IMG/VR virus record: IMGVR_UViG_3300021959_010405
Location: 1-64,000 of that record
Direction: 5' to 3' (one strand)
Length of the DNA stretch: 64,000 nt
Source: a virus
A model generated the notes under the pieces. That model saw only the letters and a program-made list of their open reading frames with translations, was not told where the DNA came from and searched no databases. A program made the position numbers and the translations under genes. The first letter of the stretch is position 1. The number at the start of each line of letters is the position of its first letter. Positions 1 to 64,000 of this stretch are shown in pieces.

Positions 1-32
1 TGAAATAGAGACATCTCCTGAATCTGATCAAT
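1..32 (-). other. Possible 5' end of a further minus-strand gene running off the left edge
   Basis: Reading leftward from about base 32 the frame ATT GAT CAG ATT CAG GAG ATG stays open to the window edge, with an in-frame ATG at 14-12. A late-promoter-like AATAAATT lies at 44-37, just after the stop of the neighbouring gene. Only about ten codons are visible, so neither the start nor the product can be assigned. Confidence 0.25.
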
Positions 33-39
33 AGCGAAT

Positions 40-501
40 TTATTCTGTTTCGATTTCTCTTACCTCAACGTCTATAGTATCACTATCATTAGATTTGTCT
101 ATTAACTCCTTAAGAAGTTCTTCTCTTGTTAATAATAGCTGAGCACCAATTTCTTTATTAGTCTTTGCTTGTTGACTATCTATTTTCATTTGAGTAACTT
201 CCTTTGTATTGGTGTTTTTCTCGCGCGAAGTCACTATCCTTTGTAGAATGTCGATAGAGGAAGTTGCTGATCTTATAAGAGATGCTAACGCTTCGCTGTG
301 ATCCGCGTCTGGGGCTGAATCAATAAAGTCTTTTAAATTCTCTACTGACTCGACACTATCCTTGATAAGCCTTCCCGAATATTTGAGAAGAAACTCCTCA
401 ACATTATCTGGGGTAAGCTCTAGACTATCTTCATTTGCTTTAGATTCTCGTGGAATTTCTTGCAATTGAGATAATAGATCATTTACGGTTTCATCGCTCA
501 C
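40..501 (-). CDS. Hypothetical acidic, helical late protein (small-terminase-like size)
   Basis: A 153-residue acidic protein starting with GTG at 501. It has no Cys and no membrane segment. The predicted character is helical: Leu/Ile-rich heptads lie around residues 45-90 and a charged helix around 105-140, which includes LLLTREELLKEL. I do not recognise a named family. Size, charge and coiled-coil look would fit a T4 gp16-like small terminase subunit, and another minus-strand gene appears to begin directly downstream, as gp17 would. I see no sequence motif proving this. The upstream sequence holds AAATAATTTT immediately before the start, close to the late-promoter pattern seen elsewhere here. 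The gene diverges from dut with 54 bases between them. Confidence 0.6.
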   Translation of the reverse strand: MSDETVNDLLSQLQEIPRESKANEDSLELTPDNVEEFLLKYSGRLIKDSVESVENLKDFIDSAPDADHSEALASLIRSATSSIDILQRIVTSREKNTNTKEVTQMKIDSQQAKTNKEIGAQLLLTREELLKELIDKSNDSDTIDVEVREIETE

Positions 502-521
502 AAAATTATTTAATACATTTA

Positions 522-549
522 TTGATTTTTACAACATACATATTATACT
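522..549 (+). promoter_or_regulatory. Sigma70-like promoter of dut with a dyad over the start
   Basis: TTGATT (522-527) and TATACT (544-549) are separated by 16 bases. The ATG of dut is at 556, so transcription would start at or next to the start codon. ATACT/AGTAT (545-557) forms an inverted repeat spanning the -10 and the start. The 12-base string TATTATACTATT recurs upstream of uvsX. Confidence 0.55.
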
Positions 550-555
550 ATTAGT

Positions 556-1068
556 ATGAGGATAGAGTTTCTAAAAACGCATCCGGATGCGAGGCTTCCG
601 GAGCAGAATAATCAAAAAACAGATGGTACTGCAGATACCGGGTACGATTTGTATGCAGTTGAAAATGTTGTTATACCAGGTGTACATATTGAATCTAATA
701 TAGGGTCTGATGCTGAAAAGCGTCTTAAAGTAAACGGCTCATCTAGATATAAAGTTGGATCCGCAGTTGTTCCTGTTGGGTTAGAAGTCGCTTTTATTGA
801 GCCTGGTTACTGGTTTCGTATTGAAGGTAGATCCGGTTTAGGGTTTAAGTACGGAATACAACCTCACTTCGGTATAATTGATAATCAATATCGTGGAGAT
901 CTAGGCGTTAAACTATATAATCTAGGTAGTGATGATTATATCGTATCTGCAGGAGATAAAATCGCTCAAATGGTATTTTATCCTTTAGTAGAAGCTCAAA
1001 TGAAATTTGCAGACGCTAAACAAGAGACCGACAGAGGAGAGAAAGGTTTCGGTTCATCTGGAAAATAA
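556..1068 (+). CDS. dut: dUTPase (deoxyuridine 5'-triphosphate nucleotidohydrolase)
   Basis: It hydrolyses dUTP to dUMP and pyrophosphate. This keeps uracil out of phage DNA and supplies dUMP for dTMP synthesis. All five motifs of the trimeric dUTPase family are visible: DTGYDLYA (motif I, about residues 27-34), EGRSGLG (II), GIIDNQYRGDLG (III), GDKIAQMV (IV) and RGEKGFGSSG (V, near the C-terminus). At 170 residues it is somewhat longer than the usual ~150. The extra residues form an insertion between motifs I and II (about residues 40-72). The stop is followed after two bases by the ATG of the clamp-loader gene, so the two are probably co-transcribed from the TATACT promoter upstream. There is no Shine-Dalgarno sequence. 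Confidence 0.95.
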   Translation: MRIEFLKTHPDARLPEQNNQKTDGTADTGYDLYAVENVVIPGVHIESNIGSDAEKRLKVNGSSRYKVGSAVVPVGLEVAFIEPGYWFRIEGRSGLGFKYGIQPHFGIIDNQYRGDLGVKLYNLGSDDYIVSAGDKIAQMVFYPLVEAQMKFADAKQETDRGEKGFGSSGK

Positions 1069-1070
1069 CT

Positions 1071-1994
1071 ATGAATTTAATCGACATATGGTGTGAAAAG
1101 TATCGCCCGAAAACTCTTGACGAAATTATCTTGAGCGATCAATCAAGAGCTCAGCTTGATGAGATTGTCAAGAATAAAAGTATACCTCACATATTGCTTC
1201 AAGGCCCTCCAGGTATCGGCAAGACTACATTAGCTAAAATTATAGTTAATGATATTCTTAAATGTCAACATCTCTATATTAATGCTAGTGATGAAGGAGG
1301 AATCGATACAGTACGAAGTAAGATTGTAGGGTTTGCTAAGACTAAGAGTATTGATGGCAATATTAAGGCAGTTATTCTAGATGAGGCAGATGGTTTAACT
1401 CCTGAAGGTCAACGCGCGCTGCGTAATGTTACTGAAGAGTATTCTCAGTATACGAGATTTATTTTTACAGCTAACTTCAAACATAGGATTATTGCTCCTA
1501 TTCAGAGTAGGGTTCAAGAAATTGATATTGAGCCCTCTATCAAGGATGTAGCAAAGAGATGCTTTGATATTCTTAAGAAAGAGAATATTAAAGTTAGCGA
1601 GGATGAAAGGCTAAAATTTGTAGATCTTATTCGCAAGTATTATCCTGATATTCGTAAGACAATTAATATCTTACAAAAGTTTAGTAATAGTGGAGAATTA
1701 AAAATTGTATCTACTGAGAATATTGATCATATTGCATCTGAGGTATATTCTATGCTCAAGGATCCTCTATCTCTTCGCAAATATACAATTAATCATGAAA
1801 TCGATTTTCAAAATGATTATCAAATGCTCTTGAAGGCTGTTCTGGAAATCATATATAAAAGCAGCTTAAAGGATGATACCAAGCAAGAGTGTATATTGAT
1901 AATCTCAGAGCATTTGTACAGATGCTCATTTTGTGTTGATCAGGAGATCAACTTCACTGCATGCTGTATACAGTTGAATAAAGCTATATACTAG
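1071..1994 (+). CDS. gp44: Clamp-loader AAA+ ATPase subunit (T4 gp44-like)
   Basis: This AAA+ ATPase of the RFC/gp44 type loads the sliding clamp onto primer-template DNA. The N-terminus WCEKYRPKTLDEII is the classic RFC box. Walker A is GPPGIGKT (about residues 46-53) and Walker B is VILDEAD (about 101-107). FIFTAN is sensor 1, and IQSRVQ occupies the place of the SRC motif, with Val instead of Cys. Length (307) is close to T4 gp44 (319). In T4, gp44 sits with gp62 and gp45. Here neither is adjacent, gp45 is 38 kb away, and no gp62 candidate was recognised in the window. The 3' end overlaps the convergent neighbour by four bases. Confidence 0.93.
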   Translation: MNLIDIWCEKYRPKTLDEIILSDQSRAQLDEIVKNKSIPHILLQGPPGIGKTTLAKIIVNDILKCQHLYINASDEGGIDTVRSKIVGFAKTKSIDGNIKAVILDEADGLTPEGQRALRNVTEEYSQYTRFIFTANFKHRIIAPIQSRVQEIDIEPSIKDVAKRCFDILKKENIKVSEDERLKFVDLIRKYYPDIRKTINILQKFSNSGELKIVSTENIDHIASEVYSMLKDPLSLRKYTINHEIDFQNDYQMLLKAVLEIIYKSSLKDDTKQECILIISEHLYRCSFCVDQEINFTACCIQLNKAIY

Positions 1995-2548
1995 CCCATA
2001 TACTTTCCAGTATACGGAGCATACTTAGGAGGTGTAGGTCCTGGCTGGCTTACATTCTCCCCTGTAGAGTTTTTATCATCGACTTGCTGTAATTTTCCTT
2101 TGCCGTCATCAGCTTTATTAGTCTGATTCATAAACTCTTCTTCCTCATCGCTTACAGGCTCTGGCTTTATATTTATTTGATTATCTCTTCGAAGAGCGTC
2201 TGGTATAGGGTCCAGGTTAGGGTATGTTGTTACAACCTTGCAGCAATCGCATGGCATTGGCATCTTCCCTACGAGGCGACCTCCACCATAATCCGCAGCA
2301 ATCATTAATACTACATCTCCTGTATTATTCAAATCACTCCCTGGGGCGCGTGATGGATATTTATTGACTATATCTACAACCTTTAGATTGAGTCCCTGAT
2401 CTATAAATCCCTTCAATTCCTCTCGGGAATTTTCAGGAACTTTATCTAGATCTGGTATTTCGACAACATCCCCCACGAGAAAACCATTCCGCTGTAATCT
2501 GGTTAAAGTTGATTCACATAGATCTATAAACTTTGACTTGCTTTTCAT
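1991..2548 (-). CDS. Conserved structural-type hypothetical protein of marine T4-like phages
   Basis: A 185-residue protein. The N-terminal half (CESTLTRLQRNGFLVGD, then KVVDIVNKYPSRAPGSD and AADYGGGRLVGKM) follows, from memory, a conserved protein found near baseplate genes in marine T4-like phages. Residues 125-185 are acidic and then Pro/Gly-rich, and probably disordered. A CDCC cluster sits near residue 105. Function is unknown. A late-promoter octamer AATAAATA lies seven bases upstream of its ATG, divergent from the gp25 promoter, which points to a virion or assembly role. It converges on gp44 with a four-base overlap of stop codons. Confidence 0.75.
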   Translation of the reverse strand: MKSKSKFIDLCESTLTRLQRNGFLVGDVVEIPDLDKVPENSREELKGFIDQGLNLKVVDIVNKYPSRAPGSDLNNTGDVVLMIAADYGGGRLVGKMPMPCDCCKVVTTYPNLDPIPDALRRDNQINIKPEPVSDEEEEFMNQTNKADDGKGKLQQVDDKNSTGENVSQPGPTPPKYAPYTGKYMG

Positions 2549-2555
2549 CTATCAT

Positions 2556-2563
2556 TATTTATT
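2556..2563 (-). promoter_or_regulatory. Late-promoter-like octamer AATAAATA
   Basis: Seven bases separate it from the ATG at 2548 on the minus strand. It is paired back to back with the octamer at 2570-2577. Confidence 0.55.
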
Positions 2564-2569
2564 CTTTTC

Positions 2570-2577
2570 CCTAAATA
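2570..2577 (+). promoter_or_regulatory. Late-promoter-like octamer CCTAAATA (gp25)
   Basis: Five bases separate it from the ATG at 2583. It decides the gp25 start, because a more upstream in-frame ATG at 2538 would lie before the promoter. Confidence 0.55.
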
Positions 2578-2582
2578 TTTCT

Positions 2583-3068
2583 ATGGGAAACGTTAAAATA
2601 ACATCACTACCTAAAGCGCGTGAATATGATAAGTCGTTCGCATTTTCAGATTTACATTTAGACATCGATACACCGTTTACTAATATATCGGAAGCTTTAG
2701 CGCAAAACAATAAAAAAGATATACAAATTGATTATGATATAGGCGCTATTAAAAATTCTATAGTCAATATTCTAACAACGTCTCCTGGAGAAAAAATATT
2801 AAACCCTACATTTGGTTTAGATTTGCGAGACTATCTATTTGAGCCAGTATCAAAAACTACTGCAGATAGGATATCTTCTCAGATACTCACCGGCTTGTTA
2901 GATCAAGAACCTCGAATAAGGTTTAACTACCCGCCAGAGGTTATACCAAGCCCTGATGAAAAAAGCTATACCATTAATATGCGTGTATCTATACCGTTTC
3001 TAGATGTTAGCGAAATATTCTTAAGTGGTTTACTTGAGTTTGATGGGTTTGTTTTATTAAATACATAA
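2583..3068 (+). CDS. gp25: Baseplate wedge subunit, gp25-like
   Basis: This small wedge protein of the gp25/GPW family helps form the baseplate ring from which the tail sheath is initiated. The family signature is clear: AIKNSIVNILTTSPGEKILN followed by PTFGLDLRDYLFEP, then a helix and a final beta section. The ATG at 2583 (MGNVKITSLP) is preferred over the in-frame ATG at 2538 because the late octamer CCTAAATA lies five bases before it. The extra N-terminus from 2538 (MLFIYHYLFFSLN) also looks non-native. The protein has 161 residues, a little longer than T4 gp25 (132). It is followed after eight bases by gp6, as expected for a wedge operon. Confidence 0.9.
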   Translation: MGNVKITSLPKAREYDKSFAFSDLHLDIDTPFTNISEALAQNNKKDIQIDYDIGAIKNSIVNILTTSPGEKILNPTFGLDLRDYLFEPVSKTTADRISSQILTGLLDQEPRIRFNYPPEVIPSPDEKSYTINMRVSIPFLDVSEIFLSGLLEFDGFVLLNT

Positions 3069-3076
3069 TATAAAGT

Positions 3077-4906
3077 ATGAGTCAAGAATTTGCAGAATAC
3101 AATTTAGCCAAAGGAGCGTACGCTTCTTTCGACGCTATAACATTAAAAGAGTTTATTAAAGAGAGGTTAACTGAGACCTCTATATTTACAGATCAAAACT
3201 ATGAAGGCAGTAATCTAGCGGCTATTACTGATATTTTTGCATTTGCATATCATATTTTACTTTTTTATTATAATCAAACAGCTAGTGAATCGTTATTTGA
3301 TCAATCTGAGTTGTATGAGAATATGAATAAAATAGTTAAAGCTGTTGGGTATAAGCCAACTGGCCCTAGAACATCGGCAGTAACATTTACAGCCGCTGGC
3401 GATGATACTCTACCTATCAACACTTATACTATAAAGAGATACTCGAGTATTAATTTCAACGGATTTACATACACATTTACAAAAGATGCAACATTTGAAA
3501 AAACATTATCCGGGACAGAGACTTTATCTGATTTTGCAGAGAATAATTTAATATATCAAGGAACTGTAGTTGAATATCCAGATTATACCGCTATTGGGGA
3601 AGATAATGAAGTATTAACTATAATTTTTGATTCAACAGAAGAAGATGCTACATTTATTGATTTCGATAATATTGATGTATATGTCGAGAATGCCAGTACT
3701 GGTGAGTGGTCTCAATGGGAGGAGGTTGATTCGCTATTTTTATCTAAATCAACCGATAAAGTATTCGATAAGAGAGTGAATGAAAATGGCCGATATGAAT
3801 TAAAGTTCGGAAATAATATTAATGGTAAAAGACTCTCTCCCGGAGATATTGTATCGGTATTTTATCTATTAAGCGATGGTGATAGAGCTATACTTGATCA
3901 AAATTTACTCTCTCAGGCAAGCAGCATAACGGAATATAGAACTACAAAATTTGATACGTTGCAAGATTATATATATGATTCAGATTTAACATTTTTATCA
4001 CCGAACTTATCACAAGCAATCTCTATAGATAACCCAATACAGTCTACAAGAACATCGACGTATGAAGATGTAGATAGTATAAAAAGTCTAGCCCCGAAAT
4101 TATTTACTGCGCAGAATCGAGCAGTATCAATAACAGATTATAATGCATTTATAGAGAAAAAATTTAACAATATTTTACAGTCATTTAAAGTTGTCTCAAA
4201 TGAGACCTATCTAGGCGGTTATATGAATTATTTTTATGACATCGGATTATCTAGACCGAACGATAATACAAATGTTCTAACTAATCAGGTTTTATATGCA
4301 GATGCATGCGATTTTAATAATGTATACATATTCGCAGTTCCGAAGGTAGGTGCAATATTGGACGAGACTACACCGAATGCTATTCCCATATCCCAAAAGA
4401 ATGCAATACACTCCCAGCTGCAAGACGTAAAAATGATTACTAATGAGATAGTAATCTCCGATCCAATATATACAGCTTTCGATTTTGGAGTTGATATATC
4501 TACCAACGAACCTCGGACGCTATCTAAAATAAGAGATGGTGCAAAAATCGAGATAGAAATAGATTCGCAGTCACGTATTTCAAAAGAAGTCATAAAAAAT
4601 TCAGCAATTGCAGCTATTAAAGACTTCTTTAAAGTTAGTAATAATAATCTTGGCCAATTAGTAGATTTATCTATATTATCAAGAACAGTTTTATCAATAG
4701 AAGGTGTTATAAGCATTTCTACAAAATATACACACAATGATAAAGTATATACTGTTCCCGGGTTTAGCTTTGTTACATGGAATCCGCAATATCCAGAAGA
4801 AGATATAGCTATAACAACTCAAACAATTTCTTTACCATATTTTAAGTTTCCGTTCCTCTTCGAAGAGTCGAATCTATCGCTTAAAATTGACATTATTCGT
4901 AGATGA
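3077..4906 (+). CDS. gp6: Baseplate wedge protein, gp6/baseplate-J-like
   Basis: A 609-residue protein related to T4 gp6 and the baseplate J family, which forms the inner (LysM-less) iris of the baseplate wedge. The N-terminus has the conserved pattern of an early helix followed by NLAAITDIFAFAYHILLFYYN and YENMNKIVKAVGYKPTGPRT. Mid-protein LAPKLFTAQNRAVSITDYNA is the baseplate-J core motif. The C-terminal part (IKNSAIAAIKDFFKVSNNN, then SRTVLSIEGV) also fits. It lies directly after gp25, as in many contractile-tail operons. Its stop overlaps the start of the next gene by four bases (ATGA), suggesting coupled translation. Confidence 0.9.
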   Translation: MSQEFAEYNLAKGAYASFDAITLKEFIKERLTETSIFTDQNYEGSNLAAITDIFAFAYHILLFYYNQTASESLFDQSELYENMNKIVKAVGYKPTGPRTSAVTFTAAGDDTLPINTYTIKRYSSINFNGFTYTFTKDATFEKTLSGTETLSDFAENNLIYQGTVVEYPDYTAIGEDNEVLTIIFDSTEEDATFIDFDNIDVYVENASTGEWSQWEEVDSLFLSKSTDKVFDKRVNENGRYELKFGNNINGKRLSPGDIVSVFYLLSDGDRAILDQNLLSQASSITEYRTTKFDTLQDYIYDSDLTFLSPNLSQAISIDNPIQSTRTSTYEDVDSIKSLAPKLFTAQNRAVSITDYNAFIEKKFNNILQSFKVVSNETYLGGYMNYFYDIGLSRPNDNTNVLTNQVLYADACDFNNVYIFAVPKVGAILDETTPNAIPISQKNAIHSQLQDVKMITNEIVISDPIYTAFDFGVDISTNEPRTLSKIRDGAKIEIEIDSQSRISKEVIKNSAIAAIKDFFKVSNNNLGQLVDLSILSRTVLSIEGVISISTKYTHNDKVYTVPGFSFVTWNPQYPEEDIAITTQTISLPYFKFPFLFEESNLSLKIDIIRR

Positions 4907-7900
4907 GCGATCATATAAAAACAGATTACGTATTTTTCAGAACTAAAAACTTTACGGGGAATTATGCAACAAGTGGATATGCTTTGAGTATATCTCCCTT
5001 TACCTTTTTACCTGATGTTTCACAAAGCGTTCTTTATTCTAAGCAAAGGATACTCTGGGATTTCGGTGATGGTACTACATCCCAAGAATTGTGCGCATCT
5101 CATTACTATACATCGCCAGGAACATATACTGTATCGCTATATCTATATAATAGCGCTGGTGATTCTTTTATTGACTCTTTTAGTACAGCTGTTACTGTAG
5201 ATAATTATATAACAGATACAATAACACTATCTAGCGACTCTAATTTTGTTCAAGAAGCAGGTAGTATAGGCAATGTTAATGGTATAACTGTTATTAGATA
5301 TAATAGCTGGCAATCTTATAATGCTCTTTCTGCAGATGGGTATACTATTAACCTATACGCATCAGGTAGTAATGATGATTTCTTTGATGAAGAAACATAC
5401 AATAAAACAAAATATGGGCATCTAGACTCGTATAATAAATTTTATTCTAAAGATTACAATAATGTATCGCAACGCTATGATTTAGTCCCTAGAGAGAGTG
5501 TACAGACATCGAATAACCTTCTGTACGCAAAAGTTAGTGGTGAAGATTTAATATTATGCGATAGGAGTGAAGATAATGCAGTATTTGTGGGATCCTATGG
5601 GACAGCAAAAATATATTTTTCAGCTGACAGACCTTCGATTGATGGTTTATGGTTTAGAGAAAGAACTCCAGTATTAATTTTCGCAAGTTTTGATACTTCA
5701 AATTTCAAAAGCAGAATATCTCAAGAAAATAATTATACTGTAGATAATTCCTTACCCTACTTAAACTCTATTACAACTAATGCAGGATTTGTAATCACTC
5801 CTCAGTTAAGTGTAAATCAGCTCTCATTTTCGTCTAACGGGATAGACGGTATAGGTGATAATGAGCAAGTGTTTAATATTAACCCGACCCAGTACGTTGA
5901 GACTAAAATCCCAGTTGTCATAAAAGTAAAAGATGCTGATAACTATCCGACAAAATACATACCAACTCTCACAGCTGTTGATTCAATATCGAATAATTAT
6001 GAAATAAAAATAGATGTATTGAGCGGTGACGGAGATTTGGTGAGTGAAGCTGCGCAGCCAGTTATAGTATCAGATTTTTCCGGAGTATCTTCATATGATT
6101 CAGGAGGCTACTGGAAAGGGTTTTTATACTTCCCCAGCACATTTTTAGCTAGCAATAGCGCTAATACTTTAACCAATATTCATTTATCAGCTAATACTAC
6201 TATATATGAGCAATACAATTATGTAAAAGACCCTACGCCATTAGCATTTGTAGGAATGCCAAGCGCTGGGGACATATCTAGAGTAAACATAATACAAGAC
6301 TTTAATGTATGCAACGGAGACTCTTTAAAAACGAGAGGTAAAGCAGAATCTGGATTTAATATTAGTACTAATAATGAGCCTTTATCAAATATATCAGTCC
6401 AGGTAGTGCCTGAGGAAATATCTGATATAGGATCATACTACAACATTTGGGTAACGGATGATAATAATAATAGGTTGCAGAAATATGACTCGTTCGGCAA
6501 TTTGTTAATAACAAGAAATTTAACATATAACCCATATCAGATCGCCGCTGACAGTGAAAAGAATGTTTGGGTTTCATTATTTGATAGTAAACGAGTATTT
6601 AAATATGATTCAAACGGACTTAGCCTACAGTCTACGATAGCGTTTTCATCTAACCCTACTGTCAGCGCTACAGCGATCGAAGTTGATAGTTTAGATAATG
6701 TTTGGGTAGCATATAATGATACTACTGAGTTGTCCGCGGCTCTTGTAAAGTTCAGTACAGATGGGACTCAACTATCTAGTGTATATTTAACTGCGGGATA
6801 TATAATAGGGGATATAGCTGTTACACAAGATAATGATTTATGGGTTACAATGCAGGACACAGCAACTGCGAGTGAGTTAGCTAATTATAATGATCTTATA
6901 GGTTATCATGATGATAGCGCTGGAACAACATCTACAGTTTATGGGGTTTCAGGTAGAGCTAGCTATATTACTATTGATGTTGATAATAATCCATATTTTA
7001 TCAACAACACAAATACAGTAATAAAATTATCCGCTACTAATTATTCTCCAACGGTAATTAGCTTACCAGAATCAGATAATACAAATGCTCTCGAATCTGA
7101 TTTGACCGGGATTGCATCCACTGCTGGTAAAGATGTAATTGTAATTAATAATTCCCGAAGTAGCCTAATGGTTATTGATACAGTCGCTGCAGCATATGAT
7201 ACTGAATATGTTATTAATGGTGTTGCCGGAAATGAAATATCTACGTTAGGGGATTGGACTGGGTTTGATTGGATTTTAAAATACTCCCCAAGAACCAATA
7301 CCCTTTCTGGGTCAGTCTCCGGAGTCAGTAGCAAGTTTAATGTTTTTAATGTTGAAGATAGATATCTCTTTGGCAAAACTAATGAGGATTTTGACACTGC
7401 AGAACTCTATAAAGATTTAAGATATCAAGAAGCTCTATTTGACGATAGTAATTTATTTGATGTATTTATAAAATCTATTGTTGGTAATGTTGATTCAGAC
7501 CCTACCAGCTTGGGTAAAACCATGTATGAAAAAGCAGCAAATTTCGTATCTAATAATCAGGATATAGATACATGCGAAATTGACGCTTTATATAGTATAT
7601 GTAAGCTATTCGATGAAAATCTCGAATATTTTGATCAATTCAGATTTACATCCCCCGCTACAATAAAGAGACTAATTAATTTAATATCTATAAAGCAGTC
7701 CAAACTATGGGGTGGTAGAAATAAATTTGATAGGGATTTCGATGTAAACAATTATGACCCATCTATTAATAATTACTTCGGTCTAAATCTCGGTGAAAAA
7801 CTCGATATATCTACTACAATACTAACTGCTGGCAGCGCATCTGAACCGATAGTAGCTTATAGCAAATTCGGCGAAAAATATACCTATATCAACACTAACA

Positions 7901-8238
7901 TAGTTAGCTCGGCACATGTCGATTTTATTGATGAAGATTTGCAGACATACGCACTGTCATCATACAATTATAGATGGGGATGGCCTTTAGTACTCACATC
8001 TGATATTTCCGGGTCGAATGGGTTGGATCAATATTACAACTTCCATACATACACCCCAGGTTTTGAGGATACACAATCGGAAGGGACTATCAATTGGGGA
8101 GATACTATAAACACTCTACAGGAAACGGCAAGTGCTAAAGATACTTGGTTCGGTGAAAATCAAATAGTGGAAAATATTTTTACCTATAATTTAATGCAGG
8201 GATTGAATATATTCTACACAACAACAGGTAGTTCTTAG
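4903..8238 (+). CDS. Giant baseplate wedge/structural protein with PKD domain and NHL-type propeller
   Basis: A 1111-residue structural protein. Residues about 45-105 form a PKD domain (WDFGDGTTS at 52-60, closing strand GTYTVSLYLYN). Residues about 510-780 hold repeated strands of NHL type (NIWVTDDNNNRLQKYDSFGN, then KNVWVSLFDSKRVFKYDSNG), a probable beta-propeller. The last 250 residues are different and helical (TCEIDALYSICKLFDENLEY, FTSPATIKRLINLISIKQSK), and look like the conserved wedge-binding part. Size and position right after gp6 suggest the role of T4 gp7 (1032 residues), but I cannot show homology. It is translationally coupled to gp6. Confidence 0.8.
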   Translation: MSDHIKTDYVFFRTKNFTGNYATSGYALSISPFTFLPDVSQSVLYSKQRILWDFGDGTTSQELCASHYYTSPGTYTVSLYLYNSAGDSFIDSFSTAVTVDNYITDTITLSSDSNFVQEAGSIGNVNGITVIRYNSWQSYNALSADGYTINLYASGSNDDFFDEETYNKTKYGHLDSYNKFYSKDYNNVSQRYDLVPRESVQTSNNLLYAKVSGEDLILCDRSEDNAVFVGSYGTAKIYFSADRPSIDGLWFRERTPVLIFASFDTSNFKSRISQENNYTVDNSLPYLNSITTNAGFVITPQLSVNQLSFSSNGIDGIGDNEQVFNINPTQYVETKIPVVIKVKDADNYPTKYIPTLTAVDSISNNYEIKIDVLSGDGDLVSEAAQPVIVSDFSGVSSYDSGGYWKGFLYFPSTFLASNSANTLTNIHLSANTTIYEQYNYVKDPTPLAFVGMPSAGDISRVNIIQDFNVCNGDSLKTRGKAESGFNISTNNEPLSNISVQVVPEEISDIGSYYNIWVTDDNNNRLQKYDSFGNLLITRNLTYNPYQIAADSEKNVWVSLFDSKRVFKYDSNGLSLQSTIAFSSNPTVSATAIEVDSLDNVWVAYNDTTELSAALVKFSTDGTQLSSVYLTAGYIIGDIAVTQDNDLWVTMQDTATASELANYNDLIGYHDDSAGTTSTVYGVSGRASYITIDVDNNPYFINNTNTVIKLSATNYSPTVISLPESDNTNALESDLTGIASTAGKDVIVINNSRSSLMVIDTVAAAYDTEYVINGVAGNEISTLGDWTGFDWILKYSPRTNTLSGSVSGVSSKFNVFNVEDRYLFGKTNEDFDTAELYKDLRYQEALFDDSNLFDVFIKSIVGNVDSDPTSLGKTMYEKAANFVSNNQDIDTCEIDALYSICKLFDENLEYFDQFRFTSPATIKRLINLISIKQSKLWGGRNKFDRDFDVNNYDPSINNYFGLNLGEKLDISTTILTAGSASEPIVAYSKFGEKYTYINTNIVSSAHVDFIDEDLQTYALSSYNYRWGWPLVLTSDISGSNGLDQYYNFHTYTPGFEDTQSEGTINWGDTINTLQETASAKDTWFGENQIVENIFTYNLMQGLNIFYTTTGSS

Positions 8239-8259
8239 TAGTATAGATTACTATACTAC
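8238..8259. repeat. Perfect 9-bp inverted repeat between structural genes
   Basis: GTAGTATAG (8238-8246), loop ATTA, CTATACTAC (8251-8259). It begins in the stop codon of the previous gene and its last base is the first base of the late octamer of the next. There is no T-run after it, so a simple terminator is unlikely. It may be an RNA processing hairpin or an operator. Confidence 0.5.
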
Positions 8260-8266
8260 ATAAATA
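8259..8266 (+). promoter_or_regulatory. Late-promoter-like octamer CATAAATA
   Basis: Five bases before the ATG at 8272. Confidence 0.6.
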
Positions 8267-8271
8267 TATTT

Positions 8272-11200
8272 ATGTCGTCTTTAAATGGATTAGTTGTTAT
8301 TGAAAATTCTATAACAAATCCAAAATCTAACCCAAAATATTGGATAGATAATAGGGAACCTTTGTCGTTTTTTGATTTTCTTAAATATATTGGTGAAGAA
8401 GCAACTCCAAAGGAATTTAATAATACATATAATTCCTATCTTCAAGATTGGTATGCTAAAAAAGGTACTAATACAGCAGTTATTGCAGGCAAGGTCCGCG
8501 ATCAATATAAGGAATTATTTAAGGAAATTTCTTTAAATTATACTACTGCAGAAGAAAAGAGATTCTTAACTAATATCGATTATAATGATGAGCAGGATGT
8601 AGCTATAGCTATACCATTTTTCAGTAAAAAGCTATCCGATATTTGCCAGTTTTATATTAAGAAGAGAGAAAAGGTAAAGTCTAAAGCACAACTTAACAAA
8701 TATAGAGGGTCACGTGTAGGCTTAGAAAAAACTATATCCGGGATAATACTCGATTATATTCTTATTGATGATAGTGATAATACGTATAATACAGCCAGTA
8801 TATCATTATCGTCTATAACGCAAGGGTTGCAAATAGAAGTGGAAGAGCTATATGATATATACTCTGAATATTTCAATATTGATCCGGACTTAGCTGCTGG
8901 CAACTATGAAAGTAGCTCTCAAATAAGAGAGAATCTATTTACTGCTAATTCAAATGATGTAGATTACGATCTATTTGTTGACTTTGACTTAGCATTAAAG
9001 AAAAGTATTTTTGACCAACCTATAACTATTGATGGCTTAGGAGATCTACTTGAAGTTAACTATGAGCCAGATTTTACTGAGTTGGTTTGTAGACCAGATG
9101 GGATATTAGACGAGTTATTAGATGAAAATTCCGACCCAACTAGAAATAGACTATCTCTTAAGAAGCAGCTATTAGAGAAATATATAGGCACAGATATATA
9201 TTATCTCTCCACTAATAGTACTGGAACAGACTATCTATCAGGGGTATTATTTAAGTCACAGAATCCTTCAAAAAATTTATTAAATAGAAGATTTCCAGGA
9301 ACTGCGTCAGTTCCTAGTAATAAGCACAGATCGGCAAGAGACATAGGCCTATTCTTCAAGCCGGATAATTTAGGTGTATTACACTTTAAGACTAATACAA
9401 ATAGATACAATATAAAAACAGAAGGTCTAGAGCCAGACAAAGTTTATGTTTTCCCAGACCCAGAGATATATGGTAATGTATCTAATATTACAAATGAGCC
9501 TTATGATTACCCATTCTATTTTGTAATAGATAACTCAGTATACAAGAAAAATAATAGCTACTCGTTTTCTATAGGGGACATATATAGCACACCTGAGGAT
9601 CAGCTCTTTTACGGTTATAAATCATATCAAGACTCTCCATCTACTTCAAACCAAACAAATTTACTCAAGACGTTTACATCCTTATATGATACAGGGATTA
9701 TTACAGACTGGCACGAGGATATCTTCGGAAATCAGTATGGTCTTTTAAAAGGGCCTAATTTAAACATCAAATCTCTAAGCTCAATATCGCCTGAAGTTCT
9801 TCCTGGAGATGATAGAAATTATGTTGTATTGGATGGTCATGATTTTTATGATGATCTAGAAGGATTCTCATTTAACTACTCTGTAAGTACTGGATTTACG
9901 AATGATGGGGATATAAGGTCTGGGGTTAGTGCCCGAACAATAGATGAGGCTCCCCACAATGGCAATTTTGATACAGGGTACCCATTTCTAAGTACTGGAA
10001 TGTTCGAGCTTACTGGGTCTCCAGTAAGACCTTTATACTTCCGCGAATTCTCGCCCTATATAGATGCATTATACAGCAAATCTCTAGAGGTATTAAAAAA
10101 GAATGGAAAGATTCTAGATGGCGCGGTATTCTTATTCGATGATGGCACTATATCTGATCCATTATCCGCGGGATCTGTAGATTATAATACCTCTTACACA
10201 GCTTTAAATACTTATTACAGTTTACTAGTTGAAGCCGGGTCCAATCCATCAAACCCGTTACTCCCAGCGCCAGACGGGGCTGCTAGCTTTTATTCTACAC
10301 CACCACTGTCTGCCTCAATTGTGAGTGTATTTGATGCTGGCAGCTTTTTAACTGAAGTAACTCTCGATAATGATTACCCATTCACTAATAGTATTTTTGA
10401 TTATGATCAATCAACAAATAATTTTTCATCTACAGTAATATCTTCAACTACCGGAAACCATATTGAACAAACAATTGAAGATGTGAGGGGGCTATCTGGA
10501 TCCGCGTTTGTAAGAAATATAAGCACTAATGAAGTACTACCTCTTAGTTCTGAGCTTTACAATGTATATAGAAAGTACCCGGACGTGGTTGAAAATGAAG
10601 TCTATTCTAACGTTCGATGGTTAGATGTTAATAATGATTCTATTTTTATCATAACAAACAACTATTTTGTTATCGATAAAATAAACTATGTAGATGGTGT
10701 ATATAAATCCCCTAATACTACTACTTTATATTATGATATTAGTAATACGGATGGTTTTACTCATGTAAGTTATCCATACTATAAAACAGATATAGACAAA
10801 ACATATTTCGCTATTACACAATTATTATCTACTAATTCAACAAACAGCTACAAAACTATCTACCCGGAAATATACGAGTATAATAATAAAACAAATAAAT
10901 CTAATAAAATATTCCCAACAACGGAAAGTGTATCGACTCTGCAGAATTACTTCCGGCTTAATGATCCTGCTTCATATAATGGTATAAATATTATAAGAAT
11001 TAAGAGACCATCTCTAACGTATAATTCGAGAAACAATTTATATTCTATAACTTACGTTGGTGAAGATGGTAATAATGTAGGGTATATATTTAATATTAAA
11101 TTTAGCTACTTAAACGAAAATATTACTTTTAAATCAATTAAATGGTATAAATTGTCTACAAACGGGTCAACTTATAACTTTTATGACTCACTAGGGGGTC

Positions 11201-11274
11201 AACTCGAGACTAATAATATTGTAGGAGATGCTGCATCTCAAAATACGCCAATCGGAGAATATAATTTTAACTAA
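8272..11274 (+). CDS. 1000-residue baseplate/tail structural protein
   Basis: A large protein of unknown fold made under its own late octamer. Residues 25-180 are helical and charged, with FFSKKLSDICQFYIKKREK followed by LNKYRGSRVGLE. From memory, this block recurs in large baseplate proteins of marine T4-like phages and probably docks onto the wedge. The remainder is beta-rich, Asn/Ser/Tyr-rich and repeat-poor, as in fibre- or host-facing domains. There are no enzymatic motifs. The stop codon TAATG overlaps the ATG of the next gene by one base, so the 172-residue protein that follows is probably made together with it. Confidence 0.75.
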   Translation: MSSLNGLVVIENSITNPKSNPKYWIDNREPLSFFDFLKYIGEEATPKEFNNTYNSYLQDWYAKKGTNTAVIAGKVRDQYKELFKEISLNYTTAEEKRFLTNIDYNDEQDVAIAIPFFSKKLSDICQFYIKKREKVKSKAQLNKYRGSRVGLEKTISGIILDYILIDDSDNTYNTASISLSSITQGLQIEVEELYDIYSEYFNIDPDLAAGNYESSSQIRENLFTANSNDVDYDLFVDFDLALKKSIFDQPITIDGLGDLLEVNYEPDFTELVCRPDGILDELLDENSDPTRNRLSLKKQLLEKYIGTDIYYLSTNSTGTDYLSGVLFKSQNPSKNLLNRRFPGTASVPSNKHRSARDIGLFFKPDNLGVLHFKTNTNRYNIKTEGLEPDKVYVFPDPEIYGNVSNITNEPYDYPFYFVIDNSVYKKNNSYSFSIGDIYSTPEDQLFYGYKSYQDSPSTSNQTNLLKTFTSLYDTGIITDWHEDIFGNQYGLLKGPNLNIKSLSSISPEVLPGDDRNYVVLDGHDFYDDLEGFSFNYSVSTGFTNDGDIRSGVSARTIDEAPHNGNFDTGYPFLSTGMFELTGSPVRPLYFREFSPYIDALYSKSLEVLKKNGKILDGAVFLFDDGTISDPLSAGSVDYNTSYTALNTYYSLLVEAGSNPSNPLLPAPDGAASFYSTPPLSASIVSVFDAGSFLTEVTLDNDYPFTNSIFDYDQSTNNFSSTVISSTTGNHIEQTIEDVRGLSGSAFVRNISTNEVLPLSSELYNVYRKYPDVVENEVYSNVRWLDVNNDSIFIITNNYFVIDKINYVDGVYKSPNTTTLYYDISNTDGFTHVSYPYYKTDIDKTYFAITQLLSTNSTNSYKTIYPEIYEYNNKTNKSNKIFPTTESVSTLQNYFRLNDPASYNGINIIRIKRPSLTYNSRNNLYSITYVGEDGNNVGYIFNIKFSYLNENITFKSIKWYKLSTNGSTYNFYDSLGGQLETNNIVGDAASQNTPIGEYNFN

Positions 11275-11792
11275 TGAAAACGTATACAGTCTCAATTACC
11301 GGTAACACATCTACTCTCGAGAGTTTAGTATATTATGACGAGATTGCGGTAAAGGGCGATGTTGAATTTACATTTGATTTAACAGGCCTTGAAGTAAATC
11401 TTAATAATATATTAAGAATAGATATAGATTATGGGGATAGTAGTGATATAGAGAGATTCTCATATGATGTTGGGGTTGACCACGAGACTAAGCCTATAAC
11501 ATATGAAATAGCATTATATGGCGCTTACAGACCTGAATCAATTTTTAAACATGTTTATAGACCTCTAAATAGCACATACTTCTCTCAATTGACTGCTAGT
11601 ATATTATTGCAGTATGGTAATTTTGACCATTCAAAAATTATAATACCTATAAAAATAGCTCAACACTCTTATTACGATGTATTAGGGTCAATTAATGTAT
11701 TAGATACACAAATTATATCAACTACTGCTAGTGATATTTTTTGTGTGGTTGAAGATGAAGACGGAGATATAATAAACTTAGTTTTGTCATAA
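11274..11792 (+). CDS. Small PKD-like structural protein
   Basis: A 172-residue protein that looks like one immunoglobulin/PKD-type beta domain plus a C-terminal extension. Residues about 35-110 contain RIDIDYGDSSDIERF in place of the PKD WDFGDG motif, and ESIFKHVYRPLN in place of the closing H-x-Y strand. The resemblance is by eye only. It is translationally coupled to the preceding 1000-residue protein, so it may be its partner or an accessory decoration domain encoded separately. Confidence 0.6.
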   Translation: MKTYTVSITGNTSTLESLVYYDEIAVKGDVEFTFDLTGLEVNLNNILRIDIDYGDSSDIERFSYDVGVDHETKPITYEIALYGAYRPESIFKHVYRPLNSTYFSQLTASILLQYGNFDHSKIIIPIKIAQHSYYDVLGSINVLDTQIISTTASDIFCVVEDEDGDIINLVLS

Positions 11793-11795
11793 ATA
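11788..11795 (+). promoter_or_regulatory. Late-promoter-like octamer CATAAATA
   Basis: It overlaps the stop of the previous gene and ends seven bases before the ATG at 11803. Confidence 0.6.
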
Positions 11796-11802
11796 TATAA
11801 TA

Positions 11803-14800
11803 ATGGATGTAGTAGATTTTAATGACAGTGCTAAGTGTCTGAGTGCGGATTATATCGATAGCGATAATATAGAGCTGAGTGTTAATAGCATACAGGTAGA
11901 GCAAGGAATTAATATATTTGATGTACCAGCTTTAAATTCACTCAAGGATTCAAAAATAGGTAACTACAGCGCGCTATATCTTACAGATAAGAAGTATGGT
12001 AGCGATATTGTTTCATTTAAAACAATAAGCGAGATACCAAGAACAAAAATTATAACCTATATTGCTACAACATCCAACGCAGATAAAACACCAGAAAAAT
12101 ATTTACATATAGAGCCTGGCACAGTTGGTACTAATAGTGTAGCTGCTTACTCGTTCAAATCTCCAAATCAAATCAAAGATGTAAATAGAATCTTTTTTGA
12201 AATAGATGTATTATCAGATAGATATTGCCGGGTTCTGCATAGAGATGAAAATAGATTTTATTACTTAACAGTAAATCAAGATTTAGATTTTTATTTTGCG
12301 GATAGAGACTATCAAAATACATCATTTAATGTGATCGATGATAGCGTATTTGAATATATTATAGATGAGGAAGGCGACGATGTAGTTTTTTACAAGGCAT
12401 TAAGCGCTACGCCGGCTGTTGGGAATGATGTGAAGATATTATCGTTCAATGATAACAAATTAACTCTCAATACTCCAGCATCTGCCGGGATTATATTGTT
12501 TGATAATAGCAATAGATTTAAAATAGATTTCGTCAATAGATATAATAGCATAACACCTAAGCTTGACACATCTTGGGTATCATATGATATAATTGATAGT
12601 ATTAATATAAATTCATCAAAGAGCTCCTTTAAAGAAAGAAATAGTTATCTATTCTCTACACAATACAGTAACGCTACCGGCAATGAATTAAAATTTAATT
12701 TGTTACCTTTAAAAGATAATTTTTCTGAAAGAGATAATCAGCATAGAGGTGATTATATAACTCAATACACTAATAAAAATACTCCTAACGTAGATATGAG
12801 GGAGTATGAAAAAATCCATATAGGGCCTCGGCAAGAAAGTAATAATAATGATATATCTCTTTCATATACATTTTATAACTCAGACTATGTATTTCTCCCA
12901 GACCAGTATACAGTTTTTACAACACCTAAATCGCTATACCCCTACTCAAAAATTAATGTTAATGATACATTGATAGCTAAAAATGGCGCACTAGGTGGTG
13001 ATTCACCACACACATCAGATAAAATATTTTGCAAGCTCGATCAAGGGAATGCTAACCCTACTGATGGAACATATTTATGTACCTGGCTATCAGGAGGAGA
13101 CAAAGACACTATAGGCGTGTGGGTTGACAGATTTTATAATCCAACACTAACATCTAAAATAGAGGCCTTATCATCAGTGTCAGTAAAGCTATTTGATTTT
13201 ACCGACCCATCAGAATGCGCTATAGAGAGTGGCAATATAAGAGATCGAAATTATTACGATAGAAAAAGCAGCCTAGTATTTGAGGAAGACAAGCAATATA
13301 TTTATGAGAGAATAGGTAATGAATATGTGACAGAATACTTGAAGCATCTCGATCAATATTCTCTTATAGATAAATTTAGCTTAATAGGTGCTGATGGGTC
13401 TAGACTCGATTCAATACCAACATCAGAAGATACGCAACTCTTTAATTTAACAAATGCGTACTATACTCTCTCGAACTATGATGCTATAGACAAGCAAATT
13501 ACCATATCGTTTTGGCTCGATACTGATGATTGGTCTAAACCAGTAGGGTACTCTATAGCCGGAAATTTAACAAACAGGGGTATAGGAATTTTAAATGATA
13601 CTATAATAACACCCTTTATAACATTACATTATCAAAATATATTACATATATACAATACTTCTTTTGATCTTATCGATAGTATAGACTTTAAAGAGCCAAT
13701 AAGAGATATAATACGTGAGGATTCGCTCGATAATTTTTATATTGTTACAGACTACCAAAATATTTTTAAAGTTCAATCTAACGGGGCTGTGTTCGATAAA
13801 GCATCTATAGGTATTGTCGGTGAGTACGAAAACTATCTCATAAAGGGCAATAAAATATATTTTCTACACGACGATAAAACTATAACAATATTTGACACAG
13901 TGCAAGAGACATTTGATGATACTACTACGGTAGAAATACCGGATGAGAGTGGACTACCGCAGAATATCAACTCATTAGTTTATGATAATGTATCGGAAAG
14001 CTTAGTAGGGTCTCGAGGGGATAAGTCAGTAAAGATAGATGATAATAACTATGTGTTTGTTGTAGATAATAAGACACTTGTTAAGGAGAGTATAGATCAC
14101 TCTAAACGAACTGTTTTAATGTCATCTTCAACCTCTATAAAAGATTTTGTAATTGATGATAATTCATACATATATGTATTGCATGATAATAATAAACTAT
14201 CTAAATATACTAAAGATAGATTAAGAGTGTATCAAATAGAAATAACTGACTCCACAACTAATAATGATGAGTTGGAAGCTATAGCTATTGATTTAGTTAG
14301 AGAGTATACATCAAACGGTTTAGAGCAATACCCTATTGCCATATGCAATAATGATCAACAAAAATTATATGGCGCTACAATAAATGAAACAGACGGGTCA
14401 GTAGTAACTAAGCAATTAAATGACATTTACGGTAAATTTTATGATAAGTGCGATCAGTTCTATCTGGATAATAGAAGATACAATCTTACAAACTATAGCT
14501 ATTTAAAAGAAGAGGCTGGGAGTACAAATACACTCTCTTTCATAACGAAGTTAGATAATATCTATAATAATCGAACATCTTTAAACTCTAAGATTGAATA
14601 TAATATAGAGTCACTCCCTCCAGGGCAACACCATTTTGTATACAGGATAGATACAATAACTGGCAATATTACCGTCTTCGTTGATGGTATTAAAGTTGAG
14701 AATGTTAAATTCGAGCCTGGCAAATTCGCTCTGCAGAGTATATTCGATGAGGGACTTTTTATAGGAGGTACAGGATTTAACAATAATGTATTATTAGGGG

Positions 14801-15159
14801 ATTATTTAAATCAAAATGATAGATATTTTTGCCAAAATCTATTTATTAAGCAACCGAAAATTTATAACTACGCAATCGATGATGTGGATGTTAAGTTCTT
14901 AAATTTACACAATATTAAGATTAATGAAGTTGTTGCGAGTATGCCATCTGGTGAGAGAAATCAAATAGAACGAATACAAAGATTTTTTAAATGGCAGTTA
15001 CCTGGTAACAAATCCAATTATATTAATCTTAAAATCAAGAATAACATATTAACAGACGATGCTCTAAATAATACAATTAAGGGCGAAATCTTAAGAGAAA
15101 TATCAAGCTCCCTACCAGCCTCTGTGGTTGTTAAAGATATTACATTTGAAAACTATTGA
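11803..15159 (+). CDS. 1118-residue structural protein with a LamG-like domain apparently split by a beta-propeller
   Basis: Residues about 560-600 (KQITISFWLDTDDWSKP, then GNLTNRGIGILNDTIITPF) look like the first half of a concanavalin/LamG sandwich. The matching second half appears only near residues 940-990 (GQHHFVYRIDTITGNITVFV then DGIKV). In between, residues about 620-870 carry propeller-like strands such as NFYIVTDYQNIFKVQSNG and SYIYVLHDNNKLSKYTKDR. This suggests a propeller inserted into a sugar-binding-type domain. The last 100 residues (ERNQIERIQRFFKWQLPGNK and onward) are helical. The protein is probably peripheral on the baseplate or tail. It has its own late octamer. Confidence 0.7.
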   Translation: MDVVDFNDSAKCLSADYIDSDNIELSVNSIQVEQGINIFDVPALNSLKDSKIGNYSALYLTDKKYGSDIVSFKTISEIPRTKIITYIATTSNADKTPEKYLHIEPGTVGTNSVAAYSFKSPNQIKDVNRIFFEIDVLSDRYCRVLHRDENRFYYLTVNQDLDFYFADRDYQNTSFNVIDDSVFEYIIDEEGDDVVFYKALSATPAVGNDVKILSFNDNKLTLNTPASAGIILFDNSNRFKIDFVNRYNSITPKLDTSWVSYDIIDSININSSKSSFKERNSYLFSTQYSNATGNELKFNLLPLKDNFSERDNQHRGDYITQYTNKNTPNVDMREYEKIHIGPRQESNNNDISLSYTFYNSDYVFLPDQYTVFTTPKSLYPYSKINVNDTLIAKNGALGGDSPHTSDKIFCKLDQGNANPTDGTYLCTWLSGGDKDTIGVWVDRFYNPTLTSKIEALSSVSVKLFDFTDPSECAIESGNIRDRNYYDRKSSLVFEEDKQYIYERIGNEYVTEYLKHLDQYSLIDKFSLIGADGSRLDSIPTSEDTQLFNLTNAYYTLSNYDAIDKQITISFWLDTDDWSKPVGYSIAGNLTNRGIGILNDTIITPFITLHYQNILHIYNTSFDLIDSIDFKEPIRDIIREDSLDNFYIVTDYQNIFKVQSNGAVFDKASIGIVGEYENYLIKGNKIYFLHDDKTITIFDTVQETFDDTTTVEIPDESGLPQNINSLVYDNVSESLVGSRGDKSVKIDDNNYVFVVDNKTLVKESIDHSKRTVLMSSSTSIKDFVIDDNSYIYVLHDNNKLSKYTKDRLRVYQIEITDSTTNNDELEAIAIDLVREYTSNGLEQYPIAICNNDQQKLYGATINETDGSVVTKQLNDIYGKFYDKCDQFYLDNRRYNLTNYSYLKEEAGSTNTLSFITKLDNIYNNRTSLNSKIEYNIESLPPGQHHFVYRIDTITGNITVFVDGIKVENVKFEPGKFALQSIFDEGLFIGGTGFNNNVLLGDYLNQNDRYFCQNLFIKQPKIYNYAIDDVDVKFLNLHNIKINEVVASMPSGERNQIERIQRFFKWQLPGNKSNYINLKIKNNILTDDALNNTIKGEILREISSSLPASVVVKDITFENY

Positions 15160-15165
15160 TAGTTT

Positions 15166-15173
15166 CATAAATA
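15166..15173 (+). promoter_or_regulatory. Late-promoter-like octamer CATAAATA
   Basis: Six bases before the ATG at 15180. Confidence 0.6.
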
Positions 15174-15179
15174 TACAAA

Positions 15180-17189
15180 ATGACCTTTGACCCTACAGCC
15201 AAGAGATTCAATTACACCTCTGGAGGTGAGCTAACCTTAACTGGGTCAGACTATATCGGGTATTTTAATGTTGATGCAGATGAGATATGGACTGGTAGAT
15301 ATAAAGATAGCCAATCTAAGGAACTATTACCTACATCGAGATTAAAAAGTGATTTGTACTTATCAAATTATTTTCAAGACAGGGTAATTGTAGATAATCT
15401 ATCACTACCCAATACTCTCGACGAAATATTAATACCAGAAAACGAGATAGTCACTTCACAGATTTTTTCAAGTTGCTTAAACAGAATATACGAAAACACT
15501 CTGTATATGTATAGTAAGCTGTTTATTGCATCTAATGATATTCCTGTAAGCTATTCATCATGGGCCGGTATAAGTGCATCAACATATATTGACCCTACCC
15601 AAGTAGATTCAGCTTCTGGTGCAATATCTGGTTTAGGGCTTCAGTGGTTTCCGTCAGATGTTGCAGTAACAACTGAAAGGGCGGAGTATATAGGGTATGA
15701 TGCATTAGATGAACTAAACAAGCTTACTGCAATACAATCTACAAGCAATACATATTTCCTGTTTGGGATAACAAATACAGAATTAGTGGTATTGGAAAGT
15801 GATGAAGACAGAACAACAATTTCTGTAACATTCAGTTCTAGCTTTGTCGATTCGAATACAGATAAAGAATACGTTAATATTGCCGATATATCTATTAATG
15901 GTGATAATCTGTATATGGTTGATAGTTCTGAAAACTATCTATACAGTTACAATATACTGGGATATACTAAGGATGATAATATTCTTCAAAACTCTAGGCA
16001 ACTGCTAAAAATTCAAGGCGGTCATGGGGATGCAGATGATAAGAGCAAGTACGACTCTCCCAACGTTGTAGAGTCAGGTTCAGATAGAGTATATGTAGCA
16101 GATTCTGGAAACAATTGCGTTAAAATATATGACACCAATCTCGCATGGATAAATACATACAATTTCACACTTGATGATATATCGGTTGTAGATATAAAGT
16201 ATAATAAACTATTTGATAATGTATTTGTTGTCTTCAGAAGTAAATTAAAATATGACTTTTTTATCTGGATATTCAATAAAGATTTTACTACAGTTATAGA
16301 TAAATTCGACATAAATGAACAGTATGAACAATTTGATCTTGATGTAGGTGTTAATGAGGGGGATCTATTGCTTCGAAATAATAGAATCTTCTTAGGTAAG
16401 GAAGAAAATGGTGTAGGTGAAGAGATATTAGGGATAGAATTTTCATCTCAAGACTCAAATATATTATATATTTACACCGATTCTAACATTTACAAAAAAT
16501 TCATATCAACCCCTACAAAAACTATAGGCAAATGGAGACTTAACGCTCGAGGGGTAGTATTTGGATTTATTTGGAATTTTATTGATGTTGAAATAGATAA
16601 GTTTTTAATACCATGGAATCAGCTATCAGGTAAAACTGTAAATGATATTATTGTAAAATCAATATCAATAATACCAACAGATGGAAATTTTGATGACATA
16701 TTTGCGCTCGTATATACATCCCAAAGAGATGCAATTAAAATCTTATATGCTAATGAATATACCTTGTATGATAGTGCTCTGCAGTCTGGAGATGTTGATC
16801 TATATAACTCTACAAGATCTGGAACATTAGAAGACGAATATATTAATGCATTTACTATTAATAAAGAACTATACAAGCAAGTATTTAATATAGTTTCTTT
16901 AAAGAATCTATTAAGAGGTAGATTTATTAGTGAGTATGACAAATATAATAGCTTAGTTTATAAACAATATGAATATATAGCGACAGACGAGTTAGAAGAG
17001 CTTATTATAGAAAATGTAGAAAATTTACAAATACATGACAATGAGCATGTAAGTAGCGAAGTAATAAACAGGAGTTTGCGCAAGATTTACCAATTCCAAT
17101 CTAAAATGTTAGATGTTACTAGAACTAATATAAAAAATATCAGCCCTGTATTAGCTTTGACCGGCACTAACATAGTTGCAATAGATTAA
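15180..17189 (+). CDS. Structural protein with NHL/propeller-like repeats
   Basis: A 669-residue protein. Residues about 230-460 contain repeated strands of propeller type: NGDNLYMVDSSENYLYSYN, DRVYVADSGNNCVKIYDT and SNILYIYTDSNIYKKF. The C-terminal 130 residues are helical and acidic (TDELEELIIENVENLQIH, VINRSLRKIYQFQSKMLDV), and look like an oligomerisation or docking segment. No catalytic motif is visible. It lies between the LamG/propeller protein and the fibres under its own late octamer, so a virion component of the lower baseplate is the simplest reading. Confidence 0.7.
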   Translation: MTFDPTAKRFNYTSGGELTLTGSDYIGYFNVDADEIWTGRYKDSQSKELLPTSRLKSDLYLSNYFQDRVIVDNLSLPNTLDEILIPENEIVTSQIFSSCLNRIYENTLYMYSKLFIASNDIPVSYSSWAGISASTYIDPTQVDSASGAISGLGLQWFPSDVAVTTERAEYIGYDALDELNKLTAIQSTSNTYFLFGITNTELVVLESDEDRTTISVTFSSSFVDSNTDKEYVNIADISINGDNLYMVDSSENYLYSYNILGYTKDDNILQNSRQLLKIQGGHGDADDKSKYDSPNVVESGSDRVYVADSGNNCVKIYDTNLAWINTYNFTLDDISVVDIKYNKLFDNVFVVFRSKLKYDFFIWIFNKDFTTVIDKFDINEQYEQFDLDVGVNEGDLLLRNNRIFLGKEENGVGEEILGIEFSSQDSNILYIYTDSNIYKKFISTPTKTIGKWRLNARGVVFGFIWNFIDVEIDKFLIPWNQLSGKTVNDIIVKSISIIPTDGNFDDIFALVYTSQRDAIKILYANEYTLYDSALQSGDVDLYNSTRSGTLEDEYINAFTINKELYKQVFNIVSLKNLLRGRFISEYDKYNSLVYKQYEYIATDELEELIIENVENLQIHDNEHVSSEVINRSLRKIYQFQSKMLDVTRTNIKNISPVLALTGTNIVAID

Positions 17190-17192
17190 ATA
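17185..17192 (+). promoter_or_regulatory. Late-promoter-like octamer ATTAAATA
   Basis: It overlaps the stop codon of the preceding gene and ends six bases before the ATG at 17199. Confidence 0.5.
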
Positions 17193-17198
17193 AAATAA

Positions 17199-18611
17199 AT
17201 GGCTACAAACTTATTATCAAACACTATTTCTGATATATACAAGGGAATATTGCATACTACTCAGGAGCTATCTGGAAATATCCAACAGATAGTATATGAT
17301 GGTGCAGGTAATGAAACGTCTATGCAGATTGGCCTTAGCGGAGTCACTTTTAACACGTTGAATACAACCTCGCTGTCATCATACAATTTATCATACCCAA
17401 CTGAGGTGGGTGCTCAGTATAGTGTTTTAGCGCAATCAAATAATACAGGAATGCTCGGTATAGTCCCTCTGTCAGAGATTATTTGCAATGCTACTAATGG
17501 CATTAATTACTCAGCAAAAGGAATCCTCGATCGAGAGATTATGTTTCCTACACTATCGTGTGGTATTATAACAGATACTACCCAAAAGCCAATTTGCGAT
17601 ATATACAATAGTGTCGGTGTATTAACACATACATCAGTTTCTGGAAGTATTCCAAAGAACCAGTTCGTAGCAGGAATCTCCCTAACATGCGGCTTAATAA
17701 GAAGCGATGGAATATCATATGAAACTGGAAACATTGACCCGCTTGTCCCACTAGAGAAGGACAAGTACTACATTTTATCTACAGATAAAGATATAGTGAA
17801 TGAAGGCGAAACGTTTACTATAAGATTAAAGACGGTTAATGTTCCGGATTTCGAAAAAGTCTCTTACAAAATAACAGGAGTTACCTCTGATGATATAGAT
17901 GGGGCTGCTCTAACAGGCGAATTTGATATTATCAATAATGTTAGCACAATCACATTTACAACATCTATTAATGAGGATGTAATCGGGGTCCCGAACGAAA
18001 CATTTAAAATTGAACTTACAAACCTACCATCATATTCACCTCCTACTTTTGCGCATGTAGATATAATATCTGATTTACGAATAAAAGACTATAATAGAAT
18101 ATGTATAGCAGTAATAGACGAGACAGCTGACCAATCGCGTGGCACTACTCAAAACGATTATAATACATTTGTAGCTAACCACCCTAATCGAGAATTTCAC
18201 TTAATAACTGGCAAGGCACCGGCTGGTCAGGGAGGCTCTGGGGCTCGTAAAAGTTTAGAAATTCCTGCGGGATTTGCTAATAACCCAAATTTCTTTATAC
18301 ACGGATTTCCAGAAGATAATTTAACAAACGATAGACAATTTATAACCAGAGATGAGAGGTTATTTGAATGGCAAGCAGATGGTTTTGATGAAGTGCAAGA
18401 TTGGTTTAGCTTAGCTAATTTAAATAGAGTATACAGAGGATCTACTATTTACTTTGCTGTAGATAACTCTGGATCAACAACAACAAACTTAGTTAGAGGT
18501 CATTATGAGGATTTCGTAGCAAAGTGTACAGCTCACGGGTTAAAAGTAAAAGAATTAAACATGCGCAGTGAACGGTATATTAAGCCCTTTATAGGGGCTT
18601 TACCTGACTAG
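17199..18611 (+). CDS. Fibre-type protein with Calx-beta-like domain and C-terminal MIDAS-like motif (paralogue 1)
   Basis: A 470-residue protein, paralogous to the next gene. The N-terminus (NTISDIYKGILHTTQEL, IVYDGAGNETSMQIG, LSYPTEVGAQYSVLAQS) matches its neighbour and probably forms the attachment part. Residues about 195-290 resemble a Calx-beta domain (VNEGETFTIRLKTVNVPD through TGVTSDDIDGA). The last 180 residues have alternating strands and helices. They begin RICIAVIDET and include FAVDNSGSTTTNLVRGH (about 420-436), where DxSGS is the metal-binding motif of von Willebrand A domains. A VWA-like adhesion module is inferred. A short hairpin-like repeat lies in the last codons but lacks a T-run. 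Confidence 0.72.
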   Translation: MATNLLSNTISDIYKGILHTTQELSGNIQQIVYDGAGNETSMQIGLSGVTFNTLNTTSLSSYNLSYPTEVGAQYSVLAQSNNTGMLGIVPLSEIICNATNGINYSAKGILDREIMFPTLSCGIITDTTQKPICDIYNSVGVLTHTSVSGSIPKNQFVAGISLTCGLIRSDGISYETGNIDPLVPLEKDKYYILSTDKDIVNEGETFTIRLKTVNVPDFEKVSYKITGVTSDDIDGAALTGEFDIINNVSTITFTTSINEDVIGVPNETFKIELTNLPSYSPPTFAHVDIISDLRIKDYNRICIAVIDETADQSRGTTQNDYNTFVANHPNREFHLITGKAPAGQGGSGARKSLEIPAGFANNPNFFIHGFPEDNLTNDRQFITRDERLFEWQADGFDEVQDWFSLANLNRVYRGSTIYFAVDNSGSTTTNLVRGHYEDFVAKCTAHGLKVKELNMRSERYIKPFIGALPD

Positions 18612-18625
18612 AAATTAAATTTTAA

Positions 18626-18633
18626 TATAAATA
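18626..18633 (+). promoter_or_regulatory. Late promoter, perfect T4 consensus TATAAATA
   Basis: Seven bases before the ATG at 18641. It is identical to the T4 late -10 element. Confidence 0.7.
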
Positions 18634-18640
18634 ATACATA

Positions 18641-20530
18641 ATGGCCAAAGATTTAACAGATAATTTCGTAGCTAATACATATAAAGGATTATTACACGCT
18701 CAGGGAGATGAAATACCAGCTGTAGGTGAAGTAGATATATATGACGGTGCTGGGAATAAAACAGACTTAACATTAGGCAGAGAAACTACTATATGCACCT
18801 CTCTTTCTGCAGGAGTGTTAAGCGCTGCTGGTCTCGAATATCCTACAGAGATTGGTAGTAAATACGATGTAGTAGCTCAAGCAACAGATGGCGAGAATAA
18901 TGTAGGAAAGCTTACACTACAAGATATTAATAGTCTACTATGTGCAGGTATTAATAGTTTATCTTCTTATGAGCCTCCTACAAACCCGACTAAAGTTCCT
19001 ATACCAACAATTGAGTGCGGTATAGTTACAGGAATAACAGAAAAAAATATTTGCGAGATAAATGAAGCTATAGGGGGTATAACATCAGAATACGACCCAG
19101 CATCATATACAGAAAATAACTTTGTTACAGATCTAGATGTCGAGTGTGGTGTTGTAAAGAAGATACATTATGGGTCTATATCACTTCCTCAAAATTTTGC
19201 GTTATCATCTAACAAGAGTAAAGTTCTAAGAAAAAACGGAGTAAGGGGGGTCGCGGCGAGTGTCCAAATAGCAGTAGGCAGAAACTGGGAGTTTATGCCT
19301 GAAAATTATGTAAATGGGTTTGGAATTCGCGGTCAATTATCTGGCAAATCTGCTATTACAATACCAACGACTAGACCGGGTTATCAATATGATTATTACT
19401 ATGTTTTCAAAACAGAAAAGGAAAAGGTTAATATACCTAGCACTGGGACATATACAATAAAAACATTTATAGACGATTACGGGTTTGTATCCTTAGATGG
19501 AGTTCGAACTAATCTCGGAGTAGCGGGGAAGGACGGTACCAGTTTTAAAACATGGACGCAATATCTAGATGTTGGAGAGTATATTTTAGAAGGAGCCTTT
19601 GCTAATAGAGGCTGGACTAAAAGACCCGGAAATGCTGGCACTATAGGCGTCGTTATAACAGATAGCGTCGGTACTGTTATATGGTCAACAGATGATTATA
19701 TCACTAGTGATGATAATTTAATTTACAGTGATGGTTCTGGTACTGCTTCGTCAACAACAACGAGATCTTCTACTAGACCGGAAGATTCTGAGTTTAGAAT
19801 TACTCTAAAGACTCAAAATGTACCTAACGGGACACTTGTGCCATATACTATAACGGGAGTACAATCTAATGATATTAACGGCGCACCTCTAAAGGGTAGA
19901 TTTACAGTTCAAGACAGTAGATCTTTTATCGATTATATAGCAACTAATCCAAGAGATCCCAATGAAACTTTTACATTGACCCTGGATAATGATTTTGATT
20001 CGGCAAGTGTATTGTTAGAAACAGGGCTTACAACATCAGCGAATAGATTCTGCATAACTGCTATTAATGAAACTGAAGGCGGTTCATTTTCTAAGCCTTT
20101 CCAAATTAGAAATGATTATGATACTTTTCGTAGTGAGTATCCAGATAGACTGTTAATTATATTAATGTACAAATCACAGTCGATAAGCCAAAATTTGATT
20201 TATATTGCACCTAAGATGGTAACAGATCCAAACACTATAATATACGGCAGCTCCAAACCAGGAAAATCCGGTTATATTGAGGGAGATCTAGCTCTACCCG
20301 GAAAAGGTCTGGTTAAAAACAATTGGTTCAATCTTGCAGGTCTAGGCTCATTGGCTTCTGGTGATAGAATATATTACTGGACAGACCCATCTGGCTCAAT
20401 GAGTGATTCTAAAATCAGGTCTGATCTTAACAACTTTAGACAGGGATGCCAAGATAGTAACATTGAAGCTATCAGACTCACGAGTAATACTGAGAATTAT
20501 ATAGCACCATTTCTTAGAGAGTTGCCTTAG
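18641..20530 (+). CDS. Fibre-type protein with PA14/jelly-roll-like insert, Calx-beta-like domain and C-terminal MIDAS-like motif (paralogue 2)
   Basis: A 629-residue paralogue of the previous protein. It shares the N-terminus (TYKGLLHAQG, VDIYDGAGNKTDLTLG, EYPTEIGSKYDVVAQ). It then carries an extra domain at about residues 190-370 (GTYTIKTFIDDYGFVSLDG, DVGEYILEGAFANRGWTKR) that resembles PA14 or other carbohydrate-binding jelly rolls. A Calx-beta-like domain follows (FRITLKTQNVPNGTLVPYT). The C-terminus has FCITAINET and ends with YWTDPSGSMSDSKIRSDLNN, a textbook DxSGSM motif about 48 residues before the end. Both paralogues therefore end in the same type of module. Roles in host contact are inferred from context. 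Confidence 0.72.
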   Translation: MAKDLTDNFVANTYKGLLHAQGDEIPAVGEVDIYDGAGNKTDLTLGRETTICTSLSAGVLSAAGLEYPTEIGSKYDVVAQATDGENNVGKLTLQDINSLLCAGINSLSSYEPPTNPTKVPIPTIECGIVTGITEKNICEINEAIGGITSEYDPASYTENNFVTDLDVECGVVKKIHYGSISLPQNFALSSNKSKVLRKNGVRGVAASVQIAVGRNWEFMPENYVNGFGIRGQLSGKSAITIPTTRPGYQYDYYYVFKTEKEKVNIPSTGTYTIKTFIDDYGFVSLDGVRTNLGVAGKDGTSFKTWTQYLDVGEYILEGAFANRGWTKRPGNAGTIGVVITDSVGTVIWSTDDYITSDDNLIYSDGSGTASSTTTRSSTRPEDSEFRITLKTQNVPNGTLVPYTITGVQSNDINGAPLKGRFTVQDSRSFIDYIATNPRDPNETFTLTLDNDFDSASVLLETGLTTSANRFCITAINETEGGSFSKPFQIRNDYDTFRSEYPDRLLIILMYKSQSISQNLIYIAPKMVTDPNTIIYGSSKPGKSGYIEGDLALPGKGLVKNNWFNLAGLGSLASGDRIYYWTDPSGSMSDSKIRSDLNNFRQGCQDSNIEAIRLTSNTENYIAPFLRELP

Positions 20531-20555
20531 TGTGAGTGGATTTTAAATAATTACC

Positions 20556-20563
20556 ACTAAATA
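20556..20563 (+). promoter_or_regulatory. Late-promoter-like octamer ACTAAATA
   Basis: Six bases before the ATG at 20570. An overlapping AATAAATA at 20560-20567 is only two bases from the ATG. Confidence 0.5.
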
Positions 20564-20569
20564 AATACA

Positions 20570-22393
20570 ATGCCGGATATATCAATAGTTAAATTTAAAG
20601 TGCGAAGAGGCTCTGATGAAGAAAGAGCTCGAGTAATACTCGAACAAGGGGAACTCGGATACACAGTAGATACAAAGCGACTTTTTGTTGGCGATGGTTT
20701 ATTATCTGGCGGCTACGTGGCTGGGTCAAAAGTTCATGATTTTTTATCCACTAATGATACGAGAAATAATATTACAAATGCTTATAAGAACGATATAGTA
20801 TTTGAAAATAATTGGATATATCAGCTAACCGGTACTGATTATTCAGATTTAGATCATTGGAAGCTTATAGCAGGAGGAATTGCTGATAATAATACTTTAG
20901 ATTATAATGGTGATCGCGAATTACAGGTTGCAGATCAAGGGGTAGGGTCAGATCAACTAGCAGACGATGCAGTTATTGCGAGTAAGTTCCATCTAGCCTC
21001 AGCGGTATATGTATCAGGAGGCATCGTTGTTAATTCAACTTACGGTCTAAGTGCTAATGTTGATGATGTCACTTTAACTACTCATGACAATATTTTTAAA
21101 GTTAAAGATGATGGCATTTATACAGATCAACTCTCAGCTGATGCAGTAACAGAAGATGTAATAGCTTCTTCAGCTTTAGGGGCTGGTCTTAGTGGGGGAA
21201 GTGGAGAGATATTAACAGCTAAAATAGATAATACATCTATAGTATTTAACGATAGCGATCAGCTAACTGTTGGTGAGGTGGACGCATCAAACATTGCAGT
21301 AGGCCCGGGAATATCTACAGATGATGGAAGATTAACGCACTTTATAGAGGATGTCAATACAACCGAATTTACGGTCGACGGTCAAGCAACACTCAATTTT
21401 GCTCAAAGATTAAATGAGAGTGTTACTCACTTTCTACCAAGACTCGAAGTAGATAATAAGGGATTAGTAACATCAAGCGAAAACGGTAATGTATTAGCTC
21501 TCTCTGCCAATCACAGTACTTATGGTGGTTTCTATGGCCAGCTATCTGGGCAGGAATCTTCTACTCGAGTAACAACAGTAACCGCTACCACAGCAACGAA
21601 CGTTCAAGAGCTTTCAAGTGCTGGATTTATGGTCCTTAGATTAGGAGCTCCATCAACTGAGGATGATGCACAAATTCTTGCGCAGGGCGGTGGGGCTGAA
21701 GGATATTACGCAGTGCCTATATTCGCAATACCAGATGAGTTGGTAACTCTTATAGAGAATCAAGCAACAATTGAAGTATACGGCTTTGAATGGGGTGCAT
21801 ATAGAGCTTATGATCCGACAAGCAATGATTACGAGCTCAATGGTCAAATACTAAGCGCTGCAGCATGCTCTGGCGTATGGGACTATACAGGATATGCAGA
21901 AGAAGTTCTTGTATATACAGCAGTCCAAGAACCAGATATCGGAGATGTTTTTGCTATAGATTCGAATACACTATCTGCTGGCGCACTGTCGGGCTGGATA
22001 GGTATTGATATAAAGAGTAAGGTTTATAATGTAGACCAGTCGAGTGTAATACAAGCAATTTCAACATGCGGTGATCTCTACCCAATATCGTTAAGCGCAT
22101 ATAGAGCGTATGACCCTGCTAGTAACGATTATGAGGCTGGCATAGCTACACTTTCTGCAGCTGCTTGCTCCGGAGCTGATTCTTACTATAATCCGACTGA
22201 TCTAATAGTTGTATATACTCAAGATACGATATTATCAGTAGGAGATTATATTGCTGCATCAACTACTGAGTTACAAACAGTTGATACACCTTCACTATCA
22301 GGATGGATTAATTTGGTATCTACTGATCCAGAAGTTTATCTCGTTGATGGTAACAATCAAATAGCAGCAGTATCTGCATGCAGCGAATCATAA
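20570..22393 (+). CDS. Tail fibre with Mtd/hyaluronidase-type N-terminal domain and C-terminal tandem repeat
   Basis: A 607-residue fibre. Residues 1-45 (KFKVRRGSDEERARVILEQG, ELGYTVDTKRLFVGDG) are the N-terminal domain common to phage fibres and major tropism determinant proteins. Residues 110-380 are a low-complexity beta region typical of trimeric fibre shafts. The C-terminus has two copies of a ~95-residue unit (about 410-500 and 510-607). Each begins YRAYDP-S-NDYE, contains LSAAACSG, then LSGWI, and ends in a Cys-containing strand. The unit pair is probably the tip. It shares its N-terminal domain with the next gene, so these are two fibres or a switchable pair. Confidence 0.8.
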   Translation: MPDISIVKFKVRRGSDEERARVILEQGELGYTVDTKRLFVGDGLLSGGYVAGSKVHDFLSTNDTRNNITNAYKNDIVFENNWIYQLTGTDYSDLDHWKLIAGGIADNNTLDYNGDRELQVADQGVGSDQLADDAVIASKFHLASAVYVSGGIVVNSTYGLSANVDDVTLTTHDNIFKVKDDGIYTDQLSADAVTEDVIASSALGAGLSGGSGEILTAKIDNTSIVFNDSDQLTVGEVDASNIAVGPGISTDDGRLTHFIEDVNTTEFTVDGQATLNFAQRLNESVTHFLPRLEVDNKGLVTSSENGNVLALSANHSTYGGFYGQLSGQESSTRVTTVTATTATNVQELSSAGFMVLRLGAPSTEDDAQILAQGGGAEGYYAVPIFAIPDELVTLIENQATIEVYGFEWGAYRAYDPTSNDYELNGQILSAAACSGVWDYTGYAEEVLVYTAVQEPDIGDVFAIDSNTLSAGALSGWIGIDIKSKVYNVDQSSVIQAISTCGDLYPISLSAYRAYDPASNDYEAGIATLSAAACSGADSYYNPTDLIVVYTQDTILSVGDYIAASTTELQTVDTPSLSGWINLVSTDPEVYLVDGNNQIAAVSACSES

Positions 22394-22405
22394 AATATTT
22401 AAAAA

Positions 22406-24289
22406 ATGGCTATTGAAATTGACAGTAATACAATTATTAAACTAATCGTTCGTAATGGTAGCGATGAAGAACGACAAGGTATAGTTCTCGCAGAAGGTGA
22501 ACTTGGATATACTGTAGATACAAAAAGATTGTTTGTCGGGGATGGCGTAACCCCTGGAGGTGTAAGCGTATCAAATAGGTTCCTCGGATCTACTACAAAT
22601 ATACTCGACCCTTCATTATCTCCTAATATTAATGATATTGTTTTTAAGTCTGATACTAACGAACTATTTAGATTACAGTCTGCAGGTGGTACATCCCTTT
22701 CAGACTGGCAGCTACTATCTGGACCAACCTTAAATGTTGTAGATAACGCAACACTTTCAGCGAATTCTACAACAGGCGAATTATTTGTAAACCTCATAAG
22801 TGGGACTAATTTAGATGATAGCATATTCTCAAGCAATATAGTAAGAAGCGGTAATAGTATTGCATTAGCAGAAGACCTTGCAGTGAATTTAGTAAGAACA
22901 GATGCTATAACAGCAAATGCTGCAGCATTTTTAAATATTACAAATAATATAGAATTTTCTGACGGAACCAATACAGAACAATATGTATTTCCAGTAAATC
23001 AACCATATGGCGATAATTACCATCTTGTTACAGATACAAGCGGTAACTTATCATGGGCTGCAGCAGACCGTGTAGTTGAAGGCACAACATATATCAACAC
23101 AGCAGCTATACCAGTTGGAACAATTACACCTTACATCTCTTTAAACCCTCAGGCATCTGCAACAACAATCGCAGGATGGTTATTCTGCGACGGATCAATT
23201 CTTGCTGGCTCTGAATATCCGGAACTTTCAGCGGCATTGGGAAATACATTTGGAGGCGATGGTATTACTACCTTCCACTTACCTGATCTAAATAGATCAA
23301 CAACATATGGCATAGATCCTACAACCGAATCAATAGGTAATACTTTTTTGCCAACAACTAGTTCAACCCATCTTTCACCGTCGCTATCAGCCTTCAATGT
23401 ATATTACATAATAAAATATAGACCAGATACTGCATTCGAAGATAACGTTCTTGAATTAAATGTGCAGACCCTTACATCTCAAGGAGTATCTGGATATGAT
23501 ATAACTAGCGGGCAATCAGTTAGTAGTGTGGGACCGAGTGGGCAGTTTTCTATTAGTATACCTACCGGGGATATAGGAACTGGTAACGAGCGAGTTGTAG
23601 AGTCTGTGCAACGTGCAAGAGTGCCCTCAATGACAGCATGGGACTCGCCCGGTACTTATGAATATATAGTGCCTAGCAATGTATACAGAATCAAAGTAAC
23701 CGCAACCGGGGCGGGTGGTGTAGGATATGTAAGATGGACAGTAGGCGGTCAAACTATTTGGAAAAGCGATGGTACAAATGGCGGTGCTGGCGGTAGTGTA
23801 GTTGCATATATAAACGTTGAGCCTGGGCAAACATATCAAGCTGTAATAGGTAATAAAGGGGTGTCGAGCAATAATACCAGAACCGGAGCCACATTAGGTG
23901 TAGGTGAGAATACTACTTTCGGGCTAAGCACCGGTGGTACAGTTTATGACGATATTATAGCGCAAGGAGCATACGATGGAGGTAATCAACGCTCGCTTGC
24001 CATCAACAGAGTTTATCCTAGCTATGCTAGAGGTGGATATAAAGGTGGTGGGTATACTGTCAATAACAGCTCCGGAACGATTTCTTCATATACAGGAATC
24101 AATGGTGGAGAAGGTGGAAACTATTTCGGATTTGAAGGCGGGTTCTCGGTAGGTGCATCAAGTATGTGGGGATCGGGACCTGCTCCAGGTGGTGGAGGAT
24201 CCGGTAATAGTAATTATGGCCATAAAGGTGGTGCTCCTAGAACAAGTGCTGCAGCTGGTGATGGATTTATAATGGTTGAAGAATTATAA
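22406..24289 (+). CDS. Tail fibre with collar domain and glycine-rich C-terminal adhesin-like domain
   Basis: A 627-residue fibre. Residues 1-47 repeat the Mtd/hyaluronidase-type domain of the previous gene (NGSDEERQGIVLAEG, ELGYTVDTKRLFVGDG). Residues about 234-330 are a phage tail collar domain: PVGTITPYISL, AGWLFCDGS, EYPELSAALGNTFGGDG and TFHLPDLN. The collar domain is known from short tail fibres such as T4 gp12. Residues 415-627 are glycine-rich (GTYEYIVPSN, NGGAGGSVVAYINVEPGQTY, GGGGSGNSNYG, ending AAAGDGFIMVEEL). This resembles Gly-rich receptor-binding domains that ride on fibres. No clear late octamer precedes it; the spacer is only 12 bases, so read-through from the previous fibre is likely. 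Confidence 0.85.
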   Translation: MAIEIDSNTIIKLIVRNGSDEERQGIVLAEGELGYTVDTKRLFVGDGVTPGGVSVSNRFLGSTTNILDPSLSPNINDIVFKSDTNELFRLQSAGGTSLSDWQLLSGPTLNVVDNATLSANSTTGELFVNLISGTNLDDSIFSSNIVRSGNSIALAEDLAVNLVRTDAITANAAAFLNITNNIEFSDGTNTEQYVFPVNQPYGDNYHLVTDTSGNLSWAAADRVVEGTTYINTAAIPVGTITPYISLNPQASATTIAGWLFCDGSILAGSEYPELSAALGNTFGGDGITTFHLPDLNRSTTYGIDPTTESIGNTFLPTTSSTHLSPSLSAFNVYYIIKYRPDTAFEDNVLELNVQTLTSQGVSGYDITSGQSVSSVGPSGQFSISIPTGDIGTGNERVVESVQRARVPSMTAWDSPGTYEYIVPSNVYRIKVTATGAGGVGYVRWTVGGQTIWKSDGTNGGAGGSVVAYINVEPGQTYQAVIGNKGVSSNNTRTGATLGVGENTTFGLSTGGTVYDDIIAQGAYDGGNQRSLAINRVYPSYARGGYKGGGYTVNNSSGTISSYTGINGGEGGNYFGFEGGFSVGASSMWGSGPAPGGGGSGNSNYGHKGGAPRTSAAAGDGFIMVEEL

Positions 24290-24295
24290 TTTAAT

Positions 24296-24303
24296 TATAA
24301 ATA
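24296..24303 (+). promoter_or_regulatory. Late promoter, perfect T4 consensus TATAAATA
   Basis: Five bases before the ATG at 24309. It fixes that ATG as the start, rather than the in-frame ATG at 24276, which lies upstream of the promoter inside the previous gene. Confidence 0.7.
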
Positions 24304-24308
24304 CAATT

Positions 24309-24491
24309 ATGGGCGATGAAACCATCTACGAGTTAAATTTGACAGATCTACTTATTTTAATTGAATTAATTAATAAGACATTAGAGAGAGGGGCCATAGA
24401 CCCGGGAATGATGGAAGCTGTTGGTTCTATATATAATAAAGTATCACGAATTATTGAGGATATGACACTACCTAAAGATAAATGTAGTTAA
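24309..24491 (+). CDS. Small helical late protein, unknown
   Basis: A 60-residue acidic protein starting MGDETIYELNLTDLLIL. It is predicted to be two helices (residues 8-28 and 36-52) with no Cys except near the C-terminus (KDKCS). The start at 24309 follows a perfect TATAAATA and avoids overlapping the fibre gene. Its position between the collar-domain fibre and the lectin-like protein suggests a small chaperone or clip for fibre assembly. That is inferred only from context, since fibre chaperones are often small, helical and encoded next to their client. Confidence 0.6.
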   Translation: MGDETIYELNLTDLLILIELINKTLERGAIDPGMMEAVGSIYNKVSRIIEDMTLPKDKCS

Positions 24492-24497
24492 TAAATA
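24490..24497 (+). promoter_or_regulatory. Late-promoter-like octamer AATAAATA
   Basis: It overlaps the stop of the small helical gene and ends five bases before the ATG at 24503. Confidence 0.55.
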
Positions 24498-24502
24498 ACA
24501 AT

Positions 24503-26788
24503 ATGCCGGATACTATTATAACATCACTTTCTAGCAGCGCAAATAGTATATCTAATGTTAGTTATTTAAACGCAAATTATGATATAGTATGGTCGTTCGA
24601 ATTTGCATTATCCGGGAATGCGGGAGATCAAGGAAGCTTTACTACATTTCTATATGATAATAATACTCTCACCGGCGGAGGTGTGAGTCTAGGGGGAGGA
24701 TATGCTCCTCTTAGTTCTGTTGTTCTTGGAGATCTCTACTGGAGCACTATTAATGATGAACAAGACGAATTTTCGGAGTACCAAAATAACACTTGGCAAT
24801 CATTTGCGACGGCTGTTAAAGATGCTTTTAATGGGAGCACTTATACTGATTATGAAGGCTACGGCGGATACAGTCCAGGTGATAACATAGGTTTTATAAA
24901 ATTTGTAGATGGGGATAATGTAGATATACTTTCTATAGATATATTTGAGTTAACTACTACAATGGAGGATATATCATCTACTATTCAAGCTAATAGCGCA
25001 CTCTCTGCAAATTTTGCAGGAATTGAATTTACCCCAGTTGATGATCAATCCCCGGTATATTTCAAATTTGACTCTGATATGGATGGTCTATCTGCGGAGG
25101 CAAGTTTACCAAGTGGTACCGGCACTTCACCACTAGTAAGAAGAAATTTAAACACATATGAGGGGGTAAGTGGCGCTGCTATAGGGATAAACTTTGATAC
25201 AACAGGTTTATTCGCTTTAAGCAGCTCGAGCGATATAGGAGGTATAACAGATACTGTAGAAAATTCGCTCTCAATAAGGTCTGGCGAATCTACAAACTAT
25301 AGCTTACTTACTAGTACTCCTCTATCCTCTCTCGATTCATCATTTTATCTAACATCTAACGAGAACGCATTCCAGACACTAAGATTCCGGCTAACTGATA
25401 TTGGCCAAACTATAAAAATAGATGTTTTAAGAGATGGTATATATAATGAGATTTTTTCATACCCGACTAATTTACAAATAGACGATAATACTCAATATAA
25501 AGTAGGTATAAGCTATACCAGCCCAGTATCGGGTAGAGATTCTACACCATATAAATTTTCAATAAAAAACTTACATATCGATGGTGTATCTGCAACTCCT
25601 GACTCGATCACTGTTACAGGCAATAATAACGATTTCGAACAATACTCTTTAAGTGGATTTAATAACGTTACGGCTCCCACTGCTGCAGTTACTATAGTTA
25701 ATCTCGAATCTATACCCCTGTATGATTGTCCAATATCTACATCTCTAAGCTCTATATCAAGCGCTGGATGTGTTAGCGATTTCAATACTACATCTGCTAC
25801 TGATACTCTAATTTTGCCTTCAATACAGGCTGTAGGGTCATTTACAAATGTAACAAGTGCAGAGAAAGTAGCGGTAGTTGTGGATGATCCGGTAGTTAGG
25901 CCTAATAGAAATTATAATTGTTCACAAGCTGTAACAGAAAGAACCTATCAAACGCCTCTAGAGCTCTCGCTCGCATCATTCCCTTATATAGATACAATAA
26001 ATCTAACAGATACAACAGATACTGTAAGATTTGATTATAACTTTAAAACATTTGGAGGTAAGATAGAGATATACTATGATGGTGCAGAAGTAATTGATAC
26101 TGGGTATGTATTAAACGATATCGACAGTAATGAGACGGAATTCAGAGAAGGTCTAATAACTGTAAGTCAAGATGATGCGGTATCTGCAACAATTACAGAG
26201 AATGTCTCAGGAACACTCACATTCAATAAATCTACTACAACCCCAGCATCAGCTGAAGTTAGAATATACGCACCGCTGAGCGGAACATCTTACGAATATA
26301 CAGTATTTTGTCCAATACTATCCTGTGGAGAGCTCGCTACTGGAGGTCAGACTGCAGATATAAATGCAACTGGTATTGAAGGATATACAAGTTCTCGTAG
26401 AGTGGTCGATTTAGGAGAGGATACTGGGACAGTGACACTAGCTTACAGCGCGTGGGATCTGCCAGATAGGTATCAAGTATACTATGATGGATCGCTAGTT
26501 ATTGACACTCTATGGGTAGGTAATAGTGCTCAGAAATTTACAGATATGCTAGGAAGCTTCCTAACTAATACATTAGGAACATCTGCAGATGCCACTACGA
26601 TACTTCCAGGGAGTGGTCAAGACACATTTGAGAAAACTACTACATCACCTACTACTGCAGAGGTTGTTGTTACATCGCCGTTCTACGGTACAGTATGGAA
26701 CTATCGATTAAGATGCCCGGACGTTCTATATCTTCCAGAGCATATACCGCAATCATTTATACAAGATCATATTGAAACTTTCCCATGA
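24503..26788 (+). CDS. Lectin-like structural protein with duplicated C-terminal domain
   Basis: A 761-residue protein. Residues 15-365 look like a legume/L-type lectin sandwich: SYLNANYDIVWSFEFALSG, GSFTTFLYDN and DNIGFIKFVDGDN, then FQTLRFRLTDIGQTIKIDVL and QYKVGISYTSP. A Cys-containing linker follows. Two copies of a ~120-residue domain come next (about 490-615 and 625-745). Each contains a strand of the type IEIYYDGAEVIDTGYV or YQVYYDGSLVIDTLWV, and each ends in a Cys-Pro (FCPI, RCPD). Glycan binding at the host surface is a reasonable inference. The stop overlaps the glycosyltransferase start (ATGA), coupling the two. Confidence 0.75.
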   Translation: MPDTIITSLSSSANSISNVSYLNANYDIVWSFEFALSGNAGDQGSFTTFLYDNNTLTGGGVSLGGGYAPLSSVVLGDLYWSTINDEQDEFSEYQNNTWQSFATAVKDAFNGSTYTDYEGYGGYSPGDNIGFIKFVDGDNVDILSIDIFELTTTMEDISSTIQANSALSANFAGIEFTPVDDQSPVYFKFDSDMDGLSAEASLPSGTGTSPLVRRNLNTYEGVSGAAIGINFDTTGLFALSSSSDIGGITDTVENSLSIRSGESTNYSLLTSTPLSSLDSSFYLTSNENAFQTLRFRLTDIGQTIKIDVLRDGIYNEIFSYPTNLQIDDNTQYKVGISYTSPVSGRDSTPYKFSIKNLHIDGVSATPDSITVTGNNNDFEQYSLSGFNNVTAPTAAVTIVNLESIPLYDCPISTSLSSISSAGCVSDFNTTSATDTLILPSIQAVGSFTNVTSAEKVAVVVDDPVVRPNRNYNCSQAVTERTYQTPLELSLASFPYIDTINLTDTTDTVRFDYNFKTFGGKIEIYYDGAEVIDTGYVLNDIDSNETEFREGLITVSQDDAVSATITENVSGTLTFNKSTTTPASAEVRIYAPLSGTSYEYTVFCPILSCGELATGGQTADINATGIEGYTSSRRVVDLGEDTGTVTLAYSAWDLPDRYQVYYDGSLVIDTLWVGNSAQKFTDMLGSFLTNTLGTSADATTILPGSGQDTFEKTTTSPTTAEVVVTSPFYGTVWNYRLRCPDVLYLPEHIPQSFIQDHIETFP

Positions 26789-28275
26789 CCTTCAAGGAAA
26801 AACTCGATAAATTTACCTTTCTAGTTCCCATCTTTAACTTAGAAGGCGATAGGTTAGAAAATTTTAAATTTGTTTTATCTAAACTAGTTGAAACCGAAGC
26901 TAATATATTAGTTGTTGAGCAAGTTAAGGATAAAAGAAAAAAGTCTACACCTGAAGGGTTGTGTAAAAAATTAAATGTAGATTATTTGCCAGTTAAAATA
27001 AGTAGCAATGCTATGAACAAATCTATGGTAATTAACCATGCTGTAGATATTATTGATACTGAATTTGTTTGGGTCAATGATGCAGACTGCTATTTAAAAT
27101 TTCCTAAAATTATAGAAACTGTAAATTTCAACCATGATTTTATACAGCCATATCAACAAATTAAATTTATCAGTAAGCAATTAAGCGATAGTATTAGAGA
27201 TAATATAAAATGTAATATAGATTTTAGCAACAAAAGTACTGCGTTCAGTGGATGCATGTATGGGGCATTAAGTTTTATTTTCAAAAAAAAGGCGTTCAAA
27301 GACATAGGCGGTCTAGATAATAATATTGATTTATATCATGAAGATACAGAGTTATGCTATAGGTTAATAAAAAATAAAAAATACGATATACATATGCTTT
27401 TCGGCATATACGGTATACATTTACATCATGAGTATAATAACAGACCTACGCGTATTAAAATAAATGGAAAAAGGATGAGTAATCTACATAATAACGTAAG
27501 TCTTAATGATATTATTCATACTATACAGGATTATTATGGACAACTCTTCCTAAAATCAAAAAAAATAGAAATATTAACTATGTTTAGAGGTGATCTAAAT
27601 CTACTAGAAAATATAACTAAGTTTATTAATAGTAGTAGCAAAGAAATAGAAGAACTGAATATTAATATTACATGGGTATGTAACAGTGAGTGTGAACAAT
27701 TTAAGAGAGCTATACGCAAGAATTCTCAAATTAATAAAAGAATAAATATTCGTCAAGGCAGCGATTTAGGAGGGCATAATAAAGATGACTACCTTGCGGG
27801 TGATATTCACTATAAAATAGGCAGCGCATATGATGATTACTTCAGAAAAAGTAATGCAGATATAATAATAACATTGGAGGACGATGTATTACCTCTAGAA
27901 AAAAATGCTATATCAAAACTATTGCTAAGCCTTATACAGCACCCAAGCGCGGCAATAGTTTGCGCTACATATGAATCACGACATATATCACAATATTGCA
28001 AAATGGAGGGGGTTTCCATCGGCCATTTAATCGGAGAAAAATCCGGCCTATTAATGAACAATATAAAAAATACTGGTCTAAAGGAAATGTCGTGGGTAGG
28101 TGGCGGATTTACTGCATATGATTTGAGTATATTTATGAATATAAATAACTTTGCGTCAGAATTTTCGTATACATCCCCGATCGGTTGGGATATATTTTTA
28201 TCAAATCATGCGCGAAAGTCTGGAAAGAGTGTATTACTCGATACTAATATATTTTGCGATCACATATATACGTGA
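26785..28275 (+). CDS. Two-domain GT-A glycosyltransferase
   Basis: A 496-residue protein with two nucleotide-sugar transferase domains in tandem. Domain 1 (1-235) starts FTFLVPIFNLEGDRLENFK and has the DxD-type motif VNDAD (97-101). It also has the acceptor-side signature GGLDNNIDLYHEDTELCYRL and a final GIHLHHEY, typical of GT2/GT7-like enzymes. Domain 2 (about 250-496) has IIITLEDDVLPLEKNAI (EDD near 364-366) and a late WVGGGFTAYDL followed by SPIGWDIFLSNH. It overlaps the lectin-like gene by four bases and is followed by a sulfotransferase, so the substrate may be a virion or host-surface glycan. There are no membrane segments. Confidence 0.85.
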   Translation: MTFKEKLDKFTFLVPIFNLEGDRLENFKFVLSKLVETEANILVVEQVKDKRKKSTPEGLCKKLNVDYLPVKISSNAMNKSMVINHAVDIIDTEFVWVNDADCYLKFPKIIETVNFNHDFIQPYQQIKFISKQLSDSIRDNIKCNIDFSNKSTAFSGCMYGALSFIFKKKAFKDIGGLDNNIDLYHEDTELCYRLIKNKKYDIHMLFGIYGIHLHHEYNNRPTRIKINGKRMSNLHNNVSLNDIIHTIQDYYGQLFLKSKKIEILTMFRGDLNLLENITKFINSSSKEIEELNINITWVCNSECEQFKRAIRKNSQINKRINIRQGSDLGGHNKDDYLAGDIHYKIGSAYDDYFRKSNADIIITLEDDVLPLEKNAISKLLLSLIQHPSAAIVCATYESRHISQYCKMEGVSIGHLIGEKSGLLMNNIKNTGLKEMSWVGGGFTAYDLSIFMNINNFASEFSYTSPIGWDIFLSNHARKSGKSVLLDTNIFCDHIYT

Positions 28276-28292
28276 TTACATCTTTTGCAATT

Positions 28293-28907
28293 ATGAAATC
28301 AATTCTTTTTCAACATAACGCTAAAACAGCTGGGCATTTTATATGCAGCTACCTTAGATCATTCGACGATATTAATATTGTAAATCAATCATTAGATCTG
28401 CATTTACCGGTTTTCGATGAAAGGGTTGCACCTTTATTTGAAAATGATTCAATTATTAACATGACATGCATACGACACCCTATTGATCGCTTTGTTTCAA
28501 TATATAATTTTTTACTAATAAGGCAGTTAACTAACCAGTTAAAAGAACACGAGGAAGAGCGCGATTTCGATTTAAATATATTTCTAGACCACTCAGATGT
28601 ATATCAATACAAATATTACGGAAAGACTGTAGAGGAGGCTATTAATACTATTAAAAAATTTGATTATATTATTGAATTTAATAATTTATCTGAAGATCTT
28701 AATTATTTTACAACTAATGAAAACCTTTCAACAGATAAATACTTTGATTTCAATCGCAAAGTTAATGCGACGAATTATTTGATAAACAGCTTTACTGTAG
28801 ATAATATTAAATTAATTACTAGTAAACTCACATGCGATATATACTTTTATAGAGAAGTAAAGGAGCACCTAAAACGTAAAAACAATATAGCGATTAATAA
28901 TGACTAA
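28293..28907 (+). CDS. Sulfotransferase-family protein
   Basis: A 204-residue protein starting MKSILFQHNAKTAGHFICSY. K11-T12-A13-G14-H15 is the PAPS 5'-phosphosulfate loop of Golgi-type (heparan/chondroitin) sulfotransferases, usually written K-T/A-A/G-G/S. CIRHPIDRFVSIYN (59-72) is the 3'-phosphate loop, with the conserved R61 and S69. The rest is helical, as in that family. It would transfer sulfate from PAPS to a sugar hydroxyl. The ATG at 28293 is chosen over one at 28254 because the conserved beta strand begins there and the longer form overlaps the glycosyltransferase. No Shine-Dalgarno sequence is present. Such enzymes are rare in phages, and the location next to a double glycosyltransferase implies sulfated glycan synthesis. 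Confidence 0.8.
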   Translation: MKSILFQHNAKTAGHFICSYLRSFDDINIVNQSLDLHLPVFDERVAPLFENDSIINMTCIRHPIDRFVSIYNFLLIRQLTNQLKEHEEERDFDLNIFLDHSDVYQYKYYGKTVEEAINTIKKFDYIIEFNNLSEDLNYFTTNENLSTDKYFDFNRKVNATNYLINSFTVDNIKLITSKLTCDIYFYREVKEHLKRKNNIAINND

Positions 28908-28962
28908 CTGAGCGATGTATGTTGCATTTATAGAGTAATTTGTAATTTAAAGTACAGTAGGA

Positions 28963-28979
28963 TACTCTAATGTAGAGTA
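28963..28979. repeat. Short inverted repeat in the 105-bp gap before the propeller gene
   Basis: TACTCT (28963-28968), loop of five bases, AGAGTA (28974-28979). A further TAGAGTAA lies at 28931-28938. It is a weak stem without a T-run and may mark the end of the sulfotransferase transcript. Confidence 0.3.
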
Positions 28980-28998
28980 GTAATACCAATGCTTTCCT

Positions 28999-29006
28999 AT
29001 AAATAA
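28999..29006 (+). promoter_or_regulatory. Late promoter, perfect T4 consensus TATAAATA
   Basis: Six bases before the ATG at 29013, the spacing expected between a -10 element and its transcription start. Confidence 0.7.
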
Positions 29007-29012
29007 TATAGA

Positions 29013-31628
29013 ATGAATCTAACTTTAAATACTAACATAGGAGGGTATTTTACCTACAGAATATATAGGGAGACTCCTGACAAAATAGTATACAAGTCGC
29101 CAGAGAGAAAAAACCTTATTGTTGATACAGGTTTAGAATTTTTATATGATAAGTCTATTAATGATGTCATAAGGGTTTTAGATCTAGGTGTATCTAACCA
29201 GCAAGTGAGAGAGACTGATACAGGAATTGTAGGTGAAAGGTTTCCAAGCTCATCATATTTTACTAACCTATCTGCCCTATCATTATCTGCTTCAGCAGAT
29301 TATAATACCAATACATCTCACCATACAGCTTTTTTTAGAACTAGAACAACTCCAAGATCTCTAAGATTAAGGGAATTCAGCATTAAACCAGAAGGTAGTA
29401 GTGATGCATTTTGCCGACAGCTATTAGATATTGACCTCGAACCTGGAGATGGTATAGAGTTTACTTATGAAGTAAGGGTTGAATGGCCATGCGGTATACA
29501 GGAGTTTAACATGCCACTAACTTATCGAGTTGGGCTGAGTGGTGAGGAATATGGCGTAGTTCAAAAACAAAATTTTGATGATTGGACATACTCTACCCAG
29601 TCAACTAATATCGAAGACTGGGTTTCTATAGCAGTAGGAGGAACAACATATATAGCTGTAGCTTCATCTAATAACTCTGGATCTGGAGAAAACATAATAT
29701 ACTCAACAAACGGTAAAGAATGGCAAGATGCCACGATTGTAAAATCCACACCACCTTACACAGAATCGTCAGCTGGCGCATCATTAAATGATGTAACATT
29801 CGGTAATAATACACTTCGAGGTATAAGTCAATTTGTTGCAGTTGGTAGTGGTGCAGTTGCGATATCCAATGATAACCTCAATACATGGTTGCTGGTAGAT
29901 CCAGTTAAGAGCTATAACTGGACTGGAGTGACTTTCGGATATTCAAGTAAATCATCATTTACAGGAAGATATTTAGCAGTCTCCAATACTGGGGATAATA
30001 GGGTAATGCACTCACAGACTGGAACTGATTGGATAACAGGTGGTGATGATATTACTAATAGTATTGGTTGGTCATCAGTAGCCTACGGGCCCGTATCAGG
30101 ATTTGTAGCTGTTGCAGATTCTGGATCACATAGAATAGCATATTCATCAACTGGAACATCATGGGCATCTGCAGAAGCTACACAACACAATAGTTGGTCT
30201 GATATTGTATATGGTAATGGGGTTTATGTTGCAGTATCAAAAGATGGATCCTTAAGGTCAATGTATGCCAATGAATCTGATCTTTCTACATGGACTGCAG
30301 TAGCTACCCCAGAGCAAAACTCATGGAATAGTGTAGCATATGGCAATGGTGTTTTTGCGGCAGTGGCTCCTGATGGTGATAGCAGAATAATATATACTAG
30401 AGATTTAGTAGAATGGACTGCAGTTGATACATTAAGTTCCCTACAGTGGTCAGGTATATCTTATGATGGAACTAACAGACGATTTGTAGCAGTAGCTAAA
30501 TCTGGTAGCATATATTCTGCATATAGCATATTCATAGACACTCCAGTCTACCCCTCTACAACAGTGCCTGTATCTGCATCCATTACACAGATACCTATAG
30601 ATGGGAGAGTAACTATGGATGATAGTCACTATATGTATACTGTCAAATCTATAGAATTAAGCGGATGTGTTGAAAATACTACTTATAATTCATTAGATTA
30701 TAGCACTGAGAATGAAACGAATAGTTATTCAAAAGCTTCAAGCAGTTTCACATACCCTAACTCTGCTATAAATTCATTCTCATTTGGGCCTCTTAGTGGG
30801 TATGGTCCTATTAAAGGTTTAATGGTAACAAAAGGTAGAACAGAGTCAACACCAATATCTACAACAAGATTAGGGCTTGAATGGTATATGCCAGCAGCTC
30901 TGCAGCCAGATAATAATGAAACTATCTCAAGCCTCTCTGGATCATCTCAACTAATTCAAGGAGAGGCTGGATCTCTCGACAAGCCTATATTGCAGAGTAA
31001 TAATATTAATGACTTACTAAAACTTGACATTAATATTATTAGCAAGTGGGGCAGTGACAGGTCTGGGGCAGTTAAGAGAGTAGCATCAAGTGATAATGAC
31101 TCTTCAACCGGTAGCATTTCAATTGCAATAGGTAAATCGCAGTGGAAACTATTTCAGCCAGTAAGCACAATAGAACCACTCCTATTACCAACAACAATAG
31201 ATTCTCAAGACCCTAATTCCGAATTAAAAATAAAACTTGTATCAAATATACCACTATCTGTGTCTAATAGCGACTCTCTAACAGATGTCGCTAGCATTAC
31301 TATAGGGAGTGCAGAAAAGACTGGTTTAATCGATTTCAATACAGCAGAGTCCACATGGAGCTTCGCAACATCTGCAGATATAGTAAATACCAGCTACACT
31401 AGCAGCGAAATAGAGCGCCTATTACAAGAATCCATAGCCCGAACAACAGGAATATTAAATGAAGTATCTAATGTGGAATTTACAGATAGACTTATTATAA
31501 TAACTTTAAATAATAATATAACCATCGATAGAGCATTAATTAATACCTATGATCATAATACCTATAATACCACTCTCGATTCGTTGCCAGTTGAAACGTT
31601 CTTTAGCTTTGAGAAATTATTTAATTAA
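29013..31628 (+). CDS. Virion protein with a sialidase/BNR-like beta-propeller
   Basis: An 871-residue structural protein. Residues 1-185 form an N-terminal virion-attachment-type domain (MNLTLNTNIGGYFTYRIYRE). Residues about 190-510 carry at least six repeats of ~45 residues. Each repeat follows the scheme W-x-S-V-x-Y-G-N-G-V-Y-V-A-V then S-x-D-G then I/M-x-Y-S-T-x-G-x-x-W, for example SWSDIVYGNGVYVAVSKDGS and SWNSVAYGNGVFAAVAPDGD. Such repeats build sialidase-like propellers and often bind glycans. Residues 540-871 are beta-rich with Ser/Thr bias and a helical end. It closes the plus-strand tail module, converging on the next gene with four overlapping bases and no room for a terminator. 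Confidence 0.8.
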   Translation: MNLTLNTNIGGYFTYRIYRETPDKIVYKSPERKNLIVDTGLEFLYDKSINDVIRVLDLGVSNQQVRETDTGIVGERFPSSSYFTNLSALSLSASADYNTNTSHHTAFFRTRTTPRSLRLREFSIKPEGSSDAFCRQLLDIDLEPGDGIEFTYEVRVEWPCGIQEFNMPLTYRVGLSGEEYGVVQKQNFDDWTYSTQSTNIEDWVSIAVGGTTYIAVASSNNSGSGENIIYSTNGKEWQDATIVKSTPPYTESSAGASLNDVTFGNNTLRGISQFVAVGSGAVAISNDNLNTWLLVDPVKSYNWTGVTFGYSSKSSFTGRYLAVSNTGDNRVMHSQTGTDWITGGDDITNSIGWSSVAYGPVSGFVAVADSGSHRIAYSSTGTSWASAEATQHNSWSDIVYGNGVYVAVSKDGSLRSMYANESDLSTWTAVATPEQNSWNSVAYGNGVFAAVAPDGDSRIIYTRDLVEWTAVDTLSSLQWSGISYDGTNRRFVAVAKSGSIYSAYSIFIDTPVYPSTTVPVSASITQIPIDGRVTMDDSHYMYTVKSIELSGCVENTTYNSLDYSTENETNSYSKASSSFTYPNSAINSFSFGPLSGYGPIKGLMVTKGRTESTPISTTRLGLEWYMPAALQPDNNETISSLSGSSQLIQGEAGSLDKPILQSNNINDLLKLDINIISKWGSDRSGAVKRVASSDNDSSTGSISIAIGKSQWKLFQPVSTIEPLLLPTTIDSQDPNSELKIKLVSNIPLSVSNSDSLTDVASITIGSAEKTGLIDFNTAESTWSFATSADIVNTSYTSSEIERLLQESIARTTGILNEVSNVEFTDRLIIITLNNNITIDRALINTYDHNTYNTTLDSLPVETFFSFEKLFN

Positions 31629-31879
31629 TCGTCGAACGTTAAACCTCGTGCTTCTTGCTCAAGTCTAAGTCTCATAGAAGGGAACATTTCTTTAATATAG
31701 GCATTATATGCTGAGGGTTTGATCCATTTATAAGATGTATCAGTATCTATACCACTTTTCTCTGCAAAATTAGCAGATACATTTACTGCTTCCATTAAGC
31801 ATAGCCAACGAGCTTGTTGTTCTACAGGGAGTTCATCAAATCCAGGCTTGTTATTTGTATTATCATCGTTTTTACTCAT
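31625..31879 (-). CDS. Small hypothetical protein (84 aa)
   Basis: An 84-residue soluble protein with a central segment LPVEQQARWLCLMEAVNVSA followed by SYKWIKPSAYNAYIKEMFPS and an acidic tail. I do not recognise a family. It overlaps the preceding gene (31876-32280) by four bases (ATGA), and that gene overlaps the one before it. These three therefore form a translationally coupled operon starting at 32713. Its stop overlaps the stop of the propeller gene on the other strand. Confidence 0.65.
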   Translation of the reverse strand: MSKNDDNTNNKPGFDELPVEQQARWLCLMEAVNVSANFAEKSGIDTDTSYKWIKPSAYNAYIKEMFPSMRLRLEQEARGLTFDD

Positions 31880-32280
31880 AATATTATTGATCTAAGAAGA
31901 AAAAGAAATTGATTACTATCAATATTGATTTCCGAGTCTTCGAGAATTTTTATAAAGCTCTCTAACCCTTCAATACAGTTTTTAACAATTTTATTCTTCT
32001 CTATATTATTATAACTAAGTTCCCTTTGTAAAATCTCTTTATATGAAATTAGTAGAATAAGTATTATATCATTCGATGACGAGTTAGGTTTAATACTATC
32101 ACGATATAATTTTCCTAATCTGTATGCAGCTTTAATTTCTTCTGGTTGATCCTTTACAAACGACTCGAGTATTACTGCAATATCCTCTATATTACCTGTT
32201 GGCTTTTTACTAATCATAATATTTGATGGTTCTCTATCTTTAGCGTTTTTGTAAATAGAATTTTCTGTAATATCATTCAT
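31876..32280 (-). CDS. Hypothetical helical protein (134 aa)
   Basis: A soluble, mostly helical 134-residue protein. There is a TPR-like stretch (EEIKAAYRLGKLYRDSI) and a hydrophobic helix NDIILILLISYKEILQREL that is amphipathic rather than membrane-spanning. The protein ends FLFLLRSIIL. I do not recognise a family. It is the middle gene of a three-gene overlapping operon and starts eight bases before the stop of the upstream membrane-protein gene. Confidence 0.6.
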   Translation of the reverse strand: MNDITENSIYKNAKDREPSNIMISKKPTGNIEDIAVILESFVKDQPEEIKAAYRLGKLYRDSIKPNSSSNDIILILLISYKEILQRELSYNNIEKNKIVKNCIEGLESFIKILEDSEINIDSNQFLFLLRSIIL

Positions 32281-32713
32281 CCTTTTTCGGCAGATTTGGT
32301 GTGGTTATAGAATTATAGATTGCATCAATATTGCGATTAGATTGCTCTAAATCTACCGGTAGAGTTGCCATCACTGTCTCAGCATTAATTTGAACATTAA
32401 CTCTTTTATCACACCCATCGCATATATACGAGTTATTGCTATTGAGTGTTACTGGTATAAACTGGTCTACTGCTTTATGACATGGACAAACTACAGATAA
32501 TCCCTGCTTTTCCATAGACTTGATACGATCTACCTCAATTTTGCGGAGATTTATATCTCTAAGACTATTTAACGCAGCAAATATTATTATTTGAGCGCCG
32601 GTTGCCATAACAAACACTTGCCAAAAACCATATTGAAGTAGCGACGCTGCAATCGCAGTGCTAATTAGCAAGGTCAATATTAATGATCTTAAAATACTTA
32701 TAAAAGGTCCCAT
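32273..32713 (-). CDS. Membrane protein with zinc-ribbon-like tail (146 aa)
   Basis: Residues 5-27 and 30-50 are hydrophobic (ISILRSLILTLLISTAIAAS, QVFVMATGAQIIIFAALNSL), probably a helical hairpin in the inner membrane. A charged segment and a CPC-H / CDGC arrangement follow (CPCHKAVD near 76 and ICDGCDKRV near 96), which looks like a small zinc ribbon. From memory, a similar hairpin-plus-ribbon protein occurs in marine T4-like phages near tail genes; its function is unknown. The promoter is of the early type, with TATACT at 32733-32728. Confidence 0.65.
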   Translation of the reverse strand: MGPFISILRSLILTLLISTAIAASLLQYGFWQVFVMATGAQIIIFAALNSLRDINLRKIEVDRIKSMEKQGLSVVCPCHKAVDQFIPVTLNSNNSYICDGCDKRVNVQINAETVMATLPVDLEQSNRNIDAIYNSITTPNLPKKDE

Positions 32714-32727
32714 ATAATATATGGTAT

Positions 32728-32733
32728 AGTATA
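32728..32733 (-). promoter_or_regulatory. Sigma70-like -10 element TATACT
   Basis: The surrounding ATTATACTAT is shared with the dut and uvsX promoters. Fourteen bases separate it from the ATG at 32713. Confidence 0.4.
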
Positions 32734-32736
32734 ATT

Positions 32737-33102
32737 CTACTTATTCAACTGTAAATTATCTATTTCCGCTGTTGCATTTGCTACTATAGCATTGGCTTCA
32801 TCTAAGCTATTATTTATAGCTTCTATAGTCTTTAATTTGCTACCGTTTATAGAAGGATTATTAGTTACTTGTTTAAAAATCTTTTTAATTGAAAGAATTG
32901 ATACAAATACGTCACCTAACCTATCAACAATATTTGATAATTCATAAGGTAGCGCTTGCTGCCCAATATTATTTGTATCTTGCTGCTGCTTCTCTCTATC
33001 AAAAACGTCGCCGACAGGCATTCTCACCTTAGCATCATCTGAAACACCGCTACCTACACCACTACCTGATTGGGAACGCTCTTGATTAGACATTGTATCC
33101 AT
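32737..33102 (-). CDS. Hypothetical late protein (121 aa)
   Basis: A soluble protein with a disordered Gly/Ser/Gln-rich N-terminus (NQERSQSGSGVGSGV) and a helical C-terminal half (YELSNIVDRLGDVFVSILS, SLDEANAIVANATAEIDNLQ). The start is placed at 33102 (MDTMSNQERS), not at the upstream in-frame ATG at 33186. A late octamer ATTAAATA ends five bases before 33102, and the longer form would run into the divergent gene. I do not recognise a family. It could be a head or neck component. It diverges from a late gene at 33157. Confidence 0.6.
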   Translation of the reverse strand: MDTMSNQERSQSGSGVGSGVSDDAKVRMPVGDVFDREKQQQDTNNIGQQALPYELSNIVDRLGDVFVSILSIKKIFKQVTNNPSINGSKLKTIEAINNSLDEANAIVANATAEIDNLQLNK

Positions 33103-33107
33103 AATAT

Positions 33108-33115
33108 TATTTAAT
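33108..33115 (-). promoter_or_regulatory. Late-promoter-like octamer ATTAAATA
   Basis: It ends five bases before the ATG at 33102. The downstream TAAATAATATTATG is identical to that of the tagged genes at 36346 and 50922. Confidence 0.55.
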
Positions 33116-33143
33116 ATAAATGCAAGAGAAATACTAAATAATG

Positions 33144-33151
33144 CATAAATA
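33144..33151 (+). promoter_or_regulatory. Late-promoter-like octamer CATAAATA
   Basis: Five bases before the ATG at 33157. Confidence 0.6.
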
Positions 33152-33156
33152 TTATT

Positions 33157-33600
33157 ATGAATTTTTACAGTAAGGCATTTAATCAACTTTTAGAACAGGA
33201 CGAAAATATGGATATGGCTGTCGATCCGGGAGCTGAAGCCAGTGCTGCTCAAGAAACATTAGAGCCAGGAACTGAAATGGGCGATTTGGGAGCTAGTGGC
33301 GATGCTGCTACATCTGGCGCTGAAGTAGCAGACGCCATGGCCAGAAACAGCGAAGCGATGAAAACAACTCTCACAACTTGGATCGAAACAATGGATGAAT
33401 TTGTTGAGTTTTTAAACGGTCTTGAGGAAGGGTCAGTTCAATCTCAACTCAAAAATGCGGTACCTGACACGATAATGGATAAAATTAGAGGGTCAGAAAT
33501 GAAAAAGATATCCCGAGTATCAATGGAAGTCGCCGGTCTCAAAGAAATTCTTCGCGGCTATCTCGCAAGCTCTGACGATGCTAAATACAAATACGTATAA
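33157..33600 (+). CDS. Late protein, candidate head-internal or scaffold component (147 aa)
   Basis: An acidic 147-residue protein. It begins MNFYSKAFNQLLEQDEN, then has an Ala/Gly/Glu-rich disordered segment (residues 20-65) and a helical C-terminal domain (TWIETMDEFVEFLNGLEEGS, MEVAGLKEILRGYLASS). The short hydrophobic N-terminus ending LLEQ recalls the N-terminal targeting peptides of T4 prohead core proteins. This is a resemblance only. A late octamer precedes it. It heads a plus-strand run of three small late genes (33157-34954) with gaps of 22 and 9 bases. Confidence 0.6.
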   Translation: MNFYSKAFNQLLEQDENMDMAVDPGAEASAAQETLEPGTEMGDLGASGDAATSGAEVADAMARNSEAMKTTLTTWIETMDEFVEFLNGLEEGSVQSQLKNAVPDTIMDKIRGSEMKKISRVSMEVAGLKEILRGYLASSDDAKYKYV

Positions 33601-33622
33601 TTATTCTATTATTTTTATATAA

Positions 33623-33922
33623 ATGGAAAATAACGATACTTTTGTATTTGAATTCGATCGAATTGTTGAGCAAATCCTCAACGAAAAGATTGATAAAGAT
33701 CGAATGAAATGTAACTCACCGAGACGCACATCCGGCGGGTCTAAAAAGTTCGTTGTTAAAGCTTGTAAGGACGGTAAAGAGAAGATTGTTCGTTTCGGTG
33801 ATCCGAACATGAAAATTAAAAAGAGTAACCCAAAGAGACGTAAATCTTTCCGTGCTCGACACAAATGCGATCAGAAAAAAGATAAATTCTCGGCTGGCTA
33901 CTGGAGTTGTAAAAAGTGGTAA
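33623..33922 (+). CDS. Small basic, Cys-containing late protein of a family widespread in phages
   Basis: A 99-residue, strongly basic protein. After a short acidic start (MENNDTFVFEFDRIVEQIL) comes KCNSPRRTSGGSKKFVVKAC, then KEKIVRFGDPNMKIKKSNPK and RRKSFRARHKCDQKK ending FSAGYWSCKKW. From memory this is a domain found in many phages, with the pattern CN-PRR, KAC-GGKEKIVRFG, SFRARH and AYW. Function is not established. The charge suggests nucleic-acid or head-interior association. The N-terminal residues NDTFVFEFD resemble the tag of the genes at 36346, 36786 and 50922. Confidence 0.65.
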   Translation: MENNDTFVFEFDRIVEQILNEKIDKDRMKCNSPRRTSGGSKKFVVKACKDGKEKIVRFGDPNMKIKKSNPKRRKSFRARHKCDQKKDKFSAGYWSCKKW

Positions 33923-33931
33923 TAATTTAAT

Positions 33932-34954
33932 ATGAATACGAGAAGAAGGCGTAAGAATTTAAATGAAGCTAAAAAAGGTGCTCGTAATTTACCACCTGGA
34001 GCTCCAGGTGGTGTTAGGTCCTCCGGATTTATTGATCCTAGCAATGTAGATGATAGACCTAAGGCAAGCAATCTTCCTAGCGATAAGGGGATAATGGATC
34101 AAAAAAAGTTATATAATCTTTTTAATACTGGTCTAAAAATTATATTCAGACAAGGAAAAGGAGATGAATTAGAAAACTTTATTGAGGATGGTTTGAAAAG
34201 CTATAATAGACTCAAAAGTGCAGCAAGAATATTATCTGATCCTAAACGCTATAGAGATTATAGTCCCGAGTTGTATAGACAAGATGCTAAGCAGAGTAAA
34301 TCAGAAATATTAGACCTTTACGACGATGCAGAAGATTATCTCTCACGCCTTGTTGCTCAGACTGTCGGGCGCGCGTATATAAAAGCAAGTAGCGAAGATA
34401 AACAAAAAATTGCTACAATGAAAGATTTAAGCGAGCTCCCGACTGATCTTGACTCAATATCTGTAGATGAAGCTGAGCTTATATCTGCAATATTTTTTAA
34501 AGGCAGTGAAAGGGCCTCCAAGGATGAGGCAATTGAAAAAGTTAACGCAATTGTAAACTCCTTTATTAAACTCGATAAAGAAGTTATGGCAGATGAGGAT
34601 ACTGTTCATAATATGCTAACGCGTTTGCAGACAGCAGCTAAAACTGCTAAAGTAGAAAAAGATCAAATTAATATGCCTAAAAAGAGGCAGCCAATAGCTG
34701 AGCCTACTGCGGGCTACTCAAATGTTGATTTAGCGATCAAGCGTAAGATTACTAAAGCGTTTGGAAGCGGGGATCTAGATGAAGTTAAGGCTCAACTAGA
34801 TGCGTCAGGCAGAAAGGATCTAGTTAAAGCTGTTGGAGATAAATCCGAGGCTCAAATATTAAAAGCATATGTTACAGGGAAGCCGATTGAAGAAGGATTT
34901 GTATCTATGTATGATCTAGTTGTAGAAGATCTACTTCATCGATATAGCCTCTAA
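33932..34954 (+). CDS. Late hypothetical protein (340 aa)
   Basis: A soluble, mostly helical and highly charged protein. It begins MNTRRRRKNLNEAKKGARNL, where LNEA fits the (L/I)xE cleavage pattern of T4-type prohead proteases. A Gly/Pro-rich linker and then long helices follow (about residues 50-330). It ends GFVSMYDLVVEDLLHRYSL. No enzymatic motif is visible. It follows the small basic protein by nine bases. The stop lies 24 bases inside the convergent primase gene. A prohead-core or internal role is a guess from context. Confidence 0.6.
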   Translation: MNTRRRRKNLNEAKKGARNLPPGAPGGVRSSGFIDPSNVDDRPKASNLPSDKGIMDQKKLYNLFNTGLKIIFRQGKGDELENFIEDGLKSYNRLKSAARILSDPKRYRDYSPELYRQDAKQSKSEILDLYDDAEDYLSRLVAQTVGRAYIKASSEDKQKIATMKDLSELPTDLDSISVDEAELISAIFFKGSERASKDEAIEKVNAIVNSFIKLDKEVMADEDTVHNMLTRLQTAAKTAKVEKDQINMPKKRQPIAEPTAGYSNVDLAIKRKITKAFGSGDLDEVKAQLDASGRKDLVKAVGDKSEAQILKAYVTGKPIEEGFVSMYDLVVEDLLHRYSL

Positions 34955-35965
34955 AGCTATTTTAGCACCCATTCCTTTATACGAGTTATCTGTAATGAAT
35001 TTTGCAGATAACTCGTTTAAGTTAAACTTAATAGCTAAATCATTAAAATCCTTATATTTACGACCTATATTTTCAGGCCATATAAATAGAGTCTCATTCT
35101 GATCTGCTAATATTTTACTTTTAGATAGACTAGCCGAATCTATCCATTGGGAGTCTAGAACCCATATTCTCCTAAAGAGCTTAAGGGCTGATAACTGTTC
35201 TTCTTGTTTACGAGTAAACGACTGGTGAGATTTTTCCTGTATACCAGCGACCGCGAGACCGTTATTAACAAAGAAGCTATTGATAGGGCCCTCAAAGATA
35301 AACACATCATCTAAAGATGCATCGATATTATCGAAACCATACAAACTTTTTGTACTATTTACTTTAGATATATATTTCGGCTTTGTATCGTTTGCAAAAA
35401 TAGATCTAGATTGATAAAAAACAATCTCGCCGTTAGAATCATAAAACGGTATAACAAGTCTGTCCTTATGAACATTATCATTTAAGGAAACATACAAGGC
35501 CTTGGGTCTATTAACAGCTGTATCAAGCTTTCTAGACTTAATTATATTAATAGCGCGCTTAACTGTATTATTATTTTTAAAGAACTCTACTTGTAACTCG
35601 TCGAGCAAATTTATACAATCCTTAGGTAGCGTGGAAGCCTCTTTCTTTTCAGGCTGATCCCTTCTTTCAATATATTCTTCAACATCTACATCAAAATCCT
35701 TAAGCTCATCAATAACATCGTTAAAAGATAAATTGCCGGCTTCTTTAACCCAATTTAACGGGCTAGAGGACCACCCGCAATTGTGGCAGTATATATTGTT
35801 GTTAGACGGTATATAGTAACATCTCTGCTTTCTCCCTATAGAGTTACCTTCTCTACATATAGGGCATCCGCATTGATAAGAATCATTAAACTTATTATGT
35901 TTAGATCCTACCCCGTACTGGAAGAACTTTAATACAATATATTCTCTAGGGAGCTCAAAGGGCAT
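34931..35965 (-). CDS. gp61: DNA primase, gp61-like
   Basis: It synthesises RNA primers for lagging-strand replication together with the gp41 helicase. The N-terminal zinc-binding domain is visible as CGCPICREG (about residues 32-40) and IYCHNCGWSSSPLNW (about 58-72), a CPxC...CxxC pair. The TOPRIM part has DDVFIFEGPINSFFVNNGLA, where EG is the catalytic Glu, and RIWVLDSQWID with the Asp. Length (344) equals T4 gp61 (342). It is separated from other replication genes by small late genes on both sides. The 3' end overlaps the convergent late gene by 24 bases. Confidence 0.92.
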   Translation of the reverse strand: MPFELPREYIVLKFFQYGVGSKHNKFNDSYQCGCPICREGNSIGRKQRCYYIPSNNNIYCHNCGWSSSPLNWVKEAGNLSFNDVIDELKDFDVDVEEYIERRDQPEKKEASTLPKDCINLLDELQVEFFKNNNTVKRAINIIKSRKLDTAVNRPKALYVSLNDNVHKDRLVIPFYDSNGEIVFYQSRSIFANDTKPKYISKVNSTKSLYGFDNIDASLDDVFIFEGPINSFFVNNGLAVAGIQEKSHQSFTRKQEEQLSALKLFRRIWVLDSQWIDSASLSKSKILADQNETLFIWPENIGRKYKDFNDLAIKFNLNELSAKFITDNSYKGMGAKIALEAISMK

Positions 35966-36014
35966 CCCTTATATTATAAAGGAGATTAATAAAATCTCAA
36001 CAAAATATTATGAT

Positions 36015-36046
36015 ATTTGGGAGATCGTATCCCGTACTAGCAGCAA
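36015..36046 (-). pseudogene. Relic similar to part of the 36394-36786 gene
   Basis: Just beyond the stop of the 98-residue gene, the minus strand reads GCTAGTACGGGATACGATCT then CCCAAA. It matches GCTGGTATGGGATACCATCT then CCCAAA inside the 130-residue gene (23 of 26 bases by hand count). The relic encodes no open product. It suggests that a paralogous copy once lay here and was mostly lost. Confidence 0.45.
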
Positions 36047-36049
36047 AAC

Positions 36050-36346
36050 TTAGTCGTCGTGGCTAGCTCTCCATATGAGATCTTCCCACTTATTAAGGAG
36101 TTCACCCATCACAACTTGAATCTCTTCAAAGTCGCCATCATAGTTAAGTCCTGGGCCACCGCGGGTTTTATTGATATGTTTATTTAAATTGGATCCCTTT
36201 CTTAATACATTTGAAAGAGCGTCCACCGCCCTAGTAACATCATCTACCGACATATTGTTTAAGGCTTCGGCAAGGATTTTAAGCTTATACTCTTTAGCGC
36301 TTATTTTTTTATAATTTTCAAAAATTATTTTTGATTCATTATTCAT
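36050..36346 (-). CDS. Tagged late protein A (98 aa)
   Basis: It begins MNNESKIIFENYKKISAKEY, the N-terminal tag shared with the next gene and with the gene at 50922. The body (AEALNNMSVDDVTRAVDALS, FEEIQVVMGELLNKWEDLIW) is a small helical acidic domain unlike the other two. The late octamer ACTAAATA at 36359-36352 is five bases before the ATG. Promoter and tag together resemble the modules at 36740-36817 and 50891-50968. By analogy with the T4 internal head proteins, the tag may direct the protein into the prohead and be cut near IFE. That is an inference. Confidence 0.7.
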   Translation of the reverse strand: MNNESKIIFENYKKISAKEYKLKILAEALNNMSVDDVTRAVDALSNVLRKGSNLNKHINKTRGGPGLNYDGDFEEIQVVMGELLNKWEDLIWRASHDD

Positions 36347-36351
36347 AATAT

Positions 36352-36359
36352 TATTTAGT
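36352..36359 (-). promoter_or_regulatory. Late-promoter-like octamer ACTAAATA (tagged gene A)
   Basis: Five bases (ATATT) before the ATG at 36346. Confidence 0.6.
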
Positions 36360-36393
36360 TGTTTGGGCGTTTTTTTTTAAATAAAAATAGTAT

Positions 36394-36786
36394 TTAAGCA
36401 TCGGCCATGCCTTGGCCTGCCATATCCATCCAGAGATGGTAAGCAAAAGTACCCTCTTCGTGAGGGTTGTTACCTTCAAGACCACCAGGCTTTGGGAGAT
36501 GGTATCCCATACCAGCGTCATAACCAAGACCGTATGCGCCGATAAAATCTTTGTGGTCGCGAGCAATCTTGTCAAACATCGCAAACTGCTTAAGGTCAAG
36601 CGGTTTCATACTTTGGTCAAAATCCTCTTTAGTTGCACTGATCCTCTTTGAATTGTCGAGAAGTTCCTGCATACCTTCTTCGTCAGTAGGGACTTCAATC
36701 GTAGACTCGGTAATGCCTTCAATCTTAGTCTCTTTATTGTTTATTTTTTTGTAATTTTCGAAAATTAATTCTGAGTCTTTATTCAT
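36394..36786 (-). CDS. Tagged late protein B (130 aa)
   Basis: It begins MNKDSELIFENYKKINNKET, almost identical to the tag at 50922 (MNKDSELIFENYKSINVKQL). The body is unrelated: an acidic linker, then a helical stretch (SMKPLDLKQFAMFDKIARDH) and a Gly-rich C-terminus (GAYGLGYDAGMGYHLPKPGG, then AYHLWMDMAGQGMADA). No family is recognised. By eye its base composition is slightly more GC-rich than its neighbours downstream of the tag. It has its own late octamer. The position beside gene A, with a homologous intergenic stretch, implies tandem duplication followed by exchange of the body. Confidence 0.7.
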   Translation of the reverse strand: MNKDSELIFENYKKINNKETKIEGITESTIEVPTDEEGMQELLDNSKRISATKEDFDQSMKPLDLKQFAMFDKIARDHKDFIGAYGLGYDAGMGYHLPKPGGLEGNNPHEEGTFAYHLWMDMAGQGMADA

Positions 36787-36817
36787 AACATTATTTAGAG
36801 ATTTAGGTGTTTTTTTA
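36740..36817 (-). repeat. Promoter-plus-tag module, copy B
   Basis: This stretch covers the promoter, the start and the first ~16 codons of tagged gene B. It matches 50891-50968 at 68 of 78 positions by hand count, and the sequences diverge completely afterwards. A third, more diverged copy lies at about 36304-36381. Confidence 0.75.
36792..36799 (-). promoter_or_regulatory. Late-promoter-like octamer TCTAAATA (tagged gene B)
   Basis: Five bases (ATGTT) before the ATG at 36786. Confidence 0.6.
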
Positions 36818-36856
36818 AAAAAATAGTAATAATGTTTAAATTAACGACCGTAGTAT

Positions 36857-37237
36857 TTAATATATTCCGATCTCCTTAAGACCTTCTTCAATTTTGCTCT
36901 TGATAAAACTCTCTCCAACACCAGGATTGCGGCGAGCGATATCCCGAGTCTCGCTTTCGACAAAGTGAACAATGGACTCAACCGGAGCGTCGCCAGATTC
37001 AACAATTTCTGCTAGACTCTCAACTACGGACTCGATCTCGTTTTTAAGATCTTCGTTCATATCATATTTTTCTCTAATTTCAACAATACCTTTGCGAATA
37101 AAAGCTCCGGACTGAGGATCGATCCAATGAGCTTCAACAACAACCTTATCAGGAAGGTCGTTTTCAACTAATCTAGGAGCGACTGGTTGACCGCTTATAG
37201 GGGAAGGTATATTTACAGGTCGTACAAACTGATTCAT
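36857..37237 (-). CDS. Conserved late hypothetical protein of marine T4-like phages (126 aa)
   Basis: It begins MNQFVRPVNIPSPISGQPVA and contains VVVEAHWIDPQSGAFIRKGI. From memory, this beta-rich block is conserved among marine T4-like phages. The C-terminal half is helical and acidic (NEIESVVESLAEIVESGDAP, ending SKIEEGLKEIGIY). Function is unknown. The late octamer CATAAATA at 37250-37243 is five bases upstream, so it is expressed late although it lies beside replication genes on the same strand. Confidence 0.7.
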   Translation of the reverse strand: MNQFVRPVNIPSPISGQPVAPRLVENDLPDKVVVEAHWIDPQSGAFIRKGIVEIREKYDMNEDLKNEIESVVESLAEIVESGDAPVESIVHFVESETRDIARRNPGVGESFIKSKIEEGLKEIGIY

Positions 37238-37242
37238 ACACT

Positions 37243-37250
37243 TATTTATG
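37243..37250 (-). promoter_or_regulatory. Late-promoter-like octamer CATAAATA
   Basis: Five bases before the ATG at 37237. Confidence 0.6.
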
Positions 37251-37285
37251 TAAAACTATGCAAATAACTTACTAATTTGGAGAAG

Positions 37286-39058
37286 TTAACGCCGACGACG
37301 ACCACGCCTTCTAGTCTCGTCATCAATATTCGGGTCCGAATCATTTAGCTTCTTTGGGCTCTTACCAGGATTGCTCGAGTCAACCCCGTCGTAGTTGTTA
37401 CCATGACCGTTATTTTGTTTAAGAGCTGCATCTTCCTCGTCAGTCAAATTTCTAGAGCAATCAATCGAGCCGACGTCAGTCTCAACCTCCTCATAAAAAC
37501 TGACCAGAAATGCTAGATCTTGAAGATCGAACCCACTGCTACTTACATCCGTATGGGTCAACTCGACCAAGTAAATCACATCCCTCGAGCCGATCTTTAT
37601 CCTACCTTCCGAATCGAGAAATGGCAGAAGGAAGGACTCGATCGAGGGCTGCTGATACAGGGGCGTTGTTGTCGGAGGGACATCACCATTCCGAAGGGCC
37701 CTTACATTTTGTGAAACCGAGCGGGAGTCGAACGTTGAACTCCAATACCCGTCATGGCGTACGTAGCGTCCACTGAAATCGAGAGTGTCTCCGCTAGCCA
37801 ACTTTGTCGACCAAACAATCTTGTTTGGATTAATACGATCATTCGTATCAAAGAAAAAGCTTTTTGAGGAACCTCCATTCTGACTCACCCTTCCTTGCGT
37901 AGGTACCCATTCCCAGTGAACAACTTTATCACGCCAATTCTTCCAAACTCTCTTAACAGAGGCGCCAAGTACCCTAACATCAGCGAAGACGCAACGATCA
38001 GCTCGGACCGTTCCTGTATTTTCAATGGACACAATATCCGAAACAGCCTCAGGAACAGTAACATTCCACGATAGTGTTGGGTGAGTACCCGCTTGAACTT
38101 GAGTCGGGCTAGCAATCAATGTACCAACGGGGATGATCGGAGATTCTTCCTGTCCCAACATTAAAGCTGGTACTGCTGTCAGCATAATGAATATTAAGGC
38201 AAATAATTTACTAATAGTATTATTTAAAACGCTTTTCATAAAGAAAACGTCATGCCATTTACTTTCTTGCTTAAGAATACCGTTAAGATTAAATTTTTCG
38301 CAGATATTTTTAAACGTCTTGAAGTTAGGCTCAAATTCTGCATCAGGAATCTGACTATCATAAAACTTATACTCATCTACCCACATCTCATTGTGACTAT
38401 TATCTAGATCAATAAGCTCTCTATTTTTATCAACAATATCTTGTTGTTCTTGTGTCAGTATCTTTTCTCCTTTGATAATAGCAAGAGCTCTTTTATTACC
38501 AAACCCCTCTACGCCTTCAATATTGTCTGACTTATCACCAACAATACACTTATACTCACAAAATCTATTCGGATGCATGCCATATTTCTCATACATTGTG
38601 GGAATATCAAACAATATCTTTTTAATTGGTGAAAATACTTTAGTTTCTGCAGAAACTAATTGTAAAAGATCTGTATCCGCAGAAATAATGACATTCTCGC
38701 CTGGAAGCTTTTTTGATAGCCAGAAAATAATATCATCTGCTTCACCTCTCTTAGGATATACATTAATAATACCTAGTGACTCAAATAGATTCTCAATAAC
38801 ACTGGTAAGTTCATGGACCTGCGCATTATATTCATTATCTCTTGTTTCCTTATACACAGAATCACCTTCCTTTCTGAAAGCTACCTCTGAACTCTTACGC
38901 ATATCCCATGCGCAGTATATCTTTGTTGGTTCAAACTTTTCTACATAGGATTTAATAGATGTCAACACAATAGAGAGGTGATTTACACCACCCCTACTAT
39001 TTGATACCCAGTAGGCTCTATGTACAAGATTATTACCGTCAATTATTAGATTTTTCAT
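37286..39058 (-). CDS. rnh: RNase H/flap exonuclease fused in frame to a signal-peptide protein
   Basis: Residues 1-273 (MKNLIIDGNNLVHRAYW onward, start at 39058) are a T4 RNase H-type 5'-nuclease that removes RNA primers. All metal-binding acids are visible: IIDGNN, YCAWDMR, GEADDII, SADTDLL and VGDKSDN, the last followed by the helix-hairpin GVEGFG. No stop follows. After HDVFF the frame continues as MKSVLNNTISKLFALIFIML then TAVPALMLGQ, a textbook signal peptide whose Met is at 38239. About 287 residues of a secreted, beta-rich protein follow, ending in a disordered VDSSNPGKSPKK segment and an Arg-rich tail. The second part is GC-richer. A late-type TTTAAATA lies inside it at 38228-38221. 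The native product may be one fusion or two proteins. Confidence 0.75.
   Translation of the reverse strand: MKNLIIDGNNLVHRAYWVSNSRGGVNHLSIVLTSIKSYVEKFEPTKIYCAWDMRKSSEVAFRKEGDSVYKETRDNEYNAQVHELTSVIENLFESLGIINVYPKRGEADDIIFWLSKKLPGENVIISADTDLLQLVSAETKVFSPIKKILFDIPTMYEKYGMHPNRFCEYKCIVGDKSDNIEGVEGFGNKRALAIIKGEKILTQEQQDIVDKNRELIDLDNSHNEMWVDEYKFYDSQIPDAEFEPNFKTFKNICEKFNLNGILKQESKWHDVFFMKSVLNNTISKLFALIFIMLTAVPALMLGQEESPIIPVGTLIASPTQVQAGTHPTLSWNVTVPEAVSDIVSIENTGTVRADRCVFADVRVLGASVKRVWKNWRDKVVHWEWVPTQGRVSQNGGSSKSFFFDTNDRINPNKIVWSTKLASGDTLDFSGRYVRHDGYWSSTFDSRSVSQNVRALRNGDVPPTTTPLYQQPSIESFLLPFLDSEGRIKIGSRDVIYLVELTHTDVSSSGFDLQDLAFLVSFYEEVETDVGSIDCSRNLTDEEDAALKQNNGHGNNYDGVDSSNPGKSPKKLNDSDPNIDDETRRRGRRRR
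38221..38228 (-). promoter_or_regulatory. Late-type octamer TTTAAATA inside the RNase H fusion gene
   Basis: Five bases after it is an in-frame ATT (38215-38213) that would begin I/M-SKLFALIFIMLTAVPALML, an ideal signal peptide. The spacing equals that of the real late promoters, which raises the possibility of separate late expression of the secreted part. Confidence 0.35.
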
Positions 39059-39296
39059 TTTTGTCGTATTGTTTTTTTGATACTTTATAGACATATCTTG
39101 GAACTCTTTCAACCATATTAACGATGCCAGATTCTATACCATCGTCAAATGTTTTACAGTCGATTGTTCTATTTTCCATTAATGGTATCGATAAAAAATT
39201 ATATTGAGGTTCCTTTTTTTCTTTTCCACAATATATCCACATTTCACCAGCATAACTACCAGTTTCAATTGCGTATATTTCTCTTTCTTTTGGCAT
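39039..39296 (-). CDS. Hypothetical protein (85 aa)
   Basis: A small soluble alpha/beta protein (REIYAIETGSYAGEMWIYCG, NFLSIPLMENRTIDCKTFDD, VNMVERVPRYVYKVSKKQY) with a charged tail. No family is recognised. It overlaps the RNase H start by 20 bases and follows the gene at 39298 by one base, so it belongs to the gp45-rnh operon. In T4 the interval between rnh and gp59 holds dsbA and gp33, and this gene occupies a comparable place. I see no similarity to either. Confidence 0.6.
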   Translation of the reverse strand: MPKEREIYAIETGSYAGEMWIYCGKEKKEPQYNFLSIPLMENRTIDCKTFDDGIESGIVNMVERVPRYVYKVSKKQYDKNEKSNN

Positions 39297-39297
39297 T

Positions 39298-39717
39298 TTA
39301 CAATTCCGGAGGAAGCTGTCGTGAAAAATATTTAGTTACAAGTTTTTGTAAGGACATTCCCAGAGCATCTGTTTCCATAGCTGATTTAGCCTTTATAATT
39401 TCAACCGGATCTCCGTTAAAATCAAAACCTATAAGTATAAAAGATGAAATAAACTCTTCAACAGTCGAAGATAATGCAATCTTACAATTCCTAGTATATT
39501 TTTTTTCCTTGGATACGTTTTTCAATGCTTCTACTAGCATCTCTTGAAAGACCTCTTCATCAACCCCGTCAATATCTTCTGAATCTATATAAATTTCGTA
39601 TTCTTCCTCCGGAAAGCTTTCAGACTTTTTTTTATTATTAGATATATCAGGTTTTTTCTTGTTCTTACTACCTTTGGGTCGTCCTCTTTTACGTTTCTTG
39701 GGGTTCTGATCCTCCAT
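39298..39717 (-). CDS. Hypothetical protein with AT-hook-like N-terminus (139 aa)
   Basis: Residues 6-20 (PKKRKRGRPKGSKNKKK) contain a canonical RGRP AT-hook core in a basic stretch, suggesting binding in the minor groove of AT-rich DNA. An acidic stretch (residues 33-60) follows, and then a compact alpha/beta domain (CKIALSSTVEEFISSFILIG, ending SLQKLVTKYFSRQLPPEL). No family is recognised. The gene lies between gp45 and rnh, where T4 carries its late transcription factors DsbA and gp33. A role in transcription is therefore possible but unsupported by homology. Confidence 0.6.
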   Translation of the reverse strand: MEDQNPKKRKRGRPKGSKNKKKPDISNNKKKSESFPEEEYEIYIDSEDIDGVDEEVFQEMLVEALKNVSKEKKYTRNCKIALSSTVEEFISSFILIGFDFNGDPVEIIKAKSAMETDALGMSLQKLVTKYFSRQLPPEL

Positions 39718-40072
39718 TAGATATATTTATATCAGAACCCTTAAAAAATCGACTTTTATCAGACGCAGATTGCTTGACCCCCGATGTAATGAGTTTTTCA
39801 ACGATAATTTCTATTGATGATGTCTTTAGCATAGTGTTTTTTGCAAACAATTTGCCCCCATCGTCGAAATGAAATACTACCTCGCCTTTAACGAATGGGT
39901 CATTCATACAAGTAATAAATAAGCTCGTGTCTCCAGGATCGACCAATATAGTCCATCTCCTAGGATCGTCTTTTTTATAGTCTTGGAAGATTCTTAAAAC
40001 AATAAAGTCATTGTCTCTAAGACGCTTTATGAAATATCCGGGCGTATAAATTTTGTTTTTTGTATTTTTCAT
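39689..40072 (-). CDS. Conserved hypothetical protein of marine T4-like phages (127 aa)
   Basis: It contains YTPGYFIKRLRDNDFIVLRI followed by YKKDDPRRWTILVDPGDTSL. From memory, this block is conserved in marine T4-like phages next to replication genes. It is beta-rich, with no catalytic motif visible. It overlaps gp45 by four bases at its start (ATGA-type coupling) and overlaps the AT-hook gene by 29 bases. Function is unknown. Its tight linkage to gp45 suggests an accessory to replication or late transcription. Confidence 0.65.
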   Translation of the reverse strand: MKNTKNKIYTPGYFIKRLRDNDFIVLRIFQDYKKDDPRRWTILVDPGDTSLFITCMNDPFVKGEVVFHFDDGGKLFAKNTMLKTSSIEIIVEKLITSGVKQSASDKSRFFKGSDINISNGGSEPQET

Positions 40073-40800
40073 GCTACTACTGAAGTTACAATGTATTGTA
40101 AGATAGATTGATTTGTTGTAATTTTAAATTGAACGATACCATATTCATTATTAATGCTGACGTCAGTATTTAAATTAAGAGCAGAAAAAGAACGCACAGC
40201 ATCTAACATTAGAGGTATAGGTTCAGTTATCGGAGGGCCGTTATAATTATCTACAACGCAGAAGGTAAACATATCGCTGTTATCAATAGTCCTATCAGTC
40301 AATTCAGCATATATACTGTTTTCTTGCGTATAAAGATATATTTTATTAACATCGCCTGCGATTGAGGAGCTTTTAACGAGCTGATTGATAACTTGACTCT
40401 CTATTAGAAAATTAACATCATACTCGAACTCGTTAATTTTATCTAAATTAAGCTTAGGGACCGTAAGAATGCCATCTTCAAACAAATGAAATCTAAATTT
40501 AATATTATTTGATTTATATTGTATATTGTTTGAATTAATTTTAAGACTAACTTCATTATCATCAATAATTTTTAGTGAACTAACTAATTTATCAATATTA
40601 GGCACATTAATTTGAAATTCCTCTTCAACGTTAGAGGCTAACATATATTTTGAATATAATACTGTCGTATTATCTATCGATGATACTAAGCAACTTATTT
40701 CATTTCCGGAAACTTTAAGTATTGCGGTTTCGGAAAATCGATTTATAGGCTTTAAGAAATTTTGTATAAAGCCATCCTTGTCTTGTAGATTTAAATCCAT
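40069..40800 (-). CDS. gp45: Sliding clamp, gp45-like
   Basis: This is the processivity clamp for gp43 polymerase. In T4 it also serves as a mobile activator of late transcription through gp55 and gp33. The 243-residue protein has the two-domain beta-alpha layout of gp45. The start is FIQNFLKPINRFSETAILKV, the mid-linker is KLNLDKINEFEYDVNFLIES, and the last strand is GIVQFKITTNQSILQYIVTS. It is slightly longer than T4 gp45 (228). It is followed directly by the 127-residue gene (overlap) and preceded after zero bases by a Lys-tailed protein. Identification rests on overall pattern and context, since the family lacks sharp motifs. Confidence 0.85.
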   Translation of the reverse strand: MDLNLQDKDGFIQNFLKPINRFSETAILKVSGNEISCLVSSIDNTTVLYSKYMLASNVEEEFQINVPNIDKLVSSLKIIDDNEVSLKINSNNIQYKSNNIKFRFHLFEDGILTVPKLNLDKINEFEYDVNFLIESQVINQLVKSSSIAGDVNKIYLYTQENSIYAELTDRTIDNSDMFTFCVVDNYNGPPITEPIPLMLDAVRSFSALNLNTDVSINNEYGIVQFKITTNQSILQYIVTSVVA

Positions 40801-41355
40801 TTACTTTTTTTTAGCGACCTTTTTAGTAGAGGGTTTAGTAGCTTTTTTCGCGGTAGGTCTTTTGACTGCTTGGAGCTCTTCCACTATAGATAATACCTTA
40901 TTAAGTTTATTATTCAACAAGTTAATTTCGCCTAAAATAATATTTGTCTGACCATTAGGTTCAGTAAAATCAAACTCTAATTGATCTGGATCGATTTGAT
41001 TTGTTACCGGTTGTACATTATTAGCTGGTTGTACATTATTAGCTGGTTGTATAGGTGGTTCAGTAACATTGCTTACTCCCTCAACGGGTTCAATTCCTAA
41101 ACTCTCCAGGGGCGCGTCGTATGGTATCATCTGCGCCGCTACATCTACCCCTCCCGGTAGACCATGAGGGAGCGTCTGGGAGGGAGTAGACGATGCAAAT
41201 TTGGCATCGATTTCGGAAGCTACTTTAGTTATTAAAGTTTCATTATTTTGCTTTGATACTGGGACTACAGTTCCAGAATCAATTTCCTTAGATTTATTCA
41301 TTATAGATCCAAGGAAATTTGCAATTGCTGCCTTTTCGTTTTGCGAATTATCCAT
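40801..41355 (-). CDS. Hypothetical protein between gp32 and gp45 with Lys-rich tail (184 aa)
   Basis: The start at 41355 (MDNSQNEKAAIANFLGS) is two bases after the gp32 stop. A longer frame overlapping gp32 reads as a shadow of gp32 and is rejected. The protein is mostly disordered, with a Pro/Asn-rich middle containing a short tandem repeat (QPANNVQPANNVQPVTNQ). It then has a helix (NIILGEINLLNNKLNKVLSI) and a basic end (KKATKPSTKKVAKKK) suited to DNA binding. No family is recognised. The operon position implies a replication accessory. Confidence 0.6.
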   Translation of the reverse strand: MDNSQNEKAAIANFLGSIMNKSKEIDSGTVVPVSKQNNETLITKVASEIDAKFASSTPSQTLPHGLPGGVDVAAQMIPYDAPLESLGIEPVEGVSNVTEPPIQPANNVQPANNVQPVTNQIDPDQLEFDFTEPNGQTNIILGEINLLNNKLNKVLSIVEELQAVKRPTAKKATKPSTKKVAKKK

Positions 41356-41356
41356 A

Positions 41357-42223
41357 TTAATCATCGATACCAGCAAGAAGCTCAGCGACAATGGAATCAT
41401 CATCATCAGTAGCTGTATCTGTCGCTGCCGGTGCACTGTTTGTAACGGGCACTGTATTAACTGCAGGAGATGGGTTAGCTTCGTGAACCGTAGGAGTAGA
41501 ATAACTATCGGAAGATGATTCATTTACAAGATAGTGCTCTTGGAACATTTTTTCGAGCTCCTCGTATGACTTAACCTGAAAGACCTCGTCAAGTACATGT
41601 GTATTCTTGTAGATTTCTTCAATCCTACTATCAGATAACCCAAGATCGCTCTTCGACCCTGTAAACCGAGAAGAAACGTAGGTTGGATATTCACCCTGTG
41701 ATTCGACTTCAATTTTTAGACTAACACCGTTAGATCCAAGATCAAAAATACGAGGACCAAACTCATCACTATCCTCACCATCGATAGCCCTGCGGATAAT
41801 TTTATCTAGCTGCTTACCATAACGAATAATTTTAACTTCACCGTTATTATCCGGATTTTCAGTATCGTCTACTACATAGGCGTTAACAAGCCACTTTTCC
41901 GCACGACGGACAGATTTAATCTTCTCTTTTTCATCGTCAGTACCGTGTTTGTAAATACGATATCGCGCTTCTAGAATAGGGTCACGCTCTCCAAACGATT
42001 GAGGAGAAATAGACTGAACATATTGACCGGTCGCGAAAGACTCCCACCCAACTGTATAGTAGTGAAAGAAACTCTTTTCTGGAGCTTCCACGTTAGGCAG
42101 AAGCCTAACTGTATATGTATTGCCGGATTTCATAGAAAGAATATCGGCATAACTATTTCGCTCTTCTTGCTTAGAGAGAGCGCCTTTAATGCTATCAAAC
42201 ATAGATGAATTGAATGTACTCAT
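41357..42223 (-). CDS. gp32: Single-stranded DNA-binding protein, gp32-like, without the zinc site
   Basis: It coats ssDNA in replication and recombination. The basic N-terminus (SSMFDSIKGALSKQEER), the core strands (TYTVRLLPNVEAPEKSFFHY, YKHGTDDEKEKIK, KWLVNAYVVDDTENPDNNGE, KIIRYGKQLDKII) and an acidic C-terminal tail ending DDDDSIVAELLAGIDD match gp32. Length is 288 (T4 301). T4 gp32 holds a zinc ion with one His and three Cys in the core. This protein has no cysteine at all, and the region that would carry CPVC reads SPQSFGERDPILEARYR. It is preceded after 26 bases by the gp59-like gene, the same order as in T4. Confidence 0.9.
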   Translation of the reverse strand: MSTFNSSMFDSIKGALSKQEERNSYADILSMKSGNTYTVRLLPNVEAPEKSFFHYYTVGWESFATGQYVQSISPQSFGERDPILEARYRIYKHGTDDEKEKIKSVRRAEKWLVNAYVVDDTENPDNNGEVKIIRYGKQLDKIIRRAIDGEDSDEFGPRIFDLGSNGVSLKIEVESQGEYPTYVSSRFTGSKSDLGLSDSRIEEIYKNTHVLDEVFQVKSYEELEKMFQEHYLVNESSSDSYSTPTVHEANPSPAVNTVPVTNSAPAATDTATDDDDSIVAELLAGIDD

Positions 42224-42249
42224 ATTTTGTATCTTTATTATAGGTTATC

Positions 42250-42906
42250 TTAGGTTATTTTCAACTTGGTTTTTATTTGTTTTATTAGGTTGTTATATTT
42301 GCTAGAGTTTAAACATTTAGTTCTTGCAAAATCTATTCTATCGAAAAAGTCATCACCGCACATTAGCTTAGTAATATCTTTATCGCATTCTAAAATTATT
42401 GTATTAAATTCGGAAAAGGAAATTAGCGCATTTATCCAGGTTTTTCGCTCCATTAGGTGTAGGAGACATTTATACTGATTACCATCCTTTAGATTAAAAT
42501 ATTCCGTAATTGTTAATTTATTGTTGTTAATATAATCTCTTATAAAAACAAACGATTTAGCGGTCCGTGTTAGAGATTCGGCGCTGTCAGGGGAAAGAGA
42601 TTCTATATGCTTCATATACTTAACATAAGCATTCATGGCCTTTGCAGTTGTATAGAAATCTAAATTTACGTTTAAACTAGCATCCTCAAAAAATGGTGCA
42701 TAAAAAAAATCTTTAATATTTATATGAGGATATTTGAGTAATTTTTTAGATATAGCCTTGCATGGGACTAATTTATCTTCCGGAAAATTATCGAAATTTG
42801 TTCTCGCTTTCCAGGGCTTATTTTTTATCGAGCGTGTTGTAATTAGGTATTGGTTATAAACAGCTCGTTCATGCATTGTTATTTTATTACCTGCGATGGC
42901 GCGCAT
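42250..42906 (-). CDS. gp59: Helicase loader, gp59-like
   Basis: A 218-residue basic, all-helical protein; T4 gp59 has 217. The N-terminus AGNKITMHERAVYNQYLI lines up without gaps with my memory of T4 gp59 (AGGERYIDGKSVYKLYLM), sharing AG and VY--YL. Further parts also fit: AYVKYMKHIESL for the YREYIGRLKQI segment, and YKCLLHLMERKTWINALISF for the late helix. gp59 loads gp41 onto gp32-coated forks. The genes around it (gp32 downstream, gp41 2 kb upstream) support this. I kept the long start at 42906 because it extends the alignment, although it overlaps the upstream gene by 28 bases. Confidence 0.65.
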   Translation of the reverse strand: MRAIAGNKITMHERAVYNQYLITTRSIKNKPWKARTNFDNFPEDKLVPCKAISKKLLKYPHINIKDFFYAPFFEDASLNVNLDFYTTAKAMNAYVKYMKHIESLSPDSAESLTRTAKSFVFIRDYINNNKLTITEYFNLKDGNQYKCLLHLMERKTWINALISFSEFNTIILECDKDITKLMCGDDFFDRIDFARTKCLNSSKYNNLIKQIKTKLKIT

Positions 42907-43178
42907 TTATTTAAATATTTTGAAATATACTTACTTTTACTTAGTGTTGGATCGTATTCGATAAATCTCGCAAACGTATCGTAGTCATTATCGATACCCG
43001 TCATATATTGGAATAAATTTCTATAGTTTTTATTCTCCAATAATAATAAGAAAATATTCGGTAAATTCAACTTTTTATTATGTAAAATACAAATAAAACT
43101 ACAAAAACATAAAAGCAAATGATCGCTTTCTACAAAGTTTATACTGTCGATAGGGTTAAATTGATTTTTCGGGGTCAT
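42879..43178 (-). CDS. Hypothetical protein (99 aa)
   Basis: A small, Cys- and Leu-rich helical protein (SDHLLLCFCSFICILHNKKL, NLPNIFLLLLENKNYRNLFQ). The hydrophobic stretch could be a buried helix or a membrane segment. No family is recognised. It overlaps the DHH gene by four bases (ATGA) and the gp59-like gene by 28 bases, so it is part of the gp41-gp32 operon. The window contains no better gp33 or gp62 candidate here, but I see no similarity to either. Confidence 0.55.
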   Translation of the reverse strand: MTPKNQFNPIDSINFVESDHLLLCFCSFICILHNKKLNLPNIFLLLLENKNYRNLFQYMTGIDNDYDTFARFIEYDPTLSKSKYISKYLNKCAPSQVIK

Positions 43179-44050
43179 ATTTTTTTAAGTTTTTTAGTAA
43201 AATTCATAAACTGTTCAGTAATATAACCTCCCGCTGATTCGGCATGCCCTCCCCCGTTCGCGAGTTTTTTCGCTATTTCATTCATAGGGAGTGTGCACTT
43301 ATCTGAACGTCTAAATGAAACTGTACCGCTGTTTGGGTTTACCACAATACCAATATCTGCGTTATATGTAGAAATAATATTTTTAGCTATATCATTAATA
43401 CCAAAACTAGCTATAGTTGAAACTACTCGACGAGGCTTTTCTCCAATATTAATATCCCCTACATGTATTTCTATTTTTGAAAGAATTTCTTTAAGTTTTT
43501 TATTATATATATTAATTGAATTTTTTTGCTGTCGAGAAAATCCTGAAAATCCGTTATGAAAACTATCAATAAATTTTTGAACCCTATCCCCAGTTAGACT
43601 CCAATAGAGTCTATTTAAATCCTCCGACATTGGATATTTTAGTTCGTTACTATCGTAGTCATCTATTAGATTTATAAGGAGTTTTTGCTCCTTAAATGCA
43701 TTAATAGAATCCTTATAAGTATCATATATTAATTTTGTAGTAGATCCGCACTTCTTAATAAGAGTATTGCATTTACTATATCTATTAGATTCTAAGATGT
43801 GAGTGTCATGATGATCTATAATGAAGATGTTCTTCTGATCTACAATATCAATGTTAGAGCTTACATCTAGATCACATATAAAAATTTTCTGAAAGTTATG
43901 ACCTTCATGACGATACCAATTTTCGAAATCCTTACGAAAATTACGAGATGTAGTTATTTTACTAGGCAATGTTCTTTTAGCGAACCAAGAAAGGGCTAAA
44001 ATAGAACCTACACCATCTAAATCTACATCTGACCAAACAAATAGCGACAT
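43175..44050 (-). CDS. DHH/DHHA1-family phosphoesterase
   Basis: A 291-residue phosphodiesterase of the DHH superfamily (RecJ, NrnA nanoRNase, GdpP types). Motif I is SDVDLDGVGS (7-16), the second acidic motif is ICDLD (58-62), the DHH motif is IIDHHDTH (77-84), and the DHHA1 glycine-rich motif is GGGHAESAGG (266-275). There is no membrane, GGDEF or CBS domain, so it is closest in layout to NrnA/oligo-RNase. Likely substrates are short oligonucleotides, pAp or cyclic dinucleotides. The gene lies in the replication operon just downstream of gp41. TATATT four bases before the ATG may be a -10 element. Confidence 0.88.
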   Translation of the reverse strand: MSLFVWSDVDLDGVGSILALSWFAKRTLPSKITTSRNFRKDFENWYRHEGHNFQKIFICDLDVSSNIDIVDQKNIFIIDHHDTHILESNRYSKCNTLIKKCGSTTKLIYDTYKDSINAFKEQKLLINLIDDYDSNELKYPMSEDLNRLYWSLTGDRVQKFIDSFHNGFSGFSRQQKNSINIYNKKLKEILSKIEIHVGDINIGEKPRRVVSTIASFGINDIAKNIISTYNADIGIVVNPNSGTVSFRRSDKCTLPMNEIAKKLANGGGHAESAGGYITEQFMNFTKKLKKI

Positions 44051-44054
44051 TTAC

Positions 44055-44060
44055 AATATA
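44055..44060 (-). promoter_or_regulatory. Possible -10 element TATATT before the DHH gene
   Basis: Four bases before the ATG at 44050, in the 32-base gap after gp41. Confidence 0.3.
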
Positions 44061-44082
44061 ATTATATTAATTATTGTAATAA

Positions 44083-45414
44083 TCAACTATCGGTAAGCAT
44101 TCTTAAGCTACTATAAATATCGTTAGATTCGTCTGTTTCAGATATCATATCTTCTTCATCGAATTCGCTTAACGTTAAGGTAGTAAAGTCAATAGAAAAG
44201 CGATTAGACCCTACCGCTCTACCGAATCGATTTTTCATTATACCTGCATGTATTGTTTGAAATTCTATATCCTCTTCATCCTGCCATAATCCCATAATAA
44301 AGTCTGCAGTTGCAGCAACACCAACCGATTCAGATAAGCTATCAAGACCAGGATTATCTTCATCAAAACCACCACGATTTAGCTGAGTAGCGGTAATGAT
44401 AGGGCAGTTATAAATGTAACTCATAGCCCTAAGCTGCTCTGTTACATGCTTAACTCTTTCATATAGGTTTGTACCTGATGGTGAAGATAATAAGTTCAAA
44501 TAATCAATTACGATAGCATCAAATTTAATTCCTGACGATTGTAATTTTTTTATAAACCCTGACAATTGTTTAGGGGTAATAGTCGAAGGAGGAAACTCCT
44601 TTATATAAATTTTACGTCGAGGATTTTTCTCGTGTATCTTGAGCATATCGTTTTTCAACGCGGCAGAAGAATTAGCCAATTCAGATAAAGGTATAGCTGT
44701 AGCATTAGAGCATAATCTTCTTGCATAGATCATCTCCGACATTTCAAGAGATATAACTAGTACATTATTACCAGCTGCGGATATATTATTTGCAATATTT
44801 CCTAAGAATATACTTTTACCAACGTTAGGTCGGCCTGCATATATATAAATCGATCTACCGTCTCTCAAAAATCCTCCTCCAAGAGTTTTGTCCATCCACT
44901 CCCACCCGGATGAAATTACAGGCTCGACTTTATTAAGATCTTCAACAATACGATTAATGTCTGTAAATAATTCAATACCATGATCTGTAGTGAGATTTAC
45001 ATTACATGCTTTTTCAAATTTATCTAGAATTAAAGAGGTATCTGCACCCCCATCACCAACAGTCTTGGCTGTTTCAAGAAGAGTATTGTAGACATTACGT
45101 TCTTTAATAAACTGCTCTGTATTCAGTATTAACTCATCTTGATTATAATTAGTATCTAATTTACTAAATTCTTCTACTACGGACTTAAACGATGTTCGAA
45201 GATCGTCTGTAGTTAATAAAGCCTTTACCTCTGTAATATTAGGGCATGTATTATTGCGATCATGAAAATCAGAGATAATACTAATTATATCCTTAATGTT
45301 TTTATTTTCAAAAATATCAGGCTGTAAAAAATCAATTACAGATGTAAGATAACCTTCATTAGTTAGCGAATGGAAAAGAATAATCTTTTCCATAAATTTA
45401 TGATCTATCTTCAT
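44083..45414 (-). CDS. gp41: Replicative DNA helicase, gp41/DnaB-like
   Basis: The hexameric 5'-3' helicase of the replisome. The N-terminal helical domain (KNIKDIISIISDFHDRNNTC) is followed by the RecA-fold ATPase: WEWMDKTLGGG, Walker A AGRPNVGKSIFLGN, SLEMSE, Walker B FDAIVIDYLNLLSSP, then CPIITATQLNRGGFDEDN and ESVGVAATADFIMGLWQDEE. The arginine-finger region GIMKNRFGRAVG is intact. Length is 443 (T4 475). It follows the 171-residue gene by five bases and probably shares its promoter. Confidence 0.95.
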   Translation of the reverse strand: MKIDHKFMEKIILFHSLTNEGYLTSVIDFLQPDIFENKNIKDIISIISDFHDRNNTCPNITEVKALLTTDDLRTSFKSVVEEFSKLDTNYNQDELILNTEQFIKERNVYNTLLETAKTVGDGGADTSLILDKFEKACNVNLTTDHGIELFTDINRIVEDLNKVEPVISSGWEWMDKTLGGGFLRDGRSIYIYAGRPNVGKSIFLGNIANNISAAGNNVLVISLEMSEMIYARRLCSNATAIPLSELANSSAALKNDMLKIHEKNPRRKIYIKEFPPSTITPKQLSGFIKKLQSSGIKFDAIVIDYLNLLSSPSGTNLYERVKHVTEQLRAMSYIYNCPIITATQLNRGGFDEDNPGLDSLSESVGVAATADFIMGLWQDEEDIEFQTIHAGIMKNRFGRAVGSNRFSIDFTTLTLSEFDEEDMISETDESNDIYSSLRMLTDS

Positions 45415-45419
45415 ACAGT

Positions 45420-45935
45420 TTAAGCCGCGTGCTTAGTCCAAGTAGCGAAGGGCTTATCCATTTTATAATATAGTTGATATTTTTCAACTGTAGGAAGAGA
45501 TTCAAAATTTGGCAGCTGCCTGCAATTCATGGTTTGACTAATCGCTACTGCGAAGGGAGTAAGCTCACCATCAGGTATGTGAGAATTTCCTATGTTGCTA
45601 TCACACCATTCAATAAATGGTCTAGTGAAATGTTCCTTACCAGGCCATCTACGTAATCTCTCGTCACACATTTCGAGTGCATGATTTATAAGCCATTTCA
45701 TATTAGACTTTGACTCAACTACCCATTTGCTGCAAGGGTGATTGCGATGTCTTTTAGCTTGTTTTCGTGGCTGACCGGTCGCGGTCCTAGGACAATCCGG
45801 ATGCTCTAGTTGTTCCGTTGTAAAACAATACGCTAACATTTGACCAGACTCGATAATCATTTTCGATCTTATGTGTTTATCACACATAAGTCTTGCGGCT
45901 TCTTTAGGATTGCTATCAAGTACAAATATATTCAT
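45420..45935 (-). CDS. Conserved phage protein of unknown function (171 aa)
   Basis: It begins MNIFVLDSNPKEAARLMCDK followed by HIRSKMIIESGQMLAYCF. From memory, this block (xIFxLDxxPxxAAxxxCDKH then KMxxESxQML) is widespread in phages. His/Cys-rich conserved spots (HRNHPCSKWVVES, CDSNIGNSHIPDG) suggest metal or nucleic-acid binding. It has been loosely annotated as DNA-repair-like, but I know of no established function. It heads the gp41 operon. TATATT six bases before the ATG gives a near-leaderless start. Confidence 0.75.
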   Translation of the reverse strand: MNIFVLDSNPKEAARLMCDKHIRSKMIIESGQMLAYCFTTEQLEHPDCPRTATGQPRKQAKRHRNHPCSKWVVESKSNMKWLINHALEMCDERLRRWPGKEHFTRPFIEWCDSNIGNSHIPDGELTPFAVAISQTMNCRQLPNFESLPTVEKYQLYYKMDKPFATWTKHAA

Positions 45936-45941
45936 ATAATG

Positions 45942-45947
45942 AATATA
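45942..45947 (-). promoter_or_regulatory. Sigma70-like -10 element TATATT
   Basis: Six bases (CATTAT) before the ATG at 45935, heading the gp41 operon. Confidence 0.4.
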
Positions 45948-45983
45948 ATTTCATATGAGAAATAATCAATTTTTTTTTCAAAT

Positions 45984-46676
45984 TTAAGACCACTTTTCTA
46001 AAAACCACTTTTTACCAGCTTCCCACTCATTATCCGGATTAGTTAATCCTGGTGATTTATGAACAATAGGAATATCCCATACTCCTATTTTCTTTTTATT
46101 TTTATTACATTCAAGCGAAAAATCTAAATCATAATAATGAAATCTAGATGGATTATCCTCACTAAATCTGCATGACTCTAACACGCTAGGTGTAGTTGCA
46201 ATAAATACCCCATCAATAAGTAACACTCTTTCGTTTAGAGGGCCGAATGAGGTGTACATATAGGGCATTATATTATTAGAATCGGGAGATAAGCAGTGAG
46301 CTACACAACCTCTCCTCGATTCTGGAGGACCCATTAAGTGCCAAAGACCATATTCTATATTTGATACAGTAGTTGTACCTGCTACACCTACAACATCAAA
46401 CTGCTCAAATGCCTTATCTAATTTTCGATCTATGTTACCACAATTTATATATACATCATCATGTACAAATACTATAGCTGTATTATCGTCGTAATATCCC
46501 AAGCTCTCATCAATAAATTTATTATATTGAGCTGATAGTGATTTATCATTTGTATCAAACCTATAAATGTCATAATTCAAATTAGGGCATTCCTTCGATA
46601 TACTTGTCTCTAGTAACGTTTTTTTACTAGATTTGTTTTTAGTACAGATTACGAAAGATATATTTGTGATACTCAT
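45984..46676 (-). CDS. GT-A-fold glycosyltransferase (230 aa)
   Basis: A compact GT2-like enzyme. The start strand is ISFVICTKNK. The donor-site motif is AIVFVHDDVYINCGNIDRKL (HDD as DxD). The core is FDVVGVAGTTTV and LLIDGVFIATTPSVLESCRF, and the acceptor end is FHYYDLDFSLEC then WDIPIVHKSPG. This resembles StrF-like GT domains from memory. It overlaps the amidotransferase gene by four bases and is its only operon partner. The pair is expressed from a perfect late promoter, unlike the replication genes beside it. Substrate unknown; candidates are modified DNA bases, virion protein or cell envelope. Confidence 0.82.
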   Translation of the reverse strand: MSITNISFVICTKNKSSKKTLLETSISKECPNLNYDIYRFDTNDKSLSAQYNKFIDESLGYYDDNTAIVFVHDDVYINCGNIDRKLDKAFEQFDVVGVAGTTTVSNIEYGLWHLMGPPESRRGCVAHCLSPDSNNIMPYMYTSFGPLNERVLLIDGVFIATTPSVLESCRFSEDNPSRFHYYDLDFSLECNKNKKKIGVWDIPIVHKSPGLTNPDNEWEAGKKWFLEKWS

Positions 46677-47371
46677 ATAAAGAAAGGGCTTTTATTTTTA
46701 AATTGTCCGACTAACACGGGACCTTTTGATGTTAACTCAAAAATCTTACCCTCTTTCAATTCTTCCCATTGGTTTTTACTATTAATAGAAGAAAAGTTCC
46801 CTCTATCGTCAGCAAACAATGTAGATCCCTGCCTCGCTATATAAACTTTTTTAGAATCGGTGTTGTATACCCAAACTGAAAATGTACCCTCAAGCTTAGC
46901 TAAAGCCTTTTCAATAGCAGTTACATGATTTACCTTTATTTTAGTAGATGATATGCTATTTGCCATGATAGGTATAAGTTTTGAATCAACTGATACTTTT
47001 ATACCATTGTTATATTCCTTAATTAAAGATTCCTGATTAGTAATCACTCCATTATGAGCAATTATCCATTCACCGATATGAAAAGGGTGTGTAGTCTCTT
47101 CACTCCATTTTCTATTAGACCCTGTAGGTGCTTGTAAATGACCTAAATATATATCAAACTTATCCGGTTCTAGTATTTTACTAATTTTATCTTGTTTACC
47201 TTCCCACCTCTTAACTTGGTATAGTTTTTTAATATTTTTTTTCTTGTTTGGAGAATAATTGAGTACATCATATATACCCATATAACTACCTCCCCACGCT
47301 CCTCTAATTTGATTCACGTCGTGAAGAACTTCAAACATTGATTTGTTAAAAGAACCAAATATCGCACACAT
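46673..47371 (-). CDS. Class II glutamine amidotransferase domain protein
   Basis: A stand-alone Ntn-type glutaminase of 232 residues. It begins MCAIFGSF, with Cys2 as nucleophile once Met is removed. The glutamine-binding and oxyanion-hole elements are present: GHLQAPTG for the usual GHxRxAT, HPFHIGEWIIAHNGVITN, VDSKLIP for the DSE element and LEGTFSVWVYN. It should release ammonia from glutamine for an acceptor enzyme not fused to it. Possible partners are the glycosyltransferase it overlaps, or the QueC-like enzyme at 51650. Gat and QueC domains are fused in some phages that make amidated 7-deazaguanine DNA. It is transcribed from TATAAATA at 47384-47377. Confidence 0.88.
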   Translation of the reverse strand: MCAIFGSFNKSMFEVLHDVNQIRGAWGGSYMGIYDVLNYSPNKKKNIKKLYQVKRWEGKQDKISKILEPDKFDIYLGHLQAPTGSNRKWSEETTHPFHIGEWIIAHNGVITNQESLIKEYNNGIKVSVDSKLIPIMANSISSTKIKVNHVTAIEKALAKLEGTFSVWVYNTDSKKVYIARQGSTLFADDRGNFSSINSKNQWEELKEGKIFELTSKGPVLVGQFKNKSPFFI

Positions 47372-47376
47372 AACCT

Positions 47377-47384
47377 TATTTATA
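47377..47384 (-). promoter_or_regulatory. Late promoter, perfect T4 consensus TATAAATA (amidotransferase-GT operon)
   Basis: Five bases (AGGTT) before the ATG at 47371. Confidence 0.7.
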
Positions 47385-47453
47385 AAAGAATTAGTTTAAA
47401 ACAAACTCCTCAAATTAATAATAAATATAATTCCTAAAAAATCCACTTGTTTG

Positions 47454-47461
47454 AATAAATA
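47454..47461 (+). promoter_or_regulatory. Late-promoter-like octamer AATAAATA
   Basis: Five bases before the ATG at 47467. It diverges from the amidotransferase promoter. Confidence 0.6.
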
Positions 47462-47466
47462 TTTCT

Positions 47467-48942
47467 ATGAAGCCATGGCAAAATGATATTTTCAGCTTAT
47501 ATGTCGAACAAAGAGGTCGAGCAGGTCGCAATGTAGGTAAATACCACCCTAAATTAAAAGGAACTAGACAGGACGTTAGATCTGCAGGTCTTTCAGTTCC
47601 AAGTAGAGATGCTCCTAATTTTATTGCGACATTATTATATAATTTAGACATATTTGATGATGCAGAAGCTGACTCTATTATACGCGCGACATCATCTCCA
47701 GCACGGGGAGAGTCCTTAATGCAATCATTGGAGGCTCATTCCGACGAGATTATTAAACGTCAAGATGATATTTCTAATGCATACGAAGAGGAGTTAACAA
47801 AGTATGTAAATAGAGCTAAAATCAATAGAGGTCGTGGGGGTAAAGGTAGTAAAGGTCGTACAGAGAGATACGAAGCTCAGGCAGCTGCTATTGAAATAGC
47901 AAAGCAACAAAAAGAACTATTGAAGCAAATGAAGTCTCAAGGTGTTGATGCTGCTACGTCTATAGAGGATGCTATTTTAAATAGTATGGAGAGTACAAAA
48001 GACGAGACTCTAGTCTCTATGCAAATAAGAGGTCTTACAGATGCGGATGGTTTAATTGATACAATCGAAAAGTTAGGTGTTGATAAATCTGATATTGGCG
48101 TTGAAAGGGTTTCGGGGGGAGTTGTTGTAGATTTCTTTATATCGACAAATTCTCGTATAGGTAGGGATTTCGAAAGTATTCCTCCTACAGAAATTGATGA
48201 TATGTTTAGTAGATTTAGTTCCTCCGGTGAGGTTGTTGTGGAGGTTCTGCCTCCTGATGATATTGCTGATGCCATATCTGGTTTAAAATCAAGTTTATCT
48301 CAACCAGATAGAAAATCGAAAGGCGAAACTTACGACGAGCCAGAAAAGGAAGATAGCGAGGTAGAGTTTGACCCTAAAACATCGGGGGAAGTACCAACTG
48401 TTACGTCAGTAGATGATGATGAAGACTTTAGACCTACAGAAGATGATTTTGATGAGGTAGGTGTTGCATATGACCCGTCGTTTAGTCGTGAGGATGATTA
48501 CGACGTAGACTCGGAGGATATGAACTATGATCCAATGAACCCATATGATGAGGATCGGTTCGAAGATGAAGAGGGTGAGCGCGAATGCGAAGAATGCGAC
48601 GGAGAGGGAGGTAAAGAATATCCATATCAAGGAGAAATGGAATGGGAAACATGTAGATCTTGCAAAGGATCTGGTAAAACTAATCAACCATCACGCTACG
48701 GTGAAGATCGATATGAAAACGAAGAGGCAAAGCCAGATTATATTGATATCGATGGGGATGGTGACAAAGAGGAGCCGATGAAAAAGGCTGCTAAGGAGAG
48801 AGAAGAAGAAAACAATGAAGAAAATATCAATGAAGGGCACAAAATGTCACCCCAGCAAGCAAACCAATGGATGACTCAACAGCGAAACGAGAGAATGCGC
48901 AGTTATATGAAGCATGACGAGCGCTGGAAAGGATATTATTAA
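47467..48942 (+). CDS. Late protein with DnaJ-like zinc motif and DxDGDGD motif (491 aa)
   Basis: The N-terminal ~60 residues are basic (RGRAGRNVGKYHPKLKGTRQ). Residues 75-170 are helical, and 180-270 form an alpha/beta domain (LVSMQIRGLTDADGLIDTIE, GVVVDFFISTNSR). A long acidic disordered segment follows (about 275-375). The C-terminal part has CEECDGEGG and, 18 residues later, CRSCKGSGK, the CxxCxGxG knuckle pair of DnaJ zinc domains. DIDGDGDKEEPMKKAAKE follows, an EF-hand-like Ca-binding pattern that from memory occurs at the end of some phage head-core proteins. There are no enzymatic motifs. It heads a four-gene late island and may be a scaffold or internal component. Confidence 0.65.
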   Translation: MKPWQNDIFSLYVEQRGRAGRNVGKYHPKLKGTRQDVRSAGLSVPSRDAPNFIATLLYNLDIFDDAEADSIIRATSSPARGESLMQSLEAHSDEIIKRQDDISNAYEEELTKYVNRAKINRGRGGKGSKGRTERYEAQAAAIEIAKQQKELLKQMKSQGVDAATSIEDAILNSMESTKDETLVSMQIRGLTDADGLIDTIEKLGVDKSDIGVERVSGGVVVDFFISTNSRIGRDFESIPPTEIDDMFSRFSSSGEVVVEVLPPDDIADAISGLKSSLSQPDRKSKGETYDEPEKEDSEVEFDPKTSGEVPTVTSVDDDEDFRPTEDDFDEVGVAYDPSFSREDDYDVDSEDMNYDPMNPYDEDRFEDEEGERECEECDGEGGKEYPYQGEMEWETCRSCKGSGKTNQPSRYGEDRYENEEAKPDYIDIDGDGDKEEPMKKAAKEREEENNEENINEGHKMSPQQANQWMTQQRNERMRSYMKHDERWKGYY

Positions 48943-48957
48943 TTTAAAAAAAAGATT

Positions 48958-50322
48958 ATGACTAATGATACAGATCTAATTTTTGAAAGATATTGCAATA
49001 TACAAGAAGGTATTTTTCAGCGAGGGAGAGCCAAACTAAACGCATTCGGTGAAACTGATGAAAGTCTTCAGAATTTAATTAACCAATATACAAAAAAAAT
49101 AGGTAAACATGTAGGAGATTTAGAAGCTGATTTAAAAACATTTAAAGGAAGTCTTCAGCCAATAACTCAAGAAAAAATGGCGATTTTACTTAATAATTTA
49201 AATAGCGCAGGAGTCGAAAGTGCTCAATCCGCACTAGGTAAAATAGGTCATATGTTAGGTAGATTCGTCGGCGCTGCAGCTCCTGCAGCTGCAGTCACTG
49301 CATTAGCTGCTGGTACTGGTGGTTTAGGTGGAATAGCTACTGGAGCACTCGCAGGCGCAACTCGAGGGCTTCAACGTAATTTAACTAGGACTGATATCGA
49401 TACTAAAAATAAATTTGGAAATGTTGCAAAAACTACCGCTGCCGGCGCTGCGATTGGAGGTGTAAGTGACTTTGTTGCAAGCAAGTTAGCTAATGCACCT
49501 GATGCAGGATTTGAACCAGCAGGGCCACCTAGCGAGTTAGCTAATGCACCTAGCGAGTTAGCTAATGCACCTGATGCAGGATTGGACCTAGCAGGTGCAC
49601 CTAGCGAGTTAGCTAATGCACCTGATGCAGGATTGGACCTAGCAGGTGCACCTAGCGAGTTAGCTAATGCACCTCTACAGGATACCATTGGTGCAATGCC
49701 GGAGTTACCTCCTATGAATCCCGACCTTTTCCAAAATTTGCACAATTCTTCGTATGATCCAAATAGTATAGTAGATCAGGCTAAGATGTTGTTGCAACAA
49801 CAGGCGGAGCAGCAAGGAATAACTGATCCAAACGAAATTGCTAATTTCGTTTATAGAAATGGTGGTATTGAAACTCTAGATAGTGTAGGGGCTGAGGAAA
49901 TTATTAATAACTTTAATTCTACAGTGGACCAAATTGCAAGTCAAGCTATTGAACCGGGAATCACGTTTTCGGAATTACCAACAGATCTTAAGTCTAGCGC
50001 GGAAGGTCTCTATAATCAAATGATAGAAAAGGGTTATTCAGCTGAAGATGCATCAAATGAATTGAGTGGCATTAATGATATATTCGCCGGCACTAAGAGG
50101 GTATCAGGAGATGACGCTGCCGTGGAAGTGGTTAAAGATTATGTAAAAGGAGTCGCTGAGGATATAGCCAGCCCAGGAACTTCTAATAACACTCTTAATG
50201 TACTTCAAAACGCGGCGAGGCGCGGCAGGCTGACTGATGAAATGAAACAACTTTTTCTTAATAAAGCTATAGAAAGAGGAGCTACTGACGGAGAGTTACA
50301 GGCTATTATGAATTTAAATTAA
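48958..50322 (+). CDS. Tag-related late protein with 17-residue tandem repeats (454 aa)
   Basis: The N-terminus MTNDTDLIFERYCNIQEGIF resembles the tag MNKDSELIFENYK of three other genes here. It is followed by a helical segment and a Gly/Ala-rich, membrane-like segment at about residues 98-140 (FVGAAAPAAAVTALAAGTGG, LGGIATGALAGAT). Residues 178-239 are tandem repeats of SELANAPDAGLDLAGAP. The remainder is acidic and helical with low complexity. The Ala/Gly-rich stretch could insert into a membrane, which is notable if the protein is injected with DNA. No clear octamer precedes it, so it is probably transcribed with the 491-residue gene 15 bases upstream. Confidence 0.65.
   Translation: MTNDTDLIFERYCNIQEGIFQRGRAKLNAFGETDESLQNLINQYTKKIGKHVGDLEADLKTFKGSLQPITQEKMAILLNNLNSAGVESAQSALGKIGHMLGRFVGAAAPAAAVTALAAGTGGLGGIATGALAGATRGLQRNLTRTDIDTKNKFGNVAKTTAAGAAIGGVSDFVASKLANAPDAGFEPAGPPSELANAPSELANAPDAGLDLAGAPSELANAPDAGLDLAGAPSELANAPLQDTIGAMPELPPMNPDLFQNLHNSSYDPNSIVDQAKMLLQQQAEQQGITDPNEIANFVYRNGGIETLDSVGAEEIINNFNSTVDQIASQAIEPGITFSELPTDLKSSAEGLYNQMIEKGYSAEDASNELSGINDIFAGTKRVSGDDAAVEVVKDYVKGVAEDIASPGTSNNTLNVLQNAARRGRLTDEMKQLFLNKAIERGATDGELQAIMNLN
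49552..49674 (+). repeat. 51-bp tandem repeat inside the 454-residue late gene
   Basis: Units at 49552-49602 and 49603-49653 appear identical. A partial third unit lies at 49654-49674, and related partial units precede from about 49486. Each unit encodes SELANAPDAGLDLAGAP. The lack of synonymous drift points to recent expansion or ongoing slippage. Confidence 0.85.
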
Positions 50323-50338
50323 CCCCATTAATACATTA

Positions 50339-50893
50339 ATGAAAAAATATGACACAGATATTATTTTAGAGAAGCAATTATCACAAATTGATGAAGGTCT
50401 TCTAGATCGCATAAAAGCTAAAGCTTCTGGAGCTAAAGCTTTCCTCACAACTGACATGGGTAAAGGATTAGGTGGTATGAGTCAAAACTATCAAGAGACT
50501 GCCCAATCAAAGCTTATTGATAATAAGATTGAAAAAATACATAAAATTATATTAGATTTAGAAACAGATCTAATGAAAACTGCAGGAATGAGTACTGAGA
50601 CTTTAAAAAATCAATACCCTCAGATTTATCAGCAGTTACAGTTTTTAAGAAATTCAGTATCTCTTAACCCGCAACAACAGCAAGCCCCGCAACAACAGCA
50701 AGACCCGCAACAACAGCAAGACCCACAGCAACGCTCATTTAACCCCGGAGATGTAATTAAATACACTAGTACAAGAAACCCTCAAGGGGAGCAGGCTGAA
50801 GTTGTAGAGGTTTTGCAAAACGGAAATATACAGGTTAAGCCAGTAGGCAAATCTAATCCTGTTTTTGCTATATCCCCAAATCAAATTCTATAA
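50339..50893 (+). CDS. Tag-related late protein with poly-Gln repeats (184 aa)
   Basis: It begins MKKYDTDIILEKQLSQIDEG then LLDRIKAKASGAKAF. The first part is a diverged relative of the shared tag (D-T/S-x-L/I-I-F/L-E), and the second recalls the segment after the tag in the 454-residue protein. Residues 110-130 are Gln/Pro repeats (18-bp DNA repeats at about 50671-50735). The C-terminal 50 residues form a small beta domain (GDVIKYTSTRNPQGEQAEVV, NGNIQVKPVGKSNP) resembling a KOW/SH3-like fold. Upstream CATTAATA (50326-50333) has the right spacing but one base off the octamer core. The 3' end lies near the next tagged module. Confidence 0.6.
   Translation: MKKYDTDIILEKQLSQIDEGLLDRIKAKASGAKAFLTTDMGKGLGGMSQNYQETAQSKLIDNKIEKIHKIILDLETDLMKTAGMSTETLKNQYPQIYQQLQFLRNSVSLNPQQQQAPQQQQDPQQQQDPQQRSFNPGDVIKYTSTRNPQGEQAEVVEVLQNGNIQVKPVGKSNPVFAISPNQIL
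50671..50735 (+). repeat. 18-bp Gln/Pro-coding tandem repeats
   Basis: Three units of the type CCGCAACAACAGCAAGMC plus a degenerate fourth, coding for PQQQQA/D. Confidence 0.75.
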
Positions 50894-50968
50894 AAAAACA
50901 CCTAAAGACCTAAATAATATTATGAATAAAGACTCAGAATTAATCTTTGAAAATTATAAATCTATAAA
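50891..50968 (+). repeat. Promoter-plus-tag module, copy C
   Basis: It covers the sequence upstream of the ATG at 50922 and the first ~16 codons. It matches 36740-36817 (opposite strand, 14 kb away) at 68 of 78 positions by hand count; sequence outside the module is unrelated. Confidence 0.75.
50909..50916 (+). promoter_or_regulatory. Late-promoter-like octamer CCTAAATA (tagged gene C)
   Basis: Five bases (ATATT) before the ATG at 50922. It fixes that start over the in-frame ATG at 50865, which lies inside the previous gene. Confidence 0.6.
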
Positions 50969-51644
50969 TGTAAAACAGTTAATGCTCGAATCATCTTTTG
51001 ATACATTTGAGCGAAACGCGCCTAACGTAAATACTCTAGAAGAGGCGTATGCAATTTTAGATATATATGAGATGTTAGAGGAAGCTGGGTTTTTTGGAGC
51101 TGTAAAAAATGTAGCTCGAGGGGCTGGTAATACCTTAAAGGCAGGAGCTACTAAATTAAAAGCCGGAGCTCAACAAGTCGGTGACGTGGTAAAATCGGGA
51201 GCTCAACAAGCTGGTAGTGCCTTAAAGGCAGGAGGTGCTGGATTGGCAGCTGGAGCTCAACAAGTTGGTTCAAATGTAGCCGATATGGCCCGGACTGGAG
51301 CTGCCGTCTCGCAAGGTCAACAAGTAATTAAACAAGCCGCTACAGCTGCACAACAAATTATTGATCTCGTAAACAAAGCAAAGCAAATCTCTCCAGAAAC
51401 ATTCACAGGCTCGCAAGGTCGTGAGCTCGCTCAAAATATATCAAATCTTCCGCTTATAAAAATAATGGATTATTTAGATGAACTAGCTGCAAATACCACC
51501 GCTGCAGCTACGGCCGCTAGTGATAAAGGAATATTTGGAGGGGCCGGCGCTGCTGCAAAGCAGGCCGCTTCTAATGAATATCAACAATCTCAGCAAGCAG
51601 CACAACCAGCAGCACAACCAGCTGCAGCTGCTCAACCAGCTTAA
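50922..51644 (+). CDS. Tagged late protein C, Ala-rich amphipathic (240 aa)
   Basis: It begins MNKDSELIFENYKSINVKQL. A helix follows (LEEAYAILDIYEMLEEAGFF), then an 11-residue-period Ala/Gly/Lys/Gln-rich region (KAGATKLKAGAQQVGDVVKS, GAQQAGSALKAGGAG) like apolipoprotein or LEA-type amphipathic helices. The tail is Gln/Ala/Pro-rich. No catalytic motif is seen. The long amphipathic repeats could line the capsid interior, coat DNA or associate with membrane on ejection; these are inferences. Transcription should stop at the hairpin located 21 bases after the stop, inside the convergent QueC-like gene. Confidence 0.7.
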   Translation: MNKDSELIFENYKSINVKQLMLESSFDTFERNAPNVNTLEEAYAILDIYEMLEEAGFFGAVKNVARGAGNTLKAGATKLKAGAQQVGDVVKSGAQQAGSALKAGGAGLAAGAQQVGSNVADMARTGAAVSQGQQVIKQAATAAQQIIDLVNKAKQISPETFTGSQGRELAQNISNLPLIKIMDYLDELAANTTAAATAASDKGIFGGAGAAAKQAASNEYQQSQQAAQPAAQPAAAAQPA

Positions 51645-51649
51645 TAAAT

Positions 51650-52411
51650 CTACAATAGGTTCTTAAAGGCGTAGACTTCGTATGGTATGAGGTCTACGCC
51701 TTTTTCTTTGTATACATCAATTAATCGCTTTTGATCCTTATATAAGCAAGGATCTGCATAACCAGCCTCTAGAAATCCTTGTAATCTTAGAGATGAGCTT
51801 GCAGTTGTGGACTCAGGTAATTTACCACCTTCGTAGCATGTCCAGGTTTCACTAAACATTACCTTGTTATTAATACCTTCTTGAACGATCTGAGCTTTAG
51901 ATAGATCTATAAGCGGCGCCTCTATCCTTATGGGATTATCTCTATTAAGATTTAATATATTATTAATAGAATCTAAAAATTCAGGCGAGCCATCCCAGTA
52001 TCCAGCAAGAGAATCTGCTTGAGCTGCACCATGCCATACTGTATCTGCTCCTACAGCTTCAGCGTGAGCAGCACATATACTCAAAAACATCATATTTCTG
52101 TTAGGTACATATGTTTTAGGCTGAGCTTCACCCATAATATCTCTAACGTTAGGGGTTTCTATACTATTGTTTGTTAGAGAGCTAGTAGGTGCGAGTTCTC
52201 TAAGAAAGTTAACATCTAATACCTTGTGATGAATATTTTTATTCTTTTTAAGGGCGTGTTTAATTTGCATATGAGCAAATTCTATCTCTTTTTTATGTCT
52301 CTGACCGTAATCAAACGTCAAACAATGAATAGAATCAAATTCATTGACTGCTTTATGTAGGAGAACAGAAGAATCCATGCCTCCAGATATTGGTAATACT
52401 AATTTATTCAT
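51650..52411 (-). CDS. queC: QueC-like 7-cyano-7-deazaguanine synthase lacking three of four zinc cysteines
   Basis: A 253-residue PP-loop ATPase of the QueC family. Evidence: SGGMDSSV (9-15, ATP pyrophosphate loop), LTFDYGQRHKKEIEFA (31-46), YVPNRNMMFLSICAAHAEAV (101-120) and IEAPLIDLSKAQIVQEG (163-179), all characteristic. QueC converts 7-carboxy-7-deazaguanine to preQ0. Known QueC proteins bind zinc through C-x8-C-x2-C-x2-C. Here the first Cys is kept (C192 in WTCYEGG), but the other three positions are S201, A204 and S207. Function is therefore uncertain: a variant amidation or ligation reaction, possibly with the free amidotransferase at 46673, or loss of activity. It ends the uvsX operon. 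Confidence 0.85.
   Translation of the reverse strand: MNKLVLPISGGMDSSVLLHKAVNEFDSIHCLTFDYGQRHKKEIEFAHMQIKHALKKNKNIHHKVLDVNFLRELAPTSSLTNNSIETPNVRDIMGEAQPKTYVPNRNMMFLSICAAHAEAVGADTVWHGAAQADSLAGYWDGSPEFLDSINNILNLNRDNPIRIEAPLIDLSKAQIVQEGINNKVMFSETWTCYEGGKLPESTTASSSLRLQGFLEAGYADPCLYKDQKRLIDVYKEKGVDLIPYEVYAFKNLL
51665..51703 (+). terminator. Rho-independent terminator of the late island, inside the QueC-like gene
   Basis: AAAGGCGTAGAC (51665-51676), 15-base loop, GTCTACGCCTTT (51692-51703), a perfect 12-bp stem running into TTTTTC. It serves plus-strand transcripts ending at 51644. The same bases encode the C-terminal residues of the QueC-like protein on the other strand. Confidence 0.75.
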
Positions 52412-52421
52412 ATTGTGTTAA

Positions 52422-52610
52422 TTACCCAATTTTATATTCGTAATCTTGGAAATTGAAGCGTACGTATTTATTAGTGTAATAAATCTCTCGGTGTTTGACT
52501 CTATCGCAATGTGTCGTCCACTCACTTTCACCGATTTTTCTACCGGATATAGTTTTACCGTCTTTCGCTGCTTGTATAATCGCGATTTGTTCATCGTATG
52601 TATATTTCAT
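52422..52610 (-). CDS. Hypothetical protein (62 aa)
   Basis: A small basic protein (YTYDEQIAIIQAAKDGKTIS, ending VRFNFQDYEYKIG) that looks like a helix followed by a beta hairpin. No family is recognised. It lies five bases after the protease gene and ten before the QueC-like gene, so it is an operon member. It has no signal peptide or Cys pair. Confidence 0.55.
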   Translation of the reverse strand: MKYTYDEQIAIIQAAKDGKTISGRKIGESEWTTHCDRVKHREIYYTNKYVRFNFQDYEYKIG

Positions 52611-52615
52611 TCGTT

Positions 52616-53374
52616 CTATGGTAATTTAGGGTCTAGACTCCAAGCTTCAACTACATGTTGTTTAACATAATCCCACGACATTTTAAAGGTACCATTATCG
52701 CCCCATAGATTTGACCAGGAATTTACCAATGTAATACCGCTTTCGTCAACTTCATCAACATAAACCCAATGGTAGCCCACTACAGGGTCGCTAGGGCCTG
52801 GCATTAAAAGCTCTCCAGTATTTTTAGTATGTATCTCGAAGGATTTATGAACTGCCATGGTTATTCCTACTGGTAGTTTTTCCTCTCCAATACAATAAAA
52901 GAAGTCATTTACAATGTTATCAAAATTTTTTTTATTGAAGTCAAATCTTTTATACCCTTTAAATTTAATAAGCTTGTCCTCACCTATTTCAGGTGGAGAT
53001 TCATTAAAGTTTTCAGGCTTCCATTCTACATCTTCGCATGTACCGATTTTAACTAAATTTTTAAAGACATCACGGGGATATGCTCCACTATTTTGTGTCT
53101 CCCAACCATTAGCTTTCCTCGCCCAATACCAAATCCAATATGGACTAAAATCTATACTATCAGTGGTAAGACGCTTATATAAGGTATGAAGCATTCCTGC
53201 CGTACCATGACCAGTACACGATCCCCATGTCCCTTGATCTAAAATTTTACCTCTATATTCTTTGAGAGAAGCTTTTTTCTTACTTGTACTACCCGCCTTA
53301 TATAAAATATCTCTACTATCTGGTAGAGATGGTAATACATATGAATATTTGTTTCTAAGTTTTGATAATTTCAT
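52616..53374 (-). CDS. Papain-like (C1) cysteine peptidase
   Basis: A 252-residue C1-family peptidase. The propeptide-like start VLPSLPDSRDILYKAG is followed by ILDQGTWGSCTGHGTAGMLH. This gives the oxyanion Gln (Q48) and nucleophile C53, normally written QGxxGSCWAF. YHWVYVDEVDE gives H202, and VNSWSNLWGDNGTFKM gives N218 with the diagnostic NSW and GxxG. All catalytic residues are present. It has no signal peptide, so it should act in the cytoplasm. The gene overlaps the lipoprotein gene by four bases, in the uvsX operon. Bacterial C1 peptidases are known, but such enzymes are unusual in phages. The target is unknown; host-protein cleavage or counter-defence are possible. Confidence 0.88.
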   Translation of the reverse strand: MKLSKLRNKYSYVLPSLPDSRDILYKAGSTSKKKASLKEYRGKILDQGTWGSCTGHGTAGMLHTLYKRLTTDSIDFSPYWIWYWARKANGWETQNSGAYPRDVFKNLVKIGTCEDVEWKPENFNESPPEIGEDKLIKFKGYKRFDFNKKNFDNIVNDFFYCIGEEKLPVGITMAVHKSFEIHTKNTGELLMPGPSDPVVGYHWVYVDEVDESGITLVNSWSNLWGDNGTFKMSWDYVKQHVVEAWSLDPKLP

Positions 53375-53691
53375 ACACCTTCAAATGATAAATTTAAAAA
53401 TAAATCAATAGACTTAACAACAATTGTACGATCTTTACCTGCTGCCCATTTGTTGATAGCACTATATTTAATTTTATTAATGTTACCTTTCAAGTAATCT
53501 TCCCTATAGCTTGTAATTAAATCCTTATCACGTGTAATATATACGAGTTCAGTTAAATATTTAGCCTTAATAAAACTCTCACTGGATGCAGGGGGTTCTA
53601 CATCATGAGAACGATTTACAATTGCACAGCTTGTAACTAATACAAAAGGCAGTATAAATATCAATAGTTTTTTACTAAAATTCGTTAGCAT
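53371..53691 (-). CDS. Small lipoprotein (106 aa)
   Basis: The start at 53691 gives MLTNFSKKLLIFILPFVLVT then SC, a lipoprotein signal peptide with lipobox LVTSC (Cys22), predicting export and lipid attachment. The mature part has ~85 residues: a Pro/Ser linker (DVEPPASSES) and a charged helical domain ending SIDLFLNLSFEGV. No family is recognised. A longer start at 53727 adds a basic stretch before the signal and is less likely. Candidates are an outer-membrane spanin or a superinfection-exclusion lipoprotein, neither shown. It is coupled to the protease gene (ATGA overlap). Confidence 0.65.
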   Translation of the reverse strand: MLTNFSKKLLIFILPFVLVTSCAIVNRSHDVEPPASSESFIKAKYLTELVYITRDKDLITSYREDYLKGNINKIKYSAINKWAAGKDRTIVVKSIDLFLNLSFEGV

Positions 53692-53884
53692 ATAATTCCT
53701 TCTCATCATTTTCTTGATCTTTATCATCTATTAAAATTATTATCTCTTGATTTTTTTTAATTGTTTTAATTAATTTTTTAAATAATTTCTCTTGGGTTTT
53801 ATTTAATAAAGTTATACCACCATTCGAAACGGCTTCCATCGTCTCAATTAAGTCGTCCTGCAAAAAATATTTTTTAAGCTTCAT
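53675..53884 (-). CDS. Hypothetical protein (69 aa)
   Basis: A charged, helical 69-residue protein (DLIETMEAVSNGGITLLNKT, EKLFKKLIKTIKKNQEIIIL) with an acidic end. It overlaps uvsX by 11 bases at its start and the lipoprotein by 17 at its end, so it is translationally linked to UvsX. No similarity to UvsY (137 residues in T4) can be claimed, although a helical partner encoded next to uvsX would make sense. Confidence 0.6.
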   Translation of the reverse strand: MKLKKYFLQDDLIETMEAVSNGGITLLNKTQEKLFKKLIKTIKKNQEIIILIDDKDQENDEKELYANEF

Positions 53885-55004
53885 CCTTTACAACATCTCC
53901 GGTTTCGCTCTCTACAATCTCTTCAGGAACCTCTTCTTCTCCCTCCTCTAGATTACTGTACATCCATTCTGATTTAATTCTTTCTTCTAGTCTAGGTATA
54001 ATAGTCTCTTCCCAGAGATCAACATCCTTTCGAAAGTTTTTATAATATCCGATTTTTTTACCATCCTCTAACTGGTAAGTAGATCCAGTCTGTATCAAAA
54101 CACCTAAACCTACAGCAATATCTAATAGACCATAAAATCTGTCTAGACCTTTTGAGAAGGATAGGTACATCTCTCCTTCGAGATATTGCTTTAAAAAACG
54201 ATTTTTTCTTGTAAGAGCTCTAATAATAATACCAGAATATTTTTTCTGACTTACAGCAAGTTTACCATCACTGATCTTACCACCATCCTCCTTCATAGGT
54301 TTGCGAGCTAGCTGGACTGTTACAGATGGCAGATATACAACCGATTTGCCTCCAGGCATATTTTTCTCAATTGATGGAAACATTGCAGATGGGTCATCGT
54401 ATACATGGTTAGTAAGCAATACAGTTGTTTGTGTTGTAGCACCTAAATTAGTACATGTTTGAAGTAATGATTTAATTGCTCTAGCTTTAGTACCCATATC
54501 GACTGCGGTACTCTCTTTATTCATTCGATTTAACTCAAGCTCGGATTGAAGATTCCCTAATGAATCTACTGCGATAATAAACTTACCTTCAAGCCCCTTT
54601 TCTTTAATAGCTTCGAATAATTTATAAATAGCATTTCTTGTTTGTTCAATACTAGAACATGGTACATATTTTACATTTGAAATATCTAGACCAATCCTCT
54701 CAGCGGATTCCGGGTCGATCGCGTTCTCAGTATCAAATACGACTGGTATAAGACCTTCCTTTTGTGCATTAGCAAGAATCTTCATAACAAATAATGACTT
54801 ACCAGTCATCGACTCACCCGCTAACATAGTCACTCGACCTTTGGGAATGCCTCCATTTACAGAACCAGAAATTATTGAATTTAATACATATGATCCTGTA
54901 TCGATCCAGCCCTTTACCAGACTAAGGGAAGAGTTATCCAAGTAAGATGCGAAAGGGTTAATTTCGTCAATCTCATCTAATGCGCTTTTTATATCTTTAT
55001 CCAT
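53874..55004 (-). CDS. uvsX: RecA-like recombinase, UvsX
   Basis: It catalyses strand exchange for recombination-dependent replication and repair. The RecA core is clear: Walker A AGESMTGKSLFV (about residues 65-76), VVFDTENAIDPESAERIGLD, Walker B FIIAVDSLGNL, and the loop region KSLLQTCTNLGATTQTTVLL with TNHVYDDPSAMFPS and MPGGKSVVYLPS. Length is 376 (T4 391). The acidic C-terminus (EEGEEEVPEEIVESE) is typical. It heads a minus-strand operon of six genes ending with the QueC-like gene. The promoter is of the early type with a dyad. A strong hairpin terminator lies just upstream at 55047-55072. Confidence 0.95.
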   Translation of the reverse strand: MDKDIKSALDEIDEINPFASYLDNSSLSLVKGWIDTGSYVLNSIISGSVNGGIPKGRVTMLAGESMTGKSLFVMKILANAQKEGLIPVVFDTENAIDPESAERIGLDISNVKYVPCSSIEQTRNAIYKLFEAIKEKGLEGKFIIAVDSLGNLQSELELNRMNKESTAVDMGTKARAIKSLLQTCTNLGATTQTTVLLTNHVYDDPSAMFPSIEKNMPGGKSVVYLPSVTVQLARKPMKEDGGKISDGKLAVSQKKYSGIIIRALTRKNRFLKQYLEGEMYLSFSKGLDRFYGLLDIAVGLGVLIQTGSTYQLEDGKKIGYYKNFRKDVDLWEETIIPRLEERIKSEWMYSNLEEGEEEVPEEIVESETGDVVKDEA

Positions 55005-55021
55005 ATACTACAAATAGTATA
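55005..55021 (-). promoter_or_regulatory. Early-type promoter/operator of uvsX
   Basis: TATACT (55021-55016) lies within ATACTA-TTTG-TAGTAT (55020-55005), a perfect 6-bp inverted repeat that abuts the ATG at 55004. The string TATTATACTATT is identical to that of the dut promoter. Confidence 0.5.
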
Positions 55022-55046
55022 ATATATATTTTAAATTAGTCCATAA

Positions 55047-55072
55047 AAAAAGCCCCCGTAGGGGGGCTTTTT
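55047..55072. terminator. Strong bidirectional intrinsic terminator between gp43 operon and uvsX
   Basis: AAAAAGCCCCC, loop GTAG, GGGGGCTTTTT, with A-run and T-run on opposite sides so it can work in both directions. In the leftward direction it ends the gp46-gp47-gp43 transcript after the gene at 55096. Confidence 0.9.
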
Positions 55073-55095
55073 AATTATTTATTTTATATTATTTT

Positions 55096-55479
55096 TTATT
55101 CATCAAAAAGTTTGATCACCTTTTCACTATTATCTGGTGTTACAATTTTTGATTCTGGAACTAGTCCGAAAGTTCTATTGTATTGCTGTAAGAGTCTTTC
55201 ATCCAGCTCAATAGGTTTATTACTTACCGTAATATCACTTTTATTAAAAACCCACTCAGTACCTGTATCGCGCTGATCCGAACTTAGCAGCTCTGAAAAC
55301 CATACTGGGAAAAGCTGTACTTGAATTTGACCATCTTGAGTTGGTTGAAGGTGAACCGATGCAGGATTTCTCACTACGAGGGTTTTGGTATTTTCGCTAA
55401 CTAGCTGGCCAATAATTGATCTTTGACCATCAATAAAGGAAACTAAATCTTTTGCTTCGACTGGTGTTTTTTCACTCAT
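55096..55479 (-). CDS. Conserved hypothetical protein next to DNA polymerase (127 aa)
   Basis: Starts at 55479 (MSEKTPVEAKDLVSFIDGQR). The beta-rich core (IIGQLVSENTKTLVVRNPAS, VHLQPTQDGQIQVQLFPVWF) resembles, from memory, a protein conserved in marine T4-like phages and has the look of a small Sm/OB-type barrel. The C-terminal part is DERLLQQYNRTFG. Function is unknown. It lies 32 bases downstream of gp43, in the place where T4 carries the translational repressor regA. No similarity to RegA is visible. It is the last gene before the strong terminator. Confidence 0.7.
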   Translation of the reverse strand: MSEKTPVEAKDLVSFIDGQRSIIGQLVSENTKTLVVRNPASVHLQPTQDGQIQVQLFPVWFSELLSSDQRDTGTEWVFNKSDITVSNKPIELDERLLQQYNRTFGLVPESKIVTPDNSEKVIKLFDE

Positions 55480-55511
55480 ATATGTATATTTTATATTAAC
55501 TTTTGTATTAT

Positions 55512-58121
55512 TCAAGAAAATAATTCAAATAAATCACAACGAATCTGCTCGTTAGGCTTTCTTGCCACCCAATTTACGCGTTTGTAGAATCGCTCAACAA
55601 CGCTAAAAACAATTTTGTTAAACATTTTTTCATAATCAACCTTAAATAGATCTTTCATCTGACTAGGAAGTTCATCCTTAAACCCGATAACTGAGACCCC
55701 ATACTTATTTGCTGGCTGGACATACATCCAGCGAATTTTATCGCCCGTGTTTACCGGCTCATATTCGGTATCAATTGAAAGATCTTTAAGGATATTATTA
55801 TAATAGTAACCCGCTTTTGCATGAACTGGCATGCCTTTACATGTTTGAAATCCATTGCATTTTCTTACATACTCATCAAACGATGATAATCCCACAACAA
55901 AGGATATATCTTCAACTGGTAGCGAAGTAAAAATATCATATGCTTCTTTAACGGCTTTATCCGTCTCAGCTTGAGACCTTTTCATTAACATCGTCTCAAT
56001 AATATTTTTTACATAAGGCTTTACCGGATCGGGCATTGTTGTTCTTACAACTTCAACTCCGGTATACTTAAACTTATTAACCTTTACATCCTCATCATCT
56101 AGAATATGCATTGCATATCGTTTTTTCTCTAAAAATAAGCTAACATCGCTTATTACTTCCCTTTTAAATACAAGTCTACAATCTTGAGAGTTGAAAGATT
56201 TAATAGCCCATTCTGTTATGTTTTTGTTTAGATAATCTGTTAGTTCCTCACTGTACTTATAAACGTCGCTAGATAAATTACCATTTTCATCTGCAAACTC
56301 TTTTATAATCCCACTATCTACTAGAGACTTAATCGATATATAACACGAATCAGTATCATTATATACAACCGGGTCATTATGTTTTAAATAATCATCTGAT
56401 ATATTGGTCTTTTCTTTAAGATAGTTTTTAGCTAAAACGTTGGATTGTTTAATAACAGCTTGACCCGAAAGTGTAATACTACTAGCGATGTCATCATCTC
56501 CAATAGGCGAATGTTTATTACCGAAATACCCATATGCGCTATTAATAAGAACTTTAATTGTCAATTGCTTAGTATCGAGTCTATTAATTGTAAATTTAAG
56601 TTCTTGCTTCCTGTTTTCGCTATCAATATCAGTTTTATCTTGTAAGCTAACTAATTCTAAAGTAGCTTTACGAAGATCGTCCTTAACCTCTACTCGCTTG
56701 TTGTAATAAAAGTCTACCATCTCTGGCATAATACCTTTAGTTTTCTGAGAAAATAAAATACCTGCTTTCGATATCGCTAAACTTTCTTTCTTAACTAGTT
56801 GACCAAATTGAGCAGGGGTTAAATCAAACGTTTCTCCGTTTACGTACCTTACTACCACTTTACTCGAGTCATGAGAGACGATCTTACCAACTTTAGTCTC
56901 CGGAGACATGTTAAGAGAAATCATTAGGTTGGGATATAGGGAGTTAGCATCAAATGATACCACATACTGCTGAAAACCCTCTAAAGGTTCGCCTACGAAT
57001 GCACCTGGATTCTTACCAGAGTCTTCATGTCTAACAAACGTTGCAATCTTTTGATTCCGGTCACGTGCTCTAATAGTAGCCGCTCCATTGATAACAGCAA
57101 CAGCGCCCATTGCAGCTTCGAACGTAGTCAATCCAACGTATGCTAACATTCGAATCAACTCCATATATCGCAATTCTTCATCTAGCCTTTGGAGCAGAAA
57201 AACGTCGTGTATGTTATATTCAACAAACGTTTGCCAGTCTTGCGCACATAAATCAGCAATGTGCATATTGCCGTATTCGATTTTTTTCTCCCCGATTTCA
57301 ATTTGAGCAATATTATCTAATTTATATGAATCACGATTTTTTAATTGAAATCTTTTGTATACATCAAGATAATCTAAACAAGAAATGCCATCAATAAACC
57401 ATCTTACTGAATTTTTACCGAATGCTCCTCTAATAGCTCTATTATAAACATTTCCAGTAGGTGATAATCTGCGAACATGCTCCTCACCCATTACGTTATG
57501 AATTCGGTTTATAATGTAAGGTATATCGAAGCCAGCTGAGTTCCACCCAGATATAATATCCGGATAGTCTGCTTCTAGAAACGTTAGCATTTTGTCAATA
57601 AGCTCAATCTCCGTCTTACAGTTGTAATATGTAAGTTCAGATGGATCAAACTTCGAGGAATCAAACTCCCCTACCCCCCATACGTGCTTATGCTTCTCGA
57701 TAGTATCATAGATAGTTACTACGTTGATTGGGTGCACTGCCTCTTCAGGGTCTGGAAACTCATCCCGAGCTACAGCCTCAATATCAATAAACTGTACCTT
57801 GAGAGGCATCGATGAAAACTCGGGCAGCTCATTATCCTGCCAGTATTCATCAATTAAGAACTGCTGATATGTTGGAAGATTTTCAAATAATCTTCTTATA
57901 CCGGTATCACGAATAAACCTTGTTCTTTCATACTGATTATTGAATACCTTCTTACGTACTTTAGTTTTATATATAGAAACTTCGTCTCCATTTTTGTCCT
58001 CGATATATACGTACGGTCTATATGGCTGAGTATACGAGGTGCGATTTCCTTGAGCGTCCCATGTCCATACTTTAACTTCTTTAGTCCGCGGTATGTATGA
58101 AATATTTCTATATCCTATCAT
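55512..58121 (-). CDS. gp43: DNA polymerase, family B, gp43-like
   Basis: The replicative polymerase with proofreading. Exonuclease motifs: Exo I QFIDIEAVARDEF (the acidic pair D-E), Exo II SGWNSAGFDIPYI and Exo III YNIHDVFLLQ. Polymerase motifs: A VSFDANSLYPNLM, B KVLINSAYGYFGN and C VYNDTDSCYIS. A KKRYAMHILD thumb region is present, and a short C-terminus ending CDLFELFS may be the clamp-binding peptide. Length is 869 (T4 898). There is no intein or intron. It overlaps the upstream GT-B gene by four bases (ATGA), so the polymerase is translationally coupled to a glycosyltransferase. Confidence 0.97.
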   Translation of the reverse strand: MIGYRNISYIPRTKEVKVWTWDAQGNRTSYTQPYRPYVYIEDKNGDEVSIYKTKVRKKVFNNQYERTRFIRDTGIRRLFENLPTYQQFLIDEYWQDNELPEFSSMPLKVQFIDIEAVARDEFPDPEEAVHPINVVTIYDTIEKHKHVWGVGEFDSSKFDPSELTYYNCKTEIELIDKMLTFLEADYPDIISGWNSAGFDIPYIINRIHNVMGEEHVRRLSPTGNVYNRAIRGAFGKNSVRWFIDGISCLDYLDVYKRFQLKNRDSYKLDNIAQIEIGEKKIEYGNMHIADLCAQDWQTFVEYNIHDVFLLQRLDEELRYMELIRMLAYVGLTTFEAAMGAVAVINGAATIRARDRNQKIATFVRHEDSGKNPGAFVGEPLEGFQQYVVSFDANSLYPNLMISLNMSPETKVGKIVSHDSSKVVVRYVNGETFDLTPAQFGQLVKKESLAISKAGILFSQKTKGIMPEMVDFYYNKRVEVKDDLRKATLELVSLQDKTDIDSENRKQELKFTINRLDTKQLTIKVLINSAYGYFGNKHSPIGDDDIASSITLSGQAVIKQSNVLAKNYLKEKTNISDDYLKHNDPVVYNDTDSCYISIKSLVDSGIIKEFADENGNLSSDVYKYSEELTDYLNKNITEWAIKSFNSQDCRLVFKREVISDVSLFLEKKRYAMHILDDEDVKVNKFKYTGVEVVRTTMPDPVKPYVKNIIETMLMKRSQAETDKAVKEAYDIFTSLPVEDISFVVGLSSFDEYVRKCNGFQTCKGMPVHAKAGYYYNNILKDLSIDTEYEPVNTGDKIRWMYVQPANKYGVSVIGFKDELPSQMKDLFKVDYEKMFNKIVFSVVERFYKRVNWVARKPNEQIRCDLFELFS

Positions 58122-59350
58122 CGATTAAATTTCGATAACATTATACGACCTGGATCACCATAAGGCAAATTAAAAAGTTCTAAAAAGCAATCTAAATTTT
58201 CATCTCGTTCGAGAAATCTTTTTTCCGCTACCTTATATCGACTAACAGCCTCTGATTTATATTTTCTACCATTAGATAGAGTCTGTTCAATTTTTTTGAT
58301 CATGTCATCTCCATCACTAAACTTAATAGGTGCATCTTTATATGTGCACATATCTTGACATGCAATAGGTATACCGAGAGCACAAGCCTCGATATATTTT
58401 AGATCACTTTTCGCTCTATTAAAGTTATTATCAACTAATGGGGCTACTGCCATTTGAATTTCAAGATCGTTTAATTTCTCAGGGTATAAATAAATTTGCT
58501 GCCATGGATGGAACTCTATCTCTCCAGACTGTACGTATGGTCTAAGTGCAATAGGAAATGCTCCTACAAATACCCATTGAAATCTCTTACGTGTTTTAAT
58601 TACAGCTTCTATAACGTGATTAAAATCATCCCGTTGTTTATCTTTATTATCAACATCGAAATGTGCTCCTGAACCGGCATATAGTATTCGAGGTTTATTC
58701 TGATGCTTTTTATAAAGCTGAGTTACTCTTTTCTCATTAAAGAAATTGCCAATCCAAAACTTAGGTGGAAAGTTAGGTATAACTGTAACCTCCTCTTTAC
58801 CTGTTTTTTCTCTATAATAATCACGCATAAACTCACATGTGCATGTAATTTCATCGCACAACTTCATTATTTCGAGAGAAGATTCTCTTATTTCGTCGCT
58901 TTCAAATGCAAACTTAAATTTATTATAATCAGGAATATCCTCCCGAAATATAATATCATCAATTTCATAAACAATCCTACAGCCTACCCTGGGCTGTATT
59001 TCTTTCTTCAAAAATTTTACAAACTCTAATTGATTTTTTGTAGCCTGGCGCTGTACTCGAATAACTTTTACATTTGTATAAAATTCAGGATTAGTAATCA
59101 TTACTGATGAATTTTGTACTAATGCTTTATTGTGTACATTTAATAAATGCTCAGGCCATAACATTCTCCATAAACCGCAACCACTATAGTCAGCTAAATA
59201 GTTAATACAGCGAGGTAAATCCGTGGGGTCTCCGGACTGCTTGGGAGGGGGCTTGGGTCGGGAGAAGTTTGATTCTCCAGATGGTAGATGTGGGGGACCA
59301 TATGGAGACGAAAACGGAGATGAAAACGGGAGACCCTGATTGGTAATCAT
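58118..59350 (-). CDS. GT-B-fold glycosyltransferase coupled to DNA polymerase
   Basis: A 410-residue protein with a Pro/Ser/Gly-rich N-terminus (about residues 1-45). The GT4-like two-domain enzyme follows: DYSGCGLWRMLWPEHLL, GCRIVYEIDDIIF, ITCTCEFMRDYYREKTGKEE, VTVIPNFPP, RILYAGSGAHFD and YIEACALGIPIACQDMCTYK. The last carries the EACALG donor-binding Glu motif. It should transfer a sugar from a nucleotide-sugar. Linkage to gp43 hints at DNA base glycosylation, as for T4 hydroxymethylcytosine glucosyltransferases. No base-hydroxymethylase is in the window, so an envelope or protein target is equally open. Confidence 0.85.
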   Translation of the reverse strand: MITNQGLPFSSPFSSPYGPPHLPSGESNFSRPKPPPKQSGDPTDLPRCINYLADYSGCGLWRMLWPEHLLNVHNKALVQNSSVMITNPEFYTNVKVIRVQRQATKNQLEFVKFLKKEIQPRVGCRIVYEIDDIIFREDIPDYNKFKFAFESDEIRESSLEIMKLCDEITCTCEFMRDYYREKTGKEEVTVIPNFPPKFWIGNFFNEKRVTQLYKKHQNKPRILYAGSGAHFDVDNKDKQRDDFNHVIEAVIKTRKRFQWVFVGAFPIALRPYVQSGEIEFHPWQQIYLYPEKLNDLEIQMAVAPLVDNNFNRAKSDLKYIEACALGIPIACQDMCTYKDAPIKFSDGDDMIKKIEQTLSNGRKYKSEAVSRYKVAEKRFLERDENLDCFLELFNLPYGDPGRIMLSKFNR

Positions 59351-59373
59351 TGATATTATTTAAACTCCTTTAT

Positions 59374-61188
59374 CTAAACATCAACACTTTTAACACGTGT
59401 AGTTATACCATTTTCTTTTTGAAGATATATTATTTCCGCATTATCAGTTATTGACTTAATAGCTTCCGGTCGATGTGTAATAACGAAAACACATTCATTA
59501 TTAGACGAAACTCTATCGTTAAGAATATTATTAACTAACTCTACACCCTTACTGTCTAAACTTGAGTCATATAGCTCATCAAAGAAACTAACATTGTATG
59601 CAACGTTCCCTTGCATGCGTCGCGCATCGGCGAAGGTAAACAAACATGCTAAATCTATATTTTTTCTTTCTCCGTCTGAAAAATTATAATAAGAACAAAT
59701 TTTATTATTATCGTTTATAATTTCCTCTTCAAAATATTCGTTGAAGACACATATGCAGTTTGCGTCCATTTTTTTCAAATAGTATGCAAGTCTACTATTA
59801 AAAATCTGCAATATTTGTTTAACAATATATGCTTTAACCCCTTCTTCGGATACTACAAATTTACTAATATCAATGATATTCATCATATCACGATTTTTTT
59901 CAACCTTTTGCGATATATCCTCTATCTCTTTCTTAACTTCATTAATTATAAAATCTATATTTGTTTCGGTTGATTTAAGGTTTGCAATATCTATTTCTAG
60001 ACTCTCAATCCAACTCTCATGCTGTTTTATATTTTGCTCAATATTATCCTTAGATGAAGCTTCTACATTAGCTACATTTAATTTTTGTTGAATCTTTATT
60101 AAGGATTCATTTAATTTATCCTTAACGGATTGTAATTTACTAATTACCTTATTACAATCTTCAAGATCTTGTTTTCGAGTTTTTATTTTCTCGGCAATAA
60201 TTTTCTTACCGTCAGATATGCAATCGCGATCATGATCCTCAATCTGACGTAAACAAGTTGGGCATTTATTTTCAGTTGTACCAATATTCTTATAATCTTG
60301 TCCATCGCGTTTTATATCTGTTTTAATTTCAGCACAAATTTCAAGCTGATCTCTTATTTTACTTTCTACTCTTTCAATACCATCTACAACTTCATCTAAT
60401 TTGCTTTTGATTGCAGTAGTATCAGCCTCTTTTATTTTATTTAATTTATTTTTTAAATCTTTAATAGTTTTTTTATTGTCTTTATATCTTTTATTGTAGT
60501 CGACTAATTTATCTTTTCTACTCTTAAGTATATCCTCTCGTTGATCCTTATAATTGGTCTGGGATTTATTTTTTTCCTCTAATTTAGTTAGATCGATTTC
60601 ATAGTCTCTTTTTATTTCATTATAATCATTTCTAGCTAGCTTTAGCATTTCCCCGAATACCTCTAAGGAAAAAATATTTTCAATAAACTTACGCTTAGCA
60701 ATAACCTTCTGACCCATAAACGGTATGGTATTATTAGAGGTCATTACGACACAATTTTTAAATATCTCTCCCGACGCCTCTATTAGTTCTAATATATACT
60801 GTGTTGTATTAGCTATTGAGTCGCGAGTTATATCTTCCCCATTTTTTATTAATATTAACTTCGAGGGGTTTAAAGATCTTTGTATTAAGTATTCGCTAGT
60901 CTCCTCAGGGGAGGTAATTTTAAATTTTAAAGATACGCTACATTTACCATTGGTAATATTATTTACAATAAGGTCTTTTTTATTTATATCTCGGATAGTT
61001 TTACCAAATATAGCAAAATAAAAAGCATCAGCTATAGTGCTTTTACCTACCCCATTTTTACGATCTATTTTATCCTTATTGTTACCCGTAATGACATGCA
61101 TTCCAGGTTTAAATTCTATTTCGATCGGATCTTCTCCAACAGAAAAAAAGTTTTGCAATTTAAGGGTTTTGAAAAATACGTGCTTCAT
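59374..61188 (-). CDS. gp46: Recombination endonuclease ATPase subunit, gp46/SbcC/Rad50-like
   Basis: With gp47 this forms the Mre11/Rad50-type nuclease that processes DNA ends and degrades host DNA. The N-terminus has LQNFFSVGEDPIEIEF then Walker A KNGVGKSTIADAFY. Central coiled coils (about 185-430) are interrupted by the zinc hook NKCPTCLRQIEDH. The C-terminus has the signature FSDGERKNIDLACLFTFADA, then Walker B VSFFDELYDSSLDSKG and the H-loop VFVITHRPEAI. Length is 604 (T4 560). It shares one base with the gp47 gene. Confidence 0.95.
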   Translation of the reverse strand: MKHVFFKTLKLQNFFSVGEDPIEIEFKPGMHVITGNNKDKIDRKNGVGKSTIADAFYFAIFGKTIRDINKKDLIVNNITNGKCSVSLKFKITSPEETSEYLIQRSLNPSKLILIKNGEDITRDSIANTTQYILELIEASGEIFKNCVVMTSNNTIPFMGQKVIAKRKFIENIFSLEVFGEMLKLARNDYNEIKRDYEIDLTKLEEKNKSQTNYKDQREDILKSRKDKLVDYNKRYKDNKKTIKDLKNKLNKIKEADTTAIKSKLDEVVDGIERVESKIRDQLEICAEIKTDIKRDGQDYKNIGTTENKCPTCLRQIEDHDRDCISDGKKIIAEKIKTRKQDLEDCNKVISKLQSVKDKLNESLIKIQQKLNVANVEASSKDNIEQNIKQHESWIESLEIDIANLKSTETNIDFIINEVKKEIEDISQKVEKNRDMMNIIDISKFVVSEEGVKAYIVKQILQIFNSRLAYYLKKMDANCICVFNEYFEEEIINDNNKICSYYNFSDGERKNIDLACLFTFADARRMQGNVAYNVSFFDELYDSSLDSKGVELVNNILNDRVSSNNECVFVITHRPEAIKSITDNAEIIYLQKENGITTRVKSVDV

Positions 61189-62234
61189 TAGTGCGTAACT
61201 CTTTTATATAAGTCATTAACATATTGAACAACTGGCTCATTATTATCTATATCCATTATGTTTATAAATTCGGTTATTGCTCTCTCCATATCAATTCCTG
61301 AAAAATCATGCTCACCCTCTTCATCAATCATGGTATTGAAATTAATATCATGCTCTACTTCAATTTGTATGGGTTGTAAAGCTCTAAATTGTTTAAAAAG
61401 AAATTCCGAATGTTTGGTAGATATTCTCTTATCAATAATAAACTTTATTATATTGCCCTTTACAATCTTTTTTAGATCGGCTAGAGGTACTTTCTTTTCC
61501 GCAATCTCAGATAAAAATATTTTATAAAATCGAGGCGATATATTATTTTCTATAAAATCAATGTTATTTGTATCTAAATCAACAAAATATATACCTTTTG
61601 TATCCCCAGCGTCACCAAAATCCATCTGAAACGGATTACCCACATAAATGATTTGACCTTTTTTTAGCTTTCTCTCAGATCTTAAATGAAAATGCCCTGT
61701 AAATGTTAGGGGTGATTTTTTAAGAATATCGGAAGTCTTAATGCCATGGTCACAAATTTTAAATGAATTGAGCTTGAATGACTCAATCTCGAAATGACCA
61801 AATAAGATATCACTTTTAGGTATATCCTTCTCAGAGGTACCCCACGGTATAAAAGATATTTTTTTACCGCCATCCGTTGTTATGGTAGTAGTCTTATCTA
61901 GAACTGTAATATTATCTCTCCCGTCAAAAATAGAAAGAGAATTTACTGAAGATGACTCTTTATAATAACAATCATGATTACCCGGAATAAATGTAATATT
62001 ATAGTCCTTCAATTCATTAAGAACTTTAGCGGAGTGAGATATAGTATTGGTTGCGATTGAATCTCTATAATGGTAGAAATCTCCGCAAAAAACAATATCT
62101 TTTATACCTCGACTGTCCACAGTACTCTTAAACCACTTGACCCAATCAAGAGTTATCTTATGCCATATGGGACTATCTCTATGTACACCGATGTGTATAT
62201 CACTAAAGATAGCAATGTTACTTGATTTAATCAT
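61188..62234 (-). CDS. gp47: Recombination endonuclease subunit, gp47/SbcD/Mre11-like
   Basis: The metallophosphoesterase partner of gp46. Five metal-binding motifs are visible: FSDIHIGVHRD, VFCGDFYHYRDS, ITFIPGNHDCYY, FGHFEIESF (GH) and TFTGHFHLRSE (GHxH). The C-terminal capping segment (residues 240-348) is helical and acidic. Length is 348 (T4 339). It overlaps the gp55 gene by four bases, so gp55, gp47 and gp46 form a single coupled operon in the same order as T4. Confidence 0.95.
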   Translation of the reverse strand: MIKSSNIAIFSDIHIGVHRDSPIWHKITLDWVKWFKSTVDSRGIKDIVFCGDFYHYRDSIATNTISHSAKVLNELKDYNITFIPGNHDCYYKESSSVNSLSIFDGRDNITVLDKTTTITTDGGKKISFIPWGTSEKDIPKSDILFGHFEIESFKLNSFKICDHGIKTSDILKKSPLTFTGHFHLRSERKLKKGQIIYVGNPFQMDFGDAGDTKGIYFVDLDTNNIDFIENNISPRFYKIFLSEIAEKKVPLADLKKIVKGNIIKFIIDKRISTKHSEFLFKQFRALQPIQIEVEHDINFNTMIDEEGEHDFSGIDMERAITEFINIMDIDNNEPVVQYVNDLYKRVTH

Positions 62235-62680
62235 AAATCACTATCGTAAAAGTCACCTTCTTCTAGATTAGATATATTTTTTGTATAAACTTTACCGTCG
62301 CTGGAATCAATCATATGTCTTTCGTAAACTTCTTCGCGATATTCGGTTTCTGCTTGATGCAATCTTTTTTCCTTTTTAATTCTATTAATAAACGATCTAA
62401 AAGCTATAGTAGTAAAATAGGAGAAGGGATTATATTTTGATGTTACATCGAAATTTTTATTTTTTAAAGCTGCATACATCTTCACGATTGCATCACCTAC
62501 CATCTCATCTCTATACGTATAATCTTTAAATTTAGAATTGTAGCTTAAGCCTGTCGCTATTTTATTAATGCATTCTCCGAGATAATCTTCGAATTTATCG
62601 CTTTGATAGAAACGGGCTATTGCATCCTTAAACTCTTTAGGTTCTACATAATAATTGCTCTTATCTTTAGTCTTTGCCAT
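62231..62680 (-). CDS. gp55: Late-transcription sigma factor, gp55-like
   Basis: It directs host RNA polymerase to TATAAATA-type late promoters. The core segments YTYRDEMVGDAIVKMYAALK and NPFSYFTTIAFRSFINRIKK then EKR match the sigma region-2-like part of T4 gp55 (memory: [20 protein letters not shown]). The C-terminus LEEGDFYDSDL is acidic-hydrophobic like the clamp-binding tail of gp55. Length is 149 (T4 185). Its presence agrees with the late octamers found across the window. GAAGG eight bases before the ATG is one of the few Shine-Dalgarno-like sequences here. TATAAT lies 11 bases upstream. Confidence 0.9.
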   Translation of the reverse strand: MAKTKDKSNYYVEPKEFKDAIARFYQSDKFEDYLGECINKIATGLSYNSKFKDYTYRDEMVGDAIVKMYAALKNKNFDVTSKYNPFSYFTTIAFRSFINRIKKEKRLHQAETEYREEVYERHMIDSSDGKVYTKNISNLEEGDFYDSDL

Positions 62681-62723
62681 AGCTAACCTTCATTATAGTA
62701 GATTATTATAATAATTCAACTCA

Positions 62724-64000
62724 CTAAGGTTCTTTTATTGTAGAAATATTGAATGGTATACTCTCCTTTCGATATATTTCTAACCTTTTGTTTAAATGTG
62801 ATATTCCATAATGTAGTTGATCGGCTAGATCAATAATAATTAATTTATTTTTACTGTGATGCTTTCTCAATCCTCTACCAATCGATTGTACTAGACGTAT
62901 AAAAGCCTTGCCCCCGCTTGCAAAAACAATCATATGTATATTTTTAATATTAATTCCTGTAGAAAATATAGATGACATTGCAATACAAATAACCCCGTTA
63001 TTATTCTCCATACTCTTTTTAATTTTCTCTCTATCGTCAACCTCTACCGAGCCTTGAACAAAATGAACTTCTCTATCTGAAATATTATTAAGAGTATCTA
63101 AGAGTATCTCGCCATGAGCTATATGATTAACTAGTATTAAAATATTATTTTTAAAATTACTACTTACTTGTTTTATTATTTTGTTACGATATTCACTCTC
63201 ATATAAAAAATCTAATTCTGCCTTGTATCTTGCCGTCGATGTAAATTCATCATCCTTAAAATATGTTTTAGGTTTCTTTTTATACTCAATTTTAAGAATT
63301 TTAACCTCCGCTGAAGTTAAAAATCCTTCTTCGCGAAGTTCATTACTACCTTTCTCATAATATACTGGACCTGTCTTTCCGATTATTGACCACCTATCCA
63401 TCTGCTCCTCTGGTAGGGTACCAGTAAAGCCATATTTATTATTAGTATATATCTTACTAATTAATTTACCTATTTTGTTCTTATGCTTTACTTTATGAGC
63501 TTCATCAATAACTACTAAATCTACATGTTCTATCCATGAATGATCGTCAAACTGACTTTGAACAATTTGATTACTCGCTATTACAACATTTACATTAGTA
63601 TCTAATTTATATTGTGAGGTCCATCTGCAGAAAGTAAATGGTACATTATACTCTTCAAAATCGCTGTATGTCTGCTGTACTAGACCGCGGTCAGGTACTA
63701 ATAACAAACACCTAAAATCTTTACCTCCCTTAGTTTTATTAATAATATTATGTATAAGAGTAGCTATTGTTAAGGTTTTACCTCCACCTGTCCCTAAAAC
63801 ACATACCCCCTTACCTCCTTTAAGAGCATTTTTTAAAATTTCTTCTTGATAATACCTTAATTCTAGATTATTATCTAAAAAGATGAGTTCATCGCTAAAA
63901 CCGCAATCTACAATCTCTCTAACTTCGCTTGTAAAGGAGATCTTACATGTAGGTGCAGATTCTTTTATTGTTTTTATAACATCAGATAAGAGACCTGGCT
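62724..64000 (-). CDS. uvsW: DNA/RNA helicase UvsW (5' part beyond the window)
   Basis: An SF2 helicase acting on branched recombination and replication intermediates. The frame stays open to the right edge, so the start lies outside; the first ATG inside the window (63707) is not the true start. Upstream of it the frame reads NLELRYYQEEILKNALKGGK (Q-motif region) and Walker A LGTGGGKTLTIA. Then come LLLVPDRGLVQQTY (Ia), LVVIDEAHKVKH (II, DEAH), YGFTGTLPEE (III), ILVNHIAHGEILLDTL (IV), MSSIFSTGINIKNIHMIVFA (V) and VQSIGRGLRKHHSK (VI). All motifs are intact and about 425 residues are visible. It is the neighbour of gp55. Confidence 0.93.
   Translation of the reverse strand, partial: PGLLSDVIKTIKESAPTCKISFTSEVREIVDCGFSDELIFLDNNLELRYYQEEILKNALKGGKGVCVLGTGGGKTLTIATLIHNIINKTKGGKDFRCLLLVPDRGLVQQTYSDFEEYNVPFTFCRWTSQYKLDTNVNVVIASNQIVQSQFDDHSWIEHVDLVVIDEAHKVKHKNKIGKLISKIYTNNKYGFTGTLPEEQMDRWSIIGKTGPVYYEKGSNELREEGFLTSAEVKILKIEYKKKPKTYFKDDEFTSTARYKAELDFLYESEYRNKIIKQVSSNFKNNILILVNHIAHGEILLDTLNNISDREVHFVQGSVEVDDREKIKKSMENNNGVICIAMSSIFSTGINIKNIHMIVFASGGKAFIRLVQSIGRGLRKHHSKNKLIIIDLADQLHYGISHLNKRLEIYRKESIPFNISTIKEP

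Follow-up and report, generated by a model that had tools for sequence, protein, structure and literature searches.

Phages are known to encode inhibitors of host type IV pili, including PfsE, which binds PilC (PMC8764522), and Tip/Aqs1 (PilB) and Zip (PilZ) (PMC11656802). Other host-derived cargo genes of phages (morons) lie between genes, whereas the insert described here sits within a core replication gene, and neither a promoter nor a terminator belonging to it was seen. It resembles morons in its foreign GC content, its host origin, its absence from near relatives, and the existence of standalone forms in other phage contigs (L001 to L005 and L084). The interrupted gene encodes a phage 5'-3' exonuclease/flap endonuclease (PF02739, phrog_107) that shares with its relatives the domain, the acidic motifs, the length of 287 aa, and the T4-like replication-gene context but differs from them in a C-terminal, 304-residue foreign extension found in the window phage only. 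By "window" we mean the whole 64,000-nucleotide stretch that was analyzed (positions 1 to 64,000 of IMG/VR virus record IMGVR_UViG_3300021959_010405). Within it, a secreted-protein gene of Verrucomicrobiales was inserted into the last codons of the 5'-nuclease gene of a marine T4-like phage, flanked at both ends by a 17-bp direct repeat of nuclease-tail sequence, producing an in-frame fusion.

The virus record from which the window is taken spans 117 kb and carries T4-like PolB, clamp loader, helicase, and primase genes, and the nearest named polymerases are only 30 to 31% identical to its PolB. In G636, the long-sequence relative closest to the window phage (PolB 76/70% identical), the family B DNA polymerase is encoded in two ORFs (C1:14600-17322, loci L165 and L168; matching residues 1 to 493 and 494 to 869) and not in one gene as in the window, possibly reflecting an intervening sequence or a split polymerase. 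Separately, we observed that window proteins of differing length and position (36050-36346 and 36394-36786 on the minus strand, 50865-51644 on the plus strand, and, more weakly, 48958-50322 on the plus strand) have the N-terminal motif MN[KN][DE]S[EK][LI]IFENYK in common, which is reminiscent of the sequences that direct T4 internal proteins into the capsid.

An earlier note, made from the sequence alone, had proposed that one open frame joins a complete nuclease to a segment of different composition, and each part of this proposal held. The minus-strand ORF at 37286-39058 runs uninterrupted for 590 codons from Met39058 to its stop at 37286-37288. GC content is 0.33 (GC3, 0.27) in the nuclease part and 0.47 (GC3, 0.45) in the C-terminal part, a GC3 unmatched elsewhere in the window, most of whose genes are at ∼0.25. 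Residues 1 to 273 are matched by 5'-3' exonuclease models (PF02739, E = 1.7e-25; phrog_107 exonuclease, E = 5e-35). The N-terminal resolvase-like domain is present and the acidic cluster (IIDGNN, CAWDMR, GEADD, SADTD, and GDKSDN) is kept as in relatives; for the C-terminal SAM-fold/H3TH part, PF01367 gives E = 8.5e-9 and 36 bits, short of its cut-off of 40. The name RNase H, used in the same note, is loose, as the protein scores as a FEN/5'-3' exonuclease and falls short of T4 RNase H proper, with the RNaseH_C domain (PF09293) at 12.6 bits against a cut-off of 25 (E = 0.18). An AlphaFold2 model of the nuclease and junction was poor (pLDDT 65, 5 sequences) and was left out of the evidence.

Comparison with insert-free relatives located the native end of the nuclease. 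Five such nucleases (L006 to L010; 50 to 53% identical) end in ...FFIKNIMNSLIAELFSK-stop or ...FCIKSVMANIISELFS.-stop, and the more similar, nearest relative (L087) ends in FFMDNVLNNTIAKLFS-stop; the window counterpart of this last tail is FFMKSVLNNTISKLFA, after which the frame continues. Based on these tails, Met38239 together with the 12 residues behind it forms the native C-terminus of the nuclease and is not, as had been claimed, a textbook signal peptide opening a second gene. Met38239 as the start of the captured gene is accordingly ruled out, this being an ordinary nuclease residue also in L087, and the idea of a new mutation recruited for a start was dropped on the same grounds. The earlier note had also suggested checking where related phages stop. 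Of 80 relatives with a nuclease alignment, 79 reach a stop within the locus, all at query positions 275 to 295 and none fused, which rules out an ancient native domain of the phage lineage.

The feature coordinates are collected in Table 1. The two repeat copies, ATTAGTAAATTATTTGC and ATTAGTAAGTTATTTGC, are identical at 16 of 17 positions and bracket the insert; shuffles of the two junctions produced such a repeat in 0 of 4,000 cases. The right copy stands immediately after the captured gene's stop and continues as ISKLFA-TAG (37256-37276), followed by ATAAATAA and the next gene. As this native end survives behind the insert, the original stop was displaced and not lost, contrary to what had been supposed, and loss of the stop codon is ruled out. 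Closing the insert in silico yields a 287-aa nuclease with the same length and the same TAG as four insert-free relatives (L006, L007, L008, and L010). An IS element or transposon was also rejected; the 17-bp duplication is present, but the 922 bp contain no transposase and no inverted repeats at their ends.

Table 1. Features of the fused gene and its flanks (window coordinates)
Feature	Position	Strand	Basis or remark
Phage 5'-nuclease (FEN/5'-3' exonuclease type), residues 1-286 whole plus two bases of codon 287; native end ...FFMKSVLNNTISKLF(A)	38199..39058	-	Pfam/PHROG; alignment with insert-free relatives
Left copy of 17-bp direct repeat ATTAGTAAATTATTTGC, encoding nuclease tail ISKLF	38199..38215	-	
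Hydrophobic segment LFALIFIMLTAVPALMLG, hybrid of nuclease tail and captured gene's signal-peptide core	38153..38206	-	Alignments, hydropathy
Foreign DNA insert, 922 bp, without transposase or obvious terminal inverted repeats	37277..38198	-	
Secreted-protein domain of the captured gene, starting at QEESP (288 residues); 90-91% identity with standalone phage and Verrucomicrobiota genes	37289..38152	-	
C-terminal NGHGNNYDGVDSSNPG...RRGRRRR tail; NGHGNN part also found in further Verrucomicrobiales proteins, one of them prepilin-like	37289..37414	-	
Stop codon of fused frame, TAA, derived from captured gene	37286..37288	-	
Right copy of direct repeat ATTAGTAAGTTATTTGC, the displaced native nuclease end (ISKLF)	37260..37276	-	
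Original nuclease stop codon TAG, now orphaned	37256..37258	-	TAG also in L006, L007, L008, L010
Late-promoter-like ATAAATAA before next gene, as in insert-free relatives	37242..37249	-	
Following phage gene; relatives without the insert conserve this downstream flank	36857..37237	-	

We considered whether an assembler had joined a gene from Verrucomicrobiota or another phage into the phage contig, given that this is a metagenomic contig, the composition of the insert differs, and the fusion is not seen in other contigs. Such a chimera is highly improbable because both junctions lie within phage sequence, with 17 bp of the nuclease duplicated with one difference, and the captured gene is 14 to 15% divergent from every known copy, its private changes including GC-to-AT drift. 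A repeat of 17 bp is shorter than usual assembly words. A search for near relatives using the downstream gene returned one known contig.

Insertion may have occurred by short-homology (copy-choice) recombination or template switching. The standalone phage copies start with MNNKNKLFT (AATAAATTATTCACC) and have TAAATTATT in common with the nuclease tail, in register, so the "KLF.." start of a phage-type donor would account for the in-frame junction. The 3' flank of the insert, TTAACTTCTCCA, matches host copies and not the phage copy in L001, so the donor could have been either a phage or a host.

The captured DNA is 85 to 86% identical to L001 to L005 and L011/L012, with the identity spanning the whole gene and ending at sharp edges. 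A standalone 312-aa gene lies beside T4-like replication genes in phage contigs L001 to L004, with a partial copy in L005, and also occurs in two Verrucomicrobiota metagenome-assembled genomes (MAGs). The family is present in 85 of 289 genomes of Verrucomicrobiales, the order of the two MAGs, at up to 9 places per genome. The earlier note's proposals that a secreted-protein gene of host type was captured and that it came from Verrucomicrobiota were supported by these ∼90% identical standalone genes, by the distribution across the order, and by the nesting of the window copy in the host tree. In the rest of the phylum sample the family is nearly absent: 17 of 388 genomes match at E ≤ 1e-10, 13 of these genomes had already matched in the search of the order, and the remaining four match only partially. 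Phage contig L002 additionally carries a flavin-dependent halogenase/oxidoreductase-like gene (12958-14214) and an HSP20 gene (6297-6725).

Compared with the host members of this family (F2), the window copy is ∼90% identical over the 288-residue exported part, including the core and C-terminal tail, and the conserved core and invariant family residues are kept (alignment A1, 29 sequences). The host members differ in being standalone, with their own start and signal peptide, whereas the window copy is fused to the nuclease and lies outside the operon. It has not retained the family's start codon and N-terminal signal peptide apart from the hydrophobic core, the n-region being replaced by the nuclease tail. 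The closest host form has no match in Pfam or NCBIfam at the thresholds used, and the captured protein has none in PADLOC, no sequence or fold match in the PDB, and no significant match among the viral folds of BFVD; the gene is without a match among INPHARED phage records. A weak PHROG match (phrog_23810, E = 4e-4) falls in the C-terminal tail and belongs to a family of unknown function. AlphaFold2 modeling of the family gave a confident beta-rich core, with 122 residues above 90.

In Verrucomicrobiales, the F2 gene heads an operon of prepilin-like genes. At 8 of 10 inspected loci, its neighbors are prepilin-like genes, two more genes of secreted type, and one large membrane-anchored gene, and at three of the loci PilC/GspF-like (E = 1.5e-36) and PilB/GspE-like (E = 1.4e-89) genes are alongside. 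The window copy is not in a prepilin operon; its context is phage replication genes. A Verrucomicrobiales prepilin-like protein (L013:8567-10441) has the motif NGHGNNxDGVDSSN in common with the captured protein's C-terminus, and the tail with this motif suggests a shared surface-related tail.

In phylogenetic trees, the window copy and L001/L002 form a group (96/86 in one and 94/91 in another), next to host copy L011. Phage contig L084 encodes a separate, 250-aa family member that groups with host copy L038 (100/98), and a single origin of all phage copies was rejected (p-AU 5e-43). Thus, phages took up this family at least twice independently. The L084 member (5947-6699) is standalone and ∼50% identical, with a PhoH-like gene nearby.

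The captured domain contains 0 stops or frameshifts in 288 codons, and pairwise dN/dS of the captured gene is ∼0.07. Sites changed only in the window copy comprise 40 synonymous and 18 nonsynonymous changes, versus ∼40 nonsynonymous expected if neutral, and the window-branch omega is ∼0.2, above the pairwise value. The window copy is under purifying selection. Because the fusion was seen in one contig only among the sequences searched, the fused state could be of recent origin, with most of the selection signal possibly built up before it arose. The same restriction to a single contig would suit an accident of capture, in which a recent, neutral or mildly harmful fusion carries the captured tail as a passenger and is tolerated because the nuclease remains whole. 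The raised window-branch omega, the near identity of the repeat copies, and the lack of the gene in the other closest phages, G636 among them, point the same way. We nevertheless consider this account unlikely, given the intact codons with all invariant family residues, the purifying selection on the window branch, the repeated and independent recruitment of the family by phages, and a hydrophobic core whose length and hydropathy were kept despite the change in its sequence.

This hydrophobic segment, LFALIFIMLTAVPALMLG, equals the signal-peptide cores of the standalone genes in hydropathy, with the nuclease tail as its n-region. The paradox raised by the earlier note, a signal peptide in a cytoplasmic nuclease, therefore stands in altered form, as an internal hydrophobic segment behind the nuclease tail. 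Predicted from sequence features, the product may be a fusion anchored in the membrane, a secreted protein with its own translation start, or both. If translation started only at Met38239, a 29-residue signal peptide would take its n-region from the nuclease tail, and the main product would be the secreted protein. MKSVLNNTISKLFALIFIMLTAVPALMLG is indeed laid out like a signal peptide, and most start sites of the window phage are without a Shine-Dalgarno sequence anyway (41 of 49 starts checked, comprising 48 gene starts and 38239, have no match of ≥3 bases). Shine-Dalgarno enrichment is absent both in the window phage and in Verrucomicrobiales contigs, so its absence at 38239 is compatible with internal initiation. 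We regard this reading as possible, if somewhat unlikely, since Met38239 is a nuclease residue in an insert-free relative as well and no late promoter, TAAATA-like box, or Shine-Dalgarno sequence was found upstream of it. AT-rich TAAATA-like boxes occur ∼10 bases before many window gene starts. Alternatively, the undivided fusion could be the working product, with the replication nuclease tethered to the inner membrane by the hydrophobic segment and the captured domain exposed outside. The uninterrupted frame, complete nuclease, and internal position of the segment are in keeping with such tethering, but no relative has an anchor of this kind and we know of no need for one, making it quite improbable. 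The captured gene and the lack of Shine-Dalgarno sites fit a Verrucomicrobiota host for the phage, without proving it.

In the reading that we favor, the nuclease would stay cytoplasmic and, with its full length kept, is predicted to work as before, while the hydrophobic segment, as a signal peptide or anchor, would send the captured domain across the inner membrane, either from the fusion itself or from translation starting at Met38239. The exported domain would then act like the standalone phage and host forms on a host type IV pilus/type II secretion-like surface machine, the weakest step, and might stop further phage adsorption. Modification of a pilus-like surface system is most likely the purpose of export, as suggested by the family's place in a pilus/pseudopilus-type operon and its repeated recruitment by phages. 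Taken as a whole, from capture into the nuclease end and short-homology insertion through export to action on the surface system, we consider this explanation reasonably probable. A broader proposal is doubtful: that T4-like phages repeatedly steal an exported part of the pilus/secretion-like machine of their Verrucomicrobiota hosts to alter the cell surface, delivered in the window phage as a membrane-crossing extension of the replication nuclease, with the C-terminus of the nuclease serving also as the beginning of the export signal.

The fusion is a real and well-explained gene capture that involves an unnamed protein family and is unusual in where it lies and in a scar that can still be read. 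With both scars legible, the displaced native stop and the 17-bp repeat, it shows how in-frame fusions can arise in phages with the core gene retained. An undescribed exported family from a Verrucomicrobiales pilus-like operon, recruited by phages more than once, gives a testable lead, for a phylum about whose phages little is known, on phage receptors or superinfection exclusion; our literature search found no Verrucomicrobiota phages with pilus-linked exclusion. By analogy, the captured protein may share with PfsE, Tip/Aqs1, and Zip the role of a phage protein aimed at the pilus machine to exclude other phages. Those inhibitors, small proteins or peptides, target components in the cytoplasm or inner membrane, whereas the captured protein is large and exported and copies a component of the pilus operon, with a putative pilus role that derives from the operon association of its family.
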